From contig NZ_PEND01000005.1 of the NCBI RefSeq assembly GCF_002844195.1, positions 434,001 to 498,000 on the forward strand: DNA of 64,000 nucleotides, in the 5' to 3' direction. A model generated the notes under the pieces. That model was not told the origin of the DNA. It saw nothing but the letters and a program-made list of their open reading frames with translations, and did not search any database. Below, piece after piece: positions 1 to 64,000 of the stretch. The stretch comes from Halegenticoccus soli. Its GTDB lineage: Archaea > Halobacteriota > Halobacteria > Halobacteriales > Haloferacaceae. Positions within the stretch are counted from its first letter, which is position 1, and every line of letters starts with the position of its first letter. A program made the translations under genes and the position numbers.

Positions 1-402
1 CATCCACTGGACGCCGAAGCGATCGCTGAAGCTTCCCCAGTAGTCACCCCAGGGCATGTCGGCCATCTCCATCTCGGCCTCACCACCCTCGGATAGGGCG
101 GCGAAGAGCCTGTCCGCCTCTTCTTTTGAGTCGACGTGGAGGGAGATGTATGTGTTGTTGCCGACCACCAGTTCGTGCTCCTGGGACTCGAGGATGTCCG
201 ACCCCATAAGGGTCTGGTCCCCATCCAAGGGTAGCCCCACGTGCATAACCTTCTCCTGCTCATGCTCCGGGATGGATTCACCCTCCGTGGGCATGTCTTC
301 GAAGCGCACGATGTCCGTCAACTCTACACCGAGGGCATCCGCGTAGAAGCGGAAGGCCTCCTCAGTGTTACCTGCGAAGTTTAGGTACGTGTTTGCCTTC
401 AT
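1..402 (-). CDS. VOC/PhnB-like glyoxalase-fold protein, 3' end cut by the window edge
   Basis: Reading leftward from the ATG at 402, 134 residues are visible and the frame is still open at base 1. The protein begins MKANTYLNFAGNTEEAFRFY and continues with an acidic betaalphabetabetabeta pattern. This matches the PhnB/DUF-type branch of the vicinal-oxygen-chelate superfamily, whose members are usually about 140-150 residues, so only a few residues are missing. These proteins are metal-dependent or resistance-type dimeric enzymes, and the substrate cannot be told. The start codon overlaps the stop of the tiny SRPBCC remnant upstream, so the gene is the third cistron of an ArsR-led operon. ArsR-SRPBCC-VOC is a common bacterial and archaeal arrangement. 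Confidence 0.85.
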   Translation of the reverse strand, partial: MKANTYLNFAGNTEEAFRFYADALGVELTDIVRFEDMPTEGESIPEHEQEKVMHVGLPLDGDQTLMGSDILESQEHELVVGNNTYISLHVDSKEEADRLFAALSEGGEAEMEMADMPWGDYWGSFSDRFGVQWM

Positions 403-494
403 CGGTTCACCTTGTAGATACGTTCGGCCCGCATATCGATCACGCGGCTGACCTTGGTACTTCCAGCCACCGTTTCATTAGTTTGGTCGCTCAT
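399..494 (-). pseudogene. N-terminal remnant of an SRPBCC/AHSA1-type protein (31 codons)
   Basis: An ATG at 494 overlaps the stop codon of the ArsR gene (ATGA) and opens a 31-residue frame ending KVSRVIDMRAERIYKVNR. This resembles the first strand and helix of AHSA1/SRPBCC proteins, which typically start with a hydrophobic VxRVIDAPxExVY motif and run to about 150 residues. The frame then stops at a TGA that overlaps the ATG of the VOC gene. I infer an internal deletion that removed most of the SRPBCC gene but kept translational coupling. It could instead be a real short coupling peptide, but the motif match favours a remnant. Confidence 0.6.
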
Positions 495-826
495 GTCTCA
501 TCGTCTCCTTCGACTTGTTGCGCGATGGCCTCCAGCGTGTCCTCCCAGAAGATGCGGTACTGGACGATCCAGGAGAAGGCTTCGGACAAGGGCTTGCCCT
601 GGAGCGCGCACCTTCGCACCCGGCCTTCGTGGGTTTGCTGGAGCAGCCCGGCGTCCTCCAGCACGCGCAGGTGCTGGCTAATCGCCGACAGGCTGACGTC
701 GTGGGGTTCGGCCAACTCACTCACACTCTTCTCCCCTTCGGAGAGTTGCTCGATGATCGAGCGCCGGATGGGGTGGGAGAGCGCGGCGAAGACCGCGTCC
801 AGGTTGACGTCAGGATGCTTAAGCAT
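491..826 (-). CDS. ArsR-family winged-helix repressor
   Basis: A 111-residue protein with the layout of an ArsR/SmtB regulator. The N-terminal helix is followed by FAALSHPIRRSIIEQLSEGE, then the recognition helix region VSLSAISQHLRVLEDAGLL, then a wing with charged residues. No cysteine pair typical of metal-sensing ArsR proteins is seen. It is therefore more like the SRPBCC-associated ArsR group, which responds to small molecules or unknown cues. It heads an operon with the SRPBCC remnant and the VOC gene. Its own start codon lies inside a 12-bp palindrome related to a larger inverted repeat just upstream, so autorepression is likely. Confidence 0.9.
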   Translation of the reverse strand: MLKHPDVNLDAVFAALSHPIRRSIIEQLSEGEKSVSELAEPHDVSLSAISQHLRVLEDAGLLQQTHEGRVRRCALQGKPLSEAFSWIVQYRIFWEDTLEAIAQQVEGDDET

Positions 827-869
827 CTACTAAACTAATGTGGCCATGTTACTTAAGCATTTGCTTAAG
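815..869. promoter_or_regulatory. Palindromic operator cluster of the ArsR operon
   Basis: Positions 815-826 form a perfect 12-bp palindrome (ATGCTTAAGCAT) that contains the ArsR start codon. Positions 852-869 hold the inverted repeat CTTAAGC-N4-GCTTAAG. The shared core GCTTAAGC and the spacing suit two adjacent dimers of a winged-helix repressor. Binding by the adjacent ArsR protein is inferred. Confidence 0.6.
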
Positions 870-924
870 CAAGGAAAGTCGGATACAGGGCCCTGAACGG
901 TGGCCGACTCTTCAGACGACATTT

Positions 925-955
925 GAGGTGGAACCCCACGACTTGAGCCGTGGGA
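925..955. repeat. IS200/IS605-type end hairpin (relic)
   Basis: The stretch GAGGTGGAACCCCACGACT followed by TGAGCCGTGGG forms a hairpin (CCCACG/CGTGGG) like those at haloarchaeal IS200/IS605 ends. A close relative, GAGGCGGAAGCCCACGACT, lies at 15409-15438. No transposase gene belongs to it, so it is a solitary end or a footprint beside the TnpB element. Confidence 0.5.
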
Positions 956-1183
956 GGAAGCCGGCATAGTACTCAACAGACGATACACGGTTTCATGGCC
1001 GGGTTGTGATACGTTTAGCTGAATTAAGGCGCTAAGTCCCCTTCCTCAGCGAGCGCCAACTGAACGAGAGGCGCGAGCAGGGAGGGGATACAGCGCCGCA
1101 CGTTTGTTCATACACTCTACGACGGCAGGCCCACAGGCCCACGTTCCGTCACACTTAACCACATATCTTGTGTAACTTGTGGT

Positions 1184-1306
1184 GTGGTAAAGCGCAAGAA
1201 CATCTCGATACGCGACGACCAAGAGGAGTGGATTCAGGAGAATCACCTGAATCTCTCGCGGTTCGTTCAGGATAAGCTGGACGAACTCATCGAGGAGCGC
1301 GAATAG
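1184..1306 (+). CDS. Small RHH-like accessory protein of the TnpB element
   Basis: A 40-residue frame starting at GTG 1184 (MVKRKNISIRDDQEEWIQEN, then a helix ending in DELIEERE) ends at a TAG only 3 nt before the TnpB ATG. A basic beta-strand (KRKNISIRDDQ) followed by two amphipathic helices resembles ribbon-helix-helix or CopG-type antitoxin-like peptides. Comparable microproteins often precede tnpB in haloarchaea. It may be an autoregulator of the tnpB operon. The frame stays open upstream without an ATG, so the start is uncertain by a few codons. Confidence 0.65.
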   Translation: MVKRKNISIRDDQEEWIQENHLNLSRFVQDKLDELIEERE

Positions 1307-1309
1307 TGG

Positions 1310-2479
1310 ATGTACTACGCCTACAAATATCGTCTCAAACCGTCCGACGCCCATCGCGAGGAGTTGGACCGCCACCGCGATATTTGTAGACAACTGTACA
1401 ATCACGCGCTCTACCGCTTCAACCAAATCCCCGAGGACGCGGGCACTCTCAACCAGCGCGTCCGGTCCGTTCGCGACGAACTTCCCGCCCTGAAAGAGTG
1501 GTGGGATGGCCTCTCGGACGTGTACTCAACAGTCCTGCAAACAGCGGTCATGCGAATCGAGCAGAACGTCAAGTCGCTCGGGGAACTCAAGGAGAACGGC
1601 TACGGCGTCGGCCAGCTCAAGTGGAAACCGCCACGGGAGTTCCGCAGTTTCACGTACAGTCAGTCTGGCTTCAAGCTCGACAAGAAGGGCGGTCAGACTG
1701 TCCTGTCACTCTCGAAACTCGCGGACATACCGATACGGCTCCACCGCGCCATCCCCGACGACGCCAAGCTCAAGCAGGTCACGGTCAAGAAGGAACCGAC
1801 GGACGAGTGGTTCGCCACGTTCGGCGTCCAAATGGACCGTGAGACACCCGAACCACCCGAGAACCCCGAGAAGTGTGTCGGTATCGACGTGGGGATTCTC
1901 ACGTACGCCCATGACACCGACGGCACGGCGGTCGGGTCGCTCGACCTCTCGAACGAACGTGAACGCTTGGAGCGCGAGCAACGGAAGCTCTCGCAGAAGC
2001 AACACGGCTCTGCCAACTACAAGAAGCAACGGCGTCGAGTCGCAGAGTGTCACGCCGTCCTCCGACGGAAGCGCCGCGACTTCTTGCACAAGCTCTCGAA
2101 CTACTACGCTCGGGAGTACGACCTCGTAGCTGTCGAAGATTTGAACGTGAAGGGGATGATGGAGTCGCCGTCGAACAGCCGCAACACGGCGTCTGCGGCG
2201 TGGCGAACGTTCCTCTCGGTGCTCGACTATAAGTGCGAGCGAGCGGGGACGCACTTCGTGGCGGTCGACCCGAGAGGGACGACCATGGAGTGCGCGGCGT
2301 GCGGCGTTTCGACGGACAAGCCGTTGTGGGTCCGTGAACACTCCTGTCCCGCCTGCGGGTTTGAGGCGGACAGGGACGCGAACGCGGTCGCCAGAACCGC
2401 CGGTTCTGGCGGGCAGCCAAAACGCGGAGCGTTTTGGCAACGGCGTGGAACATTCTTTCTCGCGGCCTCGAAGACGTAG
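1310..2479 (+). CDS. tnpB: TnpB RNA-guided nuclease homologue (IS1341 type)
   Basis: A 389-residue TnpB with the RuvC acidic residues in place: D in KCVGIDVGILTYAHD (near residue 190), E in LVAVEDLNVKGMM (near 280) and D in ADRDANAVA (near 360). The zinc ribbon CAACG...CPACG sits between the last two. TnpB proteins use a right-end-derived omega RNA to cut DNA, which favours retention of IS200/IS605 elements. After the final RuvC aspartate the frame enters two short hairpins and is shifted. The ordinary C-terminal tail (beginning WNILSRGLEDVGVGYSE) continues in another frame from 2446 to a TAG at 2608-2610. All catalytic residues precede the shift, so activity may survive. Confidence 0.9.
   Translation: MYYAYKYRLKPSDAHREELDRHRDICRQLYNHALYRFNQIPEDAGTLNQRVRSVRDELPALKEWWDGLSDVYSTVLQTAVMRIEQNVKSLGELKENGYGVGQLKWKPPREFRSFTYSQSGFKLDKKGGQTVLSLSKLADIPIRLHRAIPDDAKLKQVTVKKEPTDEWFATFGVQMDRETPEPPENPEKCVGIDVGILTYAHDTDGTAVGSLDLSNERERLEREQRKLSQKQHGSANYKKQRRRVAECHAVLRRKRRDFLHKLSNYYAREYDLVAVEDLNVKGMMESPSNSRNTASAAWRTFLSVLDYKCERAGTHFVAVDPRGTTMECAACGVSTDKPLWVREHSCPACGFEADRDANAVARTAGSGGQPKRGAFWQRRGTFFLAASKT
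2389..2438. repeat. Tandem pair of perfect 3-nt-loop hairpins in tnpB
   Basis: Hairpin 1 (2389-2411) has arms CGCCAGAACC/GGTTCTGGCG with loop GCC. Hairpin 2 (2416-2438) has arms GCCAAAACGC/GCGTTTTGGC with loop GGA. Each is exactly 10+3+10 nt. They separate the RuvC-III part of tnpB from its tail and shift the frame. A homologous pair with different arm sequences occurs at 28887-28935. Confidence 0.9.
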
Positions 2480-2625
2480 GAGTGGGATACTCCGAAGGAA
2501 CGCCTGTGGAGACTGCGCTCCCTGTGGATACTCCTGTATCTGCAAAGCGCGTCGTGGAAGCAGGAAGCCCTCCCCTCACGGAGCGAACGGCGTCAGCCGT
2601 GAGCGAGTAGGATAGGGTAGTTCAC
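2440..2625 (+). ncRNA. Candidate omega RNA / sense-overlapping RNA at the tnpB 3' end
   Basis: IS200/IS605 TnpB proteins are guided by RNAs covering the 3' end of tnpB up to the right end, and sense overlapping transcripts at IS1341 3' ends are known in Halobacterium. The segment from about 2440 to the right end at 2625 is conserved in kind in the two shorter derivatives (28519 and 39410 elements), which have lost tnpB coding capacity. The guide would begin in the flank just after 2625. This call rests on family knowledge and position only, since no transcript is visible. Confidence 0.4.
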
Positions 2626-2775
2626 CACCACGACCGAGGTGCGTTGCCGCCATCGGGGCGGGCTGGGAAGCTGGCGGAGAACACGCCACTTGATCCTCCC
2701 GAGCCCCTCGAACGTAGAGTCACCTGTCTCTCCCCAGGGTAGAAATGCTAAGCTCTTCGCCTCCCTACATCGCAT

Positions 2776-3588
2776 ATGACTGCGGGAATCGACAACATCC
2801 AGTTCCTAGCCACGTCGGCCCACCGCGTCAGCGTCCTCGAGACGCTGACCGACGGACCGACCGACCGTCGAGAGCTGTGTGAGGCCACCGGCGCCTCCTC
2901 GCCGACCGTCGGACGGGTGCTCGCCGATTTCGAAAGGCGTACGTGGCTCGTAAGGGACGGCCCAACGTACGGGCTGACCCCCCTCGGCGAGTACGTCGCC
3001 GACCGGTTCCTGGCTCTCCGGGACGCGATGGAGATCGAAGAGAAGCTCCGCGACGTCTGGCAGTGGCTGCCGGTCGAGATGCCGGGCTTCTCCGTCGACC
3101 TCTTCGCCGACGCGGTGGTCTCCTACCCCGGGCCAGGTTACCCCTACGAGCCCGTCGAGCGTCTCGGCCAGCTCATTGCGTCGACCTCGTCGTTGCGCGG
3201 GTTCGACAACATCGTCTACAAGTCGAGCAACCTCGAGACAGCCTGCGGCGCAGTCCTCGAGGGAATGACGTTCGAGTATGTGTTCACCCCTGAGGCCCTG
3301 AAGGGGATGTTTGCCTGGAACCCGGACCGGATCATAGAGGTCGCCGCCTGCGAGAACGCGACCGTCCTGGTCCACGATCACCTCCCCGACGGCGACCGCT
3401 GCGGCCTCGGCATCGTGGACGACCGGGCCGGTATCTGCTGCCACGACGCCGAGACTGGGGCTCTCGTGGCGGTCATCGACACCGACGCCCCGGCGGCCCG
3501 CGAGTGGGCCATCTCAGTCTTCGAGCAGGTTCGCGCGGAGGCGAGCCCGGTAGATCCCACCGCTTTCGAGTCCCACGTGCAGTCGTAA
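2776..3588 (+). CDS. FilR1-like winged-helix transcriptional regulator
   Basis: A 270-residue archaeal regulator. Residues about 5-75 form a MarR/ArsR-like winged helix (AHRVSVLETLTDGPTDRREL ... SSPTVGRVLADFERRTWL). After a helical linker, residues about 120-260 resemble the FilR1 middle and C-terminal regulatory domain common in archaeal HTH proteins, with several cysteines (CGAVLEGM, ACENATVLVHDH, ICCHD). It is probably a one-component sensor of a small ligand. It lies upstream and on the same strand as the flavin monooxygenase, about 160 bp away, so regulation of that gene is plausible. The ATG at 2776 follows a gene-free 150-bp segment after the TnpB element. Confidence 0.75.
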   Translation: MTAGIDNIQFLATSAHRVSVLETLTDGPTDRRELCEATGASSPTVGRVLADFERRTWLVRDGPTYGLTPLGEYVADRFLALRDAMEIEEKLRDVWQWLPVEMPGFSVDLFADAVVSYPGPGYPYEPVERLGQLIASTSSLRGFDNIVYKSSNLETACGAVLEGMTFEYVFTPEALKGMFAWNPDRIIEVAACENATVLVHDHLPDGDRCGLGIVDDRAGICCHDAETGALVAVIDTDAPAAREWAISVFEQVRAEASPVDPTAFESHVQS

Positions 3589-3746
3589 CACCCTTGGCGA
3601 CGACCGCCGCCCTCGGACTGGCAAACCGGTCAGCCGAGAGCTTCTCACGTAGCAAGCACTCGGCCTACCGAGATTTCAGGGCATGAAATCCTGCACGCGG
3701 CATCATCACTTCCCTCCGGCGCGTACACTTACCGAGGAACGAAGAC

Positions 3747-4937
3747 ATGATCGAACGACACGACACTGTCATTATCGGTGGCGGCCAAGCCGGACTGGCG
3801 ACTGGGTATTACCTGCAGCAGCACGACCAGGACTTCGTCATCCTCGACGCGAGCGATCGCGTCGGCGACGCATGGCGGGCCCGCTGGGACTCCCTCCGGG
3901 TGTTCACGCCCGCCCGATATTCGAGCCTACCGGGGATGGACTTTCCGGGCTCACCGTACGCCTTCCCCACAAAGAACGAGGTGGCCGACTACCTGGAGAC
4001 CTACGCCCAGCGGTTCGACCTGCCTGTCGAACTTGGCGTCCGCGTAGATGGGCTGGAACGGAGCGGCGATGGCTTCCTCGTCACCGCGGGCGACCGGCGG
4101 ATCGAGTCGGACAATGTCGTGGTGGCGATGGCGAGCTACCAGGTCCCGAAGGTCCCGGATTTCGCGGCGGAGCTCTCCGACGACATCGTCCAGCTACATA
4201 CGAGTGACTACCGAAACCCCGATCAGCTCCAGGACGGGAACGTACTCGTCGTCGGGGCGGGCAACTCCGGCGCCGAGATCGCCCTCGACGTCGCCGGCGC
4301 TTCACGCCGGCTGCAAGCGAGACGCGGAGCGTCTCGCCCTGTCGCCTCCGAGCACGAAACGTGGCTGTCGGGTCGAGATGTCGGCCACGTGCCGTTCCAC
4401 ATCGACTCGTGGGTCGGCCGTCACCTCGGGGTCCCGTTTGTGATGCGCGTGCTCTTCCATCGGATCTTCACGACGGGGACGCCGATCGGGCGCCGTATCC
4501 GCCCGAAGGTGCTCTCACAGGGCGGCCCGCTGGTGCGCACGAAGCCGAGTGACCTGGCCGCAGCCGGCGTCGAGCGGGTGCCTCGCACGACCGGCGTCCG
4601 TGATGGTCGCCCCGTCGTCGGGGACGACGTTCTCGACGTCAAGAACGTTATCTGGTGCACTGGCTTCCGCCCTGACTTTTCGTGGATAGACCTCCCAATC
4701 TTCGACGAGAAGGAACAGCCCAAGGAGCCTGTCCACGTGCGCGGTGTCGTCCCGGACGAGCCGGGACTGTACTTCGTCGGCCTCTTCTTCCTGTACGCGA
4801 TGACGTCGGGGCTGTTCACCGGCGTCGGCAGGGATGCAAAGTACGTCGTCGACCACCTGACGTCGACGGCGCGGCAGCAGCAGCAGCCTCGTCCGAGCTA
4901 TATCGGATCGGTGGACGACCTCCTCCAGCAGTCGTAG
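3747..4937 (+). CDS. Flavin-containing monooxygenase / NAD(P)-FAD oxidoreductase
   Basis: A 396-residue class B-type flavoprotein. The FAD Rossmann motif is near residue 8 (VIIGGGQAGLATGYYL), the NADPH-binding motif near residue 168 (VVGAGNSGAEIAL), and a typical C-terminal segment reads DEPGLYFVGLFFLYAMTSG. Such enzymes oxygenate small substrates or act as YUC/CzcO-like reductases, and the substrate is unknown. The segment between the NADPH motif and the conserved SGRDVGHVPF contains an apparent extra stretch of about 16 residues (near RRLQARRGASRPVA). This stretch is encoded around a perfect 9-bp-arm hairpin at 4317-4337, so the gene seems to carry an in-frame insertion. Folding and activity may be affected. 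Confidence 0.85.
   Translation: MIERHDTVIIGGGQAGLATGYYLQQHDQDFVILDASDRVGDAWRARWDSLRVFTPARYSSLPGMDFPGSPYAFPTKNEVADYLETYAQRFDLPVELGVRVDGLERSGDGFLVTAGDRRIESDNVVVAMASYQVPKVPDFAAELSDDIVQLHTSDYRNPDQLQDGNVLVVGAGNSGAEIALDVAGASRRLQARRGASRPVASEHETWLSGRDVGHVPFHIDSWVGRHLGVPFVMRVLFHRIFTTGTPIGRRIRPKVLSQGGPLVRTKPSDLAAAGVERVPRTTGVRDGRPVVGDDVLDVKNVIWCTGFRPDFSWIDLPIFDEKEQPKEPVHVRGVVPDEPGLYFVGLFFLYAMTSGLFTGVGRDAKYVVDHLTSTARQQQQPRPSYIGSVDDLLQQS
4317..4337. repeat. Perfect 3-nt-loop hairpin inside the monooxygenase gene
   Basis: Arms GCGAGACGC/GCGTCTCGC with loop GGA give a 21-bp perfect hairpin. Its design matches those in the TnpB-type elements, and the arm core plus GGA loop resemble the second hairpin at 2416-2438. 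The surrounding codons look like an in-frame insertion relative to the protein family. Confidence 0.85.
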
Positions 4938-5117
4938 TCGAGTTCGGCGTCAACCCCGAGTCTGAGAACGGGCAGTCTCGCGAACGTCGCCATCTCGCAC
5001 GATCTAGCTCATCCTAACTTGGAGCCAGATCACCCGCGGTGACCGGTACATCCTCCGTATTCAGCAGAGCCTCGCCAAACCGTCAGGAATTGAGCGTTTC
5101 AACAGAGTCATAGTTCT

Positions 5118-5625
5118 GTAAACTACCTCACCCCTACTCGCTCCCTCCTGCCTTGCGGCAGTCGGTCACTCCTTGAGGACGGGGCTTTCTCGCAACGACA
5201 TTGTGCCCCGCGACCCCATGCATGGACGCGGCCCGGCTTCCTCTTACCGTCCTCATTCCGGCATGGGCGCGATGTTTGTCGCTTCCCACTCCGACCGGGG
5301 CGAGGATTGTCCCGCCGATTTAATTCCCGGTGTCCTCTCGCTCGGCCCCAAAACGGGGAGACAGAGGCACATGGCGTGTCTTCGCGGTCGTCGTTCCCGA
5401 GTACAGGATGCGAGGACGAATGTCCTCGCACCACAGGAGCCAGTTTACTTGTGGCTTCTACTGTCCCGGACATGTGCCGGGACAGCAGTACACTACATTT
5501 GAGGCGTAGACGGCCTAATCCTTGCGTTTTCCCCGCCCCATGTCGGTTTCCTCTCCGGCCTACTCGCTCACTTCGATCGCTCCTTGAGGCCGGAGGCTCC
5601 ACTTCGAATTTAGCTGAAAGGGGAG
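5118..5625 (-). mobile_element. Non-autonomous TnpB-type element (about 0.5 kb, no intact gene)
   Basis: The right-end-like sequence GTAAACTACCTCACCCCTAC at 5118 resembles the ends GTGAACTACCCTGCC of other TnpB elements. The far end reads, inward from about 5620, CAGCTAAATTCGAAGTGG. The interior on the minus strand looks like a degraded tnpB 3' end, with no intact long frame. It contains two hairpins: TGCGAGGAC/GTCCTCGCA with a 4-nt loop (5409-5430) and CTGTCCCGG/CCGGGACAG with a 7-nt loop (5461-5485). I class it as an internally deleted derivative, and the boundaries are approximate. Confidence 0.55.
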
Positions 5626-5784
5626 CGTATCTCGAACCAGGTTGCGACCAACGTTTTTCGCTTCAACGTTCGTACGTTCGGACTAACGAGGAGGTCACTC
5701 ATCCTTGACGATGATCTCTCCTTCGCCAACAACCAACATTGATACCTTCGGATCTCATCCGTTAATAACTGAGTACTGTCCGCT

Positions 5785-6993
5785 ATGACCGACAGCCAAC
5801 GACCGGACGAAATCGCTCACCGACTCGTGACGAACGTCGGTTCACCGGTTCGCGTGTACCTCGACGACGGGCAGGCCACGATCCCGGTCGAGCCCTGTCG
5901 AGGCGTGAGTCCCGCCACGACGACCGTCCCTCTTGAGTACTTCGACGCCGTCATCGAGAATGCATTGATCGAAGACGGTGGGCTTACCCTGTTCTGTATG
6001 GACGGACTTCACCTCCCGGAATCGGAGTGGTGTCGGTCCGGCCTCGACCGCCACTGGCGCGACGGCGACGCTGACCTCGAAGACCCGTTCTTCCCCCCGC
6101 AACGCAAACTGGAGGTCTGGGCGAGCCGCGAGGACGCACTCTACGATGCAGACGAACCGTACGGCTTCTCACACCTCGACGGGATCCCGGATGACTCGCC
6201 CATCTTCACGGAGTGGGTTGCGAACGCTTCCGACGAATACCCTGACCGTCCGCCCGTTCCGTTTGACCGCCCAACCGTCTCCGTTCGCGCAGTGCGCGCC
6301 GAAGGTGTCACCGACGTACAGGGATTCGACCGCGTTGACGTAGGGCAGATCGCTCGGATAGAACTCCTCGATGAACTCTCCGAACAGCCGTCCGCTCCCG
6401 ATATCGAACCTCGGGACGTGGACTTTTCGCCGCCGTCGCGCCATCCCGAGATTGACTACGACGAGATCGATCCGCTTCCACAGTCCAACGAGCTGCTCGA
6501 AGCGGTGTTCACGATCAACCGTCACGCCAAACGGCTCGACGAGGAGGCGGATACAGCCTACCAACGGGGGGACGGTGCAGAAGCTCGCGTCTGCTCGCTC
6601 CGAAAGCGAGCACTATACCGGACGAAGACCGTCGCGCTCCACCGCTTCAGTAAGTCCGACCCCGACGCAATTCGAGTTGTCGGCCACGAACTTAACGGCG
6701 ATCACGAGCTGCTCTGCTTCTATGTGGGCACGTACTCGTATCACCAGCCGATAGCAGCGGTCAACCCCAACTTGCTCGCGGCAACCACCGGAAGCGACGA
6801 TCTCTCGGAGATCAAGTTCGGTGCTATCGATTTCGAGTCATCGGCTGAGACCGGTGACCTCGACATGTCGCTTTCGCAGGCTATCGGCGTCCTGCGTGAC
6901 CATGGCATCGAACCGAATGACTACCTCGACGCCACGCAGGTTGAGGATTTCACGTGGGGCTCCGTGATTTCGACCACATTTGCTGAACGATAA
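5785..6993 (+). CDS. Hypothetical 402-residue cytosolic protein
   Basis: This protein is not recognised. The frame has strong haloarchaeal codon usage and starts at ATG 5785 after an AT-rich promoter-like segment (GTTAATAACT near 5760). No signal peptide or membrane segment is seen. Residues 1-215 are acidic and proline-rich. Residues about 225-345 form a helical domain (LLEAVFTINRHAKRLDEEAD, then RKRALYRTKTVALHRF) ending in an aromatic strand (LLCFYVGTYSYHQPI), which looks like the conserved core. It stands alone between a mobile-element remnant and a toxin-antitoxin pair, so it may be accessory cargo. Function is unknown. Confidence 0.75.
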   Translation: MTDSQRPDEIAHRLVTNVGSPVRVYLDDGQATIPVEPCRGVSPATTTVPLEYFDAVIENALIEDGGLTLFCMDGLHLPESEWCRSGLDRHWRDGDADLEDPFFPPQRKLEVWASREDALYDADEPYGFSHLDGIPDDSPIFTEWVANASDEYPDRPPVPFDRPTVSVRAVRAEGVTDVQGFDRVDVGQIARIELLDELSEQPSAPDIEPRDVDFSPPSRHPEIDYDEIDPLPQSNELLEAVFTINRHAKRLDEEADTAYQRGDGAEARVCSLRKRALYRTKTVALHRFSKSDPDAIRVVGHELNGDHELLCFYVGTYSYHQPIAAVNPNLLAATTGSDDLSEIKFGAIDFESSAETGDLDMSLSQAIGVLRDHGIEPNDYLDATQVEDFTWGSVISTTFAER

Positions 6994-7138
6994 GGTCGGC
7001 TGTTTGTTCGTCCTCGAGACGGCGAGGCGACGTCACCGTCGGCTGTATTGCGGAGACGTGGCCACGTGGATGTTGCCGTTACTAGAACGTGCTGCCATCT
7101 TATAGCCTGTTGCTTAGCCCAGGTGAGCGTGCTGAGCC

Positions 7139-7630
7139 CTATCCGTGATACGGGAGGGGCGTCACCTCGAATGCATCGTAGTGGCGGTCATAGGTGAGAA
7201 TGTGATCGATTTCTAAGTGGTTCATGTGAGAGGCGACAACGAAATCAGTGAATGACGCGTTGAGATCCGTCCACTCGACGAACGTCTCTCTAGCCTCGTT
7301 AAAGACGTCCTCAGAGACGGACTCGAACTGATAGAGATCACTCTCGTCGAGCGTCGTCACGAACGCCGCCGCGTTCCGCATCGATGCCTGCTTTTTGAGC
7401 CGAGTTGCCGCCTCATCAACGATATGGTCGTTCACGACGAGACGACGGTAGGGGAGCTCGCCGTCACGGACGAACGTCATGAAGGCACGCGAGACTGTGT
7501 GCATCTGATCGCGAGGATTAAACAGCGCGTACAGGAACTTCGGGCCAACGACGGCCTGGTGTCGAACGCGACCCGGTCGAAAATGCTCGGCCGTAACGGT
7601 CCCGATCGGAGTCTCGACTGGATCTGCCAT
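7139..7630 (-). CDS. PIN-domain protein (VapC-type toxin), first catalytic Asp apparently lost
   Basis: A 163-residue PIN fold. The family's opening VDTS/VDTN motif appears here as VVGPKFLYALFNPRD, so the first metal-binding aspartate is absent. Later acidic positions remain: E in HIVDEAATRLKK, D in ASFTDFVVASHM and D in ILTYDRHYDAF. VapC toxins are Mg2+-dependent RNases, and loss of the first Asp would be expected to weaken or abolish cleavage. The gene follows the antitoxin by 5 nt on the same strand, which is standard vapBC order. The N-terminal 25 residues before the PIN fold are unusual and may reflect an upstream start choice. Confidence 0.75.
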   Translation of the reverse strand: MADPVETPIGTVTAEHFRPGRVRHQAVVGPKFLYALFNPRDQMHTVSRAFMTFVRDGELPYRRLVVNDHIVDEAATRLKKQASMRNAAAFVTTLDESDLYQFESVSEDVFNEARETFVEWTDLNASFTDFVVASHMNHLEIDHILTYDRHYDAFEVTPLPYHG

Positions 7631-7635
7631 TTGGA

Positions 7636-7947
7636 TCAGGACTTGGCGGACGGATCGTCGGCGAGCGTGAACGTCTCATCGCTGCCGTGCCACTCCTCGA
7701 CGAGATCGGCTTCGTTGCGGGCATCCGTATCTGCCGTGTCCGGAAGTGAATCCCCTTCGAGTTCGTCAAGGACGGTAAACGCCCGATCGTTCGGATCCGC
7801 CCGCTGCTGTCGTTCGATCCACTCGAGGAGGGCCTTCTGCCCAGCTTCCTTGAGCGAGAGCCCCTGTTCCCGAGCGAACTCGCGGAAGCGTTCGTACTCG
7901 TCCTCCCTCAGTTCGGTCTGAACGTGCTTGGTGTCGTTGCTGCTCAT
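7636..7947 (-). CDS. VapB-like antitoxin, RHH type
   Basis: A 103-residue acidic protein. Residues 8-45 (KHVQTELREDEYERFREFAR, then a helix through EAGQKALLEWI) fit a ribbon-helix-helix DNA-binding unit. The remaining half is disordered and acidic (LEGDSLPDTADTDARNEADL), as expected for a toxin-neutralising tail. It is encoded just before the PIN protein. It probably binds its own promoter together with the PIN partner, and it would be the functional half of the pair if the PIN protein is inactive. Confidence 0.75.
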   Translation of the reverse strand: MSSNDTKHVQTELREDEYERFREFAREQGLSLKEAGQKALLEWIERQQRADPNDRAFTVLDELEGDSLPDTADTDARNEADLVEEWHGSDETFTLADDPSAKS

Positions 7948-8250
7948 ACAATCCCTCAGTTGCTACGGCACTCTACTGATTCATGGACTATAAGATGTTC
8001 GCATAGATGATTTCATGAAAAAGGCTAGGGCGCAGAGGCTGCAAAGTGTTCCACCCACCAGAGATTCACGAACGGGGGCTTCCGAATCGATCACTCTGAG
8101 GACAGAGCGCACGCGTTCTACTGGTGCGTTCCTCGGGCCGGACATGGCACCGCCCTCCGGATTCCGCTCCAGATCTTCCAACCGCAATGGACCCGTATGT
8201 CGAAAAGGGTAGTTGTCGCCTGTACTGCCACGGCGTGTCCGAAGTGTGAA
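7948..8250. other. Gene-free stretch of about 300 bp
   Basis: Only short overlapping frames without family resemblance are present. The segment holds the promoter region of the antitoxin gene near 7950-7990 and the 3' flank of the beta-helix gene. No hairpin or repeat was noticed. Confidence 0.5.
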
Positions 8251-9546
8251 TCACGCCATGCCGTAGCCGTCCGTTTGCGCCTCTGTCGTCTCCCACGAGG
8301 TGGCCCTCTCGGCTGACCTGGGTGAGGCTTTAGGGTCGGGCATCGATGGTTGATCGCCGGGTACCGGCTGGTCGCGCCAATCGCCGGCGGGGAAGTCGCC
8401 GGTTTCGGCTCGGCGTTCGAGCGCGGTGAAGACGTCGGTCACCTCGGTGCTCCCCCCAATCCCATCCGATTCGATGTTCGGCGGGAGGCTCGTCACGAAC
8501 TCGTTGTCGTGAAAGCTGTTCCCCTCGCCCGCGGGTCGCCCGAGTGCGAGGTCCGCTCGATCGGAGCCGTCGACCCGGTTGTTCCGGATCTCGTTCCCCG
8601 ACGATTCGACGACGTGGGGGTGGACCACAATTCCGAAGTGGTCGTGGTCGTGAACCCGGTTCCCGGCGACGATGTTGTCGGATCCTCCCCAGAGGAGGAT
8701 TCCCATCCCGATGAGCGGATACGACGACAGGGCCGGAGCGCCCGCCTCGTTGTTCGCGTAGACCTGGTTGCCGACGAGACGGGAGGATCGCTGGGGCGGG
8801 TCTGCCCTGTCAAGGGTATTCGGGAAGATACCCACCTTGTTGTACCGCCAGACGGAGTCTCTGACGGTCAGAGATCCGCCGGTGCTCGTGCCCGAGTACC
8901 CGATGGCGTTGTACTCGGCGACGACATCGGAGATCACGGCGTCGTAGGGGCGGTTTCGACCGAGGTAGAAGCCGGCGTCGGGGTGGCCCGACGCGTAACT
9001 GTGTTCGAATCGTCCGTCCCGTGAATCGTAGGCGTAAATTCCGTAGTAGCCGTTGTTGTACGCCGTGAGAAAGCTCCCGCGGAACCCCTCCACACCGGAC
9101 CAGTAGAACCCGGTCCCTCGGTAGAACCGTCCAGTCAGGTTCTCGATGGCGACCCCGTCGGCGGTCACCTCGATGGCGTTTCTCCTTCTAAACCCCCCAT
9201 CCAAGACGACCTCGTTCCTGTCGCGTCCCCGGACCGTCACGCCCGGCGTCGACACGACGACCTCCTCGGCGTACGTGCCTGGCGCCACGAGGACCAGATC
9301 GCCCGCCGAGGCGGCGTCGACGCCGGCCTGAATCGTCTCGTAGTCCTCGGGGATCTGAACGACGTCGTAGTCGCGCCCCCCGTCGATCGTCGCGGAGGCG
9401 TCGTCTTCCGGGTTTCCGGCACCACCCCCGCCGCCGTTCCGCCGCCCGCCTTCTGTGATCCGTGGCGCCGCACACCCGGCCGAGCCGACGACTCCCAGGT
9501 TGCTCGCCATCCGAAGGATCTGTCGTCTAGACATCATCGTGGCCAA
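8251..9546 (-). CDS. Exported right-handed beta-helix lipoprotein (NosD/pectate-lyase-like fold)
   Basis: A 431-residue protein starting with a Tat motif (SRRQILRMASNLG) and a lipobox ending in SAGC, followed by a Gly/Asn-rich linker. Exported haloarchaeal lipoproteins commonly have this design. Residues about 60-370 are parallel beta-helix repeats opening with IPEDYETIQAGVDAASAGD and LVAPGTYAEEVVVSTPGVTV, typical of the NosD/PbH1 group. Such folds bind or cleave polysaccharides on the cell surface, but no catalytic residues can be assigned. The last 60 residues are low-complexity. It stands alone, and two further beta-helix proteins lie at 30.9-34.1 kb. Confidence 0.8.
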   Translation of the reverse strand: MATMMSRRQILRMASNLGVVGSAGCAAPRITEGGRRNGGGGGAGNPEDDASATIDGGRDYDVVQIPEDYETIQAGVDAASAGDLVLVAPGTYAEEVVVSTPGVTVRGRDRNEVVLDGGFRRRNAIEVTADGVAIENLTGRFYRGTGFYWSGVEGFRGSFLTAYNNGYYGIYAYDSRDGRFEHSYASGHPDAGFYLGRNRPYDAVISDVVAEYNAIGYSGTSTGGSLTVRDSVWRYNKVGIFPNTLDRADPPQRSSRLVGNQVYANNEAGAPALSSYPLIGMGILLWGGSDNIVAGNRVHDHDHFGIVVHPHVVESSGNEIRNNRVDGSDRADLALGRPAGEGNSFHDNEFVTSLPPNIESDGIGGSTEVTDVFTALERRAETGDFPAGDWRDQPVPGDQPSMPDPKASPRSAERATSWETTEAQTDGYGMA

Positions 9547-9570
9547 AATCTACGGGGGCAGTCCACATGA

Positions 9571-9605
9571 CATCCTCCCCGCCGTGGCCGGCGGGATTCT
9601 CTCCG
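9571..9605. mobile_element. Solitary IS200/IS605-type end hairpin
   Basis: The motif CATCCTCCCCGCC and GGCGGGATTC flank a hairpin at 9578-9595 with arms CCCGCCG/CGGCGGG. This matches the GACATCCTCCC...GGGATTC ends of haloarchaeal IS200/IS605 elements such as the one at 47177-47204. No other part of an element is present. Confidence 0.5.
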
Positions 9606-9618
9606 TAAGTAAGATCAG

Positions 9619-10050
9619 TTAGTCCAGATCTTCATGTAGATAGCGGTAGATTGCCTCGGAGAACCGCTCAAGGCGTCCAAGATCATGATAGATATTGTGT
9701 ATTTCTCCCGTATCGATGTGGCGGTAGCGATGGGCAAGAACATTCCGAAGGCCGCCGATATCGATGAATTCCTGACGGTGCGATGCTGGGAGCACGCCTA
9801 GCTCAACGAGTGCAACGAACACCTTTGCGTTTGTCGTCTCATTGAGATTGCGTCCTTAAAGGCGACCGATTAGCCGACCGATGTCGATGCACGTCTGTGT
9901 GGCTTTTTCAAGACGTCGTTCGACGATATCTTGGAGATCCGCATCGTTCTCGAAGCGGTCTTTTGGGACGCCCTGCTTCTCACGAAGTCCATCGAGGTAC
10001 TCCTCAAGATCCGCGAGCATTTCGCGGAGCCGAGCCTGTTCGTCAACCAT
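9619..10050 (-). pseudogene. hepT: HepT-like HEPN toxin with an in-frame stop codon
   Basis: The frame starts at ATG 10050 (MVDEQARLREMLADLEEYLD), overlapping the end of the mntA gene by 8 nt. After residue 64 it meets TAA at 9856-9858. The same frame then continues through NLNETTNAKVFVALVELGVL to a normal C-terminus that contains the HEPN motif R-x4-H-x-Y (RNVLAHRY). Read-through would give 142 amino-acid codons, the normal HepT size. HepT is an RNase-type HEPN toxin neutralised by MntA, which AMPylates it. The truncated product lacks the catalytic motif, so the toxin is presumably dead unless the stop is a sequencing error or is read through. Confidence 0.8.
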
Positions 10051-10486
10051 GCTCGCGGCGTTGGAGACGGCGCTGGATCGTGCGTTCAGCATCTTCGATA
10101 CGGCGCTGAACGAGTTCTTCTTGTCGTTTACGAGCCGGTTCAAGCCGGTCGCGAAGTTGGGCGGCGTCCTCGTCTGTGCCGATGAGAAGCTCTCCCTGTT
10201 CGAGAGCCTCGACTGCGATTCGGGGATCAACAGATGTAATTCGCACTACATCGACATCATCTCGCCCGAGAATTCGTGTGAGATCGGTGACGAGCGAGAG
10301 ATGGGTATTGGTGAGGTCTTCGAGTGAATCGTCGTATTCGACAGCTATGTCGACGTCACTGCCTATGGTGGCACGGCCGGTTGCATAGGAGCCGAACAGT
10401 AGCGCGAGCGAGACGGGAGCCTCTTCGAGTCGTGTGATCACGGCCTCACGAACATCGGACGGCAGATTGTTAACCGGCTGTCCCAT
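10043..10486 (-). CDS. mntA: MntA-type minimal nucleotidyltransferase (antitoxin)
   Basis: A 147-residue protein with the nucleotidyltransferase signature G-S-x10-D-x-D (ALLFGSYATGRATIGSDVDI) near residues 30-48 and a third acidic site in VDVVRI. MntA proteins AMPylate a tyrosine of HepT and so neutralise it. Here the antitoxin frame is intact, with a C-terminal helical extension (RDRLEPARKRQEELVQRRIE), while the downstream toxin is interrupted. The ATGGTTGA overlap with hepT shows translational coupling. Confidence 0.85.
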   Translation of the reverse strand: MGQPVNNLPSDVREAVITRLEEAPVSLALLFGSYATGRATIGSDVDIAVEYDDSLEDLTNTHLSLVTDLTRILGRDDVDVVRITSVDPRIAVEALEQGELLIGTDEDAAQLRDRLEPARKRQEELVQRRIEDAERTIQRRLQRREHG

Positions 10487-10599
10487 TCTCTACCTGCACA
10501 TATCGTTTCCGAGGGTATGAATCCTTGCTCTTTGACACCGTCCCTGTCCTAACCCACAGCGCGATTTCTGAGAGTAGTTGTGTCCGAATCCACAGGCCT

Positions 10600-10725
10600 G
10601 TGAACCTCCGCCCTACTTCGGTGCTTTGCGCCTCCGTTGAGGGTGGGGGAGTTCACAACTGCTTTACCTTCCAGTGGAATTCCAACGCCGAAGCAGGAAG
10701 CCGCAATGTCACCTGATGTGTGACG
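10600..10725. mobile_element. Possible TnpB-element right-end relic
   Basis: GTGAACCTCCGCCCTAC at about 10600 resembles the right end GTGAACTACCCTGCCCTAC of the 28519 element. GTTCAC occurs again near 10655, and GCAGGAAGCC near 10695 resembles the GAAGCAGGAAGCC found near tnpB 3' ends. No gene is present. The interpretation as a scrambled end fragment is tentative. Confidence 0.3.
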
Positions 10726-10746
10726 CGCCGGAGTAGATTAAGGTAT

Positions 10747-12462
10747 TCACGCGAGTCGCTCCAGAAGATCATCGACGTGTAGCACCCCCCTCAGACCGAG
10801 CGCCTCGCCGACTCTCGTAACGATAGGGGCCCGCAGGCCGGCCTCGTCCATCACCGCCTCGTCGGCGAACACCTCGCGAGGGGTGCCGTCGGCGACGACC
10901 TCGCCCGCCGAGAGGGCGATGACCCGGTCGGCGTGGGCGCGGACGAACTCAACGTCGTGGGTGATACAGACGACGAGACGGCCTTCGGCCACGAGATCGC
11001 TGATCGCCTCTCCGATGATCGAGACGCCAGCGGCGTCCTGTCCCGCCGTGGGTTCGTCGAGGACGATCACGGGCGTCCGCATCGCGAGCACCGATGCGAG
11101 GGCGACGCGCTTGCGGGCGGCCCGACCGAGTTCGTAGGTGTCGGACTCCCGAACAGAGTCGAGCGTCAGCTGCTCGATCGCCGCCTCGACCCGCGTTTCG
11201 GCGTCGACGCGGTCGAGGTTCTCCGGACCGAAGCGGATCTCGTCCTCGACGGTCGCACGGAACAACTGATCGTCGGGGTTCTGGAAGACGAGGCCGACGT
11301 CGGCCGAGAGTTCCGCCACGCTCGCCGTGCGGGTATCGGTTCCCCGCACGACGACTCGTCCCGCCGTCGGCCTGAGCAGGCCGTTCAGGTGTTTCGCGAG
11401 CGTCGTCTTGCCCGCACCGTTGTGTCCGACGAGCGCGACGCAGCCGCCGTTCATCGCGAGAGTGACGCCCCGAAGCGCCTCGACCCCGCTTTCGTAGACG
11501 TGGCGGGCGTTTTCGATCCGAATCCGTGGATCCACAGAAGATCCACGGGTCGTACCGTCGGGGACGGAGTCGCTATTCGGAATGGCGGTCGTCACGACCT
11601 CGGCGTGGCGCGTTATCTCCTCGACGGTTTCCGCGACCGTGAGCGGGAGCGGCCGGTCCGCCGGCACGACGCCGCGATCGCGGAGGCGACGGCCGACGTC
11701 GACCGTCGGCGGAACGCGCACCGCGTCGTCAAATGACCGGTCGGCGCCGAGCGACCGGGCGTCGAGCACCTCTCGTGGCGGGGCGTCGCAAACGAGGCGT
11801 CCGTCCTCGAAGACGAGGAGACGCTCCGATCGCGGTGCGAGGCGTTGGAGGTCCTGGCTCACGAGAACCACCGTGCGTCCAGCAGCGTGGATTCGACTGA
11901 CCGCGTCGAAAACGGCGTCGGTCCCGTCGGGATCGAGCTGCGACGTCGGCTCGTCGAGCACCAGCACCGCCGGTTCCAGCGCGAGAACGCTAGCGATGGC
12001 GACTCGCTGAAGCTGGCCGCCGGAGAGCGTGTTCGGATCGCGCTCGGCGAGGTCGACGATGCCGACCCGCTCGAGTTCGGCCCTCGCGCGACGTTCCAAC
12101 TCGGCCGACGGGACGCCGCGCTGTTCGAGGCCGAACGCGACCTCCTCCAGCACGGTAGTCGCTGCGCCGGTCAATTGGTCGAACGGGTTCTCGAAGACGT
12201 ACCCAACCGCGTTCCCGAGGCTGGTGATGCTCGTCGTCGAGGTGTCGACGTCCCCGACGGTGACCGACCCTTCGAAGTCGCCGCCGAAGAAGTTCGGGAT
12301 AAACCCGGGAAGGAGTCGACAGAACGTCGTCTTTCCCGCGTCCGAGGGGCCGGTGACGCCGACGAACGAGCCGGCGTCGATGCGGCAGGACACCTCACGA
12401 AGCGCTGGCTCCTCGGTGTTCTTGTAGACGAACGTAACGCTGTCGACGTACACGTCGCTCAT
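10747..12462 (-). CDS. ECF transporter ATPase, two fused ABC domains (EcfA-EcfA')
   Basis: A 571-residue fusion of two energy-coupling-factor ATPases. Domain 1 has Walker [12 protein letters not shown] near residue 38, signature [13 protein letters not shown] and Walker [16 protein letters not shown]. Domain 2 has Walker [14 protein letters not shown] near residue 343 and Walker [14 protein letters not shown], but its signature is the degenerate [15 protein letters not shown] instead of LSGGQ. Fused ATPases replacing EcfA1/EcfA2 are normal for haloarchaeal ECF systems. The enzyme powers uptake through the EcfT protein encoded immediately upstream with a 4-bp overlap. Confidence 0.92.
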
Positions 12463-13226
12463 ACGAGCCTCCAGGCGACGAGGGCGACGACGCCGAGGAC
12501 GGCGGCGACGCGCAGCGCGTGGTCGAGCGGCGATTCGACGAGCGAGTACAGCGACGAACGGGGTCCCTCGATTGAGAACCCCCGCGCTTCCAGCGCGAGC
12601 GATCGGGTCCGCGTCGAGATGAGCGCCCCGATCAACAACGGAGTCAACAGCGCGACGAGCGCGAGGATACGGTTCCGGGGCGATCCGCTGGTGTCCAGCC
12701 CACGCGACCGTTGGGCGTCGAGGATGCGTCCGGCGCGCCGCTGGAGGTCCGGCACTAGCTGGAGCGACGCCACGAACACGTACCCTAATTTCCGGGGCAC
12801 ACCCTTCTCGGTGAGGCTCACCATCAGTTTCTTCGGGTGGGTCGTCGTGACGAACAGCAGCCCCGCCAACACGAACGCCGTGAGGACGCCGAAGAAGGAC
12901 ACGGCGTACAGTACGCCTTCACGCCAGAGCGTGACGGGACCGACAGCGAGGAGTGCCACGCCCGCTCCTTTCGTGAACAGGCCGTGGATGACCAGCAGGC
13001 CGACGCCGAGTGGCACCAGGATCGGAACCGCGGCCCGTCCGACGGCGCGCCCGACGCCGGCGAGGGAAGCCGCACCGGCGAGCGCGGCGAGCAACGCCAA
13101 CAGCACCGGAACGGGAGCGAGGTACGCTCCGAGGATACAACAGACCAGGAGTACCACCTTCGTCACCGGGTGCAGACGATGGACGACGCTGTCGTCCGGG
13201 TGGTAGGCGACGGGTTCGCCGTTCAT
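12459..13226 (-). CDS. ecfT: ECF transporter transmembrane protein EcfT
   Basis: A 255-residue integral membrane protein with about five to six hydrophobic segments. The cytoplasmic coupling helix motif [17 protein letters not shown] contains the Arg-rich sequence with which EcfT contacts the ATPase grooves. The stop overlaps the ATPase start (ATGA type) and the start lies 28 nt after the S component stop. The gene order is therefore S-T-A on one transcript. EcfT forms the scaffold on which the substrate-binding S component topples to release substrate. Confidence 0.9.
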
Positions 13227-13254
13227 CGCCGGAGCGGAGAGCTGCGATCCACGG

Positions 13255-13875
13255 TCAACGGTCCCTATCCAGCACCTTCGCCGCCGTTTCTGGTCGGTAT
13301 CGCGCAGGGATCCGCTCGGCGATGAGCGCCGCGAGCAGGGCGGTCACGACCTTGTCGATAGGTTCGACGACGAGCGTCTGGCCGACCACGGCCGACCAGA
13401 TGTTGGAGCCGGTCGCCCGGAAGAACGCGGTGACGGCGTCGGATCCGGTGCCCGTGACGCCTCCGAAAGCCAGCACCGTGATCGGCGCGCCCATCACGAT
13501 GGAGATGATCGCGAGGACGAGCCCGACGACGACTACCTTCCAGTAGCGGCGGAACCACCCCCTTCGTGCCATGTAGCCCGCCGCGAGACCGAACGCGACC
13601 TGCAGCGGCGTGTACGCCCAGAACGTCGGATTGACGATGAAACCCTCGACGAGGTTGACGAACACCCCGGTGAGTGCGGCCGTCCAGGGCCCGACGAGTA
13701 TGGCGATGAGCACGACCCCGAGAGCGTCGAGGTAGAGGAACGGCACCTTTACCACGTTGACGACGTACGCGGCGACGACGCTCAACGCGACGCCCATCGG
13801 GATGAGCACCCACGTCTGCGTCGTGAACTCTCGACGGACGCGATCGAGGTACCCCGATTCGGTCGGGTCAGCCAT
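13255..13875 (-). CDS. ECF transporter substrate-binding S component
   Basis: A 206-residue protein with about six transmembrane segments (QTWVLIPMGVALSVVAAYVV, then helices through VGPWTAALTGVFVNLVEGF). Size and topology match ECF S components. The polar motif region (NPTFWAYTPLQVAFG) is probably near the binding site. The ligand cannot be read from the sequence. The neighbouring ADP-ribosylglycohydrolase suggests a nucleoside or other ribosylated compound, which is inference only. The gene is first in the ecf operon and preceded by a TATA box with an overlapping inverted repeat. Confidence 0.8.
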   Translation of the reverse strand: MADPTESGYLDRVRREFTTQTWVLIPMGVALSVVAAYVVNVVKVPFLYLDALGVVLIAILVGPWTAALTGVFVNLVEGFIVNPTFWAYTPLQVAFGLAAGYMARRGWFRRYWKVVVVGLVLAIISIVMGAPITVLAFGGVTGTGSDAVTAFFRATGSNIWSAVVGQTLVVEPIDKVVTALLAALIAERIPARYRPETAAKVLDRDR

Positions 13876-13897
13876 CGTATATCACCGCCAACCGAAT

Positions 13898-13996
13898 AAT
13901 CACCGGTCGAAGGGCTCTTCGGTGATTCTGCTTCGATTCGGAGAGTTGAATAAGATTTTCCTTCATACAACGTGTACGATCCTGCACGTTATATAG
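13898..13996 (-). promoter_or_regulatory. Promoter and candidate operators of the ECF operon
   Basis: On the minus strand a TATA element (CTATATAAC) lies at 13987-13996. It runs into the inverted repeat AACGTG-N10-CACGTT (13969-13990), which would cover the region just downstream of the box. A second inverted repeat, AATCACCG-N14-CGGTGATT (13898-13927), lies further down in the leader before the S component start at 13875. Either could be a repressor site or a leader RNA structure. Confidence 0.45.
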
Positions 13997-14020
13997 GCGT
14001 TCCGGATCAGTGGCAAGGAA

Positions 14021-15346
14021 TCACACGACCTGATCGACGAGAGTCACCGTCTCGGCCGTCAGCCACTCGATGGAGGGGCACGGTTGATCCGCAAGCGCCG
14101 TCCGCGCGCGATCCCCAAGGGGATCCACCCACGCATCCGGCAGCGCGTCGCGTCCGACGTGGAGGCCGACGGCAGATCCGACGGTCGCACCGTTGCAGTC
14201 GGTATCGAAGCCCGCGCCGACGGCTCGCGAGATCGCCGTCCCGAAATCGAGGTCGGACCCTGGCCACGCCAGCACCGCCGCGACGACCTGTGCGTTCGGC
14301 AGAACGTGATACCCTTCGTAGTAATCGCCGTCGTCCCACCCGTCGTGAATGCGGTCGATCGCCGTCGCGAAGTCCACCTCGTCGTCGCGCCACGAGAGCA
14401 CCGTCGTCACAGCGTCGGCAAACCGGGAATCGGCCGGGATCTCGGTCAGCCCGATTTCGAGAGCGCTCCGAAGCGTTTCGACGGCCGGAACGGCCGCGAG
14501 CGTCGCCGCGACCCACATCGCTCCGTAGATCCCGTTGCGCACGTGGCTCACCCGCGCGTCGCGGTAGGCGAGCGCCGCCGCCAACTCGGGGTTCCCGGGA
14601 GCGACGTAACCGTAACAGTCCCCTCGAATCTGTGCCCCGATAAGTTCGCGATACGGGTTGCGGCGAGTCGCTGACTCAGGTGGATCGATGCCGTCGAGGA
14701 GGTTCCGATACGCGACGCGCTCGGCGGTGTGTAGTTTTCCCGCGGGCAGCTGCGTCAGCCACGTCCAGGCGAGATCCTCGCTCGTGAAGTCCGGCCCGGC
14801 CCGCCGAAGGGTCTCCAGCGCGGCGACGGTGAAGTCGACGTCGTCGTCGCGAACCGTACCGTCGACGCGGTCTATCCAGCCACCGGTCTCGTCGAGGTCG
14901 AACCCGTTGCTGCCGGAGACGTTGGCTCGGAGGTACCCATCTAACGCTTGATCGGTAGCGTCGAGGAAGCGCCGAATCTCGGTCCGCGTCCACGTCTCGA
15001 CGGGCTTGCCGAGCAGACACCCCGCCAGCCGTCCCACCCATGCACCCGCGATTCGGTCGGTACGCTCGTCGTCGGTGACGTCGAGCCGCCGCGGGCCACT
15101 CGGCCGAGCGGCACGAATCGCCTCCAACTCGTCCGGTTCGTCGGCGCGAGGATCGGGAAGTGATTCGCACTCGTCCAGGAGGGCGTGTGCGCGATCCTGG
15201 TGCGCTTCAGCACCGTCGGCTTCCATATCGGCGATGAGTGCGTCGAACTCGTCGGTCAACTTCTCCGCTGGCCGGCTCGCGTCAGCGAGATGCCGACGCT
15301 CGAGGACGAGTTCCCGCGGTTCGATCGCGAGGTATTCGACATCCAT
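14021..15346 (-). CDS. ADP-ribosylglycohydrolase (DraG/ARH) family protein
   Basis: About 441 residues from the ATG at 15346. An alternative ATG at 15403 adds 19 residues that look like leader sequence. Residues 1-95 form a helical N-terminal extension. The DraG core follows: RIAGAWVGRLAGCLLGKPVE, the acidic metal site RDDDVDFTVAALETL and the C-terminal site GAGFDTDCNGATVGSAVG. These are the conserved binuclear-metal aspartates of the family. Members remove ADP-ribose from proteins or hydrolyse N-ribosides. The gene ends about 145 bp before the ECF S component start on the same strand, with a separate promoter between, so a role in handling the imported compound is plausible. Confidence 0.85.
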   Translation of the reverse strand: MDVEYLAIEPRELVLERRHLADASRPAEKLTDEFDALIADMEADGAEAHQDRAHALLDECESLPDPRADEPDELEAIRAARPSGPRRLDVTDDERTDRIAGAWVGRLAGCLLGKPVETWTRTEIRRFLDATDQALDGYLRANVSGSNGFDLDETGGWIDRVDGTVRDDDVDFTVAALETLRRAGPDFTSEDLAWTWLTQLPAGKLHTAERVAYRNLLDGIDPPESATRRNPYRELIGAQIRGDCYGYVAPGNPELAAALAYRDARVSHVRNGIYGAMWVAATLAAVPAVETLRSALEIGLTEIPADSRFADAVTTVLSWRDDEVDFATAIDRIHDGWDDGDYYEGYHVLPNAQVVAAVLAWPGSDLDFGTAISRAVGAGFDTDCNGATVGSAVGLHVGRDALPDAWVDPLGDRARTALADQPCPSIEWLTAETVTLVDQVV

Positions 15347-15408
15347 ACTGCCCAAGAATCGACCCCAGTACTTAGCTCTCGTTTCGACTGAGAGTTCACA
15401 CATAGTTC

Positions 15409-15438
15409 GAGGCGGAAGCCCACGACTTGAGTCGTGGG
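15409..15438. repeat. IS200/IS605-type end hairpin truncating the IS6 relic
   Basis: GAGGCGGAAG leads into a perfect hairpin CCCACGACT/AGTCGTGGG with loop TG at 15419-15438. It is nearly the same as the hairpin at 925-955. The IS6 transposase reading frame runs straight into it after HYCKLP, which shows that this end sequence cut the older element. Confidence 0.7.
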
Positions 15439-16058
15439 TAACTTACAGTAATGCACAAACTGTTCAAGCCACCGCTGGATACTCGGCCGACTGCCCACCC
15501 AGGAGTTGTAGAAGCGGTCGATGCGCATTTTGAGCGTGTGAAACCGTTTCTCAATCAAGTTTCGCTCGGTGTAGTCGAGCTGACCGCTCAACCCAATTCG
15601 AAAGAGGCCAGTCCGATAGCCGTAGCCATCAACGAGAAACAGAGCGTCCGAGAGATCGTGTTTCTCGGCAAGTTCAGAGAGAAACGTCGTCGCTTGATCA
15701 GTACCACCTTGATCAAACACAGCGATGTCGAGCAGCAGCTTTGTTTCGGTGTTGATTGTGGCATACATCCAAGACCATTCGTCATTAATTTGACAGCGGT
15801 TTCGTCCACCGCGATCCGCTTCGGCTTCGCCTCAGGTGAGTCACATCCGCTGTCAGCCAGCCGATGTACCCAATTCCAGACCGCCCCATGCGAGCGTTCA
15901 ACGCCCAATGTCGCCAAGATCGTTGTTGTCTCGCGGAGCGAACAACCAACCTCATGGAGGCTAACGGCGAACGCCCTGACGAGCGTCGCCGTCCGCTCGT
16001 TCTCCCAAGATTCTTCTAAATCCAGTTCTAAGCACTCGCTGAGCAGGTCTGCAAGCAT
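15439..16058 (-). pseudogene. IS6-family DDE transposase, frameshifted and C-terminally truncated
   Basis: The first segment (16058 leftward) encodes MLADLLSECLELDLEESWEN, an N-terminal HTH-like region and the first catalytic Asp in IAVDETAVK. One base of an A-run is missing near 15788-15791 (minus strand AAATTAAT instead of AAAATTAAT). The frame then shifts, and the continuation IN-DEW-SWMYATINTETKLLL is in the next frame, followed by the second Asp (FLVDGYGY) and the third acidic position (ERNLIEKRFHTLK). The reading stops being transposase-like at FVHYCK, where the hairpin begins. Intact IS6 transposases are about 210-230 residues long. The single-base loss indicates a recent inactivation. 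Confidence 0.85.
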
Positions 16059-16116
16059 TAGTCCAAATTAACTCAACGACCTGCTCTTTCCTCAAACTGG
16101 CTCAACTAGACAGTAC
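15439..16116 (-). mobile_element. IS6-family element, truncated at its 3' side
   Basis: The outer end at 16116 reads inward GTACTGTCTAGTTGAGCC, the terminal inverted repeat style of haloarchaeal IS6 elements, followed by the transposase start at 16058. The other end is missing because the IS200-type hairpin at 15409-15438 interrupts it. Confidence 0.7.
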
Positions 16117-16283
16117 CCGGGCATCTAAAATGGCAGTGATAATTTATATCTACCTCTATTACATTATTTACACAAATGCACAGAGAGGCGCTGATACACA
16201 CGAAGAACAGTAATAAACTGACTGCCGGGTTTATGTGCGTTCGAACAATGGGTTGTGCTAATGACTGTTAGGAGCCAATTCGG

Positions 16284-16442
16284 ATGAGCGCGCTTTCATG
16301 GATGATTAGGACACTCGCTGGAGGAAAACAACAGGACGCAATCATCTATGAATGCCGCGTTTGCGGAACTACCCTCCATCCAATCGACGAACACTGTCTA
16401 CGCTGTGGGTCTGAGGATATTACGAAGTTCGATATCACGTGA
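16284..16442 (+). CDS. Zinc-finger microprotein (52 residues, two CxxC motifs)
   Basis: Starting at ATG 16284, the frame encodes MSALSWMIRTLAGGKQQDAI followed by a zinc ribbon: YECRVCGTTLH and HCLRCGSEDITKFDI. Haloarchaea carry many CPxCG-type zinc-finger microproteins of 40-70 residues, several with regulatory roles, and this one fits that class. The stop TGA at 16440-16442 coincides with the first bases of an adjoining mobile-element end (GATATCCTTCCACGACT), so the stop may have been supplied or preserved by the insertion. It is located in an AT-rich gap that otherwise looks empty. Confidence 0.75.
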   Translation: MSALSWMIRTLAGGKQQDAIIYECRVCGTTLHPIDEHCLRCGSEDITKFDIT

Positions 16443-16787
16443 TATCCTTCCACGACTAAAGTCGTGGGCTTCCCACGCCCGTTTGCGCTGGGTTGAGAAC
16501 GTACGTGTACGACCCGACACGCCGATGGGATTGCCACGCCCCTGTTACTCCTCACCCGGGAAGGACTCGGAGGTACCTGATTTTTACCGTCAGTTTGGGC
16601 GTCCGGAGATTTACATTTTGCTGAGGCAAACGCCACGTCAACTGCCAGTTTTCGAACAGTCAATTACGACGGGAATCCGTCGCAACGACAATCGCAGATA
16701 CGGAGTGGGGGAGCTCAAACCTCGTGGTTTCGACGTTTGAACAGTATGCGCCGATTCATCCCACACCTTTAGTCGTAGGTTTCTCTT
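16440..16787. mobile_element. Non-autonomous element with hairpin ends (about 345 bp)
   Basis: The left end reads TGATATCCTTCCACGACT, with a hairpin CCACGACT/AGTCGTGG. The right end reads CGATTCATCCCACACCT and GTCGTAGGTTTCTC, a decayed form of the same hairpin. The 20403-20815 element has the same two ends. No intact gene lies inside, and the minus strand contains fragments that look like a tnpB 3' end. This resembles what has been called palindrome-associated transposable elements in haloarchaea, as far as I recall that term. Confidence 0.6.
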
Positions 16788-16972
16788 CTAAATCCTATAA
16801 TTTCATTTTGGTAGATTGAGTAGCGGTAGGTGTCATCTACTGGTAATCGGTGGATTCCAGAAGCAGTGATTAAAGCGGAAAATGCAGTAAATGTCCAGAT
16901 TTAAATTATAGATAAATACTAATACAGAGAATAACAGTACCCTATTAACTCCTTTTGTCGTGTTTTTATTAA

Positions 16973-16985
16973 TATTATAATACCT
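16973..16985 (+). promoter_or_regulatory. TATA box of the first phoD-like gene
   Basis: TATTATAATACC at 16973-16985 lies about 30-40 bp before the ATG at 17016, inside a strongly AT-rich segment (16800-17010). This spacing predicts transcription starting close to the start codon, as is usual in haloarchaea. Confidence 0.5.
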
Positions 16986-17015
16986 AAAATAGAGGTCGAT
17001 AAGAATTAAAGTTGC

Positions 17016-18620
17016 ATGAAGTTAGGCAATCACTCGACTCCAGATCCGACTGCGCATAGCCGACGGCGGTTTTTGAAACGAACCGGTGGAGCGACGGCAC
17101 TCGCTGCGATTGGCACGTCGGGTGCTGCCACTGCGGTGGACGACGCTGGCCGATTCGAAGACGATCCATTTTCACTCGGTGTCGCCTCGGGTGATCCACT
17201 GCCGGATTCTGTAATTCTCTGGACGCGGCTTGCACCGAATCCCCTTCAGCGCGGTGGGGGGATGCCTCAAGAGAAGGTCCCTGTCCAGTGGAAGATCTCA
17301 TCCACGGAGAACATGAAATCTGTCGAGCAAGTTGGTGTCGCCTTTGCAAAACCTGAGCACGCACATTCCGTCCATGTGGACGTGGCCGATCTCGAACCTG
17401 GCACAGAGTATTACTACCAATTTGAAGCCGCAGGGCACCAGAGCCCTGTGGGGCGGACGAAGACTGCTCCGGCGCCTGATGACAACCCTGAGGAGTTCAC
17501 GTTCGCGTTCGCCTCCTGTCAAGCATGGGATAACGGGTTTTATACGGCCTATGACTACATGGCTGCGGATGAGCTTGATCTAATCATCCATCTCGGTGAC
17601 TACATCTACGAATATGGCATCGGGCCAAATGGCGGAGATCGAAATGTCTCAGTCCCGCCGGTCTATCGCTCTGAGACGGAGACGCTCGACCGCTACCGCC
17701 TTCAGTACGGTCTCTACAAATCTGATCCCAATCTGCGGGCCGCTCACGCAAGCGCACCGTGGCTTGTTACGAGAGACGACCATGAAGTCGATAACAACTG
17801 GGCCGGTGATGTACCGCAGGATCCGGATAAACAGACGCGCAACACGTTCCTGAAGCGCCGGGTTGCAGCGTTCAAAGCCTATTATGAGCACATGCCGTTC
17901 CGGATGGCACAGATGCCGGACGGATCGAGCCAGAAACTATATCGAAACTTCACGTTTGGCGATCTGGCCGAGTTCAACGTGCTTGACACACGTCAGTATC
18001 GTACCGACCAAGCATGCGACGACGCGTTCAGCGTAGTAGGTTGCTCAGAACGGTTCGATGAGGATCGAACCATCCTCGGCGACGCTCAGGAGCAATGGTT
18101 AGTAAATAATCTCAAGGCATCGAGCGCGACCTGGGATGTCATCGCGAACCAGGTGCCAATGGCATCCATGGATTTCGAAGAAGGACCCGAAGAGGGCTAC
18201 CGGATGGATCAGTGGGACGGATACGTCGCTGATCGGAACACGGTCCTCGATGCCTTCGAACAACACGTCCGCAACCCCGTTGTCGTTACCGGGGACTTCC
18301 ACACGAACATTGCTAACAACATCAAGAAAGATTTCGAAAACCCCGATTCGGCAACGGTCGGCACCGAGTTCATTGGGACCTCTATCAGCTCCGGCGGGAA
18401 TGGCGTCGAGATGGACGATTTCGGCAGGCAGGTGTTGTCCGAAAACGAGAACGTCAAGTACTATAATAACCAGCGCGGTTACCTCCGCTGCACGCTCACC
18501 CCCACCCAGTGGCGGACTGACTATCGCGTTGTCGACTACGTGACGCGTCCGAGCGCATCAATTCGTACGGATGCTAGTTTCGTCATCGATGACGGAGCTC
18601 CCGTCATCCAAAGTCTCTAG
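17016..18620 (+). CDS. Tat-exported PhoD-like alkaline phosphatase (copy 1)
   Basis: A 534-residue protein. Its Tat signal has RRRFLKRTGGATALAAIG at residues 16-33. A PhoD N-terminal domain follows (PFSLGVASGDPLPDSVILWT), then a metallophosphatase core with HLGDYIYEYG near residue 192, RDDHEVDNNWAGD near 252 and VTGDFHTNIANN near 424. These hold the metal-binding Asp/Asn/His residues of PhoD, an Fe/Ca-dependent phosphodiesterase/monoesterase. The product should act outside the membrane to release phosphate from esters. It is most similar within the window to the copy at 23962. Codon use is less GC-rich than in the flanking operons, in keeping with acquired DNA. No phosphate transporter is adjacent. 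Confidence 0.9.
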   Translation: MKLGNHSTPDPTAHSRRRFLKRTGGATALAAIGTSGAATAVDDAGRFEDDPFSLGVASGDPLPDSVILWTRLAPNPLQRGGGMPQEKVPVQWKISSTENMKSVEQVGVAFAKPEHAHSVHVDVADLEPGTEYYYQFEAAGHQSPVGRTKTAPAPDDNPEEFTFAFASCQAWDNGFYTAYDYMAADELDLIIHLGDYIYEYGIGPNGGDRNVSVPPVYRSETETLDRYRLQYGLYKSDPNLRAAHASAPWLVTRDDHEVDNNWAGDVPQDPDKQTRNTFLKRRVAAFKAYYEHMPFRMAQMPDGSSQKLYRNFTFGDLAEFNVLDTRQYRTDQACDDAFSVVGCSERFDEDRTILGDAQEQWLVNNLKASSATWDVIANQVPMASMDFEEGPEEGYRMDQWDGYVADRNTVLDAFEQHVRNPVVVTGDFHTNIANNIKKDFENPDSATVGTEFIGTSISSGGNGVEMDDFGRQVLSENENVKYYNNQRGYLRCTLTPTQWRTDYRVVDYVTRPSASIRTDASFVIDDGAPVIQSL

Positions 18621-19096
18621 CGTCAGTTCGAACATGGCCCAATCGTACGAATTGGGTCATATAGAGAGTTTCCACACTGGCGGATAGGAGAGCAAGGATT
18701 CTGAGCAGGCGACCACTTATGCAGAGGTTGAGCGACACCATAGAGTCGTTTCCCTAGCAGCCAGTCTGTTGCGGCCCCGTGTATCACAAAGTGCTGCGCC
18801 AGCGGTGAGAGCCAGTCCGAAACAGACAACCAGTGGCGGCCGGCACGGCGTTGTTCGCACGGCGATAACATGCTGGAGTCGGGGTCTCGGTGGCCGGGCA
18901 GCCCTATGAGGGAGGAAACGAGAGTTCCCCTGATGTTTCACGAAAGAAACGCGCTTTCGGACTCGTCGGTTGACTTGAACCTTCCCGAAATGCCGCTGGA
19001 TCCCGCTGAGTCTGGGGTGGAATCTTAAAGGCGACAACCAAAGTCTGGCACCCACATTCCACGTCGGCCACGGCGTGGAGGAGGTCTAACTGACTC
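18621..19096. other. Gene-poor stretch of about 475 bp
   Basis: Short frames exist on the minus strand, for example one reading LSPLAQHFVIHGAATDWLLG near 18700-18830, but none resembles a known family or spans the region. This may be decayed coding sequence. No repeat or RNA gene was recognised. Confidence 0.4.
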
Positions 19097-19381
19097 CTAG
19101 TGAACAATTTGTGTCGCGGTTTCACGCTGCCATTCGGTCCACTTACGGAGTGACTCCTGTCCTTGCTCAGAAATCGCATAGAAGTTCGTTCGTCGGTCGA
19201 TCGTTCCCTTCTCGATGTATCCCTTCTGCACCAGCGTATCGAGGTTCGGATACAACCGGCCATGGTTGATTTCGTCTCCATACACTTCTTCGAGTCCGTC
19301 TTTGACATCTTGACCCGATGGCTGGTCAGCGCCAGCGATCACAACCAAGAGGTCTCGTTGGAATCCACTTAGCTCGAACAT
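19097..19381 (-). CDS. PadR-family transcriptional regulator
   Basis: A 94-residue winged-helix protein of PadR size. The sequence FELSGFQRDLLVVIAGADQP, SGQDVKDGLEEVYG, GRLYPNLDTLVQKGYIEKG and RTNFYAISEQGQESL matches the PadR fold, including the characteristic R-L-Y-P-N-L-D-x-L motif. PadR proteins repress nearby genes and respond to phenolics, drugs or unknown signals. No obvious target lies next to it: a 475-bp gene-poor gap is downstream and a bat-type regulator lies 365 bp away on the other strand. Confidence 0.9.
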   Translation of the reverse strand: MFELSGFQRDLLVVIAGADQPSGQDVKDGLEEVYGDEINHGRLYPNLDTLVQKGYIEKGTIDRRTNFYAISEQGQESLRKWTEWQRETATQIVH

Positions 19382-19745
19382 TGAAATAGAGAATTGATAC
19401 CGTGTGCTAATTGTTATTCACATACATTCCGTTGTAATAAGATCGTACTATTGCACTTCTCACTGGCGTTTGCGGTCTTCTTACCGTCAACCATGTATTT
19501 TGACTCTATTCACCTTGAAAACAGCCTGCTAGTACAGCCCGTTCCCGAGTACGAAGAAGCCTACTTGGGGGCGTCTCTTAACTCCCTTATGGATGTGAGG
19601 ATACTCGGTGCAAGCGGATAACGTAAACGGCGAAGCAGATACTATAAAGCTCAGTATTCCTTTGGTCGAATATCGGTATCCTTGAGGAAGAGAAGAAGTT
19701 CTCGATGACTAAGCCCTCACAACTAAGTTTTCTTCGAAGATACCC
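19382..19745. other. Intergenic stretch between two regulators
   Basis: About 360 bp of moderately AT-rich sequence that holds the divergent promoters of the padR and bat-type genes. A frame of 75 codons on the plus strand has no family resemblance. Nothing else is recognised. Confidence 0.4.
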
Positions 19746-20405
19746 ATGGGTATGAGTGTCATTGGTAAGTTCGAGATCAAGACCGCTCAGTTTCTCCTAG
19801 CTAACGTGCTTGCAGAAATCCCAGATGCGTGGGCAGAACTTGAGCGGGTTGTTCCATCAGGAGAGCAAACGATGCCCCTACTTTGGGTCTACGGTGGTGA
19901 TCCCGCGGTAACCCGCCATCACCTCCGAACTCATTCAATGGTTGAAGATGTTAGACAGCTTGAATCGTTCGAAGACCGAACGCTGTACGCCATTGAGTGG
20001 GTAAAAGAGCCCAATAGCGTTATGGAGGGAATCGCCAAACAGAATGCCGATATCCTGGATGCTGCTGGATCAGCCGACGTCTGGAGATTAGAGCTCCGGT
20101 TTCCGTCGCACAAGGCGTTGTCAGCCTTCAAATCTCATTGCGACGATACAAACGTTAAGGTGACGCCTACACGCATCTATCGACCTAAAGAGGCTGAGCT
20201 CGGCTTCCGCTACGGACTCACTGATCGACAGTTCGAAACACTTGTTTATGCTGCCGAAATGGGGTACTTCGATGTACCACGGCAGATCTCGATGGATGAG
20301 GTAGGGGCACGCTTCAATATTTCGAGCCAGGCGGCCTCCGAACGAGTTCGGAGAGGAATCAAAACTCTGCTCATGAATACACTTGCTGGCATAAGAGACA
20401 GGTGA
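19746..20405 (+). CDS. Bacterio-opsin activator (bat) type HTH regulator
   Basis: A 219-residue protein with two parts. Residues 1-150 are the beta-rich N-terminal domain that accompanies bat-type HTH proteins (VPSGEQTMPLLWVYGGDPAV). The C-terminal HTH-10 reads YGLTDRQFETLVYAAEMGYF, DVPRQISMDEVGARF and SSQAASERVRRGIKTLL. Such proteins are common haloarchaeal activators or repressors. The stop TGA (20403-20405) coincides with the first bases of a mobile-element end (GTGACATCCTCCCACG), so the C-terminus may be slightly altered. A second ATG two codons downstream is an alternative start. Confidence 0.88.
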   Translation: MGMSVIGKFEIKTAQFLLANVLAEIPDAWAELERVVPSGEQTMPLLWVYGGDPAVTRHHLRTHSMVEDVRQLESFEDRTLYAIEWVKEPNSVMEGIAKQNADILDAAGSADVWRLELRFPSHKALSAFKSHCDDTNVKVTPTRIYRPKEAELGFRYGLTDRQFETLVYAAEMGYFDVPRQISMDEVGARFNISSQAASERVRRGIKTLLMNTLAGIRDR

Positions 20406-20815
20406 CATCCTCCCACGACTGAAGTCGTGGGCTTCCCACAAGCCGTTCTTGCTGAGTTGGGTGTTTGCAGGTTTGCACTCCACCACCGCAGTCGGAGTTG
20501 GAATCTCCGAGCGCAGTCCCGTGAAGGTATTGGTGGACTGCTGGCAGTGCCACGCTACCGGTACTCCTATCCTCAACGTGTTCGGAACCGTCGTTTCGGT
20601 TCCGGCGGAACCGAAACACGTCGTCGTCAGATTCGGAGTTACTTGCTTTGAGTCGCAATCGGACGCGCCAGAAGGGGTCTACCTTCCGCTCTTTTGGTTG
20701 TTGTTGATGTTGGTTGTGTTCGTCCGATACTACAATGGACGGCGGGAAGTACCGTAAGTGTTTCCACGACAAAGACGGCGATTCATCCCACGACTTCAGT
20801 CGTGGGTTTTCTCGC
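20403..20815. mobile_element. Non-autonomous element with paired terminal hairpins (about 410 bp)
   Basis: The left end, GACATCCT, leads into the hairpin CCCACGACT/AGTCGTGGG (20412-20431). The right end carries the same hairpin in inverted orientation (20787-20806), then TTTTCTC. The interior contains a 25-bp hairpin (20593-20617: arms GTTTCGGTTCC/GGAACCGAAAC, loop GGC) and, on the minus strand, tnpB-tail-like sequence. There is no intact gene. The element is related to the one at 16440-16787. Confidence 0.65.
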
Positions 20816-20855
20816 CTGCAATTCTATAATCGGACAAATTCGGAGTCCCTGACTG

Positions 20856-20881
20856 CGTTTCGACGGCATACCGTCGAAACG
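20856..20881. repeat. Perfect hairpin in the gap before galK
   Basis: Arms CGTTTCGACGG/CCGTCGAAACG (11 bp) enclose loop CATA. The hairpin lies about 40 bp outside the right end of the preceding element, in a 380-bp gene-free gap (20816-21197). It has the same design as the element-borne hairpins. Confidence 0.8.
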
Positions 20882-21156
20882 GGGCGGGTACCGACGCTAA
20901 CTACCGAAGTACCCCGCCGAATCCACCGCCACACGCCGTAACCACGAAGGAAATGACGAGAAACGTCGCGTCGAGGAAACGAGTGACGGCTACTTGGCCC
21001 GGCCAGCACCTCGTCGGTGTACAAACCGCAAACGCCCAAACTTAGCGAGATGACACTCGTGGGAATCTCCATCTTTCAGGGTAGAGAGGATGTCAAAAAC
21101 GTTTGCAGTGTCTCTGGTCCCCAGTAGGTGCAATGAATAGGGCCAGCTATACAATA

Positions 21157-21166
21157 ATTTAAAGCA
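21157..21166 (+). promoter_or_regulatory. Candidate TATA box of galactokinase gene
   Basis: AATTTAAAGC at 21157-21166 lies about 35 bp before the ATG at 21198, which suits a leaderless or short-leader transcript. This is positional evidence only. Confidence 0.35.
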
Positions 21167-21197
21167 ACTGGAGATCCTGTTGAATAATCTGCTAAAT

Positions 21198-22352
21198 ATG
21201 AACGATCCTGATTACCTCTTAACAACGATCTTCGGAGAATCAAACCAGCAAGCTTTTGTTGCGATCTCACCAGGCCGTGTGAACCTCATCGGAGGCCATA
21301 CGGATTATAACGAGGGGTTCGTACTCCCAGCTGCGATCGGCCAGTATGTCAACGTTGCAGCACGACCGCGAACGGACAAAACCGTCGCGGCGTACAGCGA
21401 GGAGTACGACGAGATTCGAGAGTTCTCCCTGGAAGATGCCGATCCGGACGCGAAGGGTTCTTGGATCGACTACGTCGAAGGGGTGTGCACGCAACTCGCC
21501 CAGGATCATGCACTTCGCGGGGCGGAGTTCGTCGTGCGGAGCGACCTGCCATCTGGCGCGGGTCTCTCGTCCTCCGCAGCGCTGGAATTGGCCGTCGCCG
21601 CAGCCGTAGATCGGATGAACGACCTGGAGTGTTCGAACCGGACGCTGGCGCGGCACTGCTGGCGAGCGGAAAACGAGTTCGTCGGCGTCAACTGCGGCAT
21701 CATGGATCAGTACGCGGTCGCGCTCAGCGCCGAAAACAGCGCCCTCTTTCTCGACTGTCGGGACGAGGCGGTCGAGCACATTCCGTTCCCGGCCGAGACG
21801 GTGAACGCGGTCGTGATAAACACGACCGTCACTCACGAACTCGTCGAGTCGGCTTACAACGAGCGGCGGGCGCAGTGCGAGAGGGGAGTGGCGCTGTTCG
21901 ATCGGTGTTTGGACCGGGAAGTGACCTCGCTACGGGACATCTCGATCGACGACTTCGAAGCGTATCAGGAGCGACTCCCAGCGCCCGTACGGGAACGGTG
22001 CGAACACGTCGTTTACGAGAATCGACGCGTTCAGAGGGCGGTGGACGCGCTTCGGGAAGGTGAGATCGAGACCGTCGGCGATTTGATGTACGACTCGCAC
22101 GCGAGTCTCCGCGACCTGTACGAGGTGAGTTGCGAGGAACTCGACGTCGCCGTCGACGTTGCGCGTACCCAGGACGACGTGTTAGGGGCTCGAATGACGG
22201 GTGCCGGTTTCGGCGGAAGCGTGATCGGACTCGTGCGAGCGCAAAACTCAGGGGACGCCGTGAATGCTATCCGTCGCGAGTTCCGATCGCGCACGGACGT
22301 CGACCCGCAGGTAGCCGTCTATTCGCTCGTCAAAGGAGTACAAGCGAACTGA
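21198..22352 (+). CDS. galK: Galactokinase (GHMP kinase family)
   Basis: About 384 residues from the ATG at 21198. An upstream TTG at 21180 is an unlikely start. The galactokinase signature is AISPGRVNLIGGHTDYNEGF, the ATP-binding GHMP motif is DLPSGAGLSSSAALELA and the C-terminal motif is GARMTGAGFGGSVIGL. The signature has Gly where most galactokinases have Glu in IGEHTDY. The enzyme phosphorylates galactose to galactose-1-phosphate. No galT or galE is adjacent. Instead a sugar dehydrogenase follows, so it may act with dispersed Leloir genes or on a different sugar. Confidence 0.88.
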   Translation: MNDPDYLLTTIFGESNQQAFVAISPGRVNLIGGHTDYNEGFVLPAAIGQYVNVAARPRTDKTVAAYSEEYDEIREFSLEDADPDAKGSWIDYVEGVCTQLAQDHALRGAEFVVRSDLPSGAGLSSSAALELAVAAAVDRMNDLECSNRTLARHCWRAENEFVGVNCGIMDQYAVALSAENSALFLDCRDEAVEHIPFPAETVNAVVINTTVTHELVESAYNERRAQCERGVALFDRCLDREVTSLRDISIDDFEAYQERLPAPVRERCEHVVYENRRVQRAVDALREGEIETVGDLMYDSHASLRDLYEVSCEELDVAVDVARTQDDVLGARMTGAGFGGSVIGLVRAQNSGDAVNAIRREFRSRTDVDPQVAVYSLVKGVQAN

Positions 22353-22468
22353 AGGCGAGATAGCACGTGGCGGGATACGACAGCGAGTTAAGGAAGAAAC
22401 GTCCCCGAATATTGATCAGGGCGGTAGCCCGCCCACCACTTTTTGTAGTCAGAGACCTTACATAGGTC

Positions 22469-23773
22469 GTGAAACGGCGGGGCTTTCTCAAATCCACCGT
22501 TGGCGGTGCCGCAGGTGCTCTTGGCATCACTCAGGTCCCCGTCCGTACAAAAAGGTGGGGAAGAAACCAGACGTGGTTTTCCGGTGATTCGGGCGTGGCG
22601 ACCAGCGACAAAGTTCCCGCATCAGTCGGACTTCGGACAGTCGTCACGAATCTGCGGGTGCCGCTCGACGTTGCCTTCGCGCCTCATACCGATCGACGAT
22701 ACATCGCTGATCAAGTAGGTATCGTCTACGTTCACGGTGCAGAAGGCCTCCGCGAGAAGCCATTCCTTGATTTGCAGGACGCTATCGAGTTCGGCACTGA
22801 AAGAGGACTGCTGGGTATCGCGCTCCACCCAGGTTTCAACGCAAACAAGCGGGTCTTCGTTCGCTACAGCGCCCCACGACGGCCGGGAACTCCCTCGAAT
22901 TACAGCCATACGTTCGTTCTCGCAGAATTCGAGGCCTCCGACGACGGGCTCCGAGCGCGACGTGACTCCGAGCGAACGATCCTGGAAATTCCGGAGCCGT
23001 ACCCCCACCACAATGGCGGTGCCATCGCGTTCGGACCAGACGGATATCTGTACGTCGCGGTTGGAGATGGCGGCGGTGACGGGGGTGGCATCGGTAGCGA
23101 GAGCACTGGCCAAGACGTCACCCAGAACTTGCTCGGAAGCATCCTCCGGCTCGACGTTGACACCAGAGAGGGCGCGAAGAACTACGCGATCCCCGCTGAC
23201 AACCCGCTCGTCGACACAGTGGGACTCGATGAACAGTACGCGTGGGGGTTCCGAAATCCGTGGCGAATGTCATTCGATGAGGCGGGCTTCTTTGTCGGCG
23301 ACGTCGGCGAAAATCGATACGAGGAAGTAAACCTGGTCGAGAAGGGCGGTAACTACGGGTGGAGAATTAAGGAGGGGACCAGCTGCGTTACCGCTTCCAG
23401 CTGCCGGGATGGAACGCCCATCACCGATCAACGAGGTGACCCACTGATCGATCCCATCATCAGCTATCCGCACTCATCTGCCCCCATCAGCGGCGCGTCG
23501 GTTATCGGGGGCTACGTCTATCGTGGCTCTGCACTGCCGTCGCTCGAAGGGGCGTACGTTTTCGGCGACCTGATCGCCGACAGTCGGTTGTTCGCTGCGA
23601 CGCGCTCTACGACTGGCAGTCAGTGGCTGACCCGAACCGTCGAGATAGTTAGTGACGACCGAACCTCACTTGAACTCATATACTCGTTCGGACGTGATGA
23701 CGACGGAGAACTGTACGTGCTGGGCTCTGCGACTGGCGTAGGGAGCCTCTTCCGTCTCGTTCCCGCGGGATAA
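22469..23773 (+). CDS. Exported PQQ-dependent aldose sugar dehydrogenase-like protein
   Basis: A 434-residue protein starting at GTG 22469 with a short Tat-type signal (KRRGFLKSTVGGAAGALGIT). The six-bladed propeller family of soluble glucose/aldose dehydrogenases and HHIP-like proteins is shown by GLLGIALHPGFNANKRVFV, PHHNGGAIAFGPDGYLYVAV, YAWGFRNPWRMSFD and EKGGNYGWR. These contain the conserved His and the calcium/PQQ loop residues. It would oxidise sugars outside the membrane. It follows galK on the same strand by 116 bp, hinting at a shared sugar role. Confidence 0.85.
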   Translation: MKRRGFLKSTVGGAAGALGITQVPVRTKRWGRNQTWFSGDSGVATSDKVPASVGLRTVVTNLRVPLDVAFAPHTDRRYIADQVGIVYVHGAEGLREKPFLDLQDAIEFGTERGLLGIALHPGFNANKRVFVRYSAPRRPGTPSNYSHTFVLAEFEASDDGLRARRDSERTILEIPEPYPHHNGGAIAFGPDGYLYVAVGDGGGDGGGIGSESTGQDVTQNLLGSILRLDVDTREGAKNYAIPADNPLVDTVGLDEQYAWGFRNPWRMSFDEAGFFVGDVGENRYEEVNLVEKGGNYGWRIKEGTSCVTASSCRDGTPITDQRGDPLIDPIISYPHSSAPISGASVIGGYVYRGSALPSLEGAYVFGDLIADSRLFAATRSTTGSQWLTRTVEIVSDDRTSLELIYSFGRDDDGELYVLGSATGVGSLFRLVPAG

Positions 23774-23961
23774 CCGATAAATCGACCGAAAAACACGTCT
23801 CAGAAAAGGTAGTCGATACACCCTGTCGTGAGGAAACCCGGCGTAAACGTCGGGAAGTGCGCCGAAAATCACTACGACTATATCGATCCCTGTTACCGGA
23901 ATTCACATCCATAGTAATATTATACAGATTTATTTATCCTATTTTCTGATAGAATTTTGGG

Positions 23962-25884
23962 ATGAAAACCCCCAACCAACTCGAAAGTAGTCGGCGCGAA
24001 TTTCTTCGAAGGGCGTATACCACGGCAACGATTGCGGGATTGGGAACCACCGGCGCGGGGTTCGCTACTGCGGAGGAGAACAAGGTACGAGGGGTACTCG
24101 GGAGCGATCCGTTTACGTTGGGCGTGACCTCGGGAGATCCACTGCCCGACTCTGTCGTCCTCTGGACCCGACTCGTTCCTGAACCGTTAGAGGGAGACGG
24201 GGGAATGCCCGATCGCCAAGTGCCGGTCCAGTGGCGAATAGCGACCGACGAAGAGATGAACAACGTCGTTGGCGAAGGAGATGCGATAGCGCACCCCGAG
24301 TACGCTCATTCGATCCACGTCGACGTCAAAGGTCTCGATCCGAACACTGAATACTACTATCAGTTCAAGGTCGGCCCCCATTACAGTCCGGTCGGGAGGA
24401 CGAAAACGGCACCAGCCGAGGGAGCGGCCGTCGAGGAGTTCCGCTTCGCCTTTACCTCCTGTCAGAATTATCCGCGAGGGTACTACACCGCTCACCGCCA
24501 CCTGGCCGAAGAGGATCTCGACCTCGCTATCCACCTCGGCGATTACATCTACGAAGGTGGAGCACAGGGATCACTCGGGCGGGGTCACGAACCGCCTCGC
24601 GAAATCGAGAGCCTCGACGACTACCGCATTCGGCACGCTCAGTACAAGACGGACCCGGATCTTCAAGCGGCCCACGCCGCGTTCCCGTGGATCGTCACGT
24701 GGGACGACCACGAACTGGATAACAACTGGGCGGACGAGATCTCCCAGGACGACGATCCCGTGGAGGAGTTCCTGAAACGACGGGCCGACGCCTTCCAGGC
24801 GTACTTCGAGCACCAGCCGCTGCGCCCCTCGCGGATGCCCGACGGGCCGGACATGCCGCTCTATCGGCGGTTCACCTTCGGCGAGTTGGCCGAGTTCAAC
24901 GTCCTGGACACCCGTCAATACCGTGACGATCAGGTCGACTCCAGCGAAGAAGCGAAGGATCCGGAGCGGACGATCCTCGGCGACGAACAGGAAGAGTGGC
25001 TGATCGAGGGACTGGCGAACTCGACGACCCGGTGGAACGTGCTCGCCAACCAGGTCCCCGTGGCCGCGACCGACGAGAATCCGAACCCGGACGTGCAGGA
25101 CTTCGGCGGCGGTGACAAGTGGGACGGCTATCGGGCCGACCGACAGACGCTCCTGGAGGTCATGTCACAGGACGCCGACCTGAATCCGGTCGTCGTCACC
25201 GGCGACGTCCACCGCAACTACGTCTACGACCTCAAAGCCGACTTTTCCGACCCGGACTCCGAGACGGTCGGCACCGAGTACGTCGGTACCTCGATCTCCT
25301 CGTTCGGAGACGGTTCCGGGATGACGCAGTACGGCCCGTCGGCGGGCGAACCGTGGCAGCGGTTCTTCAACGTCGATCGGGGCTACGTCCGCTGTACGAT
25401 CACTCAAGAGCGGTGGCAGACCGATTACCGGGTCGTCTCGACCGTCGAAGAACCGACCGCGTCGGTTCGGACTCTCGCGTCGTTCGCGACCGACGCCGGC
25501 AACCCCGGCGCGAAATTGGTTTCCGAGCGGCCGGAACAGGAACCGGTAGAAATCACGGAGATTCAGGCGAACGCACCGGGACGCGACGGCGAAAACCTCA
25601 ACGGAGAGTACGTCAAGCTGCGTAACGGCGGCGACGCGGCGATCGATTGCTCGGGGTTCATCCTCAGCTTCGAGGGCGGAAGGGCACAGAATTACGTGTT
25701 CGGTGACTTCACACTCGGAGCGGGCGAAACGGTCACCGTCCGAAACGGGAGCGGCGAGGACACCCAGTCGACGCTCTACACCGGATTCACCGGTGCGGTC
25801 CTGAACAACAGTAATCCGGACACGGTACTCGTCGCCAACGACGAGAAGATCGTCCTCGACGAGAAGTCGTACCCGCCGAGCTAG
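23962..25884 (+). CDS. Tat-exported PhoD-like phosphatase with C-terminal lamin-tail domain (copy 2)
   Basis: A 640-residue protein. The Tat motif SRREFLRRAYTTATIAGLG is at residues 10-28. The PhoD core has HLGDYIYEGG near 190, WDDHELDNNWADE near 247 and VTGDVHRNYVYDLK near 410. Residues about 529-640 form an extra domain (VEITEIQANAPGRDGENLNG, EYVKLRNGGDAAIDCSGFIL, then GAGETVTVRNGSG). This is an LTD/lamin-tail Ig-like fold often found at the end of secreted nucleases and phosphatases. The LTD may anchor the enzyme to the S-layer or to DNA. The core is very close to copy 1 at 17016. A TATA-like segment (TTTATTTAT near 23929) precedes the gene. Confidence 0.92.
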   Translation: MKTPNQLESSRREFLRRAYTTATIAGLGTTGAGFATAEENKVRGVLGSDPFTLGVTSGDPLPDSVVLWTRLVPEPLEGDGGMPDRQVPVQWRIATDEEMNNVVGEGDAIAHPEYAHSIHVDVKGLDPNTEYYYQFKVGPHYSPVGRTKTAPAEGAAVEEFRFAFTSCQNYPRGYYTAHRHLAEEDLDLAIHLGDYIYEGGAQGSLGRGHEPPREIESLDDYRIRHAQYKTDPDLQAAHAAFPWIVTWDDHELDNNWADEISQDDDPVEEFLKRRADAFQAYFEHQPLRPSRMPDGPDMPLYRRFTFGELAEFNVLDTRQYRDDQVDSSEEAKDPERTILGDEQEEWLIEGLANSTTRWNVLANQVPVAATDENPNPDVQDFGGGDKWDGYRADRQTLLEVMSQDADLNPVVVTGDVHRNYVYDLKADFSDPDSETVGTEYVGTSISSFGDGSGMTQYGPSAGEPWQRFFNVDRGYVRCTITQERWQTDYRVVSTVEEPTASVRTLASFATDAGNPGAKLVSERPEQEPVEITEIQANAPGRDGENLNGEYVKLRNGGDAAIDCSGFILSFEGGRAQNYVFGDFTLGAGETVTVRNGSGEDTQSTLYTGFTGAVLNNSNPDTVLVANDEKIVLDEKSYPPS

Positions 25885-25939
25885 CACCGGCCCTCGGACC
25901 GGAGGGCGAGGCGTTGTGCGTTTGCTCCGCGCCTCGCCT

Positions 25940-26749
25940 TCACGATCGTCCGGCGTCTTCGTGGTCTTCCCAGGCCGGCCGAGGAGTCGGGGAGGGAAGC
26001 TCCGCGACTGCGGACCGGAGCTCCCGTTCCGTCGTCCACGGCAAGCACCGGTCGTGTAATTCGAACTTTCTGAACTTGTTGAGATGGACCCAGCTGTAGG
26101 TCGCTGGCTCGCTTCCTTCGGTCTTCCGACGGTCGATCGTATCTCGGACCTCCTGTTCTGTGATATCGACGTCGTCGTTCTGCGCGCGGTCGACGAGAGA
26201 CGCAATCTTCGCCCGTTTCTCGTCATCAGTCAGCCCATCGGTGAACGCGATCTCGACGGCGGCTCGGACGACGTGGTGTTTCGACGCTAGATTCGCGTCG
26301 GTAATCCAGGCGTAATCGCGCGGGAACACGTACGATTTGTCGAAGTACGGCGGATCGTCGATTTCGCCCAGTTCCGGAGCCTCGCCGCCGCTTTCCTTCT
26401 CGAAGACGGCGACGATGTAGTCACTGTAGGAGGCGAGCAAGGAGAACATGATATCGAAGACGTTGAGGCGATCGGTTGGAAGTTCCACCAGATCGCCCAT
26501 AACGAACGGATAGGCCCCGAGTTGCTTCGTGAGCTCGTTCTGCACGGCACGAAGCCGACGAATGTACGGATCGCGGTAGCTACCGAGGATAAAATAGGAG
26601 GTTCGCTGACTCCAGAGGTAGGGGAGTTCTCGCTGGGCAAACCGCCAGATGTTCCGTTTCTCGGCGGGTTCGAGTTCGAGCCCGCCAACCGCTTCGTGAA
26701 CCAGCGTCATAATGTCCGCAGCGTCAGGCGGCGGGCCGGGGTCGCTCAT
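25940..26749 (-). CDS. Haloarchaeal protein of unknown function, possible TIR/Rossmann-like core
   Basis: A 269-residue soluble protein that I do not recognise with certainty. Residues about 50-150 alternate strands and helices (TSYFILGSYRDPYIRRLRAV, then a helix, then DIMFSLLASYSDYIVAVFEK). This recalls TIR-like or nucleoside-binding Rossmann folds, in which a strand-loop is followed by a conserved acidic segment (GEAPELGEIDD). The C-terminal half is helical and charged (YSWVHLNKFRKFELHDRCLP). It is divergent from a winged-helix gene with a 116-bp shared promoter region, so the two may be co-regulated. An immune or signalling role is only a guess. Confidence 0.6.
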   Translation of the reverse strand: MSDPGPPPDAADIMTLVHEAVGGLELEPAEKRNIWRFAQRELPYLWSQRTSYFILGSYRDPYIRRLRAVQNELTKQLGAYPFVMGDLVELPTDRLNVFDIMFSLLASYSDYIVAVFEKESGGEAPELGEIDDPPYFDKSYVFPRDYAWITDANLASKHHVVRAAVEIAFTDGLTDDEKRAKIASLVDRAQNDDVDITEQEVRDTIDRRKTEGSEPATYSWVHLNKFRKFELHDRCLPWTTERELRSAVAELPSPTPRPAWEDHEDAGRS

Positions 26750-26865
26750 CCGGAACGCAGTTCAAACCACTGCACCATATCTCTTCCGAACCAGTTTGGC
26801 AAATCCCGGAATAACCTGTGTAGATGACCCGAACCATTATAGCGACGCTCGTCGTAGCAGTACGC

Positions 26866-27354
26866 ATGAGCGAGAGCGACACAGGGGCTGCTGACGCGGG
26901 GCCGTTCGCCGAACAGCAGCGCCTGTTCAAGCTGCTCTCGCAGGACACGCGCCATCTCATCATCCAGGAAATTCTCGGACATCCCGCGCACCTGGCGTCC
27001 CTCGCCGAACTCGAATACATGGTCGGGAAGAGTCAGGCGGCTATCAAAGACCAGCTGGAAGCGCTGATCGAGGCGGGGATCCTCGCGCGGTACACGTACG
27101 AGCCGAGCGAGACGAAGCGAGATCTGCCGTCGCAGTTCTACGGGTTCACGGAACGCGGCGTTACCGTCCTCCACGACTACAAGTACCTCCGCGGCCTCCC
27201 CGTCGCCCGAGCGCTGTACGAAAATACTCGTAAAACGGAGAAAGTCGAACGCCACGAAGCGGCCCCGCGTCCTGCGCTCCCGACCGCCGTCCAAGACGCG
27301 CTTGCGTTCGACGAACCGGATCTCGAATCGGTCGACGTCAGCCCAGGTCAGTGA
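26866..27354 (+). CDS. Winged-helix transcriptional regulator (ArsR-like, haloarchaeal)
   Basis: A 162-residue protein from the ATG at 26866. An in-frame ATG at 26824 would add 14 poor residues. Residues 15-105 form a winged helix: QRLFKLLSQDTRHLIIQEIL, LASLAELEYMVGKSQAAIKD and QLEALIEAGILARY. The wing is followed by FYGFTERGVTVLHDYKYLRG, a form seen in many haloarchaeal one-component regulators. The C-terminal 45 residues are acidic and disordered. Its divergent partner at 25940-26749 is the likely target. Confidence 0.82.
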   Translation: MSESDTGAADAGPFAEQQRLFKLLSQDTRHLIIQEILGHPAHLASLAELEYMVGKSQAAIKDQLEALIEAGILARYTYEPSETKRDLPSQFYGFTERGVTVLHDYKYLRGLPVARALYENTRKTEKVERHEAAPRPALPTAVQDALAFDEPDLESVDVSPGQ

Positions 27355-27550
27355 GAGCCGCGTCGACGAACACGCATCGTTTCACCTGATGGCAGACAGC
27401 GCGTGATCTCTTTCTCTCCGAGCACCGAAGGCGGCGAGTGGGCCGGGGGAGGTCCCCGATCTCCACCGCTGATGATCTCGCCCCCGTAACGCGATACCAT
27501 TCCAAGCGATGCGACGATAACGGTTTCCGTCGCTGCTACCACTAGTCCCC

Positions 27551-28516
27551 ATGAGCCCTGACAGACCTCTGGTACCGCCTTCTCGAACAGATGGCGGCAC
27601 CTCTTCCACCACTACACACAAACGGTTGATCCTGAACCCGACTAGTGGGACGGCCGACCACATCGAGGAGGTACGCCGGCTGGCCACCATCCTGGGATAC
27701 CGAATCGAGAAGACGGAGGCGGAAGCGCACGCCGTCGAGCTCGCGAAGGCTGCCGCGGCGGAAAACGTGGAGTTGCTCGCCGTCGCCGGCGGGGACGGGA
27801 CGATCCACGAAGTTGTGCAGGGACTCGTGGAGGCGGAAGCGCTGGGGGATGTGACGCTGGGCGTCATTCCGGTAGGGACGGCGAACCTCTTCGCGACGAA
27901 CATCGGGATCCGGAGCATCGAGCAGGGATTCGACGCGCTCGAAACGGGTGAGCGTCGACGTATCGACGTCGGGATGGCAAAAGGCGAGCCGTTTGTGATG
28001 TCCTGTATCGCCGGACTGCCGGCGACCGCGAGCGTGGCGACGACTTCGGAGCTGAAACGACGCTTCGGGACGTTCGCGTTCGTCATCGCCGGCGTCCAGG
28101 AGGCCACGGCGTTCGTCGGTCTCCACATCGAACTCACCGCGGTCTCGAACGGAGAGGCGATCACGTGGGATGGAGAAGCCCTATGTGCGCTCGTCGGGAA
28201 CGTCCGTCGGTTTACGAAGCAAGGGGGGCAGGCGAACGTCGAGGACGGCCTCTTCGAGGTGGTGATCATCGAGCAAATGCCGGCGAGCGATCTCGTCGTT
28301 GAGGCGACTGCCCAGCGGTTACTCGGCCAGGATACTGAGCACGTCCTCCACGTGCAGGCGAGTCAATTGGAAATCAAGAGCTTAGATAGCGAACCGATCG
28401 AGTTCAGCCTCGACGGCGAACGGCGCACACACGAACGACTTGCACTGCACACGCGTCCACAGGCACTCACTGTCTGTGTCGGTCCGGGATACGAGTCGGC
28501 TCCAAGCGAGGACTAG
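27551..28516 (+). CDS. Diacylglycerol-kinase-family lipid kinase (YegS/DgkB type)
   Basis: A 321-residue cytosolic protein with the DAGK catalytic motif LAVAGGDGTIHEVVQGL near residue 80 and IPVGTANLFATNIGI near 112, as in YegS/DgkB kinases. The N-terminal strand KRLILNPTSG opens the fold. The C-terminal beta-sandwich (ANVEDGLFEVVIIEQMPASD) completes the family architecture. It should phosphorylate a membrane lipid alcohol such as an archaeol-type or sphingoid-like substrate, but the true substrate is unknown. The stop codon (28514-28516) is only two bases from the right end of a mobile element at 28519. Confidence 0.88.
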   Translation: MSPDRPLVPPSRTDGGTSSTTTHKRLILNPTSGTADHIEEVRRLATILGYRIEKTEAEAHAVELAKAAAAENVELLAVAGGDGTIHEVVQGLVEAEALGDVTLGVIPVGTANLFATNIGIRSIEQGFDALETGERRRIDVGMAKGEPFVMSCIAGLPATASVATTSELKRRFGTFAFVIAGVQEATAFVGLHIELTAVSNGEAITWDGEALCALVGNVRRFTKQGGQANVEDGLFEVVIIEQMPASDLVVEATAQRLLGQDTEHVLHVQASQLEIKSLDSEPIEFSLDGERRTHERLALHTRPQALTVCVGPGYESAPSED

Positions 28517-28518
28517 TA

Positions 28519-29067
28519 GTGAACTACCCTGCCCTACCGCGCTCGGGCTACTCGCCCCTCGCTTGTAGAGGACAGGGCTTCCTGTTTCTGCGTCGGCACG
28601 TGCACCCGACGTGGGCACAGTGGTTCCAGACTCCGCAAGCGACTTCCCTTTACGGGTGGTTCGGAGTGTCCCACTCCTACCAGATGGACACTCGGCCACA
28701 ACCGACGGTGCGCGCTTCGTGTCGTCGTTCGAAAGGTGCGTAGCACCTTTCGTGATGACGAAACGGCGAAGCCGTTTCGAACCACGCGTGAACACCATCG
28801 GAAGCGTGGTGAGCATCGAACTATCCCTATCAACCGCACAGATAGTAACTGTAACGGAGATGGTGTCTGAGAACCGTGCGGGCGTCGCCAGAACGCGGAG
28901 CGTTCTGGCTGCCAACCAGAAGCCTGCGGCTTCTGATGACGTTGACGAGACGCTTTGCGTCTCGTTCGCGCACAAGAGCAAAGCTCTTGTGCACGCTGTC
29001 TCCCCTCCCTGCTCGCTCCCGTTGGTCGCTCAATGAGGAAGGGGGCGTAGCGCCTCACTTCAGCTAA
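28519..29067 (-). mobile_element. Non-autonomous IS1341-type derivative (549 bp) with six perfect hairpins
   Basis: Read on the minus strand, the element starts TTAGCTGAAGTGAGGCGC (29067 inward) and ends in GGGTAGTTCAC (28519). These ends match the full TnpB element at 1015-2625. The last about 180 nt correspond to a tnpB tail and right end (GGAGTGGGACACTCCGAA). Most of tnpB is missing, so the element cannot encode a nuclease. Its interior carries six perfect hairpins at 28730-28752, 28759-28779, 28887-28909, 28917-28935, 28945-28965 and 28970-28992, all with 3-nt loops. It could be mobilised in trans and may still encode an omega-like RNA. Confidence 0.75.
28730..28992. repeat. Cluster of six 3-nt-loop hairpins
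   Basis: In order the arms are CGAAAGGTGC (loop GTA), CGAAACGGC (loop GAA), GCCAGAACGC (loop GGA), CAGAAGCC (loop TGC), ACGAGACGC (loop TTT) and GCACAAGAGC (loop AAA). Each is followed by its exact reverse complement. Arm sequences are unrelated, while arm length (8-10) and loop length (3) are constant. Confidence 0.95.
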
Positions 29068-29184
29068 CCGGCAGACCAACTCATTTGGACTAATGGACCT
29101 CAACGAACGTGAACCACCTCTGGACTTGATTTCGAGGTACTCAGCCAGTCTGCCGCAGCGTACAGAGTGGAGCCACCAGCCCTG

Positions 29185-29208
29185 GTGAAATAACGTAAGT
29201 TATTTCAC
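29185..29208. repeat. AT-rich perfect hairpin over the subtilase stop codon
   Basis: Arms GTGAAATAAC/GTTATTTCAC (10 bp) flank loop GTAA. The hairpin includes the stop codon of the subtilase gene (29205-29207 on the minus strand). It may be a transcription terminator or 3'-end stabiliser, or another member of the hairpin set. Confidence 0.7.
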
Positions 29209-30287
29209 ATGGGCGTGCTCGCAGAGTCCACTTCCCTCGTTTTGACAACGGCTCTGTAATCCACAATACCTTCCCCATCGCGAGGCTGGCATTCGATGTT
29301 TCGAGCACCGCTCTCGAATGCGGTCAGAATTGATTCGGGCGTCTGGTTACCCTGGCTGCTCAGATGCTTCGCTACCATTCCAGCGACCTCCGGAGCGGCG
29401 AACGAGGTTCCGGATGCTTTCACCCACCGACCCTCGAGCTGCTTTCCCATCACCGTCCCTGACGCTTGCGCCAATCGGTTATCCTTGCCAATGGCAGTCA
29501 CGTCGGGGTTGTCATCCTGTGGATTGTACGAGGAAAATTCAGTCATCGCTCCGCGTTTCGTACAAGCACCGACACTGAACGCCCTTTTTGCTGTCGCTGG
29601 ACTTCCGCCTTCCTCACCCGAATTGCCGGCGGCAACGACGTCTCGGACGCCTTTATCGATTAGCTGGGTGTGGATTCGGTCGAGTTGTTCGGACTGCCGT
29701 TGTGACCCCCAGGACATGTTCACAACGTCGTACTCCTCGACGTTTTTGTGAAGCCACTCATAGGCACGAAGGACGACGTTCATCGTCGTCTGTCCTTTGT
29801 CGCCGAATATTCGAAGCGAAACGAGTTCGGTCTCAGGAGCGAGGCGGATGACTTGACCCGCGACCGCCGTCCCATGTCCGAGGGCGTCTTCATCCCCGGT
29901 AGAGTCCGTGACGTCGACCTGCGTGATCGAGGCCTCATCGAATACTGGGTGAGCCGTATCAATTCCAGAGTCCATGATCACTACCGTTTGTCGTTCACCT
30001 GCCCCGCCCGCGCGCGGGACGGAGTGTAGTCGACGCACGTCCTCGAGCGTTGCGACGGCCGATGGTGCATCGGTCACGAAAGCGGGCTGATATCGAACTG
30101 TGGCGAGCTGATTGTCCTCGACGTTGATAACGTGATCGTCGGCGTGTAATGGGTCCTCTTCCTCGGCGTCGTACTCGACGTACGCAGCCGAGCAAAGACC
30201 CTCACCGAAGGAATACGTTTCGTGGACTGTGCACTCGGTTTCAGTCAGCGCTTCTGGCTGGTCGTTATAGAAGACGATTTTGTCCAT
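29205..30287 (-). CDS. Intracellular subtilisin-like serine protease (S8)
   Basis: A 360-residue S8 peptidase with the complete triad: Asp in VVIMDSGIDTAHP (near residue 106), His in ALGHGTAVAG (near 138) and Ser in ASGTSFAAPEVAG (near 305), plus the oxyanion Asn in VAAGNSGEEGG. No signal peptide or Tat motif is present. Residues 1-90 are an acidic N-terminal region (NDQPEALTETECTVHETYSF) that could be a pro-domain or sensor part. A cytosolic subtilase suggests protein processing, quality control or an accessory system. Upstream on the same strand lies a disrupted gene that may encode its partner. Confidence 0.88.
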   Translation of the reverse strand: MDKIVFYNDQPEALTETECTVHETYSFGEGLCSAAYVEYDAEEEDPLHADDHVINVEDNQLATVRYQPAFVTDAPSAVATLEDVRRLHSVPRAGGAGERQTVVIMDSGIDTAHPVFDEASITQVDVTDSTGDEDALGHGTAVAGQVIRLAPETELVSLRIFGDKGQTTMNVVLRAYEWLHKNVEEYDVVNMSWGSQRQSEQLDRIHTQLIDKGVRDVVAAGNSGEEGGSPATAKRAFSVGACTKRGAMTEFSSYNPQDDNPDVTAIGKDNRLAQASGTVMGKQLEGRWVKASGTSFAAPEVAGMVAKHLSSQGNQTPESILTAFESGARNIECQPRDGEGIVDYRAVVKTREVDSASTPM

Positions 30288-30328
30288 TTTTATCAGTAGT
30301 GTTATCTGTTTTCTTCACCTGATCGCTT

Positions 30329-30888
30329 TTAGCACTCATTCGAGGGAATTCGAGCAGGTTCCCCGGCGTTAAACCGTGGAGTGGGGAATCCGGCAACCCC
30401 GAACGGCAGTACTTCGATACCTTCTCGATTTGGGTTCGTACCCATAAAGGAACGATTGTATCCTGTTAACTTAACCAAGACAGAGTCGTTTCCGAAAGTT
30501 CCGAAAAGGACGGGATCAGTCAGTGCTGCCCCCTCTCTGAGATGAAGCACTAGGCACCCTTCTCGATGAGACCGCGAGGTCACGCCGGAAATAACGGAGC
30601 TCACCGCCACAAAGCCAGCTCCGCAGCCACATCGGCGCACACAGAGAGCCACACGTCACCGCGTGTGATATCCGCGACGCAAGCACGAGACCCCGTTTTA
30701 TCGCCGTACCCGTCGACTGCGAACGTGATTTCGGCGGTTGTCCACTCAGTGCTCTGGTTCGTATCAGATTTCGAGGTAAATGTTCGTTCATCCGTCCACA
30801 GTCCACAATCAGCGGCAGATGACATAGCCAAGACTGAGTTGATTCCGATAGTTCCGATAAGCGAGCTCGGCGTCACTTCTCCTACCAT
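30329..30888 (-). pseudogene. Disrupted hypothetical gene upstream of the subtilase
   Basis: One frame from ATG 30888 encodes MVGEVTPSSLIGTIGINSVL and continues through FAVDGYGDKTGSRACVADIT to a stop at 30601. A second frame, overlapping near 30620, continues with FVAVSSVISGVTSR, LHLREGAALTDPVLFGTFGN and ends at 30329. Both look like coding sequence in composition and together would make a protein of about 185 residues, so I infer one frameshift near 30615-30625. The family is not recognised. The 41-bp gap to the subtilase start suggests an operon. Confidence 0.45.
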
Positions 30889-30970
30889 ACCCGACCGGGC
30901 GTCCGCATTGAAATTCCGCAGACTTGTATGAGTGCTTAGGTATAACCGACCTGCACCCGTACACACCGCG

Positions 30971-32319
30971 ATGCTACGTGCCATCGTTAACGGCCTACCA
31001 GTGGTTATCCTGATTTCGGTGCTTCTCGGAGGCGTAACGCCGTATACGCCCGGTGTCGACAAACCTCATCACGGCCAGCCGGAGAGAATCGACTCGTGCA
31101 CCGCTATCACCGAGCCCGGTCGATACGAGTTAGTCCGCGATATCGCAGGAAACAACGCCGGCACGTGCGTCCAGGTCCGCGCGAGCAACGTGACTCTCGA
31201 CGGGCGGGGATTCGAACTGCGGGGGAGATCCGCGTTCGACGGATCGACGGGAATCGCCGTGTCGGCATCCCGTTCGCTCACGAACGTCACGGTCCAAAAT
31301 GTGGTGCTCACGCAGTGGACGCGCGGAGTGTACGCCGAGAACGGCACCGACGTCGTCGTCCGGGATATCGTGACGGCGTTCACCGTCGACGGTGTCGTCC
31401 TCTCCGACACCACGAACAACACGGTCCGGGACGCGCGTCTGTCGAACAGCGTCACCGGGCTCTCGCTGATCCGGACGCGGACACGACGGTCACCGAGACG
31501 ACGGCCCAGTGGAGTAGTTTCGAAGGGATCTACCTCGTCAACGCGGGCCGAACGACGCTGTCGTCGGTCTCCGCGCCAGACAACGCGATCGGCATCTACG
31601 TCGCGGGCTCTTCCGGCACTCGTCTCGACGACAGCGTCGTCCGTGAGAACACGCAAGTCGGACTCTACGTCGTCGACTCCGAAACGGTCAGAGTGAATCG
31701 AACCGTTGCCAGCGGCAACACGGGCACGTACACGGCCGAACGGACACCGGGTTCGGTCACCTACGCGAATGCGACCGACATCGTCCTCGAAAACGTGCGC
31801 GACAGCCGCCTCACACGGGTAGCGACGCCGAGCGACCAGTGGTCGGTCACCTTTACGGGCGGAACGGAGAACACGACGGTTCGCGACTTCCGAACCGACG
31901 ACGCGCGGCTCTCCTTTTCGGGGAGCGAGTTCACCCTCAGTTCGTCCCCGCCGGTCCGCTCCCCTCCGGACGGGTTCGACCGCGTCGACGAACCCGTCGA
32001 AGTGCGCGGAGTGCGAGACACACAGCAGGCACCTCGGGTTCGGTTGGCTGTGGCATACACGAACCGGGATGCCGAAACGGTCGACGAGAGCTCGATTCGA
32101 GCCTGGACGTATCGCGACGGACGGTGGACCGTCGCCGACGAAACCTGGGTCGACGAACGGCAAAATCGGGTCCACGTGAACGCGACCGAGTCGGGAGTAG
32201 TAGCGCCTCACGGTAGAGTCGAGGAGTGTCGGCGCGACGCAATCGTCGTCCTGTGGCCCGGCGGAGACGAACGGTGCGAGTGCACCACCGTCGCCGGAGT
32301 CGCCGTGTGTCGTCAGTGA
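30971..32319 (+). pseudogene. Exported NosD-like beta-helix protein with a frameshift
   Basis: From ATG 30971, a Sec-type signal (MLRAIVNGLPVVILISVLLG) leads to a parallel beta-helix with NosD features: CTAITEPGRYELVRDIAGNN, TCVQVRASNVTLDGRGFEL and GIAVSASRSLTNVTVQNVVL. Near 31470-31480 the frame breaks after NSVTGLSLI. The continuation, DADTTVTETTAQWSSFEGIY and further helix repeats, is in the next frame to TGA 32319. Joined, the product would be about 449 residues, with a C-terminal beta domain (AYTNRDAETVDESSIRAWTY). It is either a recent pseudogene or a sequencing error. It would be a cell-surface or secreted protein. Confidence 0.75.
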
Positions 32320-32465
32320 ACCCACCCGTCGGAATCGACGGGAGTCGGCAGAAACGTTAGACACACTAGAAACGACCGCCTACCGCCCGCTCGCCACGAG
32401 AAGCGACTGTCTACTAATCGGTAGGTCGCGAATAGAAATAATCGACACGCTGAAAGTGCGTTCCG

Positions 32466-34121
32466 ATGTCAGATGACAACGGAGCCAACCTCCGGAGGCG
32501 GCAGTTCCTGAAGGGAGCCGCCGCGGCAGGCGCGGGGTCGCTCGCCGGCTGTTCGACCAGAGAAGTACCGAACCTGCTCGGTTCGAACGCCGAGTCCGCA
32601 CAGCGGGATCCCGCCCCGATGGTGAAAAACGCCCCTCGGGGGAAGGGACCGCTGGCGAGCCGCCCGGAACGGGGGGAGACGGAGGGGTTCGAGTATCTCG
32701 TCGACAGGGGGCCGAAGGAGGGGGCGCTCTACGTCTGGCAGGACGGCGAGTGGAAGTTGCTCGACGTCCACACCGAACCAGGGACGGTCCGACAACTGTC
32801 GAGCGTCCAGTTCGCGTCGGCGCACGCGACCGCCGGCCGAGGGACGGCGGACGATCCGTGGGTCGTCGACGACGCGATCGTGAACGCGCCGGGGCTCGTG
32901 TTCCTCGACGAGGGCGAGTTCGTCTCGGAGGGGCTGCGGACGACCGCCGACATCGACTACGAGGAGACGTCGATCTGGCTCACCGGAGTCGGCACCCGGA
33001 CCACGTCGCTCACGAAGGACCCCTCGTCGGACCGCCACCTCATCGAGTTCGACAACGACGGCGACAGCGGGAACTTCGGTGGCGTGCGGAACATGGGGGT
33101 GTACGGCGAATTCCCGCACGACGGAACCCGGTCGAAAGGCCACCTGATATACTCGTCCGGCGACATCTTCGATCTGACCTTCGAGAACCTCATCGTCCGG
33201 TACGGGTGGGAAGACGGGGTTCATATCGCCCCGTCGGCCTCGGGAACGAGGATGCACAACTGCTGGGTCGAGAACAACGGCGGCTGGGCGGTCTGGATCG
33301 ACGGCGGAACCCGAGCGAAGCTCTCGGACCTCCACATCATCAACAGCAAGGACGGCGGTCTCCACTTCGAGCCGAGTCAGAGCCACGTCACCGGCCTCTC
33401 GGTATTCCACTGCTGGCCAGGCGTCGAAATCGACTGCAGCGGCACCGAAGTATCCGACTGCTGGATCGGGAGGTCCTACATCACTGAAGAGGGTGAAGGA
33501 GGCGTCGCGCTTCACGAGCTCAGCGGCGCCGGAAACAACAGGTTCGCTAACCTCGCCGTCGTCGAGGCGGACGTCGGCATTCTGGCGGAGGGGCGGAACT
33601 CCCAGTACGCGAACGTCGGCGTCCGCGACACGCAGCAGCAGGCCGTCCGCGTCGCGAGCGACGGCGTCTCCGTGACGGGCCTCCGGATCACCGACTTCGG
33701 AAAGCGCGGTCAGAATGTTCCCGCGCTCGACGTGCAGGCCGACGACTGCCAGGTAAACACCCTCGCCGTCGCCCAGCGGTCGAAGGAGTACGCGGGCGAG
33801 GTCGTCGCCAGGGTCGAGGGGCGCGGGAACGTGCTCTCGAACGTCAAGGCCGAGGGGAACCGACCGTGGAGGATCCGCGTGAGCGGGAAGGAGAACGTCC
33901 TCCAGAACGTCCACGGAGTCGCCCGGTCGAACGTCGTCGACGACGGCGTGCGGACGATCGTGAACGGCGAGGGGACGAACCGGGGGAACCCGAACTCGAC
34001 GGGCGAGTGGGCCGGACACGGCGATTACGCGCGCGACACCGGCGCGACCGTGTGGGACACCACGACCGCGCCCTGGACGCCCTACAAGGCCGATGGGCAG
34101 GGAAACTGGCGCGAACTCTGA
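32466..34121 (+). CDS. Tat lipoprotein with pectate-lyase-like beta-helix
   Basis: A 551-residue protein. Its signal combines a Tat motif (RRRQFLKGAAAAGAGSLAGC) and a lipobox, so it is exported folded and lipid-anchored. After a linker, residues 60-120 (EYLVDRGPKEGALYVWQDGE) resemble the pre-helix region of phage-tail-spike or pectate-lyase-like proteins. Residues 150-480 are beta-helix coils with many Asn/Gly/Asp turns (FENLIVRYGWEDGVHIAPSA, HNCWVENNGGWAVWIDGGTR). No catalytic site can be assigned. It follows the frameshifted beta-helix gene on the same strand, so both may serve the same surface polysaccharide function. Confidence 0.85.
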   Translation: MSDDNGANLRRRQFLKGAAAAGAGSLAGCSTREVPNLLGSNAESAQRDPAPMVKNAPRGKGPLASRPERGETEGFEYLVDRGPKEGALYVWQDGEWKLLDVHTEPGTVRQLSSVQFASAHATAGRGTADDPWVVDDAIVNAPGLVFLDEGEFVSEGLRTTADIDYEETSIWLTGVGTRTTSLTKDPSSDRHLIEFDNDGDSGNFGGVRNMGVYGEFPHDGTRSKGHLIYSSGDIFDLTFENLIVRYGWEDGVHIAPSASGTRMHNCWVENNGGWAVWIDGGTRAKLSDLHIINSKDGGLHFEPSQSHVTGLSVFHCWPGVEIDCSGTEVSDCWIGRSYITEEGEGGVALHELSGAGNNRFANLAVVEADVGILAEGRNSQYANVGVRDTQQQAVRVASDGVSVTGLRITDFGKRGQNVPALDVQADDCQVNTLAVAQRSKEYAGEVVARVEGRGNVLSNVKAEGNRPWRIRVSGKENVLQNVHGVARSNVVDDGVRTIVNGEGTNRGNPNSTGEWAGHGDYARDTGATVWDTTTAPWTPYKADGQGNWREL

Positions 34122-34283
34122 CCGTCCGATGAAGCCGTCGAACGTGACCGTGTCTATACCGCCTTTGAGAACGTGCTGGACGTCTACGAACAGACGGCGA
34201 ACGCGCGTAAGGTCTACGGACGGACGTTCCGGCGTCTGTTCGACTGTCCAGCATACACGGCCGGCGAGCGCGGCAGGGCGTGA
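34122..34283 (+). other. Coding-like tail in frame after the beta-helix stop codon
   Basis: Directly after the TGA of the beta-helix gene the same frame stays open for 50 codons: DEAVERDRVYTAFENVLDVY, then EQTANARKVYGRTFRRLFDC, to a TGA at about 34283. The composition looks like genuine protein sequence with an amphipathic helix and is unrelated to the beta-helix. It may be the C-terminal scrap of a lost gene. No start codon or family is evident. Confidence 0.3.
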
Positions 34284-34567
34284 AACGTAGCGATAGACGG
34301 CATGCTTCGTACTGTCGGTGTACCGACGGGATATTAAAACGGAATACCCACGAGACGCAGAAGAGAAGGAGCATCCGACGGCATCCAAGTCTCCGAATCA
34401 GTCCCGACGGAACGTCTCGGCGAGGACGGTTCGACAGATCTCGAAGAGCGCGTTACGGGCGTTCTCCCTCCGTAGATTCACTCGACGGCTTGCCGAGCGA
34501 ACTACCGAACGGTCACGAGTGTGGGTGGACCGGCGAGTTCCTTGGGTAATCAACGATGAAGAATGGA

Positions 34568-34870
34568 CTACGGATCGACGAGTTCATCCTCATACTCGTT
34601 AAGTGAGCGGAGGACCGAATCGATCTCGTCGAAATTGGGTCCTTTGGTGATTGTCCCCGTCTCTCGGTCGTAACGAATGTAGCCGCGTTTCTCTAATTTC
34701 GGGAGGTGAACGTGGTGAAGTTGAAGACAGAGGTCCTCTGCGTGCCCCTCTGCGAGTTCCTCGCGCTCGCTGAGGCTCGAAATGTCGTGCGGCGCGTTTT
34801 CACTCACTTGGCGGAGAACAGCCCTGCGGGCAGGTTTGGCAAGCGACAGCAGGTGTTCACTGAGCGTCAC
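34568..34870 (-). CDS. DUF7344-like winged-helix protein
   Basis: A 100-residue protein of the haloarchaeal winged-helix type that carries the pattern LCLQLHHVHLPKLEKRGYIR followed by YDRETGTITKGPN. The first half (LSLAKPARRAVLRQVSENAP, ISSLSEREELAE) is the expected HTH. This matches the DUF7344 family as I know it. Such proteins are probably regulators or phage-type repressors, with unknown targets. It is isolated between gene-poor stretches. Confidence 0.75.
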   Translation of the reverse strand: MTLSEHLLSLAKPARRAVLRQVSENAPHDISSLSEREELAEGHAEDLCLQLHHVHLPKLEKRGYIRYDRETGTITKGPNFDEIDSVLRSLNEYEDELVDP

Positions 34871-35698
34871 GTGGCGACCTCCTCAAACCCGAACAGATGG
34901 GCACCTGTATCGTGTCCGTCAGCTCGACCGTTTTCAGTTCGAAGCCGCCCTTGATCATTCCGGCGTCTCCATCGAGAATAAGCGCGTATGGCGTGCTTCA
35001 CGGCTGTCACCGGTCCAAGGATGGGCTGATGAGCTCGTCTGAGAGTACGGAAAAGGGGGTATCCATCGAGGCACCAGTCGGTCTCTCGGGGTTTGTCATC
35101 CATTGCGCCCGAGCGTACTGGGTCGACGAGCAAAGTTTGGATGCCTAAAGTATTTTTACTGGCTGGATCGGTACTGCGGGCGACTCCCGCTGACACCGAA
35201 TCGAGGGAATCAGGCGGCGATCGTCGAAAATCCACCTAAGTGGATCTTCCTATATGACGTCGCGGAAGACGGTGAACCACATCCCGGGAAAACCGGACCG
35301 TGCTCGTACCGGGACGAAACCGATAGATATTGGGTTCGAGTTACCGATTATCGGCGTCAGTTTAGGCGGTCGACGGCGGGCGGGGTCTGCGGACCGAAAG
35401 CGGTTGAAAGGCCGAATAACGGGTTCACAGGGTCTTTTTCCGACGAGGGGAGCGACGATGCCGCCGGAACACCGGCAGAAATTAGTGGCGCCTTGAATGA
35501 GCCATCGAGTTTGGACCCGATAGAATTTGGGTCAGCCGCTAACCGCCTGGTCGTTCGATCAGCGCCGGCCGAACTATCCAAATATGATGGGAGACGAGAG
35601 AGATGCTACGTTTGCAAGCACTCGGTGGTCGGAGTAGCTTTCACGCTGGAGTACTCCGGGCGAACCGTCGAAGACGAAAGGAAATACTCCGAAATGGC
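34871..35698. other. Gene-free stretch of about 830 bp
   Basis: A 220-codon frame on the plus strand (35103-35765) overlaps the end of the large PAS gene and has no family-like motif, and its composition is irregular, so I do not call it. A TATA-like AAAGTATTTTTACTGG near 35147 could drive an unseen transcript. Otherwise nothing is recognised. Confidence 0.4.
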
Positions 35699-38600
35699 TC
35701 ATGCGATATCGGCGTCCTCGACGAGGATTTCGACGAGCTTCTGTAGACCCGTACGGACGTGTTGATGGAACGTAGCCGGTGCAATGCCGAGCGATTCTGC
35801 CATGTCTTCGCCTGAACTATCACGAGGCCATTCGAAGAACCCAGCGTAGTACGCGGTCTCGAGGGTTGCTCTCTGACGTTCCGTGAGCGCCTCTTCGAGT
35901 TCCAACTTGAACTCTCGATCCGTTTGGACTGGTCGCTCGCGCTCGCGCTTACCGACGAATTCGGAGCGGGTGAATGTTGACTGAACCGCTTCGACGGCGA
36001 CCCTGACATCGGCCCGCTGAGACACGGCCGCTTCGACCGTCCCCCTTCCATCCGCGAACGCGGCTTCACGAACGGTTGCACCGTACTCTGCGAGGAGCGT
36101 GGCTGGTGACGCCTCGGAGATGATGAACTCGATTAGCGCCTCGTTCTCGTGATCGTTGATGAGTCGTGCGCGCTCGATGGAGTCGTCAGCGGCGGCACGT
36201 TCGAGCACCCGCTTCGGAGATACGTCGGTTACGGTGAAGTATTGGAGGTACGATCCGTCGGACTGCGAGACGATGCTCTCCATCTCGAACACGGCGCCGG
36301 TCTCGGCCGACGCGGTCACGAAGAACACGTCCGGATCCGCAATTTCGAATTCGATCTCTACGACCGTGTCGGTGAGAAGCGCCTTCTTCCGCTCGACCGC
36401 GTTAATCGCCAGCCCGATGGTCTTTCCCAGTTCGTGGAGAACGGCTTGCTCTCGAACGCCGAACGCGTTTGCCCGTGACGAGTAGGCAACGAGTACGCTG
36501 TAAACCGTATCTTTGTAGACGAGCGGAATCACCGCGGCGAACGACCGACCGCTTACGAACTCACTTCGGTCGGTAGGGCGATCAATAGCGATCCCCGCCG
36601 GAAGGTCATCGAAGTCACGCATGATCTGCACATCACCGGATTCGACGGCCATAGCGATCGGAGGTACCTTTTCGGCGTTAACTGACGTGTCGAGGATATC
36701 TGCCCCGATTCCGGTTTCGGTCTTCGGCTCGACTCTGTGGACGCCACTTGTAACCTCGCCGATCCACGCGGCGTGGTACAGCTTCGAATCGGTCAGTTTC
36801 TGACACACCTGGGTTTCGATCTCTCTACGGGTCGTCGCCTGCACTAAGCCCTGGTTCACCTGCCGGATGACTGTATTGATCTGGTTGAGCGTCTCGAGCT
36901 CGTCACGCTGACGGCCGAGTTCGAGTTGCTGTTCTTTCACTTCCGTGATATCGTCGATGACACCGACGAACCGATAGATGTCGCCGTCGTCGTTTCGCAA
37001 CGGAAACGCGAAGCTATTGACCCACCGAATTGAACCGTCGGGCCGGATGATACGATACTTTTCCTGGAATCTCCGTGCTCCAGTTTCGTTCTGCGACGCC
37101 TGCGGGGCCTGTTTCATCGCCTCCGTGACTCGTTGCTGGTCCTGGGGATGGACAGCGTCAAGGTGGTTCAGGAGATTATCGTACACCGAATCGCGTGATC
37201 GGCCCGTGATGGCCTCGTACGCGGGATTAATGTACAGTATCTCGCTCATGTCGGCGTCGGCCATCCAGATGGCGCTGTTGATATTTTCGGCGATCTGGCG
37301 GAGTCGAGCTTCGCTCTCGCGCATCCGCCGCTCGCGCTCTTTGCGGTCGGAGATGTCCGTCGCGATAACGACCGCTTTTTCGATGTCGCCTGCCTGGCCC
37401 CGGATGGGTGCGATACTAATTGCCACCCAGACGCGATCGCCATCGGGGCGCTCGAGAGTGAACTCGGAGTTGAGCACCTGCTCACCGTGGTCGAACACGC
37501 GACGCAGCAAGTCCTCGGGCGGAACCCGTTGCCCTCCGGCGCTGTAGAACTGACGTTGGGAGACATCAAGCGTCCGGCTGGTGATCTCCTCGATAGTCAG
37601 ACCCAGGAGTTCCTCGGCCTGGTCGTTGACCCGCGAGATGTCACCGTTGGAACTTATCACCCCGATACCGACGGGGCTGGTTTCGAGAATGTGTTCGATG
37701 ACGTCCCGTTCTTCCTGGAGAGTTCTCTCGCGCCCTTTGCGGTCGGTGATGTCCGTCGCGATGACGACCGCTTTTTCGACGCTGCCCGCCTGGCTTCGGA
37801 TGGGTGCGATGCTGATTGAAAGCCAGACGCGGCTGCCATCTGGTTGACCGAGTTCGAATTCCGTGTCGAGGACGCGATCCCCGTGGTCGAACACCCGCTC
37901 CAGCAGGTCTTCGGGGGAGAGTTGGTACCCGGCCGAGTCGTAGAGTTTTCGCTGTGAGACGTCGAGCGTCTGGTTCGTCAGTTCGTAGTCGGTGAGACCG
38001 AACAGTTCCTCCGCGCGGTCGTTCACCCGGGAGATGTCCCCGTCGGGTGTGATGACACCGATACCGACGGGGCTGGTTTCGAGGATGTGTTCGATGACGT
38101 CCCGTTCTTCTCTGAGTGTCTCCTCGCGCTCCTTGCGATTGGTGATGTCTGTCGCGATGATGACCGCTTTCTCAACCGTCCCGTTGTCGTCTGTCATCGG
38201 TGCGATGCTGATGGCAGCCCAGACGCGATCGCCATCGGGGTGTTCGAGGGTGAACTCGGAGTTGAGCACCTGCTCACCGTGGTCGAACACCTTGCACAGT
38301 AAATTCTCGGGCGGAATCGACTCGCCATCGGAATCGTATAGTTTGCGCCGGGAGACGTCGAAGGTCTGATTGCTAATCTCCTCCATGGTGAGACCCAAAA
38401 GCTCTTCGGCGCGGTCGTTCACCCGGGAGATGTCCCCGTCAGGCGTGATGACGCCGATACCGACGGGACTGGTTTCGAGAACGTGTTCGATCAACCCGCG
38501 CTCTCGCCGAAGCTCCTCGACCCGTTCTCTCCGCTTCGAAACATCACGGGCGACACCGACCATCCCTCGTATTTCGCCGCCGGCCTCTAGAAGAGCCATT

Positions 38601-39331
38601 TGAACTTCGCAGGGTATCGTCTCGCCCTCGGCGGTGTTGAAATCGAACTCGGCGATCCCTACCTCTTCGTCCTCGTCCGGAAGCAATTCAGCGAGTGCGT
38701 TCGTGTTCCGGGTACCTATCTCCTCGTCGAGGAGCATCGATACGTGTTCGCCTACCAGTTCGTCGCGCGAGTACCCGGTCAGTTCAACAGTGGAATCGCT
38801 GACCCGTTCGAAGTACCCTCCACTATCTAACTGATAAACCGCATCACCGGCCAGTTCGGCGAGTGCCTCGTAGCGCTCGGTCGACCGTTCGGTCTTCCCG
38901 CGGTGGGCCCGGTTACGAATGAATCCAACGAGCAATCGGCGATCGTCCAGCGTGAGTTCGCGTACGTCGATGCCGAGCCGAACCTCGTGGCCGTTCGCGT
39001 GCCGCGCTCGGAGGCTGAGTCGGTCAGTAGCCTCTTCGCTACACTGAGCATCCACGGATGGTATTTTCGTGTGGTGGTCGTCGACGACGAATGCTGCAAA
39101 CGGTTCGCCCACGAGTTCGCTCGGGGAGTAACCGAGAACGTCCGTGATTGCCGCGTTAGCGAACACGACGGTTCCATCTTCGTCGATGGCGATCGTACCG
39201 TCCGGCGCGAGCGCAACGAGGCGCTGAAAAAACGACGTACCACGCAACTCATCGCGGAGGACCACCGGGATGTCGCTCTCGGATTCTGTCTCACCGGAGT
39301 GCGTGCCGGTTTGCTCTCGATTCCCCGTCAT
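35699..39331 (-). CDS. Multi-PAS, GAF and bat-type HTH regulator (1,210 residues)
   Basis: Six PAS domains are visible in order. PAS1 is near 38-145 (ALAPDGTIAIDEDGTVVFAN) and PAS2 near 155-270 (GDAVYQLDSGGYFERVSDS). Three almost identical PAS units of 132 residues each span about 280-675, each with TSPVGIGVI and the motif DISRVND. PAS6 is near 680-790 (SAIWMADADMSEILYINPAY). A GAF domain follows at about 805-955 (INTVIRQVNQGLVQATTRRE). The end has the bat N-terminal domain and HTH-10 (TERQRATLETAYYAGFFEWP ... GIAPATFHQHVRTGLQKLVE). There is no histidine-kinase domain, so this is a one-component sensor-activator like Bat, which senses oxygen/redox or light-linked signals. Ligands of the PAS units are unknown. 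It is a single-gene unit flanked by gene-poor DNA. Confidence 0.92.
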   Translation of the reverse strand: MTGNREQTGTHSGETESESDIPVVLRDELRGTSFFQRLVALAPDGTIAIDEDGTVVFANAAITDVLGYSPSELVGEPFAAFVVDDHHTKIPSVDAQCSEEATDRLSLRARHANGHEVRLGIDVRELTLDDRRLLVGFIRNRAHRGKTERSTERYEALAELAGDAVYQLDSGGYFERVSDSTVELTGYSRDELVGEHVSMLLDEEIGTRNTNALAELLPDEDEEVGIAEFDFNTAEGETIPCEVQMALLEAGGEIRGMVGVARDVSKRRERVEELRRERGLIEHVLETSPVGIGVITPDGDISRVNDRAEELLGLTMEEISNQTFDVSRRKLYDSDGESIPPENLLCKVFDHGEQVLNSEFTLEHPDGDRVWAAISIAPMTDDNGTVEKAVIIATDITNRKEREETLREERDVIEHILETSPVGIGVITPDGDISRVNDRAEELFGLTDYELTNQTLDVSQRKLYDSAGYQLSPEDLLERVFDHGDRVLDTEFELGQPDGSRVWLSISIAPIRSQAGSVEKAVVIATDITDRKGRERTLQEERDVIEHILETSPVGIGVISSNGDISRVNDQAEELLGLTIEEITSRTLDVSQRQFYSAGGQRVPPEDLLRRVFDHGEQVLNSEFTLERPDGDRVWVAISIAPIRGQAGDIEKAVVIATDISDRKERERRMRESEARLRQIAENINSAIWMADADMSEILYINPAYEAITGRSRDSVYDNLLNHLDAVHPQDQQRVTEAMKQAPQASQNETGARRFQEKYRIIRPDGSIRWVNSFAFPLRNDDGDIYRFVGVIDDITEVKEQQLELGRQRDELETLNQINTVIRQVNQGLVQATTRREIETQVCQKLTDSKLYHAAWIGEVTSGVHRVEPKTETGIGADILDTSVNAEKVPPIAMAVESGDVQIMRDFDDLPAGIAIDRPTDRSEFVSGRSFAAVIPLVYKDTVYSVLVAYSSRANAFGVREQAVLHELGKTIGLAINAVERKKALLTDTVVEIEFEIADPDVFFVTASAETGAVFEMESIVSQSDGSYLQYFTVTDVSPKRVLERAAADDSIERARLINDHENEALIEFIISEASPATLLAEYGATVREAAFADGRGTVEAAVSQRADVRVAVEAVQSTFTRSEFVGKRERERPVQTDREFKLELEEALTERQRATLETAYYAGFFEWPRDSSGEDMAESLGIAPATFHQHVRTGLQKLVEILVEDADIA
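37330..38517. repeat. Three tandem 396-bp PAS-coding units
   Basis: The marker ACCGACGG recurs at 37667, 38063 and 38459, exactly 396 bp apart (132 codons). Long stretches are shared at the DNA level. For example, GAACTCGGAGTTGAGCACC with the following GTGGTCGAACAC occurs in the first and third units 792 bp apart. This shows recent duplication or gene conversion. Confidence 0.9.
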
Positions 39332-39409
39332 AGATTAGCAGCCGTATGCGCCGGAGCTGGATATAGCGAACGGCCGTAGACGTGTTACAGGGCGCGAAAT
39401 TTGGGCTGG

Positions 39410-39788
39410 GTGAACTACTCCGACCTACCGCACTCGGGCCTACCCGGCCCTCGCTTGTTGAGGTCGGAGCTTCCTGTTTCTGTGTCGAAACTTGCACCCG
39501 ACGTGGGCACAGCGGTTCCAGACTCCACAGGCGACTTCCCTTTACGGGTGGTTCGGAGTGTCCCACTCCTACCAAATGGACACTCGGCCACACCCGACGG
39601 TTCGCGCTTCTTGTCACGCTTGAACACCGTCGGAGACGTGGTGAGCATCGTACTACCTGCTTCGACCGCGCGGGGAGTAAAGATGCCGTAGACAGTGAAA
39701 GTAACCCGTACGGGCGCTGTCTCCCCTCCCTGCTCGCGGCTTCGCCGCTCGCTGAGGAAGGGGGCTTAGCACCCTCGATTACAGCTAA
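39410..39788 (-). mobile_element. Non-autonomous IS1341-type derivative (379 bp)
   Basis: The right end GTGAACTACTCCGACC at 39410 and the inward-read left end TTAGCTGTAATCGAGG at 39788 match the 28519-29067 element and the full TnpB element. The tnpB-tail segment (TTTACGGGTGGTTCGGAGT on the plus strand) is nearly identical to the one at 28645-28670. It lacks the six hairpins of that copy and keeps only a weak GCGGC/GCCGC remnant near 39736-39748. It has no coding capacity. Confidence 0.7.
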
Positions 39789-40147
39789 CGAATGAAATGG
39801 GGATCGAGTAACGAATGAAAACCAGAGCCGAGATGGTATTGGACACCGCGACGTAGAGCCGGTTGCAGCGCGGGCAGCAATCGACGTTGTACAATCGCGT
39901 GGGCAAACGAGGCGGGGAGAGGCCACCGTGCAATCGGCACGAGCCGTCGCCCTGACAACTTGTCGATGAAACAGTCGACAGTCAGACCACCGTTCACCAA
40001 GTATTTTCGAGGGGAGCGATCGTGGACCGTACCGGTCGCAGTCGGCGCAGGCGTTGGGTTACTCTACGACTCATCTAGTAACTATCGGGAGTACAAAATA
40101 GATATATTATAAACCTTGATCAATTTACCCGATAAGTTGAGGTATCG
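39789..40147. other. Gap before the third phoD-like gene, with promoter
   Basis: No gene is recognised. The last 60 bp are AT-rich and contain TAGATATATTATAAACC (about 40102-40118), a good haloarchaeal TATA region about 30-45 bp before the ATG at 40148. Confidence 0.5.
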
Positions 40148-41722
40148 ATGCTCGAAAACGTCACCAGGCGGGACGTGATGCGGACGGCGGCGGCCGCGGC
40201 GCTCGCCGAACCGGCGGTAACTGGGTCGGTAGCGGCCGAACGCACCGTCTCCGAATCCGCCGACAGTGAGATGATTTCGGCGCCCTACGGCGCGCAAGTG
40301 GGCGACGTGAGGGAGGATCGTGCACTCATCTGGAGTCGCGCGGACGGCCCGGCGCGGATGTACGTTCACCTCTCCACCGACGACGACTTCTCGGACGCCA
40401 AGCTAATCCGAGGACCGGCGGCGCTCGCGGCGACGGACTACACTGCGACCGTCGACCTCGTCGGCTTCCCGTCCGGCGAGGAGATCCACTACCGCGTGGT
40501 GTTCGAGAGCCTCCGGAACCCGGGAAAGCGAAGTGCGCCGGTCGGCGGGTCGTTCCGCACGCCGCCGAGCGAGCGGCGCGACGTCCGCTTCGTGTGGGGC
40601 GGCGACGTCGCCGGCCAAGGCTGGGGCATCAACCCCGAGTTCGGCGGGATGAAGACGTTCGAGGCGATGCTCGCGACGGACCCCGACTTCTTCGTCCACT
40701 CCGGCGACGCCGTCTACGCCGACGGGCCGCTCCCCGAGTGCGTCGAGCTGGACGACGGCGGCGTCTGGAGAAACGTCGTGACGGAGGCGAAATCCGACGT
40801 GGCGGACACGCCGGACGAGTTCCGCGGCAACTACCGGTACAATCTGCTGGACGACCACTACCGGCGGTTCGTCTCCGAGGTGCCGATGATCCCCCAGTGG
40901 GACGACCACGAGGTGACGAACAACTGGTACCCGGACGAGATCCTGCCGGCGGACGACCCGCACGACGTGCGGAGCGTGAATCTGCTCGCGGCGCGCGGCC
41001 AGCGGGCCTTCCTCGAATACATGCCGATCCGGCCCCGCGAGGACGCCGCCGACGCCGTTTATGAGAACTTCCCGTACGGCCCGTCGCTCGAAGTGTTCCG
41101 CCTCGACATGCGGAGCTACCGCGGCCCCAACACCGAGAATACGCAGACCGATCCGGGGCCGAACACGGCGCTCCTCGGCGAAGAGCAGCTGACGTGGCTC
41201 AAAGAATCGCTCGCCGCCTCGGAGGCGACGTGGAAGGTCATCGCGTCCGACATGCCGATCGGCCTCGTCGTCCCCGACGGCGACAGGTACGAAGCCGTCG
41301 CGAACGCCGACGACGGGACGCCGAAGGGGCGGGAACTGGAGATCAAAGAGCTGCTCTCGTTCATGCAGTCGGCGGGCGTCCGGAACGTCGTCTGGGTGAC
41401 CGCGGACGTCCACTACACCGCCGCGCACCACTACCATCCCGATCGAGCCGAGTTCTCGGAATTCGACCCCTTCTGGGAGTTCGTCTCCGGCCCGCTGCAC
41501 GCGGGCACGTTCGGGCCGAACGATCTCGACGACACGTTCGGTCCCGAGGTGGTCTTCGAGAGGACGCCGCCGGAGGGTGAGGCTAATCTCCCGCCGAGCG
41601 AGGGGCTCCAGTTCTTCGGCCAGGTCGACGTCGACGCCGACACGGAGGCGCTGACGGTGACGCTGAAGGATCTCCACGGCGACGCGCTCTACACCGAGGA
41701 CCTCGCGCCGGCGGGGCGCTGA
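40148..41722 (+). CDS. Tat-exported PhoD-like phosphatase (copy 3, divergent)
   Basis: A 524-residue protein with a short Tat-type signal (TRRDVMRTAAAAALAEPAVT). An N-terminal Ig-like PhoD domain (ISAPYGAQVGDVREDRALIW) precedes the phosphatase core: FVHSGDAVYADGPLPECVEL near 182, PQWDDHEVTNNWYPDE near 250 and VVWVTADVHYTAAHHYHPD near 413. The metal ligands are retained, but overall similarity to copies 1 and 2 is low and the loops differ, so this is an older paralogue. It would hydrolyse phosphate esters outside the cell. It is followed after about 220 bp by the CNNM genes and has no obvious operon partner. Confidence 0.88.
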   Translation: MLENVTRRDVMRTAAAAALAEPAVTGSVAAERTVSESADSEMISAPYGAQVGDVREDRALIWSRADGPARMYVHLSTDDDFSDAKLIRGPAALAATDYTATVDLVGFPSGEEIHYRVVFESLRNPGKRSAPVGGSFRTPPSERRDVRFVWGGDVAGQGWGINPEFGGMKTFEAMLATDPDFFVHSGDAVYADGPLPECVELDDGGVWRNVVTEAKSDVADTPDEFRGNYRYNLLDDHYRRFVSEVPMIPQWDDHEVTNNWYPDEILPADDPHDVRSVNLLAARGQRAFLEYMPIRPREDAADAVYENFPYGPSLEVFRLDMRSYRGPNTENTQTDPGPNTALLGEEQLTWLKESLAASEATWKVIASDMPIGLVVPDGDRYEAVANADDGTPKGRELEIKELLSFMQSAGVRNVVWVTADVHYTAAHHYHPDRAEFSEFDPFWEFVSGPLHAGTFGPNDLDDTFGPEVVFERTPPEGEANLPPSEGLQFFGQVDVDADTEALTVTLKDLHGDALYTEDLAPAGR

Positions 41723-41943
41723 GACCGATCCGGTGGCTCGACGTTCGTCGACGGTCCTCCCGCAACACTCGGGATCGAAGTGATCGGCATTCGATGAACG
41801 CGTTTATCAACTCTACTCTTCTATACAGGTTGTTCGATGGAGAAAGACGCAGTATCGGTGCGGATCAGCGCGGTTGACAGCAGTTTCGGTCTCGCTGCGA
41901 CGGGGAGGCCAGCCCGTGCGCACGCGCTGCGACGGGAGAGACG

Positions 41944-43290
41944 ATGGTAGACGTACTCTCCGTCGGCGGACTGCTCCTCGCGTTCTTTCTCGTGCTCATG
42001 AACGGGCTGTTCGTGGCCGCGGAGTTCGCGTTCGTCAGGATCAGACCGACGCAGGTGAACGCGCTCGTCGAGCGAGGAAAGCCCGGCGCGGCGCTGGTAG
42101 AGAACGCGATCCAGAATCTGGACGACTACCTCGCGGTTTGCCAACTCGGCATCACCCTCTCCTCGCTCGGACTCGGCTGGATCGGAGAGCCTGCCGTCGC
42201 GGACCTCATCGAGCCCGTCCTCGGTCCGCTGGTCCCCGCCGGGACGCTTCACCTCGTCGCGTTCGCGCTCGGCTTCGGCTTCATCACGTTCCTCCACGTC
42301 GTGTTCGGCGAACTCGCCCCCAAGACGTTCGCCATCCAGGAGGCGACGCGCATCTCGCTCATCGTCGCCCCGCCGATGAAGTTCTTCTACTACGCGTTCC
42401 TGCCCGGGATCGTCGTCTTCAACGGGACCGCCAACTACTTCACCCGACTGGTCGGCGTCTCCCCGGCCTCCGAGAGCGAGGAAACCCACACCGAAGAGGA
42501 GATCTTGATGATCCTGACGCAGTCACAGGAGAGAGGAGACCTCGACATCGACGAAGTCGAGATGATAGAGAGCGTGTTCGAACTCGGGGACACGATCGCC
42601 CGCGAGATCATGGTTCCGCGTCCGGACGTGGAAACCGTGCCCGCCTCCATGTCGCTCGACGATCTCCGATCGGTCGCCGCCGAAGGGACCTACACGCGGT
42701 ATCTCGTGCTGGACGAGGACGGAGAGCAGCCGGTCGGATTCGTCCACGTGAAGGACGTGCTCCGAGCGACCGAATCGAACGCGGAACGGGACGTCGCGCT
42801 CGCGGCCCGTGACCTCGCACGGGAGGTGCTCGTCATCCCGGAGACGCGGCGCATCGACGAGATCCTCGCCGATTTCCAAACGCGGGAAGAGCAGATGGCG
42901 GTGGTCGTCGACGAGTGGGGTGTCTTCGAGGGGATCGTGACCGTCGAGGACATCGTCGAAGAGATCGTCGGGGAGATCCGCGACGAGTTCGACACGGCGG
43001 CCCAGGAACCGACCATCGAGCGGTGCGACGACGGAACCTACGCCGTCGACGGCCGCGTCCCCGTCCGAGAGGTGAACGACGCCCTGGACGCGGACTTCGA
43101 AAACGACACCGTCGAAACCATCGGCGGTCTCGTGTTCAGCCGGCTGGGGCGGGTGCCGGAGGTCGGCGATCAGGTCGAAGTTGACGGATACACCTTCCGC
43201 ATCGAGGAAGTGGAGGATGCGCGGATCGTGCGGCTCGTCGTGCGAAAAGGGCGACCGGAACGGAAGACGAACGGGGATCAGCCTGGATAG
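41944..43290 (+). CDS. CNNM/CBS/CorC-type membrane protein (hemolysin-like, copy 1)
   Basis: A 448-residue protein. The DUF21/CNNM transmembrane domain occupies residues 1-185 (LLLAFFLVLMNGLFVAAEFA, QLGITLSSLGLGWIGEPAVA, LHVVFGELAPKTFAIQEATR). A CBS pair lies at about 205-330 (REIMVPRPDVETVPASMSLD, MAVVVDEWGVFEGIVTVEDI) and a CorC/HlyC domain at 345-430. CNNM proteins transport or regulate Mg2+ and sometimes Na+ or Co2+ at the membrane. A second, shorter homologue follows after 102 bp. The pair is a common haloarchaeal arrangement and may form a heteromer. Confidence 0.92.
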   Translation: MVDVLSVGGLLLAFFLVLMNGLFVAAEFAFVRIRPTQVNALVERGKPGAALVENAIQNLDDYLAVCQLGITLSSLGLGWIGEPAVADLIEPVLGPLVPAGTLHLVAFALGFGFITFLHVVFGELAPKTFAIQEATRISLIVAPPMKFFYYAFLPGIVVFNGTANYFTRLVGVSPASESEETHTEEEILMILTQSQERGDLDIDEVEMIESVFELGDTIAREIMVPRPDVETVPASMSLDDLRSVAAEGTYTRYLVLDEDGEQPVGFVHVKDVLRATESNAERDVALAARDLAREVLVIPETRRIDEILADFQTREEQMAVVVDEWGVFEGIVTVEDIVEEIVGEIRDEFDTAAQEPTIERCDDGTYAVDGRVPVREVNDALDADFENDTVETIGGLVFSRLGRVPEVGDQVEVDGYTFRIEEVEDARIVRLVVRKGRPERKTNGDQPG

Positions 43291-43392
43291 CCGGCTTTGA
43301 AAAGTCCGGGTCGGTCTCCGTGCGCCCGTGCGAGTGCGATCAGGGACCTGCGAGCGCCAGAGACTTGTTCCGTCGTCGAGAAGCGCCGAGTG

Positions 43393-44451
43393 ATGAACGG
43401 TCTGGAGATCGCATTTCGACTCGTAGCGGGGCTTCTCTTGATTCTGGCGAACGGGTTCTTCGTCGCGATCGAATTCGCGTTGACGCGCGTTCGACAGTAT
43501 CCGGAGTCGGAGTTCGACACTCGCGGACTCCGGCGGGCGTGGGAGATGACCGACGACCTCGAGATCTATCTCACGAGCTGTCAGGTCGGCATCACGGCGT
43601 CAAGTATCGCGGTCGGAATCGTCGCGGAGCCGGCTCTCGCCGCGATATTCGAGCCGTTCTTCGAGAACACAATCTTAGCGTCGATCGGGGGCGGAGCGCT
43701 CCTCGGCTTCCTCATCATCAACCTGCTGCACCTCACCCACGGCGAACAGACGCCGACATATCTCGGCGTCGAACGAACGAAGATGGTCTGTCGGTACGGG
43801 GCGACGCCGCTGGCCTGGTTCGCCTGGTTGATCTCGCCCGTGATGCGAATCGGCGACAGCGTCGCGAAGTGGACGCTCCGCCTGTTCGGCATCGAGATGA
43901 CGCAAGCGTGGCTCGAAACCGAAGAGGAGGTCATCGAAAACCGAGCCCAACTCCGAAATCGAATCGACTCGATCCTCGGGCGAGGTGACCTTTCCGAAGA
44001 ACGGCGCGAGGAGGTTCTCAGCGCCCTGACCGTCGGCGAACGGCCAGTGAGCGAGATCGCGGTCGGTATCGACGACGTCACGGCGCTTTCGACGGCCAGG
44101 TCACCGGGGGAAAACCTCGACCGAATAGCGAGAACGCGCTACACGCGGTATCCGCTCGTCGGAGACGGATACGACGACTTCGTAGGGATCGTCTACGTTC
44201 CGGCGATCGTCGACCGGATAGAGGAGCTGCGCGAAGGGACCGTAGACTTCGCCGATCTCGCCGCCCCGCCGATGACGATCGAAGCCGACACCGACGTCAG
44301 TGACGCGATCGATCAGTTTCAGGCGGAGGGGCAGGAACTCGCGCTCGTTCTCTCGGACGATGAAGTCGTCGGTCTCCTCACCGCGACAGACGCTCTCGAG
44401 GCCGTGATGGGTCAAATCGAAGACCCGCTCGATCGAGAACAGGCCGCATGA
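43393..44451 (+). CDS. CNNM/CBS membrane protein (copy 2, without CorC domain)
   Basis: 352 residues from the ATG at 43393. A longer frame to 43297 lacks family sequence. The CNNM domain (ARLV-like opening LLLILANGFFVAIEFALTRV, SCQVGITASSIAVGIVAEPA, LTHGEQTPTYLGVERTKM) is followed by a CBS pair (PVSEIAVGIDDVTALSTARS ... LVLSDDEVVGLLTATDALEA). The conserved GE-x-x-P-K motif of copy 1 is here GEQTPTY, so the usual lysine is missing. The C-terminal CorC/HlyC domain is absent. This points to a modified partner of copy 1. Confidence 0.88.
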   Translation: MNGLEIAFRLVAGLLLILANGFFVAIEFALTRVRQYPESEFDTRGLRRAWEMTDDLEIYLTSCQVGITASSIAVGIVAEPALAAIFEPFFENTILASIGGGALLGFLIINLLHLTHGEQTPTYLGVERTKMVCRYGATPLAWFAWLISPVMRIGDSVAKWTLRLFGIEMTQAWLETEEEVIENRAQLRNRIDSILGRGDLSEERREEVLSALTVGERPVSEIAVGIDDVTALSTARSPGENLDRIARTRYTRYPLVGDGYDDFVGIVYVPAIVDRIEELREGTVDFADLAAPPMTIEADTDVSDAIDQFQAEGQELALVLSDDEVVGLLTATDALEAVMGQIEDPLDREQAA

Positions 44452-44510
44452 AACGGCGAAGTAGAGACGCTAGCGCGGTTCTCACACGCTCGATCATCAT
44501 CCGGACAGTG

Positions 44511-44520
44511 ATCGTATATT
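44511..44520 (+). promoter_or_regulatory. TATA box of the UspA gene
   Basis: CGTATATTTC at 44511-44520 lies about 23 bp before the GTG at 44538. This predicts a leaderless transcript beginning near that codon and supports the upstream start choice. Confidence 0.5.
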
Positions 44521-44537
44521 TCCGTCCGCTTTAGGCC

Positions 44538-45008
44538 GTGGAACACGAACGGGAAGCCGTGTACACCAACCTGCTCGTTCCAACGGACGGGAGTGACGCG
44601 AGCGCCGCCGCAATCGACCAGGCGCTCGCGATCGCGGAGGGAGTCGGAGCGACAGTCCATTTTCTGTACGTTGTCGACGTCGGGACAGAGATGTCCGCGT
44701 CGGGGACCGGCACGATCGCAGACGAACTGACTGAGACACTCAGCGAAGAGGCCGAGCGGGCGCTCGATGAGGCGGCCGCGCGGGCTGACGAAGAGGGGGT
44801 GGCGTACGAACGAGAAACGCTCGAGGGCGTTCCCCACGAAGCTATCGTCGATTACAGTACAACGCACGACATCGATTTGATCTCCGTGGGAGCGAGCGGC
44901 CGCTCGGGGATCAAAGAGCACCTTCTCGGAAGTACGACCGATCGTGTCGTTCGATCGTCCGACACGTCCGTCCTGGTAGCGCGCCCTGAGGGGGATTCTT
45001 CCAACTAA
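44538..45008 (+). CDS. UspA-family universal stress protein (copy 1)
   Basis: A 156-residue protein (GTG start) with the Usp alpha/beta fold: YTNLLVPTDGSDASAAAIDQ at the N-terminus and the nucleotide-binding signature G-x2-G-x9-G-S in VGASGRSGIKEHLLGSTTDR. ATP binding is therefore likely. An alternative GTG at 44559 gives the more usual start YTNLLVP. Usp proteins of haloarchaea often accompany transporters, and this one follows the CNNM pair on the same strand with its own promoter. Confidence 0.9.
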   Translation: MEHEREAVYTNLLVPTDGSDASAAAIDQALAIAEGVGATVHFLYVVDVGTEMSASGTGTIADELTETLSEEAERALDEAAARADEEGVAYERETLEGVPHEAIVDYSTTHDIDLISVGASGRSGIKEHLLGSTTDRVVRSSDTSVLVARPEGDSSN

Positions 45009-45022
45009 ACTAGCGATTGACA

Positions 45023-45257
45023 TGAGTCAACGCCTCGCGGGTACAGCAGAGAACGGACCTCAATCCACAACCTGCACTATCACTTCATCTGGCGTCCGAA
45101 GTACCGCAAGGCAGTGCTCACTGACGAGGTGGCAGGGGCGATGGCATGCCCCGTGCGCCTTAAGTGGGACGCCCACAACTGGGCAGAGCCACCACACGCT
45201 CAAGAAAGTCCCAGCGAGGTTCGCACGCACCGGCAAAAGACCTTCGTCGGTGCGTAA
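45023..45257 (+). pseudogene. Fragment of an IS200-type TnpA (Y1 transposase)
   Basis: The frame reading ESTPRGYSRERTSIHNLHYH, then FIWRPKYRKAVLTDEVAGAM matches the first 40 residues of IS200/IS605 TnpA. It then diverges, and the HUH motif and catalytic tyrosine are absent. A stop at 45255-45257 ends the frame. This is the deleted start of another element lying against the decayed element to its right. Confidence 0.65.
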
Positions 45258-45297
45258 ACAGCCTCGGGCGCGGTGGCCCAAGGCTTTTGTAGTTCCC

Positions 45298-46601
45298 TCA
45301 GCCTTGCGCTAGCACTCCCTGTTCCGCGAGGGAACGGGATGAGGTTGGGCGGCTTACGCGCCCCGACCCGGACAGACGCACCAACCGAACTTGCGGCTGG
45401 GTTTTGTGAGTCCGGTAATTCGTCGTGTTACCGTCGAGTTTCGCCTTCTCACGCCATGCGATGTTCACCGACGCGTTCCGGTCAGCGTGGTCTTGCACCA
45501 CGTCACACTCGTCGTTCGTACACCCGAACCGCCGTCCCTGACGATGCCCACGCTCACCACAGCACGAACACGTCTGCGAGTTGTGGTAGGCGTCCACCTT
45601 GTCCGTGGGGATCTCTCGCTACGTCGCCTTGTACGAGACAAACTTCTCGAATTTGTGGAACAGGAGTTTGTGCAACCGTCGGTTCATGTACGACCCGTAC
45701 TGTATTTCGTCGCGGATACCGCCCATATCCTCGAACACGATGACCGGGTTCGAGAACTGTTCTGCGAACTCCACGACAGTACGGGAGAGTCGATGCAACA
45801 CCCATTCGGTGAATCGTTCTTCCTTGTCACCGAGTTTCTGGTGAATGCTCGTCTTGCCGTGTTCCTAACAGCGAGTGGTGATAGTGTGGTAGCGTTGGCG
45901 TTCCTGTTTGACTCGTCCGTAGTCGAGGACGAGCGTGCCCTTCGTCCGCATCGTCTCGCGGTCAAGGGCGGTGAGTGCGACGTCGCGTTCGTTGATGTCC
46001 ACGCCAACCAGCGTATCGGTGGTGTCGGGGTCGGGCACGTCGAACTCGCGTGTGACCGTGACGTGGAGGTAGTACACGCCATCGCGGTACAGGAGTTCAG
46101 CCTGCCCCACATCCACCTCGTCTGACGTGATGGCGTCCCGAAGTTCGTCCATCGCGACCGGTTCACCGCGCAGATGGCCTTTCACCTTCTTGTAGGGTTT
46201 CGGGCTGATGCGAAACTGGACGCGCTCGGTGTCATCGTCCACGGTGAGTCTGTAGCCTTCCGTGTGTGCCATCACAAGCGGGTACGCACCGGATTTGTCC
46301 GTACTCGGTGGCGTTGGTTTCCCTCCATCTGGGTCGCCTTGTTCGTACCACCACTCAAGGAGGGATTGGTAGGAGTCCCATGTTTGGAGGCTTTGCCGAC
46401 GACCGCGCACTTGTTGTTCCGCAAAAAGTCGTCGCGGTCAACTTCCTTCTGTATCTCGGTGCGGGTGTACCCTTGTTGTTTGAGGCGGATGGTATCGTTG
46501 AATATCTCTCGTGACGCGAGGCGGGCATCGTGAAGCCACGACCGCTTACCAGACGCTACGTGAAGACGCGTCTGAATCGTCTTCGTGGCTTCCTCACCCA
46601 T
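45298..46601 (-). pseudogene. tnpB: TnpB nuclease gene, decayed (one frameshift, two in-frame stops)
   Basis: From ATG 46601 the N-terminus (MGEEATKTIQTRLHVASGKR) is tnpB-like. The frame shifts near 46415 into SLQTWDSYQSLLEWWYEQGD. The shifted frame then contains RuvC-I (LVGVDINERDVALTALD), meets TAG at 45865-45867, resumes with HGKTSIHQKLGDKEERFTEW and RuvC-II (VIVFEDMGGIRDEI), meets TAG at 45619-45621, and ends with the zinc ribbon (CSCCGERGHRQGRRFGC ... CDVV) and RuvC-III (HADRNASVNIA). All catalytic residues survive as sequence, but the reading frame is broken, so no active nuclease is expected. It is divergent from the TnpA gene at 46637. Confidence 0.85.
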
Positions 46602-46636
46602 ACTTTGACAGTCATTTCAGACTGTCATAAATGTAG

Positions 46637-47095
46637 GTGTTAGGGACGGAGGAGCACCGCAGTCACGCGAATTCTGTTAGTTCCTGCAAGTATCACTTCG
46701 TGTGGTGTTCGAAGTCAAGCAAAGCGAAGCTTTGCGTACCTCGCGGGATCGAAGATCCCGCTCAGTACCGCCACCCGGTTCTCAACGTGGTTGAAGACGA
46801 TGTACGAGAGTTGTTTGGGGAGACTGCTGACCACTTCGGGCACGATATTCTGGCGTTGGAGATTGCGGACGATCACGTTCACCTGTTCGTGCAAACTGAC
46901 TCGAAGCACAGCCCTGCGAACATCGCTCGGCAGTTCAAGTCGTACTCTGGCAAGCACTTGCTGGAGCGGTATCCCGATATTCGGGAGTCGTATTTCTGGG
47001 GTGGCGGGTTTTGGAAGGTCGGGTACTACGTGGGGACGACGGGCGCGGTGTCTGAGGAGGTGGTTGAACGGTATCTCGAAGAGACGGAACACTAG
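46637..47095 (+). CDS. tnpA: IS200/IS605 TnpA (Y1 HUH transposase) with an internal 17-residue insertion
   Basis: A 152-residue protein (GTG start). The family features are the N-terminal strand CKYHFVWC, the HUH pair DDHVHLFVQTD and the helix with the likely catalytic Tyr (EVVERYLEE). Between VWCSK and YRHPVL, where normal TnpA reads on directly, about 17 residues (SSKAKLCVPRGIEDPAQ) are inserted in frame. They are encoded by two hairpins at 46719-46761. The insertion lies near the start of the fold and may or may not be tolerated. Single-strand transposition of TnpB-only and hairpin-ended elements would need such an enzyme. Confidence 0.85.
   Translation: MLGTEEHRSHANSVSSCKYHFVWCSKSSKAKLCVPRGIEDPAQYRHPVLNVVEDDVRELFGETADHFGHDILALEIADDHVHLFVQTDSKHSPANIARQFKSYSGKHLLERYPDIRESYFWGGGFWKVGYYVGTTGAVSEEVVERYLEETEH
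46719..46761. repeat. Two hairpins inside tnpA
   Basis: GCAAAGC/GCTTTGC with loop GAA (46719-46735) is followed by GCGGGATC/GATCCCGC with loop GAA (46743-46761). They fall within the in-frame extra segment of TnpA and have the same 3-nt-loop design as the tnpB-associated hairpins. Confidence 0.85.
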
Positions 47096-47290
47096 GCTGA
47101 GTGTCGGGCTTCACCCCCGACCCCGGTGGTCGGGGAACTCGCCCTCGCAGGTTGTTTAGACCCCGGCCGAAGGAATCCCACGGCTGTAGCCGTGGGAGGA
47201 TGTCAAGCCGTATCCTCGGTCGGACGATCAGAGACGAACAGTCCTGCCCCGCAGCCGGACAGAGAGGACGCCCCTCGGACTTCGGGCCGG

Positions 47291-48949
47291 TCATGACGAA
47301 TCGACCGTCCGCTCGAACTCCTGTATCGCGTCGTCGCTTCCGGCGACGATCACCTCGTCGCCGGCCTCGATCGTGGCGCGTTCGTCAGTGTGAACGGCCC
47401 CGTTGCGCGCGAATCCGACCACCGTCCAGCCGCGCTCAGCGTTGCGACGCGCGGCCATCAGCGACTCGCCGGCGAACGGCGCGGCGTCGGCCCGGACGAG
47501 GCGGATCTGGCTCACGGGGTCCACGACTCGTTCGCCGTGGACCTCCGCCGCGACCAACCGTGCGCACACGCGTTGAATGGAGAGAACGTAATCGGCGCCG
47601 GCTCTGAACGCCGCCGCCGACTTCTCGGCGTCGGTCACGCGCGCCAGGATCTCCACGGTGTCGGAGAGCGAGCGAGCCATCGCCACCGTCAACAGGGCGG
47701 TCGCGTCGTCGTCGACGGTGACGATCAGGGCCGAGGCGTCCTCGACGCCGGCCGCGTCGAGCGTCTCCGGTTCGGTGACGTCGCCGACGACGTCGGGCGT
47801 GGCGTCCTCCGATTCGTCGACAGTCGTGACTCGGACACCCTCCGGGAGCGCGTCGACGGCCGCGTTTCCGCCCTCGCCGAGGCCCGCCACGAGGACGCGC
47901 GATTGCGCCGAGCCGCGCGGCGTCCGGACGTTCGACACCTCGCTCGCGACCTCGTCGATCGCGCTCTCCGGACCGGCGACGACCAACACGGCGTTGGGCG
48001 TGAGTCGGGTTTCGGGCGATGGAGGGAGGCGCAGCTCGCCGTCGAACCATCCTGCGACCAGTGTCAGCTTCGGATGGGCCGCGAACGGCGAGTCGCGCAC
48101 CCGGACGCCGTGGAGCGGGCTGTTTCGCCGGACGAGTATCTCGCGGATGGCGACCGCCTCTCCGTCGGCCAGGTCGTCGATCGCGACGGAGGTCGTCGCT
48201 TTCTCGGCGAGTCGCCGGCCGATGAGGGCGTGCGGCGCGACGCTCCGGTCGACGCCGATCTCGGCCAGCGCGGCCTGCCGACGCATCGAGGCCGTGAAGC
48301 TGATCACCCGCAGGTCCTCGTTGGCTTCGAGCGCCGTCAGGACGACGCTCGCGGTGCGGTCACCGGCGTCGGTGATGAGCAGCGACGCCTTCTCGATGTC
48401 GGCCCGGTCGAGGTCGGCCCGGTCCTCGGGGTCGCCGTGGATCGCCTGGTAGCCCTCGTCCGAGAGGCGCTTTGCCTCCTCCCGATCGGATTCGAGGAGG
48501 ACGTAGTCCACGTCGAGTTCCTCGAGTTCGGCGAGCAGGATGTCGGTGTCGCGCTGGTACTCCGCGACGACGACGTGGTCGTTTTTTATCGTGAGTCGAT
48601 CGTCGAGGTTGAGCGGCGTCCGCTCGAAAAGCGGGATGACGAGGACGCGAAGCGTGATGAACCCGATCGCGACGCCGGTCAACTGCATCGTCACGACCAG
48701 CAAGTTCATCGCCGGCGTCGCCCACGGCGAATCCGCGCCGTACCCCGTCGTCGTCATCGTCTCGGTGACCGTCTGGAACGAACGGAAGATCGACTGCGGA
48801 CGGCCTTCGAGCGTCTGCATCCCGACGTTGTAGACGACCGTGTAAAAGAGGACGACCGAGGTGAGACTGGCCACGTAGACGAGCAGCAGCCGCTGACGCC
48901 GCGAAAGGTCCCGCGGGCGCAGCCCGTTCAGGTTCTGAAGTTCGCGCAT
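47291..48949 (-). CDS. K+ channel/RCK (TrkA-N and TrkA-C) protein
   Basis: A 552-residue protein. Two N-terminal transmembrane helices (LLLVYVASLTSVVLFYTVVY and LLVVTMQLTGVAIGFITLRV) flank a pore helix and selectivity filter (TETMTTTGYGAD), the form of K+ channels of the MthK/Kch type. Two RCK modules follow. The first starts NDHVVVAEYQRDTDILLAEL and has lost the glycines of the GxGxxG motif, while the second (RVLVAGLGEGGNAAVDALPE) keeps them. Each is followed by a TrkA-C-like part. Such proteins gate K+ flux in response to nucleotides or Ca2+, which matters in a salt-in cytoplasm. Confidence 0.9.
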   Translation of the reverse strand: MRELQNLNGLRPRDLSRRQRLLLVYVASLTSVVLFYTVVYNVGMQTLEGRPQSIFRSFQTVTETMTTTGYGADSPWATPAMNLLVVTMQLTGVAIGFITLRVLVIPLFERTPLNLDDRLTIKNDHVVVAEYQRDTDILLAELEELDVDYVLLESDREEAKRLSDEGYQAIHGDPEDRADLDRADIEKASLLITDAGDRTASVVLTALEANEDLRVISFTASMRRQAALAEIGVDRSVAPHALIGRRLAEKATTSVAIDDLADGEAVAIREILVRRNSPLHGVRVRDSPFAAHPKLTLVAGWFDGELRLPPSPETRLTPNAVLVVAGPESAIDEVASEVSNVRTPRGSAQSRVLVAGLGEGGNAAVDALPEGVRVTTVDESEDATPDVVGDVTEPETLDAAGVEDASALIVTVDDDATALLTVAMARSLSDTVEILARVTDAEKSAAAFRAGADYVLSIQRVCARLVAAEVHGERVVDPVSQIRLVRADAAPFAGESLMAARRNAERGWTVVGFARNGAVHTDERATIEAGDEVIVAGSDDAIQEFERTVDSS

Positions 48950-49324
48950 TCGATAGCTCCCTGTCCTGCCGTCGGTATAGCCGCGGACCCTCCAAAAGCT
49001 CGTCGCAGCGGCGGGTCGTCAGTCGGATACGGTGTTCGACTTTTTCGGCGAGTCGAACACTCTCCGTGGCGTGTCACCGAAGATCACGTCGAATCCGATT
49101 CTAACGAGTAGGCCGAAAATCCCTTGACAGGGGTACCCTCGATCGCGGTGGCCACGACGCGACGAGCACGCTTAGAACCGTAAGGGGGATTCAATAGCCC
49201 TAGAAACGGTCTCACCACCCTCGCCAACTCAATATCGTTACTATCGCCTCTGCATGTGACTCATTATTTCTGTTGTTCCATTATGAAAAGTAACGATGGA
49301 TTAAATGGACCGCACACTCGTCCA
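48950..49324. other. Intergenic stretch before the fourth phoD-like gene
   Basis: About 375 bp. It contains the divergent promoters of the RCK and phoD-like genes, and the last 100 bp are AT-rich. No gene or strong repeat is recognised. Confidence 0.45.
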
Positions 49325-51139
49325 ATGTCGAACGATACACATCCGGGCGAACAGGGCATCGATCGACGAACGGCGATGAAATCACTGGGAGCCGCGGCTA
49401 TCGGTGGGATGTCGTTGGCGGCGCTCGACCCCGACATCGTGACGGGGATCGTACCGCAGTCGGGCGAAAGTGAGGCGGTCGACTGGAAGGGCGGCGAGAA
49501 GAGCGAGAGGATGTTCCCCCTCTCGGTCGCGAGCGGGGGTCCGACCCCGTCGGGGATCATTCTCTGGACGAAGCTCTCCTCGGAGCGGTGTCAGTCGTCG
49601 GAGCCCGTCCACGTCCAGGTGGCGACCGACGAGGCCTTCACGGATCCCGTGTACGAAGGGAAGGTGGCCGCCGAGCGCGTCAAAGCCGACAACAACTACG
49701 TCGTGAAGGTGGATCTCGACGGGGAGCTCCCGGCGGACAGCCACCTCTTCTACCGGTTCCACCACGCCGGGGTCACGAGTCCGACGGGACGCGCTCGGAC
49801 GCTCCCGAAGCCGGACGCCAGCCCGGAGTCGGTTCGGCTCGCGGTCGTCACCTGCCAGTCCTACCAGAGCGGCTACTACCCCGCCTACAACTACATCGCC
49901 GACGAGGACGTCGATTACATCGTCCACCTCGGCGACCAGATCTACGAGTACGCCGGTGATTCGCCGTTCGAGGGGCGATCGATCGAACTGCCGAGTGGTC
50001 ACGACCTCGCGTGGACCCTCGAAGACTTCCGGCACCTCTGGGAGACGTACCGGGAGGACGCGTTCTTCCGGCGCGCGCTCGAACGGCACCCGCTGATTCC
50101 GACGTGGGACGACCACGAGATCGTCAACAACCGCTACTGGGACTACGAGAACGAGCGCCCGTGGACGGAGGATCACCCCCTGAAGGACGACCCGGAGGCG
50201 CTCACGCGACTGTTCGCCGACGGGATCAAAGCGTGGTGGGAGTACAACCCGGCCCGCGTCGAATACGACCCTTCGGCGGATTCGCTGCTCGACTCGCTCC
50301 GCCTGTGGCGCAGCGTCAGATTCGGCGATCTCCTCGAACTCCCCGTGACTGACGAGCGCCTCTTCCGGTCGCTGCCGCCGGCCGGGGACGCCGCCGGTCG
50401 GCGTCAGCGGGGCGTTCCGCCTCACGCCCCCGAGCGCGACAACGGCGACCGAACCATGCTCGGGTTCGAACAGCGCGAGTGGCTCCTCGACACGCTCAAA
50501 GAGACCGACGCAACCTGGAAGGCATGGGCGAACGAAGTGGCGATCTCGGAGTTCGTCATGTCGTTCACCGACGACGGGCAGTTCTGGCGCAACTACGACT
50601 CGTGGGACGGATACGAACACGAGCGCGAGGAGATCATGGGCCAGCTCGAGCACTTCGGGGTGGAGAATTTCCTCGCGTTCACCGGGGACTGGCACACGAG
50701 CTTCGTCTCCTACCTGATGCTCGATTACGAGGACGCGTTCCAGCGAACGCCGATCCCCTCGGAGGAAGACGTCGTCGGAATCGAATTCATGACGCCGGGC
50801 CTTTCGAGCAACGGGTGGGCGTCCGACTTCTGGGGCAAAGAGAATCGTACGGACGTCGAGTCGGAGTCGCCGGAGCTCACCAACGAGACGTGGCAGGAGG
50901 TCGTCCTCGAAGAGAATCCCCACTTCGAGTTCATCGACGTGAAGTACAACGGCTACTCGGTCGCCGAGTTCACCCCCGAGGAGTTCACCTGGACGACGTA
51001 CGCGGTCGACGACACCGTCGACGAGCCGGGCGTGGCCCGCGGGGTGCTGCGGAAGTACCGAGTTCCGGAAGGAACGGTCGAACTCGAGGAACTGGAAGCC
51101 GACGATTCGCCCCTCCCGGAGAACGAGGCGGACATCTAG
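49325..51139 (+). CDS. Tat-exported PhoD-like phosphatase (copy 4)
   Basis: 604 residues from the ATG at 49325. The signal is Tat-like (DRRTAMKSLGAAAIGGMSLA). The PhoD domain opens FPLSVASGGPTPSGIILWTK, and the core has HLGDQIYEYAGDSP near 200, TWDDHEIVNNRYWDYENERP near 259 and FTGDWHTSFVSYLMLDYE near 450. An insertion with an Arg/Pro-rich loop (AAGRRQRGVPPHAPERDNGD) is specific to this copy, as is the C-terminal extension ending LEELEADDSPLPENEADI. All metal ligands expected for the family are visible. It is divergent from the RCK gene and stands alone. Confidence 0.9.
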   Translation: MSNDTHPGEQGIDRRTAMKSLGAAAIGGMSLAALDPDIVTGIVPQSGESEAVDWKGGEKSERMFPLSVASGGPTPSGIILWTKLSSERCQSSEPVHVQVATDEAFTDPVYEGKVAAERVKADNNYVVKVDLDGELPADSHLFYRFHHAGVTSPTGRARTLPKPDASPESVRLAVVTCQSYQSGYYPAYNYIADEDVDYIVHLGDQIYEYAGDSPFEGRSIELPSGHDLAWTLEDFRHLWETYREDAFFRRALERHPLIPTWDDHEIVNNRYWDYENERPWTEDHPLKDDPEALTRLFADGIKAWWEYNPARVEYDPSADSLLDSLRLWRSVRFGDLLELPVTDERLFRSLPPAGDAAGRRQRGVPPHAPERDNGDRTMLGFEQREWLLDTLKETDATWKAWANEVAISEFVMSFTDDGQFWRNYDSWDGYEHEREEIMGQLEHFGVENFLAFTGDWHTSFVSYLMLDYEDAFQRTPIPSEEDVVGIEFMTPGLSSNGWASDFWGKENRTDVESESPELTNETWQEVVLEENPHFEFIDVKYNGYSVAEFTPEEFTWTTYAVDDTVDEPGVARGVLRKYRVPEGTVELEELEADDSPLPENEADI

Positions 51140-51360
51140 ACCCGCGGCTGACGTGACTCCGATCCGATCGGAGTTTCTCTTCCGGAACACGGCGCTTCTC
51201 GGACTGCTCTCTCCGGATCTTCGCCTCTAGCGCCTCCCCCGCGATGACCCGGGTCGACAGACGTGACAAGTGACGAGCGCCCCGCCGTCCTGCCGGTAGA
51301 AACGCGGTGCCGGCGTGTCGCGGCCTAAAATATATCAGGCCGTTCGGCGGACGGGCTTCC

Positions 51361-52491
51361 ATGGTGAATCGAGTGGCCGTCGTGGGTACCGGTCCGGGTC
51401 GCGGCACCGACATCAGCGGGCGAAGCCACGCGTGGGCGTACCGTCACGCCGACGCGTACGCGGCGCGCGAGGACTGCGAGATCGTCGCCTGCGCCGACGT
51501 GGTTCCCGAGTACGCGTCGCGGTTCGCCGCGGAGTTCGACGTCTCGGAAGAGCGCGTCTACGAGAACCACGGGGCGTTGCTTCAGGACGCCGACCCCGAC
51601 GTCGTCAGCGTGTGTACGCCGATCCCCACGCACGCCGACATCGTCGTCGACTGCGCCCGCGCGGACTCGGTCAACGCCGTCCACTGCGAGAAGCCGATGG
51701 CGTCGACGTGGGGCGAGGCGCGGGGGATGGCCCACGTCTGCGACCGCCACGGCGTTCAGCTGACGTTCGGCCACCAGCGTCGGTTCGGAGAGCCGTTCCG
51801 CGAGGCGAAGCGCCTCCTCGACGACGGGGAGATCGGCGAGCTGAAGCGCATCGAGATCTCGTGGGGCAACTTCTTCGACAACGGGACCCACGCGCTCGAC
51901 CTCGCGGCGATGTTCAACGACGAACACCGCGGCGCCTGGGTTCTCGGACAGGTCGACTACACGAAAGAGCACGTCCGGTACGGGGTCCACACCGCCGATC
52001 ACGCCTTCGTGTCCTGGCAGTACGAGAACGGCGTGCACGGGATCGCCGCGACCGGGGACGACGTCGAACTCGCCGGCGGTCCGTACGACTTCTACGACTG
52101 CTGGCACCGCCTCGTCGGCGCCGACGGGGTGGTCGAGATCGGCCGCCGAGACGGGCCGGCGCTGCGCTCGCGTCGTGACGGGGAGGGGTGGCGAACCCAC
52201 GACGTCGCGGACGAGTTCGAAGGTCGAGTCGACCTCGCCATCGACGAGGTCGTCGAAGCGCACAACGAGGGGCGCGAGTCGGAACTCCGAGCCGAGCGCG
52301 CGCTCGCCACGACGGAGATCCTGTTCGCCGGCCACGAGTCCTCGCGCCGTCGCGGTCGCGTCGAACTCCCCCTCACGGGCGTGTACGACCACCCGCTCGA
52401 ATCGATGGTCGAATCCGGCGACCTTCGGCCGTCGATCGGGGACGATCGACCGCCCCACCCCGCCGAGGAAGAGCAGCAGGTCGAAGACTGA
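51361..52491 (+). CDS. Gfo/Idh/MocA-family NAD(P)-dependent oxidoreductase
   Basis: 376 residues from the ATG at 51361. The N-terminal Rossmann part starts VNRVAVVGTGPGRGTDISGR, slightly altered from the usual GxGxxG. The family motif is HCEKPMASTW, with the conserved EKP lysine. The C-terminal dimerisation domain contains GNFFDNGTHALDLAAMF, with the active-site His. These enzymes oxidise or reduce sugars, inositols or their derivatives, and the substrate is unknown. It follows the phoD-like gene by 220 bp on the same strand and may be an independent unit. Confidence 0.88.
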   Translation: MVNRVAVVGTGPGRGTDISGRSHAWAYRHADAYAAREDCEIVACADVVPEYASRFAAEFDVSEERVYENHGALLQDADPDVVSVCTPIPTHADIVVDCARADSVNAVHCEKPMASTWGEARGMAHVCDRHGVQLTFGHQRRFGEPFREAKRLLDDGEIGELKRIEISWGNFFDNGTHALDLAAMFNDEHRGAWVLGQVDYTKEHVRYGVHTADHAFVSWQYENGVHGIAATGDDVELAGGPYDFYDCWHRLVGADGVVEIGRRDGPALRSRRDGEGWRTHDVADEFEGRVDLAIDEVVEAHNEGRESELRAERALATTEILFAGHESSRRRGRVELPLTGVYDHPLESMVESGDLRPSIGDDRPPHPAEEEQQVED

Positions 52492-53205
52492 GAGGAGAAC
52501 GGTCCAAACGTAGCCATTCCCATCCCACTAGACCCCGATCTTTCGTTGTGAGGTTCAAAGTGACGGCTGTGCTCCTGTTGAGGCAACCAACAGGTCGTAC
52601 GCTGTGGTAGGCGCAAAGAGACTCAGAACCCGATCAAAACGAAGCGCGGAGCGCTCAGTCACGCCGACAAGTCGAGCACCGAACTGAAGCACTCCGTAGG
52701 GGACGTACTTGTCGACCGGCGTCGAAACAAGCGAAGCGGAGACGAGCGATAATCGACCAGGGGATCGTTCTCGGTGTGTGCGATCTTCGGCGCCTACTTT
52801 AACGACGACGCACCGGAGGAGATACAGGACTTCGTCTACTCGGTGGCGGCGTCGGACGGATTCAAACTCTATCGGCTCACTTTCGGCGATAAGATAGCGA
52901 CTGTGATCTGCAGCGGAAAACGAGGCTAGATTTCGATGACGCAACATTTGTTCATGCCTCCGACGTTCTCGATCGAGATGTCGTCGTCAGCATCGACGCG
53001 CACCTCGAACACGAAGGGGAGTTCGAGTACGAGCGCTCAACCCGAAAGACTACTGAACGCTCTCCTCGTTCGCAGTCCCGTGACCGGCGCTCCAGAGAAT
53101 CCGTGACCGGGTCGCACTCTCCCAGAAACGCGAACCGCCGTACTCCCACCGTCGAGCGAACCGGGCAGCAGAACTAACCGCGCTACCCCCGAACGACGAG
53201 ACGCC
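52492..53205. other. Gene-poor stretch with decayed coding fragments (about 710 bp)
   Basis: On the plus strand, CAIFGAYFNDDAPEEIQDFV continues as YSVAASDGFKLYRLTFGDKI (about 52771-52929). On the minus strand, LVSTPVDKYVPYGVLQFGAR continues as LVGVTERSALRFDRVLSLF (about 52600-52740). Both look like protein sequence but have no start, no full domain and no family I recognise. A 7-bp inverted repeat CCTGTTG/CAACAGG lies near 52575-52595. The region is most likely a graveyard of two unrelated genes. Confidence 0.4.
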
Positions 53206-53982
53206 ATGGACCGTCTCATCCAGACGCTCCCGAACCATTTAGACGAATCCGACGTGGGCGACGGAAAAGTGGGCGTCGTCGCCGGCAGCGTCGAGTTCAC
53301 GGGACAGCCGTCGATAACCGGGATGGCGGCCCTGCGGACCGGGTCGGACCACGTTCGGGCGCTCGCGCCGGCGGAGATACACCCGATTGTCGCGGGGCAC
53401 TCGCCGAACCTGCTCGTCGGACGCTACCCCGGCGAGGGGTTCTCCGACGAAGCGGTCGACAGAGCGGTCGAACTCGGTCGGTGGGCCGACGCGCTCGTCG
53501 TGGGTCCCGGTCTCACCCGATCGGACGGACGGGCGGTTCGCGAGACGCTCGCGGCGGTCGACCCGCCGGTCGTCGTCGACGCGGTCGCCATCGAACCGGC
53601 GCTGGACGGGGATTTCTCGAACGCGGTCTTCACGCCGGACGATTCGGAGGAGAGGACCATCGTCGAGGAGTACGGGTCGCTGGAGGCATTCTCCGAGTCG
53701 ACGGACGCGGTCGTCGTGGTGACCGGCGACGTCGACACGATCGTCGTCGAAGGCGAGCGGACGACAAACGAGACCGGCACGGCGGCGCTGACGGTCGCCG
53801 GAACGGGAGACACGCTGGCGGGCGTCGTCGCCTCCCTGCTCGGCCAGGGTCTGAACCGCGCCGAGGCGGCCGAACTCGGCGCGTGGATCGTCGGGAAGGC
53901 CGGCGAACTCGCGACGGCCGACCGCGGCGCCGGTCTCGTGGCCACCGACGTCATCGATCGAATTCCCGACACCATTCGCTGA
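53206..53982 (+). CDS. nnrD: ADP/ATP-dependent NAD(P)H-hydrate dehydratase (YjeF C-terminal/NnrD type)
   Basis: A 258-residue protein with the ribokinase-like NnrD fold: KVGVVAGSVEFTGQPSITGM at the N-terminus, ADALVVGPGLTRSDGRAVRE in the middle and LTVAGTGDTLAGVVASLLGQ, with the catalytic Asp, near the C-terminus. The enzyme repairs hydrated NAD(P)H using ATP or ADP. The usual TPH segment at the nucleotide site is VFTPDDSEERT here. There is no fused epimerase (NnrE) domain, and the gene is not part of a visible operon. The segment upstream is gene-poor. Confidence 0.85.
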   Translation: MDRLIQTLPNHLDESDVGDGKVGVVAGSVEFTGQPSITGMAALRTGSDHVRALAPAEIHPIVAGHSPNLLVGRYPGEGFSDEAVDRAVELGRWADALVVGPGLTRSDGRAVRETLAAVDPPVVVDAVAIEPALDGDFSNAVFTPDDSEERTIVEEYGSLEAFSESTDAVVVVTGDVDTIVVEGERTTNETGTAALTVAGTGDTLAGVVASLLGQGLNRAEAAELGAWIVGKAGELATADRGAGLVATDVIDRIPDTIR

Positions 53983-54136
53983 CATCGGGCGTTCGAGCGT
54001 ACTGCCAGTCGGACAGGACGTGCGTCCGACCCCGTCCGACCCGTTCGGACGGTCAGATTCGACGGGAGTGAACCGTTCTCCGGCCGTGAGAGAACGTCAT
54101 GATTCGCCCGCTGAATTTGTACGCTGCGGTTAATTA

Positions 54137-54148
54137 TCTATAAATATA
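54137..54148 (+). promoter_or_regulatory. TATA box of the second UspA gene
   Basis: TCTATAAATATA at 54137-54148 lies about 25 bp before the ATG at 54169, the spacing expected for a leaderless haloarchaeal transcript. Confidence 0.6.
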
Positions 54149-54168
54149 GAGGAGTCGAAGTATATATC

Positions 54169-54618
54169 ATGTACCAGAAGATCCTTCTCCCGACCGACGG
54201 GAGCGAACACACCGAGAAGGCACTCGAACACGCGCTCGACATCGCCGCGGAGTACGGCGCGGAGCTCCACGCGCTGTACGTGGTCAACACGTCCGCTCTC
54301 CCGTCACCGGACGTCGACTTTCGCGACGAGTTCGTCACTACGGGCGAGAGTATCGGGCGGAAGGCCGTCGACGCAGTCGCGAGCAGGGCCGAGAAAGAGG
54401 GAATCGAAACCGTCACCGAGCTCGCCCAGGGCGCGCCGTCCAAGGAAATCCTCGAGTACGTGAGGGACAACGACATCGACCTCATCGTCATGGGGACGCA
54501 CGGGCGCGCGGGGCTCCGGCACGTGCTCCTCGGAAGCGTCGCGGAGCGGGTGGTTCGGCACACGGAGGTCCCGGTGATGCTGGTCCGGATGCAGCAAGGG
54601 GGTGCGGAACGCAGCTAA
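54169..54618 (+). CDS. UspA-family universal stress protein (copy 2)
   Basis: A 149-residue protein with a canonical start (MYQKILLPTDGSEHTEKALE) and the nucleotide-binding signature G-x2-G-x9-G-S (MGTHGRAGLRHVLLGSVAER). It is an ATP-binding Usp. In haloarchaea Usp genes often sit beside sodium:solute symporter genes, and here the symporter operon starts 500 bp downstream on the same strand. A regulatory link is plausible but not shown. Confidence 0.93.
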   Translation: MYQKILLPTDGSEHTEKALEHALDIAAEYGAELHALYVVNTSALPSPDVDFRDEFVTTGESIGRKAVDAVASRAEKEGIETVTELAQGAPSKEILEYVRDNDIDLIVMGTHGRAGLRHVLLGSVAERVVRHTEVPVMLVRMQQGGAERS

Positions 54619-55032
54619 CGGATCCTTCGGATCCCTCCCTTCTCGGCCTTCGTTTTCGCCGTCGCCCGCCCCACCTGAGTCGTCTGCGCGTCAGCGCGGG
54701 GTCGGACTCAAGAGCACGGAGGGCGAACGGACGCTTCTCGCCGGCCGTCGGAGACGCGACGGAGAGAGCCGGAGTTCGCCGGCGAGCCCCTGCCCCGAGC
54801 CGAGAGCGTCAGCCCGAGGTCGGAAGCGGCCGTTGCTAAGCGCCGATACCGAAGGCGGCGCGAGGAAAAACGCGAGGTCGATTAATTTCCGCTCAGTTTC
54901 GGTTTCGCTAGTGCTTCGGAAGAAATCACTTCTAACTATATATAATGAATATTAATAAAGATATGTGTCCGTTCGTATCGCTCAGGAATACTGTACAAAA
55001 AATTTATTGATATCGGTCGCATGGCCCGGATT
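54619..55032. other. Gap upstream of the symporter operon
   Basis: About 410 bp. The first 280 bp are GC-rich with no convincing gene. From 54890 the DNA becomes AT-rich (TATATATAATGAATATTAAT near 54937-54956 and AAATTTATTG near 55000), giving promoter candidates for the symporter operon. Confidence 0.45.
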
Positions 55033-55122
55033 ATGGTAGAGGGTAACACAACACACAATGGTCGGACTGAGCCGCCCGTGATCGAGTCGACGCCGACAGC
55101 GACGTCCGGAGGAGGGCGGTGA
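55033..55122 (+). CDS. Possible leader peptide of the symporter operon (29 residues)
   Basis: A 29-codon frame (MVEGNTTHNGRTEPPVIEST, ending in SGGGR) ends at a TGA two bases before the ATG of the DUF4212 gene. A TATA-like AAATTTATTG lies about 30 bp upstream of its ATG. It has no family and may only be leader sequence. Confidence 0.25.
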   Translation: MVEGNTTHNGRTEPPVIESTPTATSGGGR

Positions 55123-55124
55123 GA

Positions 55125-55436
55125 ATGGGCGAAGCGGAATCGGCGACCGAAACGAGAACGGAGCCGGAAACGGACGCCGCCCCCGCTCAACCGGACGTGA
55201 AGGAGTACTGGCGACGGAACCTGAGACTCATCGCCGGACTGTTCGTCGTCTGGTTCGCCGTCTCGTTCCTGGCCGCGATCATCTTGGCCGAGCCGCTCAC
55301 CGCCGTCACCATCGGCGAGTTGCCGCTCGCGTTCTGGTTTGCACAGCAGGGGGCGATCATCGTGTTCGTCCTCCTGATTTTCGTCTACGCGTGGCGAATG
55401 AACAAGCTCGACCGCGAGTTCGGGGTGGAGGATTAG
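55125..55436 (+). CDS. Sodium:solute symporter small subunit (DUF4212)
   Basis: 103 residues from the ATG at 55125. After an acidic N-terminus come YWRRNLRLIAGLFVVWFAVS and a second membrane helix (FWFAQQGAIIVFVLLIFVYA) ending in WRMNKLDREFGV. This is the standard DUF4212 small-subunit layout: two helices and a basic end. The large subunit starts on the base after its stop. The two together form a Na+-coupled carboxylate/acetate-type transporter of the VC_2705 group. Confidence 0.92.
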   Translation: MGEAESATETRTEPETDAAPAQPDVKEYWRRNLRLIAGLFVVWFAVSFLAAIILAEPLTAVTIGELPLAFWFAQQGAIIVFVLLIFVYAWRMNKLDREFGVED

Positions 55437-57233
55437 ATGCTGTCCACGTCGTCCGTTGCGCCGATTTTCGCCCAGCTGGGGTTGGGTGTGAATACGTGGA
55501 GCTTGATTCTCATCGTGGGGACGTTGCTGATCTACTTCACCATCGCCATCGTGATGCACGTCGCAGACCCGGACGATTTCTACGTCGCGGGACGAACGAT
55601 CCCGGCGACGGTTAACGGCGCCGCGGTGGCGGCCGACTGGATGTCCGCCGCCTCGTTCATCTCGCTCGCGGGACTGATTTCGATCCTGGGATTCGACGGC
55701 GCGATATACCTTCTCGGCTGGACCGGCGGGTACGTCGTCCTCGCCCTGTTGATCGCGCCGTACCTCCGGAAGTACGGCCAGTACACGATTCCCGACTTCA
55801 TCGGCGATCGGTACTACTCGAACACGGCGCGCGGTGTCGCCGCCCTCGCAACGCTTTTCGTCTCTCTCACCTACATCGCCGGGCAGATGCGCGGCGTCGG
55901 GATCGTCCTCAGTCGATTCCTCGGGGTCAACATTACGCTCGGCATCATCGTCGCACTCGGCCTCGTCGCTCTCATCGGCGTGATCGGCGGGATGAAGGCG
56001 ATCACCTGGACCCAGGCGGTCCAGTACACGGTCCTGATCACGGCCTTCCTGATCGTGACGGTCGCGATTTCGCTGAACCTCACGGGGAACCCCTTCCCCC
56101 AGGCGGCGCTCGTCACGAGCGACATCGCGACGCGGCTCAGCCAGCTCCAGGCGGACATCCAGATGGGTCGGTACATCGTGCCGTTCCGCGAGTACACCCA
56201 GTGGCAGGTCTTTGCGATCGCGCTGACGCTCATGATCGGCACGGCCGGACTCCCGCACGTGATCATGCGCTTTTACACGGTGCCGAGCGCGTCCGACGCG
56301 CGCCTCTCGGCGGGGTACGCGTTGTTCTTCATCGCGCTTCTCTATCTGAGCGCGCCCGTGCTCGCCATCTTCGCGAAATTCAACCTGATCCAGACGCTCA
56401 ACGGCACGCCGGTCTCTCAAGCGAGGAGCATTCCCTGGGTGCAGCGGTGGTCCGAAACCGGGTTGCTCACCATCCAGGACAAGAACGGCGACGGCGTCAT
56501 TCAGATGACTCAGGGCCTCACCTCCCAGGCCAGCGAAGTCGTTTTGGATCCGGACATCATCGTGCTTTCGACGCCGGAGGTCGCCGGGCTCGCACCTATC
56601 GTCATCGGCCTGGTCGCCGCAGGTGGGCTGGCCGCGGCTCTCTCGACCGCCGACGGACTGCTCATTGCGATGTCGAGCGCGGTTTCGCACGACATCTACT
56701 ACAAGATTTTCCGCCAGGACGCCACCGAGCGCGAGCGGCTCATCGTCGCTCGGATCGTCATCCTGATCGCAGCCGTCGTCGCGGCGTACCTCGGGATCAA
56801 CCCGCCGGGATTCGTCGCGGAAGTCGTCGCGATCGCCTTCGGCATCGCCGCGGCGAGTCTCTTTCCGCCGATCCTGTTGGGCGTCTTCGATCAGCGGATG
56901 AACAAGGAAGGCGCCATCGCGGGCCTGCTCGTTGGCCTGAGCTTCACGCTGATCATGGTAATCCTGATGACCGCGGACGCGGTGCTCGGATTCCAAGAAC
57001 CGATCGTCACCACTTTCCTCGGTCTCGAAAAGCAGAGCGTCGGGCTCATCGGCGCGGTGCTCAACTTCGCCGTCGCGCTGACCGTCTCGCGGGTGACTCC
57101 CGCGCCGCCAGAGGAGATCGCCGAGATGGTGGAGGAGATTCGGCTCCCGCGCGGATCAGCCGACGTTGCCACTACCGCGGTCGACGGGGGTTTCGAAACC
57201 GACGGCGGTGAGAGGCGGAGGGAGACGAACTGA
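55437..57233 (+). CDS. Sodium:solute symporter large subunit (SSS, VC_2705 type)
   Basis: A 598-residue protein with about 13-14 transmembrane segments. Conserved SSS features include DDFYVAGRTIPATVNGAAVA, DWMSAASFISLAGLISILGF, GLAAALSTADGLLIAMSSAV (the Na+-site helix) and IAFGIAAASLFPPILLGVFD. The VC_2705 group has an extended C-terminal tail, which is present here (RVTPAPPEEIAEMVEEIRLP). It probably imports a short carboxylate such as acetate with Na+. It is co-transcribed with the small subunit, and a small membrane protein follows after 26 bp. Confidence 0.93.
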   Translation: MLSTSSVAPIFAQLGLGVNTWSLILIVGTLLIYFTIAIVMHVADPDDFYVAGRTIPATVNGAAVAADWMSAASFISLAGLISILGFDGAIYLLGWTGGYVVLALLIAPYLRKYGQYTIPDFIGDRYYSNTARGVAALATLFVSLTYIAGQMRGVGIVLSRFLGVNITLGIIVALGLVALIGVIGGMKAITWTQAVQYTVLITAFLIVTVAISLNLTGNPFPQAALVTSDIATRLSQLQADIQMGRYIVPFREYTQWQVFAIALTLMIGTAGLPHVIMRFYTVPSASDARLSAGYALFFIALLYLSAPVLAIFAKFNLIQTLNGTPVSQARSIPWVQRWSETGLLTIQDKNGDGVIQMTQGLTSQASEVVLDPDIIVLSTPEVAGLAPIVIGLVAAGGLAAALSTADGLLIAMSSAVSHDIYYKIFRQDATERERLIVARIVILIAAVVAAYLGINPPGFVAEVVAIAFGIAAASLFPPILLGVFDQRMNKEGAIAGLLVGLSFTLIMVILMTADAVLGFQEPIVTTFLGLEKQSVGLIGAVLNFAVALTVSRVTPAPPEEIAEMVEEIRLPRGSADVATTAVDGGFETDGGERRRETN

Positions 57234-57259
57234 CGGCTGTCGCCTTCCCAGCGTCATCT

Positions 57260-57673
57260 ATGTACCGACCGCCTCTACCGGAACTCGCGTTGCTCTCGAT
57301 TCGGAGAACGCTGGGCGTCTCGCTCGTCCTCTACGCCTTCTACCTCGGCTTACACTACCTGAGCGGCTATCCCTTTCTTACGCCTACCGACGTAGTCACC
57401 GTACTCGCGCTCGTGTTCGCCGGCACGTGGCTCGGAATCGGATTTAGCCTGGTAGCGCCGCTCCCCGAAGAGCGGGGGTTGCCGCGAGTCGTTCGGACGA
57501 TCCTCTTGACAGTCCCCGCACTGGGTATCGGCGTCGCGTTGCAGATCTTTCTCAAAGGCGCTCGCTCCGACATGGCCTTGTACGCGATCTTCGCCCTGGC
57601 CGCGTGGCTCGGTTCGACATTCGTTCGGGAAGAAGGGTCGGATGAATCTCATGGGGGAACCCTGAGAGTGTGA
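57260..57673 (+). CDS. Small four-helix membrane protein of unknown function
   Basis: A 137-residue protein with four hydrophobic segments (LGVSLVLYAFYLGLHYLSGY, VVTVLALVFAGTWLGIGFSL, TILLTVPALGIGVALQIFL, MALYAIFALAAWLGSTFV). It lies 26 bp after the symporter large subunit and probably belongs to that operon, perhaps as an accessory. No family is recognised. The region after it (57674-57933) shows no gene. Confidence 0.65.
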   Translation: MYRPPLPELALLSIRRTLGVSLVLYAFYLGLHYLSGYPFLTPTDVVTVLALVFAGTWLGIGFSLVAPLPEERGLPRVVRTILLTVPALGIGVALQIFLKGARSDMALYAIFALAAWLGSTFVREEGSDESHGGTLRV

Positions 57674-57933
57674 GAGCCGCGTCTGTCAAGCGCAGCGGGT
57701 CCACTCCAGCAGTAGGCTGAAGGACTATCTTCAGACACTCTTCTCACAACTTTCCGGAGTTCCGTAGTAGAGGAGAGGGGGAGCCAGAAAGGGTGCCTAA
57801 GCGGCCAAGTGCTATCCCCCTCTATCTGCTCGGGTAGAGGTTTGAGATCGGCATCCACCCCGTCAAGGACGAGGCTTTGGCCTTGAGAATCACGTAGTGG
57901 CCGAAGGCACAGAAGCGTACTTTCGAAATCTGA

Positions 57934-58893
57934 TCAACGAGAGATGCGCTCGCCGGCACCAGTTCGACCGTGAGTACAGACCGCGAGCGCACCAAGGAGA
58001 CCGGCCTTTGAGCCGAGTTCGCTGAGTTGAATTGGTGGAACGGGGACGAGTGCCTTTTCTCGTACGTGATCTTCGAGGGGATCGAGTATCTCTGACGGAT
58101 TATTAATTGGAACGCTTCCGCCAAAGGTGACAGTACCGGGGTTTAGAACGTTAAGTAACGAGCTGAGAGCAACTGCATTGTATCGGCCAATTTCGTCGAG
58201 ATAATCCTGCGCAACCGCGTCCCCGGTACGAGCTACCTCGAAGAGATCATTCGCCGTAAATCGAGTGAGTTGGTCCAATCCTGTCTCGCGTTTCTCATCT
58301 TTGAGCTTTTGAATGACAAATTGCTCGATTCCTTCTCCGGAACAGTATGCTTCCCACGCGCCGGGGACTCCGGACGCGGACAGAGAAGCGTCTTCGGAAA
58401 CCGTGATCATGCCAACTTCACCAGCAAATCCGTCTTCACCACGAAGGAGTTGGGCACGGTCGACGATTCCTGCGCCGATTCCGGACCCGATGTTGACGTG
58501 AAGGAGAGACGTGTACTCGCGTCCTGCTCCGAAATAGTACTCCGCCAGCGCTGCGGCGTTGACGTCGTTCTCGAGGTAGACGTCGATAGCAAATCGGTCT
58601 ACTAGCTCGTCTCGAACGTCGAGATTCGTTAAATCTCGGACACCCATTCTCGTGTCGAAGCGAGCGATGATACCTCTCTTTTGATCGACTAACCCCGTAG
58701 TCGCGATACAAATACTTTCGATCGAACCGTCAGCTTGATCGATTAATTCAGCCGTGCTAGCGAGGAGTCGATCAACTACTCCTTCACACGGCGTTTTCCG
58801 GGTATAGATCGGCGTCGCGAACTCACCGCCGGACGTAGCGAGAGCGTACCTGAAATTCGTACTTCCAATATCGAAGACCGCATGCTGAGTCAT
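57934..58893 (-). CDS. ROK-family sugar kinase/regulator without the zinc motif
   Basis: 319 residues from the ATG at 58893, chosen because a TATA element (GAATTTATTAAC, about 58917-58930) puts transcription near it. A GTG at 58908 is the alternative. The ATP site is HAVFDIGSTNFRYALA, the catalytic loop is YLENDVNAAALAEYYFGAG and the phosphate-binding part is NIGSGIGAGIVDRAQ. The usual zinc cluster (a His plus CxCGxxGC) is replaced by EVGMITVSEDASLSASGVPG, so no structural zinc is expected. There is no DNA-binding domain, hence a kinase rather than a NagC-like repressor. The nearest sugar genes (galK and the PQQ dehydrogenase) are 35 kb away. Confidence 0.85.
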   Translation of the reverse strand: MTQHAVFDIGSTNFRYALATSGGEFATPIYTRKTPCEGVVDRLLASTAELIDQADGSIESICIATTGLVDQKRGIIARFDTRMGVRDLTNLDVRDELVDRFAIDVYLENDVNAAALAEYYFGAGREYTSLLHVNIGSGIGAGIVDRAQLLRGEDGFAGEVGMITVSEDASLSASGVPGAWEAYCSGEGIEQFVIQKLKDEKRETGLDQLTRFTANDLFEVARTGDAVAQDYLDEIGRYNAVALSSLLNVLNPGTVTFGGSVPINNPSEILDPLEDHVREKALVPVPPIQLSELGSKAGLLGALAVCTHGRTGAGERISR

Positions 58894-59258
58894 TAAACGG
58901 GTTTTCACGACGGTTTGTTAATAAATTCATAGAAACTCGTATAGAAAAAGGTTGGGTTTGTGATGCTTACAGACTACGTTCCCGTTCTGAAGAAGCACCG
59001 CAGCGAACAGAGTGAACGAGGAACGCATTAGGAGGGGGGAATACAGCCGTACGCAATATCAATCTAAACGTGTCTCTTCGAGTTCGTTCACGGTTCCCGT
59101 GAAAGGGAAGAGGGAAATCACGCGTTAAGCATTGTCAAGTACGTTGTACCCGCTGCGTCAAGAGATGTGGACCAACTCGGCTCGCGTCAACCTGTTCTCA
59201 AATGAGTTTGTTCCGATAAGTGCGGGTTCCTGACCGTTTGGAGTCACGAGTGCCAGAG
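58894..59258. other. Intergenic stretch between ROK and Lrp genes
   Basis: About 365 bp, AT-richer than average. It contains the ROK promoter near 58917-58930 and no recognisable gene or repeat. Confidence 0.45.
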
Positions 59259-59762
59259 TTACTCCGTGTTCGACTGCAGGTCGAGTTCGAGCAGGGTGTC
59301 GAAGTGGTACGCGTGTATCGGATTCTGCTCCTCTTTAATCGTCGCAATGACGAACTTCGAACTCGTCCGTTCGACACCGTCGATGGCCTCATACTCCTCG
59401 ATCAATCGCTGGACGAACGCGCCGTTCGGGAGGTGCGCAACGACGATGAAGTCGGTGTCGCCCATCGTGAAGTAGACGTCCGAAACGCCGTCTATCTCGC
59501 CGAGTCTCGATCCGACGCTCTCGTGGTACCCCTCGGCGAACTCGGCCAATACTTCAGTTATGACGGTGACGTCGAGACCGATTGCGGCGGCGTCAAGTTC
59601 GTACAGGTCGTTCTTGAGGACTCCCGCCTCCCGGAGTTTATTCAACCGGTAGTGGATAGTCGATTTCGGAATCCCAGTCTCGCTCTCGATGTGCTTCGGG
59701 CTCGGAGTACCGAGCCCGTACACCGCCTTGAGGATCGCGAGGTCGCGTGCGTCCACGGTCAC
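59259..59762 (-). CDS. Lrp/AsnC-family transcriptional regulator
   Basis: 167 residues from GTG 59762. An alternative GTG is two codons later. The HTH is DARDLAILKAVYGLGTPSPK followed by HIESETGIPKSTIHYRLNKL. The ligand domain follows (GVSDVYFTMGDTDFIVVAHL, IDGVERTSSKFVIATIKEEQ). Lrp proteins sense amino acids and regulate neighbours. It lies 109 bp downstream of the M20 amidohydrolase on the same strand and opposite a solute-binding protein, so nitrogenous-compound control of this locus is likely. Confidence 0.9.
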   Translation of the reverse strand: MTVDARDLAILKAVYGLGTPSPKHIESETGIPKSTIHYRLNKLREAGVLKNDLYELDAAAIGLDVTVITEVLAEFAEGYHESVGSRLGEIDGVSDVYFTMGDTDFIVVAHLPNGAFVQRLIEEYEAIDGVERTSSKFVIATIKEEQNPIHAYHFDTLLELDLQSNTE

Positions 59763-59871
59763 GACACCTCGTAACCCCGGGTGGCGTACGGCGCTACAGG
59801 TCCGTCTGGACAGGTCGACCTCGGAGCGCGCTCGCGTACCCCACGGCGGGGCGACGGCGAAACGGCGGCCA

Positions 59872-61131
59872 TCACGCGGTCTCCCGCCCGTCGGACGCCG
59901 CGGGCGCACCGGCGAGTCGCCGAACCGCCTCCGCGAACGCGTCTGCCCCTGCAACGGCGTCTGTCCACTTGGTGAACTCCCGTTCGTTGTGGGTCTTCCC
60001 GTCGACGCTCGGCACGAAGACGAGTCCTGCGTCGGTCAGATCCGCCAGGTACGACGCGTCGTGTCCCGCGCCGCCGATCATGCGCACGGACGATCGACCG
60101 ACCGCCTCCGCGGCCGCCTCGATCGCGTCGCAGACCCACGGGGAGAACTCGGTGTGGGGGATCCGCCACAGTTCGTCGAGCTCGTAGGTCGTCCCCTCGC
60201 GCTCGCACGCGGCCGCCAGTTCGGCGTCGACCCGCTCGACGCCGGCGGCGACGACGTCCTCGTCGTACGACCGGAGGTCGACGGTGAACGTCGCCCGGTC
60301 GGGGATCACGTTGACGGAGTTCGGTTCGACGCGGAACTCGCCGACGGTCGTCACGGCGTCGTCCGCGAGGCGGCCGGCCAGGCGGCGGACGCCCGTGACC
60401 ACGTCCGCGGCCGCGACGAGGGCGTCAGACCGCGTGTGCATGGGCGACGGGCCCGCGTGGTCGGCGTCGCCGCGGACGGTCGCCTCCAGCCACGCCATCC
60501 CGAGGATGCCCTCGACGACGCCGATCTCCCGCTCCCGTTCTTCGAGAACCGGCCCCTGCTCGACGTGCAGTTCGAGGTAGGCGTGCGGCGTCTCGGTCGG
60601 GCCGCAGGGCGACTCGCCTCGGTATCCGATCTCCGAGAGCGCCTCCGCGACGGTCGTCCCGTCGGCGTCGGCCGTTTCGAGGACCACGTCGACGTCGTGG
60701 GTGCCGACGTAGGCGCCGCTCCCCATCAGCGCGGGTTTGAAACGCGCGCCCTCCTCGTTCGTCCAGTTGACGATCTCGATCGGTCGCTCGGTCACAAGGT
60801 TGGCGTCCTCGAACGATCGAAGGGTCTCCAGCGCGGTGAGCACGCCGAGCTGGCCGTCGAACCGCCCTCCGTACGGCTGTGAGTCCAAGTGCGACCCCAC
60901 GAGGATCGGCGCCGCGTCCGGATCCGCTCCCTCCCGCCGGCCGAAGACGTTGCCGACCTCGTCGATACGAACCGACAGGCCGAGCGATTCGAGGTCGGCG
61001 ACGAACCGGTCTCTCGCTTCGCCGTCCGCGGCCGAGAGAGCCAGACGGTGGAGTCCGCCGTTGTCGGTCGCGCCGATCGCCGAGTACCGTTCGAACGCCG
61101 CTCTGAATCGCTCCCGATCAATGCGTACCAT
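59872..61131 (-). CDS. M20-family amidohydrolase (N-carbamoyl-amino-acid hydrolase/allantoate amidohydrolase type)
   Basis: A 419-residue protein. The metal-site motifs are ILVGSHLDSQPYGGRFDGQL, VNWTNEEGARFKPALMGSG and LELHVEQGPVLEE, with the dimerisation domain between and a C-terminal IGGAGHDASYLADL. This is the Zn/Mn-dependent hydantoinase/carbamoylase group that hydrolyses N-carbamoyl amino acids, allantoate or ureidoglycine. The exact substrate is unknown. The adjacent amidase and substrate-binding protein point to uptake and hydrolysis of amides or carbamoyl amino acids. It is divergent from the substrate-binding gene with a 143-bp shared promoter region. Confidence 0.92.
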   Translation of the reverse strand: MVRIDRERFRAAFERYSAIGATDNGGLHRLALSAADGEARDRFVADLESLGLSVRIDEVGNVFGRREGADPDAAPILVGSHLDSQPYGGRFDGQLGVLTALETLRSFEDANLVTERPIEIVNWTNEEGARFKPALMGSGAYVGTHDVDVVLETADADGTTVAEALSEIGYRGESPCGPTETPHAYLELHVEQGPVLEEREREIGVVEGILGMAWLEATVRGDADHAGPSPMHTRSDALVAAADVVTGVRRLAGRLADDAVTTVGEFRVEPNSVNVIPDRATFTVDLRSYDEDVVAAGVERVDAELAAACEREGTTYELDELWRIPHTEFSPWVCDAIEAAAEAVGRSSVRMIGGAGHDASYLADLTDAGLVFVPSVDGKTHNEREFTKWTDAVAGADAFAEAVRRLAGAPAASDGRETA

Positions 61132-61274
61132 GATACTGGTCGGGGAACCAGCGTATTTATTTTTTGTTCAAAATGTTTATTATCTGCTGAACAGAGTTCC
61201 GATAGCGCTCGTTGATTGGAGCTGTGGCCAACAATGTACGATAGTTTTATAACCGTTCTGTCGCATCTGCTGCC
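61132..61274. promoter_or_regulatory. Divergent promoter region with inverted repeat
   Basis: GTTTTATAACC near 61245-61255 faces the substrate-binding gene. ATAAATAC (minus strand, about 61153-61160) faces the M20 gene. Between them is the inverted repeat TGTTCA (61165-61170)/TGAACA (61188-61193) with a 17-bp spacer, a candidate site for the adjacent Lrp-type regulator. Confidence 0.45.
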
Positions 61275-62570
61275 ATGGTGGATGATAACAACACGTCCGG
61301 AACGGGGAGGCGCGAGTTCCTCCGCGTTGGCGGAGCAGCAGTCGGGCTCGGCTCGCTCGCCGGGTGCCTCGAAGGAGCGATCAGCGGCGGTGGTGGCGGC
61401 GACGGCGGCCTCACCATCGGATTCTACGGCCCGTTCTCCGGCCCGGCGTCGAACATCGGCGAGCAGAAGCGGATGGCCGCCAGGCTCTCGAAGGATCTGA
61501 TAAACGAGGACGGCGGGGTCCACGGCCAGGACGTCGAATTGATCTTTGGCGATTCGGAGTCCCAACCGTCGGCGGGACGGAACGAGGTGAACCGCCTCAT
61601 CCAGGGAGAGGGTGCCGACGTCATCGGCGGCGGCTTTCATAGCGACGTCGCGCTGGCCACGGTTGAGGTGACGAGCCAGCAGGAGACACCCCAGATAATC
61701 GACGAGGCCGTGTCGAACGAAATCGTGCAGAAAATCAACGACCGAGATATGTGGAACGTGTTTAAGACGGCGCCCCCGTCGGAAGCGTACGCCGTTGGTT
61801 GGAAGCAGCTCATCACGGAGTTCCAGGAGCGGGAGATCGGCTACTTCCCGTACGAAAACAAGACCATCGCGCTCATCGGTGAGGACACGTCCTACGGGCT
61901 CTCCATCATGGATCTCATGCAGGACGAACTCGACCAGATCGGGTGGAACGTCGTCTCGCAGGACGAGGTGAGCCTCGACGAGACCGACTTCACCTCACTG
62001 CTCTCGCGCATCAAGTCGAACGATCCCGACGTGGTGTGGGCCGTCCAGACCTCTTCGACCGGCGCCGGCAACCTCGCGAACCAGTTCGCGGGGACGGGCT
62101 TCGAGGGAGTACACTTCTTCCATAACTACGGGCTCACCATCGACGAAGCGCGCAACACCGCGGGCGACAGCGCCGACGGCGCGGTGACGCTTCTGAACGC
62201 GGGACGCGTCGACAAACTGCTCGAAGAGCAGGGCGTCCTCCAGGCGTGGAACGACCGGTACGACGCCGACATGACGGGGAGCGCCGCGCTCTCGTACCAG
62301 AACGTGAAGGTCATCGCAGAGTACGTCAAGGCGTTCGACGGCCTCGACGCCTTTCGCTCGGCCAGCGTCGAGGAGTGGCAACGGACGGTCATCGACCACG
62401 ACCCCATCAAGGGCGGAACGGGGTACATCGACTTCCAGGACAATCACCAGGCGGCCTGGGGCGGTTCGGACACGCAGCCGGCGCTCGGCTACCAGGTGCT
62501 CGGCGGCGAACTCGCGTTCGTCTGGCCGTTCGACCTCGCCGCCGAGGAGTTCGACGAGAGCGTCTACTGA
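61275..62570 (+). CDS. ABC-type amide/urea/branched-chain amino-acid binding lipoprotein
   Basis: A 431-residue protein. A Tat signal and lipobox (GRREFLRVGGAAVGLGSLAG followed by Cys) and a Gly-rich linker (ISGGGGGDGG) mark a membrane-anchored lipoprotein. The Leu/Ile/Val-binding-type fold is shown by LTIGFYGPFSGPASNIGEQK, QDVELIFGDSESQPSAGRNE and IALIGEDTSYGLSIMDLM. Family members bind amides, urea or branched-chain amino acids. No permease or ATPase gene is within the window on this strand, so the rest of the transporter is elsewhere or beyond 64 kb. Confidence 0.9.
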   Translation: MVDDNNTSGTGRREFLRVGGAAVGLGSLAGCLEGAISGGGGGDGGLTIGFYGPFSGPASNIGEQKRMAARLSKDLINEDGGVHGQDVELIFGDSESQPSAGRNEVNRLIQGEGADVIGGGFHSDVALATVEVTSQQETPQIIDEAVSNEIVQKINDRDMWNVFKTAPPSEAYAVGWKQLITEFQEREIGYFPYENKTIALIGEDTSYGLSIMDLMQDELDQIGWNVVSQDEVSLDETDFTSLLSRIKSNDPDVVWAVQTSSTGAGNLANQFAGTGFEGVHFFHNYGLTIDEARNTAGDSADGAVTLLNAGRVDKLLEEQGVLQAWNDRYDADMTGSAALSYQNVKVIAEYVKAFDGLDAFRSASVEEWQRTVIDHDPIKGGTGYIDFQDNHQAAWGGSDTQPALGYQVLGGELAFVWPFDLAAEEFDESVY

Positions 62571-62618
62571 ACGCGGTGACGGGCGGCCGACGCCGACCCA
62601 GCTACGGATCAAAACACC

Positions 62619-63044
62619 ATGGAAATCAGGGAAGTCGACACCGACGCCGCTCGCCGGGAGGCGTTTCCGGTCCTCCGGGAGCTCCGGGATCACCTCGACC
62701 GCGAGCGCTTCGAGGAACTGTACGCCGAGATGGAGGCGGAGGGCTACCGCCTCTTCGCCCGCTACGACGGCGACGACCCCGTCGCGGTCGCGGGCGTCAA
62801 GATCTCGACGAACTTCTACCTCGGCCGACACGCATACGTGTACGACCTCGTCACGACGGCCGACCGCCGATCCGAGGGACACGGCGAGGCCCTCCTCCGG
62901 TTCGTCCACGAGTGGGCGCGCGATCGGGGGTGCGACGCCGTCGAACTCGAATCCGGCCTCTGGCGCGACGACGCTCACCGGTTCTACACCGAGCGGATGG
63001 GCTACGACACCTACTGTTACTCGTTCAAATATGATCTCGATTGA
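62619..63044 (+). CDS. GNAT-family N-acetyltransferase
   Basis: A 141-residue protein with GNAT fold markers: YVYDLVTTADRRSEGHGEAL (acetyl-CoA motif A with R-x-x-G-x-G), LRFVHEWARDRGCDAVELES and the motif B-like end HRFYTERMGYDTYCYSF. It probably acetylates an amine, amide-derived amine or antibiotic-like compound. It follows the binding-protein gene by 48 bp and precedes the amidase, so it belongs to the same operon. Confidence 0.88.
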   Translation: MEIREVDTDAARREAFPVLRELRDHLDRERFEELYAEMEAEGYRLFARYDGDDPVAVAGVKISTNFYLGRHAYVYDLVTTADRRSEGHGEALLRFVHEWARDRGCDAVELESGLWRDDAHRFYTERMGYDTYCYSFKYDLD

Positions 63045-63203
63045 GAACGCGCCGCCCGCGAGGGCGGCACCGGACACCGACGCACAGAACGCCAACGTTC
63101 CCGACGCGGATCCAGCGCGCGGACGTCGGCGTCGACGACCGACGCACCCGCCGCTTCCGCGTTTCAGCCGGTCGCGGCGCGCCGAGGAGGAGCCCGTCGG
63201 CGA

Positions 63204-64000
63204 ATGACGGAAGACGTCTGCTTCGCCTCCGCGAGGTCGATCGCGGCGAGGATTCGCGCCGGCGCGCTCTCGCCGGTCGACGTCGTCGACGAGCACCTCG
63301 ACCGCATCAAGCGGGTCGACCCGCTGATAAACGCCTACGTCACGGTGTGCGCCGAGGAAGCGCGGGAGGCGGCCCGCGACGCGGAGCGCGCCGTCGAGCG
63401 CGGCGACGACCTCGGCCCGCTGCACGGGGTGCCCGTGGCGATCAAGGACCTCACCCGCGTCGCGGGGGTGCGCACCACGTTCGGGTCGGCGGCGTTCGCC
63501 GACCACGTCCCCGATCGGGACGACACGGTCGTCGCCCGCCTCCGCGAGGCGGGGGCGGTCGTCCTCGGGAAGACGAACACGCCGGAGTTCGGACGGAAGA
63601 CGGTCACGGAGAACGCGGTCGCCGGCACCACCGGCAACCCGTGGGATCCGACGAAGACGACAGGCGGCTCCTCGGGCGGGAGCGCCGCCGCCGTTGCCGC
63701 GGGGCTGGCGCCGCTCGCGCTCGGCTCGGACGCCGCCGGCTCGATCCGGATTCCGTCGAGCGCCTGCGGCGTCTTCGGGCTCGTGCCGGACTTCGGTCGG
63801 GTCCCCGAGGGACCGACCCGGGCGGACGCGTTCGAGAGCGCGCTCCCGTACACGTTCCGCGGCCCGATCGCGCGAAGCGTCGGCGACGCGGCGCTCGCGC
63901 TGGACGTGCTGGCCGGTCCCGACGCGGCGGACCCCTACAGCCTCCCTGCGACGACGGCCGCGTACACCGACGCGCTCGGAGGTGCCGTCTCCGACCTTCG
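63204..64000 (+). CDS. Amidase signature-family amidase, cut by the window end
   Basis: From ATG 63204 the frame is open to the last base. The amidase signature is complete in the visible 265 residues. The catalytic Lys is in VPVAIKDLTRVAG, and the serine pair is in TTGGSSGGSAAAVAAGL and GSDAAGSIRIPSSACG. The enzyme hydrolyses amides to acids and ammonia, fitting the amide theme of the locus. Roughly 200 further residues are expected beyond the window. Confidence 0.9.
   Translation, partial: MTEDVCFASARSIAARIRAGALSPVDVVDEHLDRIKRVDPLINAYVTVCAEEAREAARDAERAVERGDDLGPLHGVPVAIKDLTRVAGVRTTFGSAAFADHVPDRDDTVVARLREAGAVVLGKTNTPEFGRKTVTENAVAGTTGNPWDPTKTTGGSSGGSAAAVAAGLAPLALGSDAAGSIRIPSSACGVFGLVPDFGRVPEGPTRADAFESALPYTFRGPIARSVGDAALALDVLAGPDAADPYSLPATTAAYTDALGGAVSDL

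Follow-up and report, generated by a model that had tools for sequence, protein, structure and literature searches.

Candidate mobile double-hairpin mini-elements of 49–60 bp in haloarchaeal DNA

REPs are conserved in sequence and rely on a relative of Y1. The hairpins that Y1 enzymes recognise are described as conserved, and Rickettsia palindromic elements are larger, single palindromes. Double-hairpin and repetitive hairpin-forming elements (DHE/RHE) have been described in fungal and sponge mitochondria, where they are scattered and also located within genes (PMC2800124). In Haloquadratum, SMR-A of about 110 bp and SMR-B, one of which measures 80 bp, have prominent terminal repeats and more than 95% identity within a type, and their mobilisation has been called enigmatic (PMC3119063).

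The window analysed here, the whole stretch of 64 kb, contains a 549-bp element in which a first-pass annotation had reported six perfect hairpins with 3-nt loops at 28730-28992, and all six are present there:

28730-28752, hairpin 1, arm 10 bp, loop 3 nt, perfect
28759-28779, hairpin 2, arm 9 bp, loop 3 nt, perfect
28887-28909, hairpin 3, arm 10 bp, loop 3 nt, perfect
28917-28935, hairpin 4, arm 8 bp, loop 3 nt, perfect
28945-28965, hairpin 5, arm 9 bp, loop 3 nt, perfect
28970-28992, hairpin 6, arm 10 bp, loop 3 nt, perfect

Judging from comparisons of sequence, these hairpins are probably parts of mobile double-hairpin mini-elements of 49–60 bp that insert whole into haloarchaeal DNA. The module plan consists of two tandem stem-loops with a C-G closing pair, short fixed ends, and a fixed linker. 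Hairpins 1 and 2, 3 and 4, and 5 and 6 make up three such modules, each inserted whole, and do not represent six independent events. All three probably entered the IS1341-type element, where two came to lie stacked at a single site. The element, its modules, and a homologue that serves as an empty control within the window are as follows:

28519..29067, minus strand, tnpB-less IS1341-type element, IS200/IS605-related, PATE-like (PATE, palindrome-associated transposable element); right end 28519, left end 29067
28725..28784, plus strand, type 1 module, 60 bp, TCGTT-(hairpin 28730-28752)-TGATGA-(hairpin 28759-28779)-AACCA
28883..28939, minus strand, leader-B module, 57 bp, TC..TTGGCA..GACG, hairpins 28887-28909 and 28917-28935
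28940..28993, minus strand, leader-A module, 54 bp, TG..GCGA..CAACG, hairpins 28945-28965 and 28970-28992
39409..39790 (limits approximate), minus strand, homologous element with all three modules missing

Both the left and the right end of the 28519-29067 element are as in IS1341-type tnpB elements of the same genome, matching the tnpB element at window 1020-2630 and the copies L002-L006; the element has these ends without tnpB and is therefore PATE-like. L002 is a copy of it with 93% identity. In the 39409-39790 homologue, the type-1 site at about 39617 is empty and reads GGTTCGCGCTTCTTGTC/ACGCTTGAACACC (the slash marks the point of insertion), against GGTGCGCGCTTCGTGTCG/module/CGCGTGAACACC in the filled state, and the leader site at about 39717 is likewise empty, reading GACAGCG/CCCGTACGG. 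Leader-A is stacked on leader-B, both at one ACAGCG/CC site, and leader-B is missing from L012, L003, L004, and window ~39717. Three states of the leader site are found among the copies: no module (window 1083, L003, L004 plus strand, and L052), a single related module (the minus-strand copy of L004, L007, and L008), and two stacked modules (the 28519-29067 element and L002). Predicted RNA folding of the type-1 module at 28725-28784 pairs its ends weakly with the TGATGA linker (TCGTT with GATGA and, on the other strand, TGGT with ATCA), which might matter for recognition. Outside the modules, a separate perfect hairpin with a 4-nt loop (GTGAAATAAC-GTAA-GTTATTTCAC) lies at 29185-29208, just 3′ of a subtilase-like ORF at 29205-30287.

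In total, the window holds six modules, that is, twelve hairpins, one of them with a mispaired stem. The remaining modules, together with the one annotated RNA, are these:

2388..2443, plus strand, module of 56 bp within the C-terminal part of tnpB, ORF 1310-2479
4291..4341, plus strand, module of 51 bp with a mispair in one stem, in frame in an FAD-dependent oxidoreductase, ORF 3747-4937
46715..46765, plus strand, module of 51 bp, in frame in a Y1 (IS200-type) tnpA, ORF 46637-47095
45236-45419, minus strand, sot2652 (RF02657, sense overlapping transcript RNA of IS1341-type genes)

The module at 2388-2443 shifts the tnpB frame just past the last zinc-finger region, and its site is empty in copy L027 (GAACGCGG/CGTGGAAC); L015 and L020 carry the same insert, and elements with a truncated TnpB therefore appear to have spread. 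The oxidoreductase orthologue in G304 (L364, 86% amino acid identity) is exactly 51 bp shorter at the 4291-4341 site. In the tnpA protein, the third insert reads WCSK/SSKAKLCVPRGIEDPAQ/YRHPVL; the homologue L040 is empty at this site, and tnpA genes of two other genomes (L203 and L223) share the module, with the loop inverted from GAA to TTC in L203, a change from Glu to Phe.

Filled and empty sites are also found in other genomes. In genus g14, an orthologous site downstream of a conserved gene is filled in two species and empty in four: the 58-bp type 1 found in G056 between CTCGTTG and CGCTCCTCG is shared by G443, and the site is empty in G449, G388, G457, and G454. Another double hairpin, unlike the first, is present only in G443, at CCTCGCGG/CTGCCCC. 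At an IS1341 right end, L052 is empty (GCCTCGGGG/CTTGACCCCGAGGC) and L116 is filled, the flanks being 97% identical, while a host repeat in G016 is empty in about 35 copies and occupied at two different positions in others. The leader module recurs with identical arms in the unrelated context GGCG/CGGGAATC (L009 and L016), and modules nest within one another, as a second-type double hairpin inside the TGA/TGA linker of type 1 (L263:1751-1868; also L171 and L262) produces a four-hairpin composite. The target CGNNG/CG is common to 155 type-1 insertions; all junctions checked are G/C except that of the oxidoreductase, which is G/T, and most inserts start with TC. There is no target duplication at type 1, and at most a 2-bp CG at the GTC types. 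Insertion within palindromes is modestly above that seen with swapped flanks. The hosts are unrelated, comprising IS elements, a host gene, and non-IS intergenic repeats.

Taken alone, empty versus filled sites are compatible with loss, but the pattern at the orthologous locus and the in-frame insert in a host gene favour gain as the probable direction. Some type-1 copies move with a larger PATE-like element, as in G017, and an independent jump is therefore not true of every copy. A search for an autonomous partner, in which a gene would stand between type-1 half-ends, found none; half-ends without TGATGA turned out to be chance matches or nested modules. In genus g14, an intergenic repeat of about 250 bp (AAAGCCCCAGCCG..CCCCTTTGAGTCCCACC..) often hosts type-1 and related double hairpins (L139/L333 and relatives), with 220-430 first-look candidates per genome, part of them scored.

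The spread of type 1 was followed with the search pattern TCGTT-hairpin-TGATGA-hairpin-AACCA, in which ends and linker are fixed, so that their conservation among the matches is partly by construction. Group counts were made by hand, and several of the genomes searched are drafts. Since neither ends nor linker can vary in the pattern, the counts are minima. Type 1 is present in 29 of 60 genomes of the family; of the 393 genomes sampled from the phylum, 50 have it, and these belong without exception to the window's order (50 of its 81 sampled genomes, from nine families). None of the 312 sampled phylum genomes outside the order has a match, and the reversed-pattern control returned zero matches in all family and phylum genomes searched. 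GTDB contigs contain at least 120 type-1 stretches, and all 80 matches listed are from haloarchaea; the pattern search found type 1 absent from IMG/VR viral contigs.

The constant geometry with free sequence remarked upon at the outset is borne out by these copies. The type-1 sample comprises 326 hairpins with arms of 8–10 bp, 271 of them perfectly paired, and its 92 stem pairs contain 41 different perfect stem sequences. Pairing is kept in 98.1% of the cells in the covariation analysis (30–51% in slid-structure controls), and double-change cells number 102 against 37.5 ± 5.5 when shuffled. The remark that no two hairpins share arm sequence is correct inside the element; across genomes it fails, as stems recur from a limited library. 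Loops measure 3 nt in 289 of the 326 hairpins, and 205 of these 289 (71%) read GNA or, in the complementary form, TNC, although chance alone would account for about 36. The two orientations are nearly equal in number (60 GAA and 55 TTC; 41 GGA and 35 TCC), and C precedes the loop in 195 of the 196 stems of fully perfect modules. Hairpins with C-GNA-G loops are known for their extraordinary stability as DNA mini-hairpins, and published work makes use of them.

Loops change faster than their surroundings: against L002, differences affect 8 of 18 loop positions, 5 of 112 arm positions, and 25 of 412 positions in the rest (loops versus rest, Fisher p=1.3e-5). Between L004 and L008, 80 downstream bases are identical, yet 6 of 6 loop bases are changed, one loop being an exact inversion. 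Exact loop inversions distinguish 11 of 48 type-1 pairs with similar flanks, a weak excess over the 14% expected. In yeast, template switching has been reported to homogenise arms and to invert spacers, a change from GAA to TTC among them (PMC8604942). As the arm and loop changes match these published products, template switching is a good explanation, by inference, for matched arms and flipped loops. It may keep the arms matched, and it is without an explanation for insertion at fixed junctions in unrelated hosts. Thus, what stands of the original suggestion of template switching is the compensatory arm change and the GAA/TTC inversion, and not the origin of each hairpin on site.

How such hairpins might otherwise have arisen can be weighed against the counts. 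The window contains 14 perfect loop-3 hairpins with arms of at least 8 bp, against 2.1 in order-2 Markov sequence; the background of 0.24 per 64 kb put forward earlier was too low, yet the excess persists. Over 1.25 Mb of this genome, perfect loop-3 hairpins with arms of at least 9 bp number 53. Another loop-3 hairpin lies no more than 10 nt away from 27 of them, while each of three order-3 Markov simulations gave 0, and the earlier claim of more hairpins than in random sequence is thus upheld, chiefly by the pairs. The other 26 are solo, about twofold above the 11–13 expected, and some of these are close enough to expectation to agree with inverted repeats that cluster by chance where DNA is GC-rich. 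As a general account, however, chance is practically inconceivable and is refuted by the controls, since 168 tandem pairs occur in 2.5 Mb of partly selected loci and none in Markov sequence, and the reversed pattern has no match in any genome. Both DNA strands fold as two hairpins (z ~ -7). The account first proposed has every hairpin arise at its present site in the course of single-strand IS200/IS605 transposition, when a nick would have been followed by fold-back repair or template switching. Template switching does yield perfect arms, short loops, and inverted loops (PMC8604942), and the modules are common in IS200/IS605-type elements. Nevertheless, where a module is absent all of its parts are missing together, arms as well as hairpins, linker, and ends; the same stems recur in unrelated hosts with fixed ends and linker, and modules are found in a host gene and in genomes where neither Y1 nor TnpB is detected. 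Fold-back as the origin is therefore largely refuted and highly improbable.

Selection on a transcript is also unlikely. It would make the modules RNA domains, of tnpB mRNA, omega-RNA, or another small RNA, with covariation reflecting selection on RNA folding, and the strong covariation, the copies in the tnpB 3′ region and leader, and an RNA fold that is stable on either strand would all fit. For a strand-specific RNA, however, the near-equal frequency of GNA and its complement is unexpected, and modules are missing from many homologues and sit in unrelated hosts, including the oxidoreductase gene. The type-1 loci match no Rfam family, a search at these sites having returned nothing, and the sot2652 match in the window lies only at 45236-45419. 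A reading of TGATGA as a C box, or of the fold as a K-turn, was dropped since the partner D box is absent. Rather more room, though still little, is left for REP/BIME-like units or minimal IS200/IS605 ends (a left and a right hairpin) that a Y1 transposase, TnpA or RAYT, would mobilise, a doubtful reading. In its favour, the modules are small paired hairpins without target duplication, often in IS200/IS605-type elements, and a 52-bp 'terminal-only' IS605 derivative, maybe mobile, has been reported (PMC3119063). Against it, type-1 copy number shows no correlation with Y1 transposases over the 60 genomes (Spearman 0.05, p=0.73), which speaks against dependence on Y1 TnpA; Y1 was not detected in G016 and G056, with 15 and 8 type-1 copies, and neither Y1 (TnpA) nor TnpB in G040 and G057, with 4 copies each; and the stems are free in sequence, unlike the hairpins described for Y1 enzymes. 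A TnpB match lies within 2 kb at 15 of 162 type-1 sites, many contig flanks being too short to judge. The absence of both enzymes from G040 and G057, together with the uncorrelated copy number, means that a present-day IS200/IS605 enzyme is not required, a lost or unrecognised one being possible, and tells against IS200/IS605 single-strand transposition as the maker of the hairpins.

Insertion of whole double-hairpin modules is thus the preferred reading, and a mechanism can be proposed tentatively. A putative strand-transfer enzyme would read the folded shape and the fixed ends while the DNA is single-stranded or extruded, which would leave the letters of the stems free, and template switching would maintain the matching of the arms and sometimes invert a loop. 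The modules could then represent a class of mobile DNA, independent of IS200/IS605 transposases, in which the enzyme reads a pair of hairpins capped by C-GNA-G, along with fixed strands at the junctions, and not the stem sequence, the letters drifting by template switching until almost no fixed sequence is left; we regard this as possible rather than probable. A unit that keeps its shape and not its sequence would be largely invisible to similarity searches, and so could be common and overlooked. The enzyme that moves the modules could be a structure-guided DNA insertion system, the in-frame gene inserts, each adding about 17 residues, form a natural series of protein insertions, and the loops and arms offer an abundant natural archive of archaeal template switching. 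The modules are undescribed in the open-access full text searched, from which the subscription literature may differ, and tiny mobile double-hairpin DNA is apparently undescribed so far.

Compared with known systems, the modules resemble each in part. Like REP/BIME with RAYT, they are short hairpins, often paired and without a gene of their own, but their stems vary freely and no connection with Y1 genes is apparent; neither a linked Y1/RAYT in the genome nor a conserved hairpin sequence was found. They differ from MITEs, which have target duplication and the terminal repeats of a known transposase, as judged on target duplication. No known RNA family of the omega-RNA/sot kind is present at type-1 sites. 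The GTT/AAC polarity at module ends is opposite to that of integron attC, a site recognised by its structure, where a tyrosine recombinase acts on the folded strand. The host element itself fits PATEs, having IS605-type palindromic ends and no transposase gene, whereas the double hairpins are inserts within it and not its ends. Rickettsia palindromic elements are likewise palindromic inserts tolerated in frame within protein genes (PMC6649704); the modules differ in being double hairpins with fixed linkers.

Closer still are the Haloquadratum SMR-A and SMR-B, which are also tiny, non-coding, without target duplication, and nested in IS605-type elements and PATEs (PMC3119063). The modules share the lack of target duplication and the location in IS605-type elements and PATEs, and occur in host genes and other repeats as well; at 49–60 bp, with free stems in 41 perfect sequences, they have neither the length of about 110 bp nor the identity above 95% within a type by which SMR-A is described. 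Within 400 kb of H. walsbyi J07HQW1, no sequence could be identified as SMR-A (HqIRS42/43/55). With the mitochondrial DHE/RHE the modules share tandem hairpins, scattered insertion, complementary stem substitutions, and loops more variable than stems (PMC2800124), while fixed ends and linker with a shared target, a 3-nt GNA loop, and a mixed stem library are not described in the sections consulted; a relation in sequence would not be expected. The modules, too, are tandem hairpins whose sites are scattered and have homologues without an insert; a mitochondrial location does not apply, since type 1 is confined to the order among the genomes sampled and the listed GTDB matches are haloarchaeal. 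The nearest kinds would therefore appear to be the mitochondrial double-hairpin elements and the Haloquadratum SMRs, which we regard as analogues that seem to work alike, claiming membership in neither.
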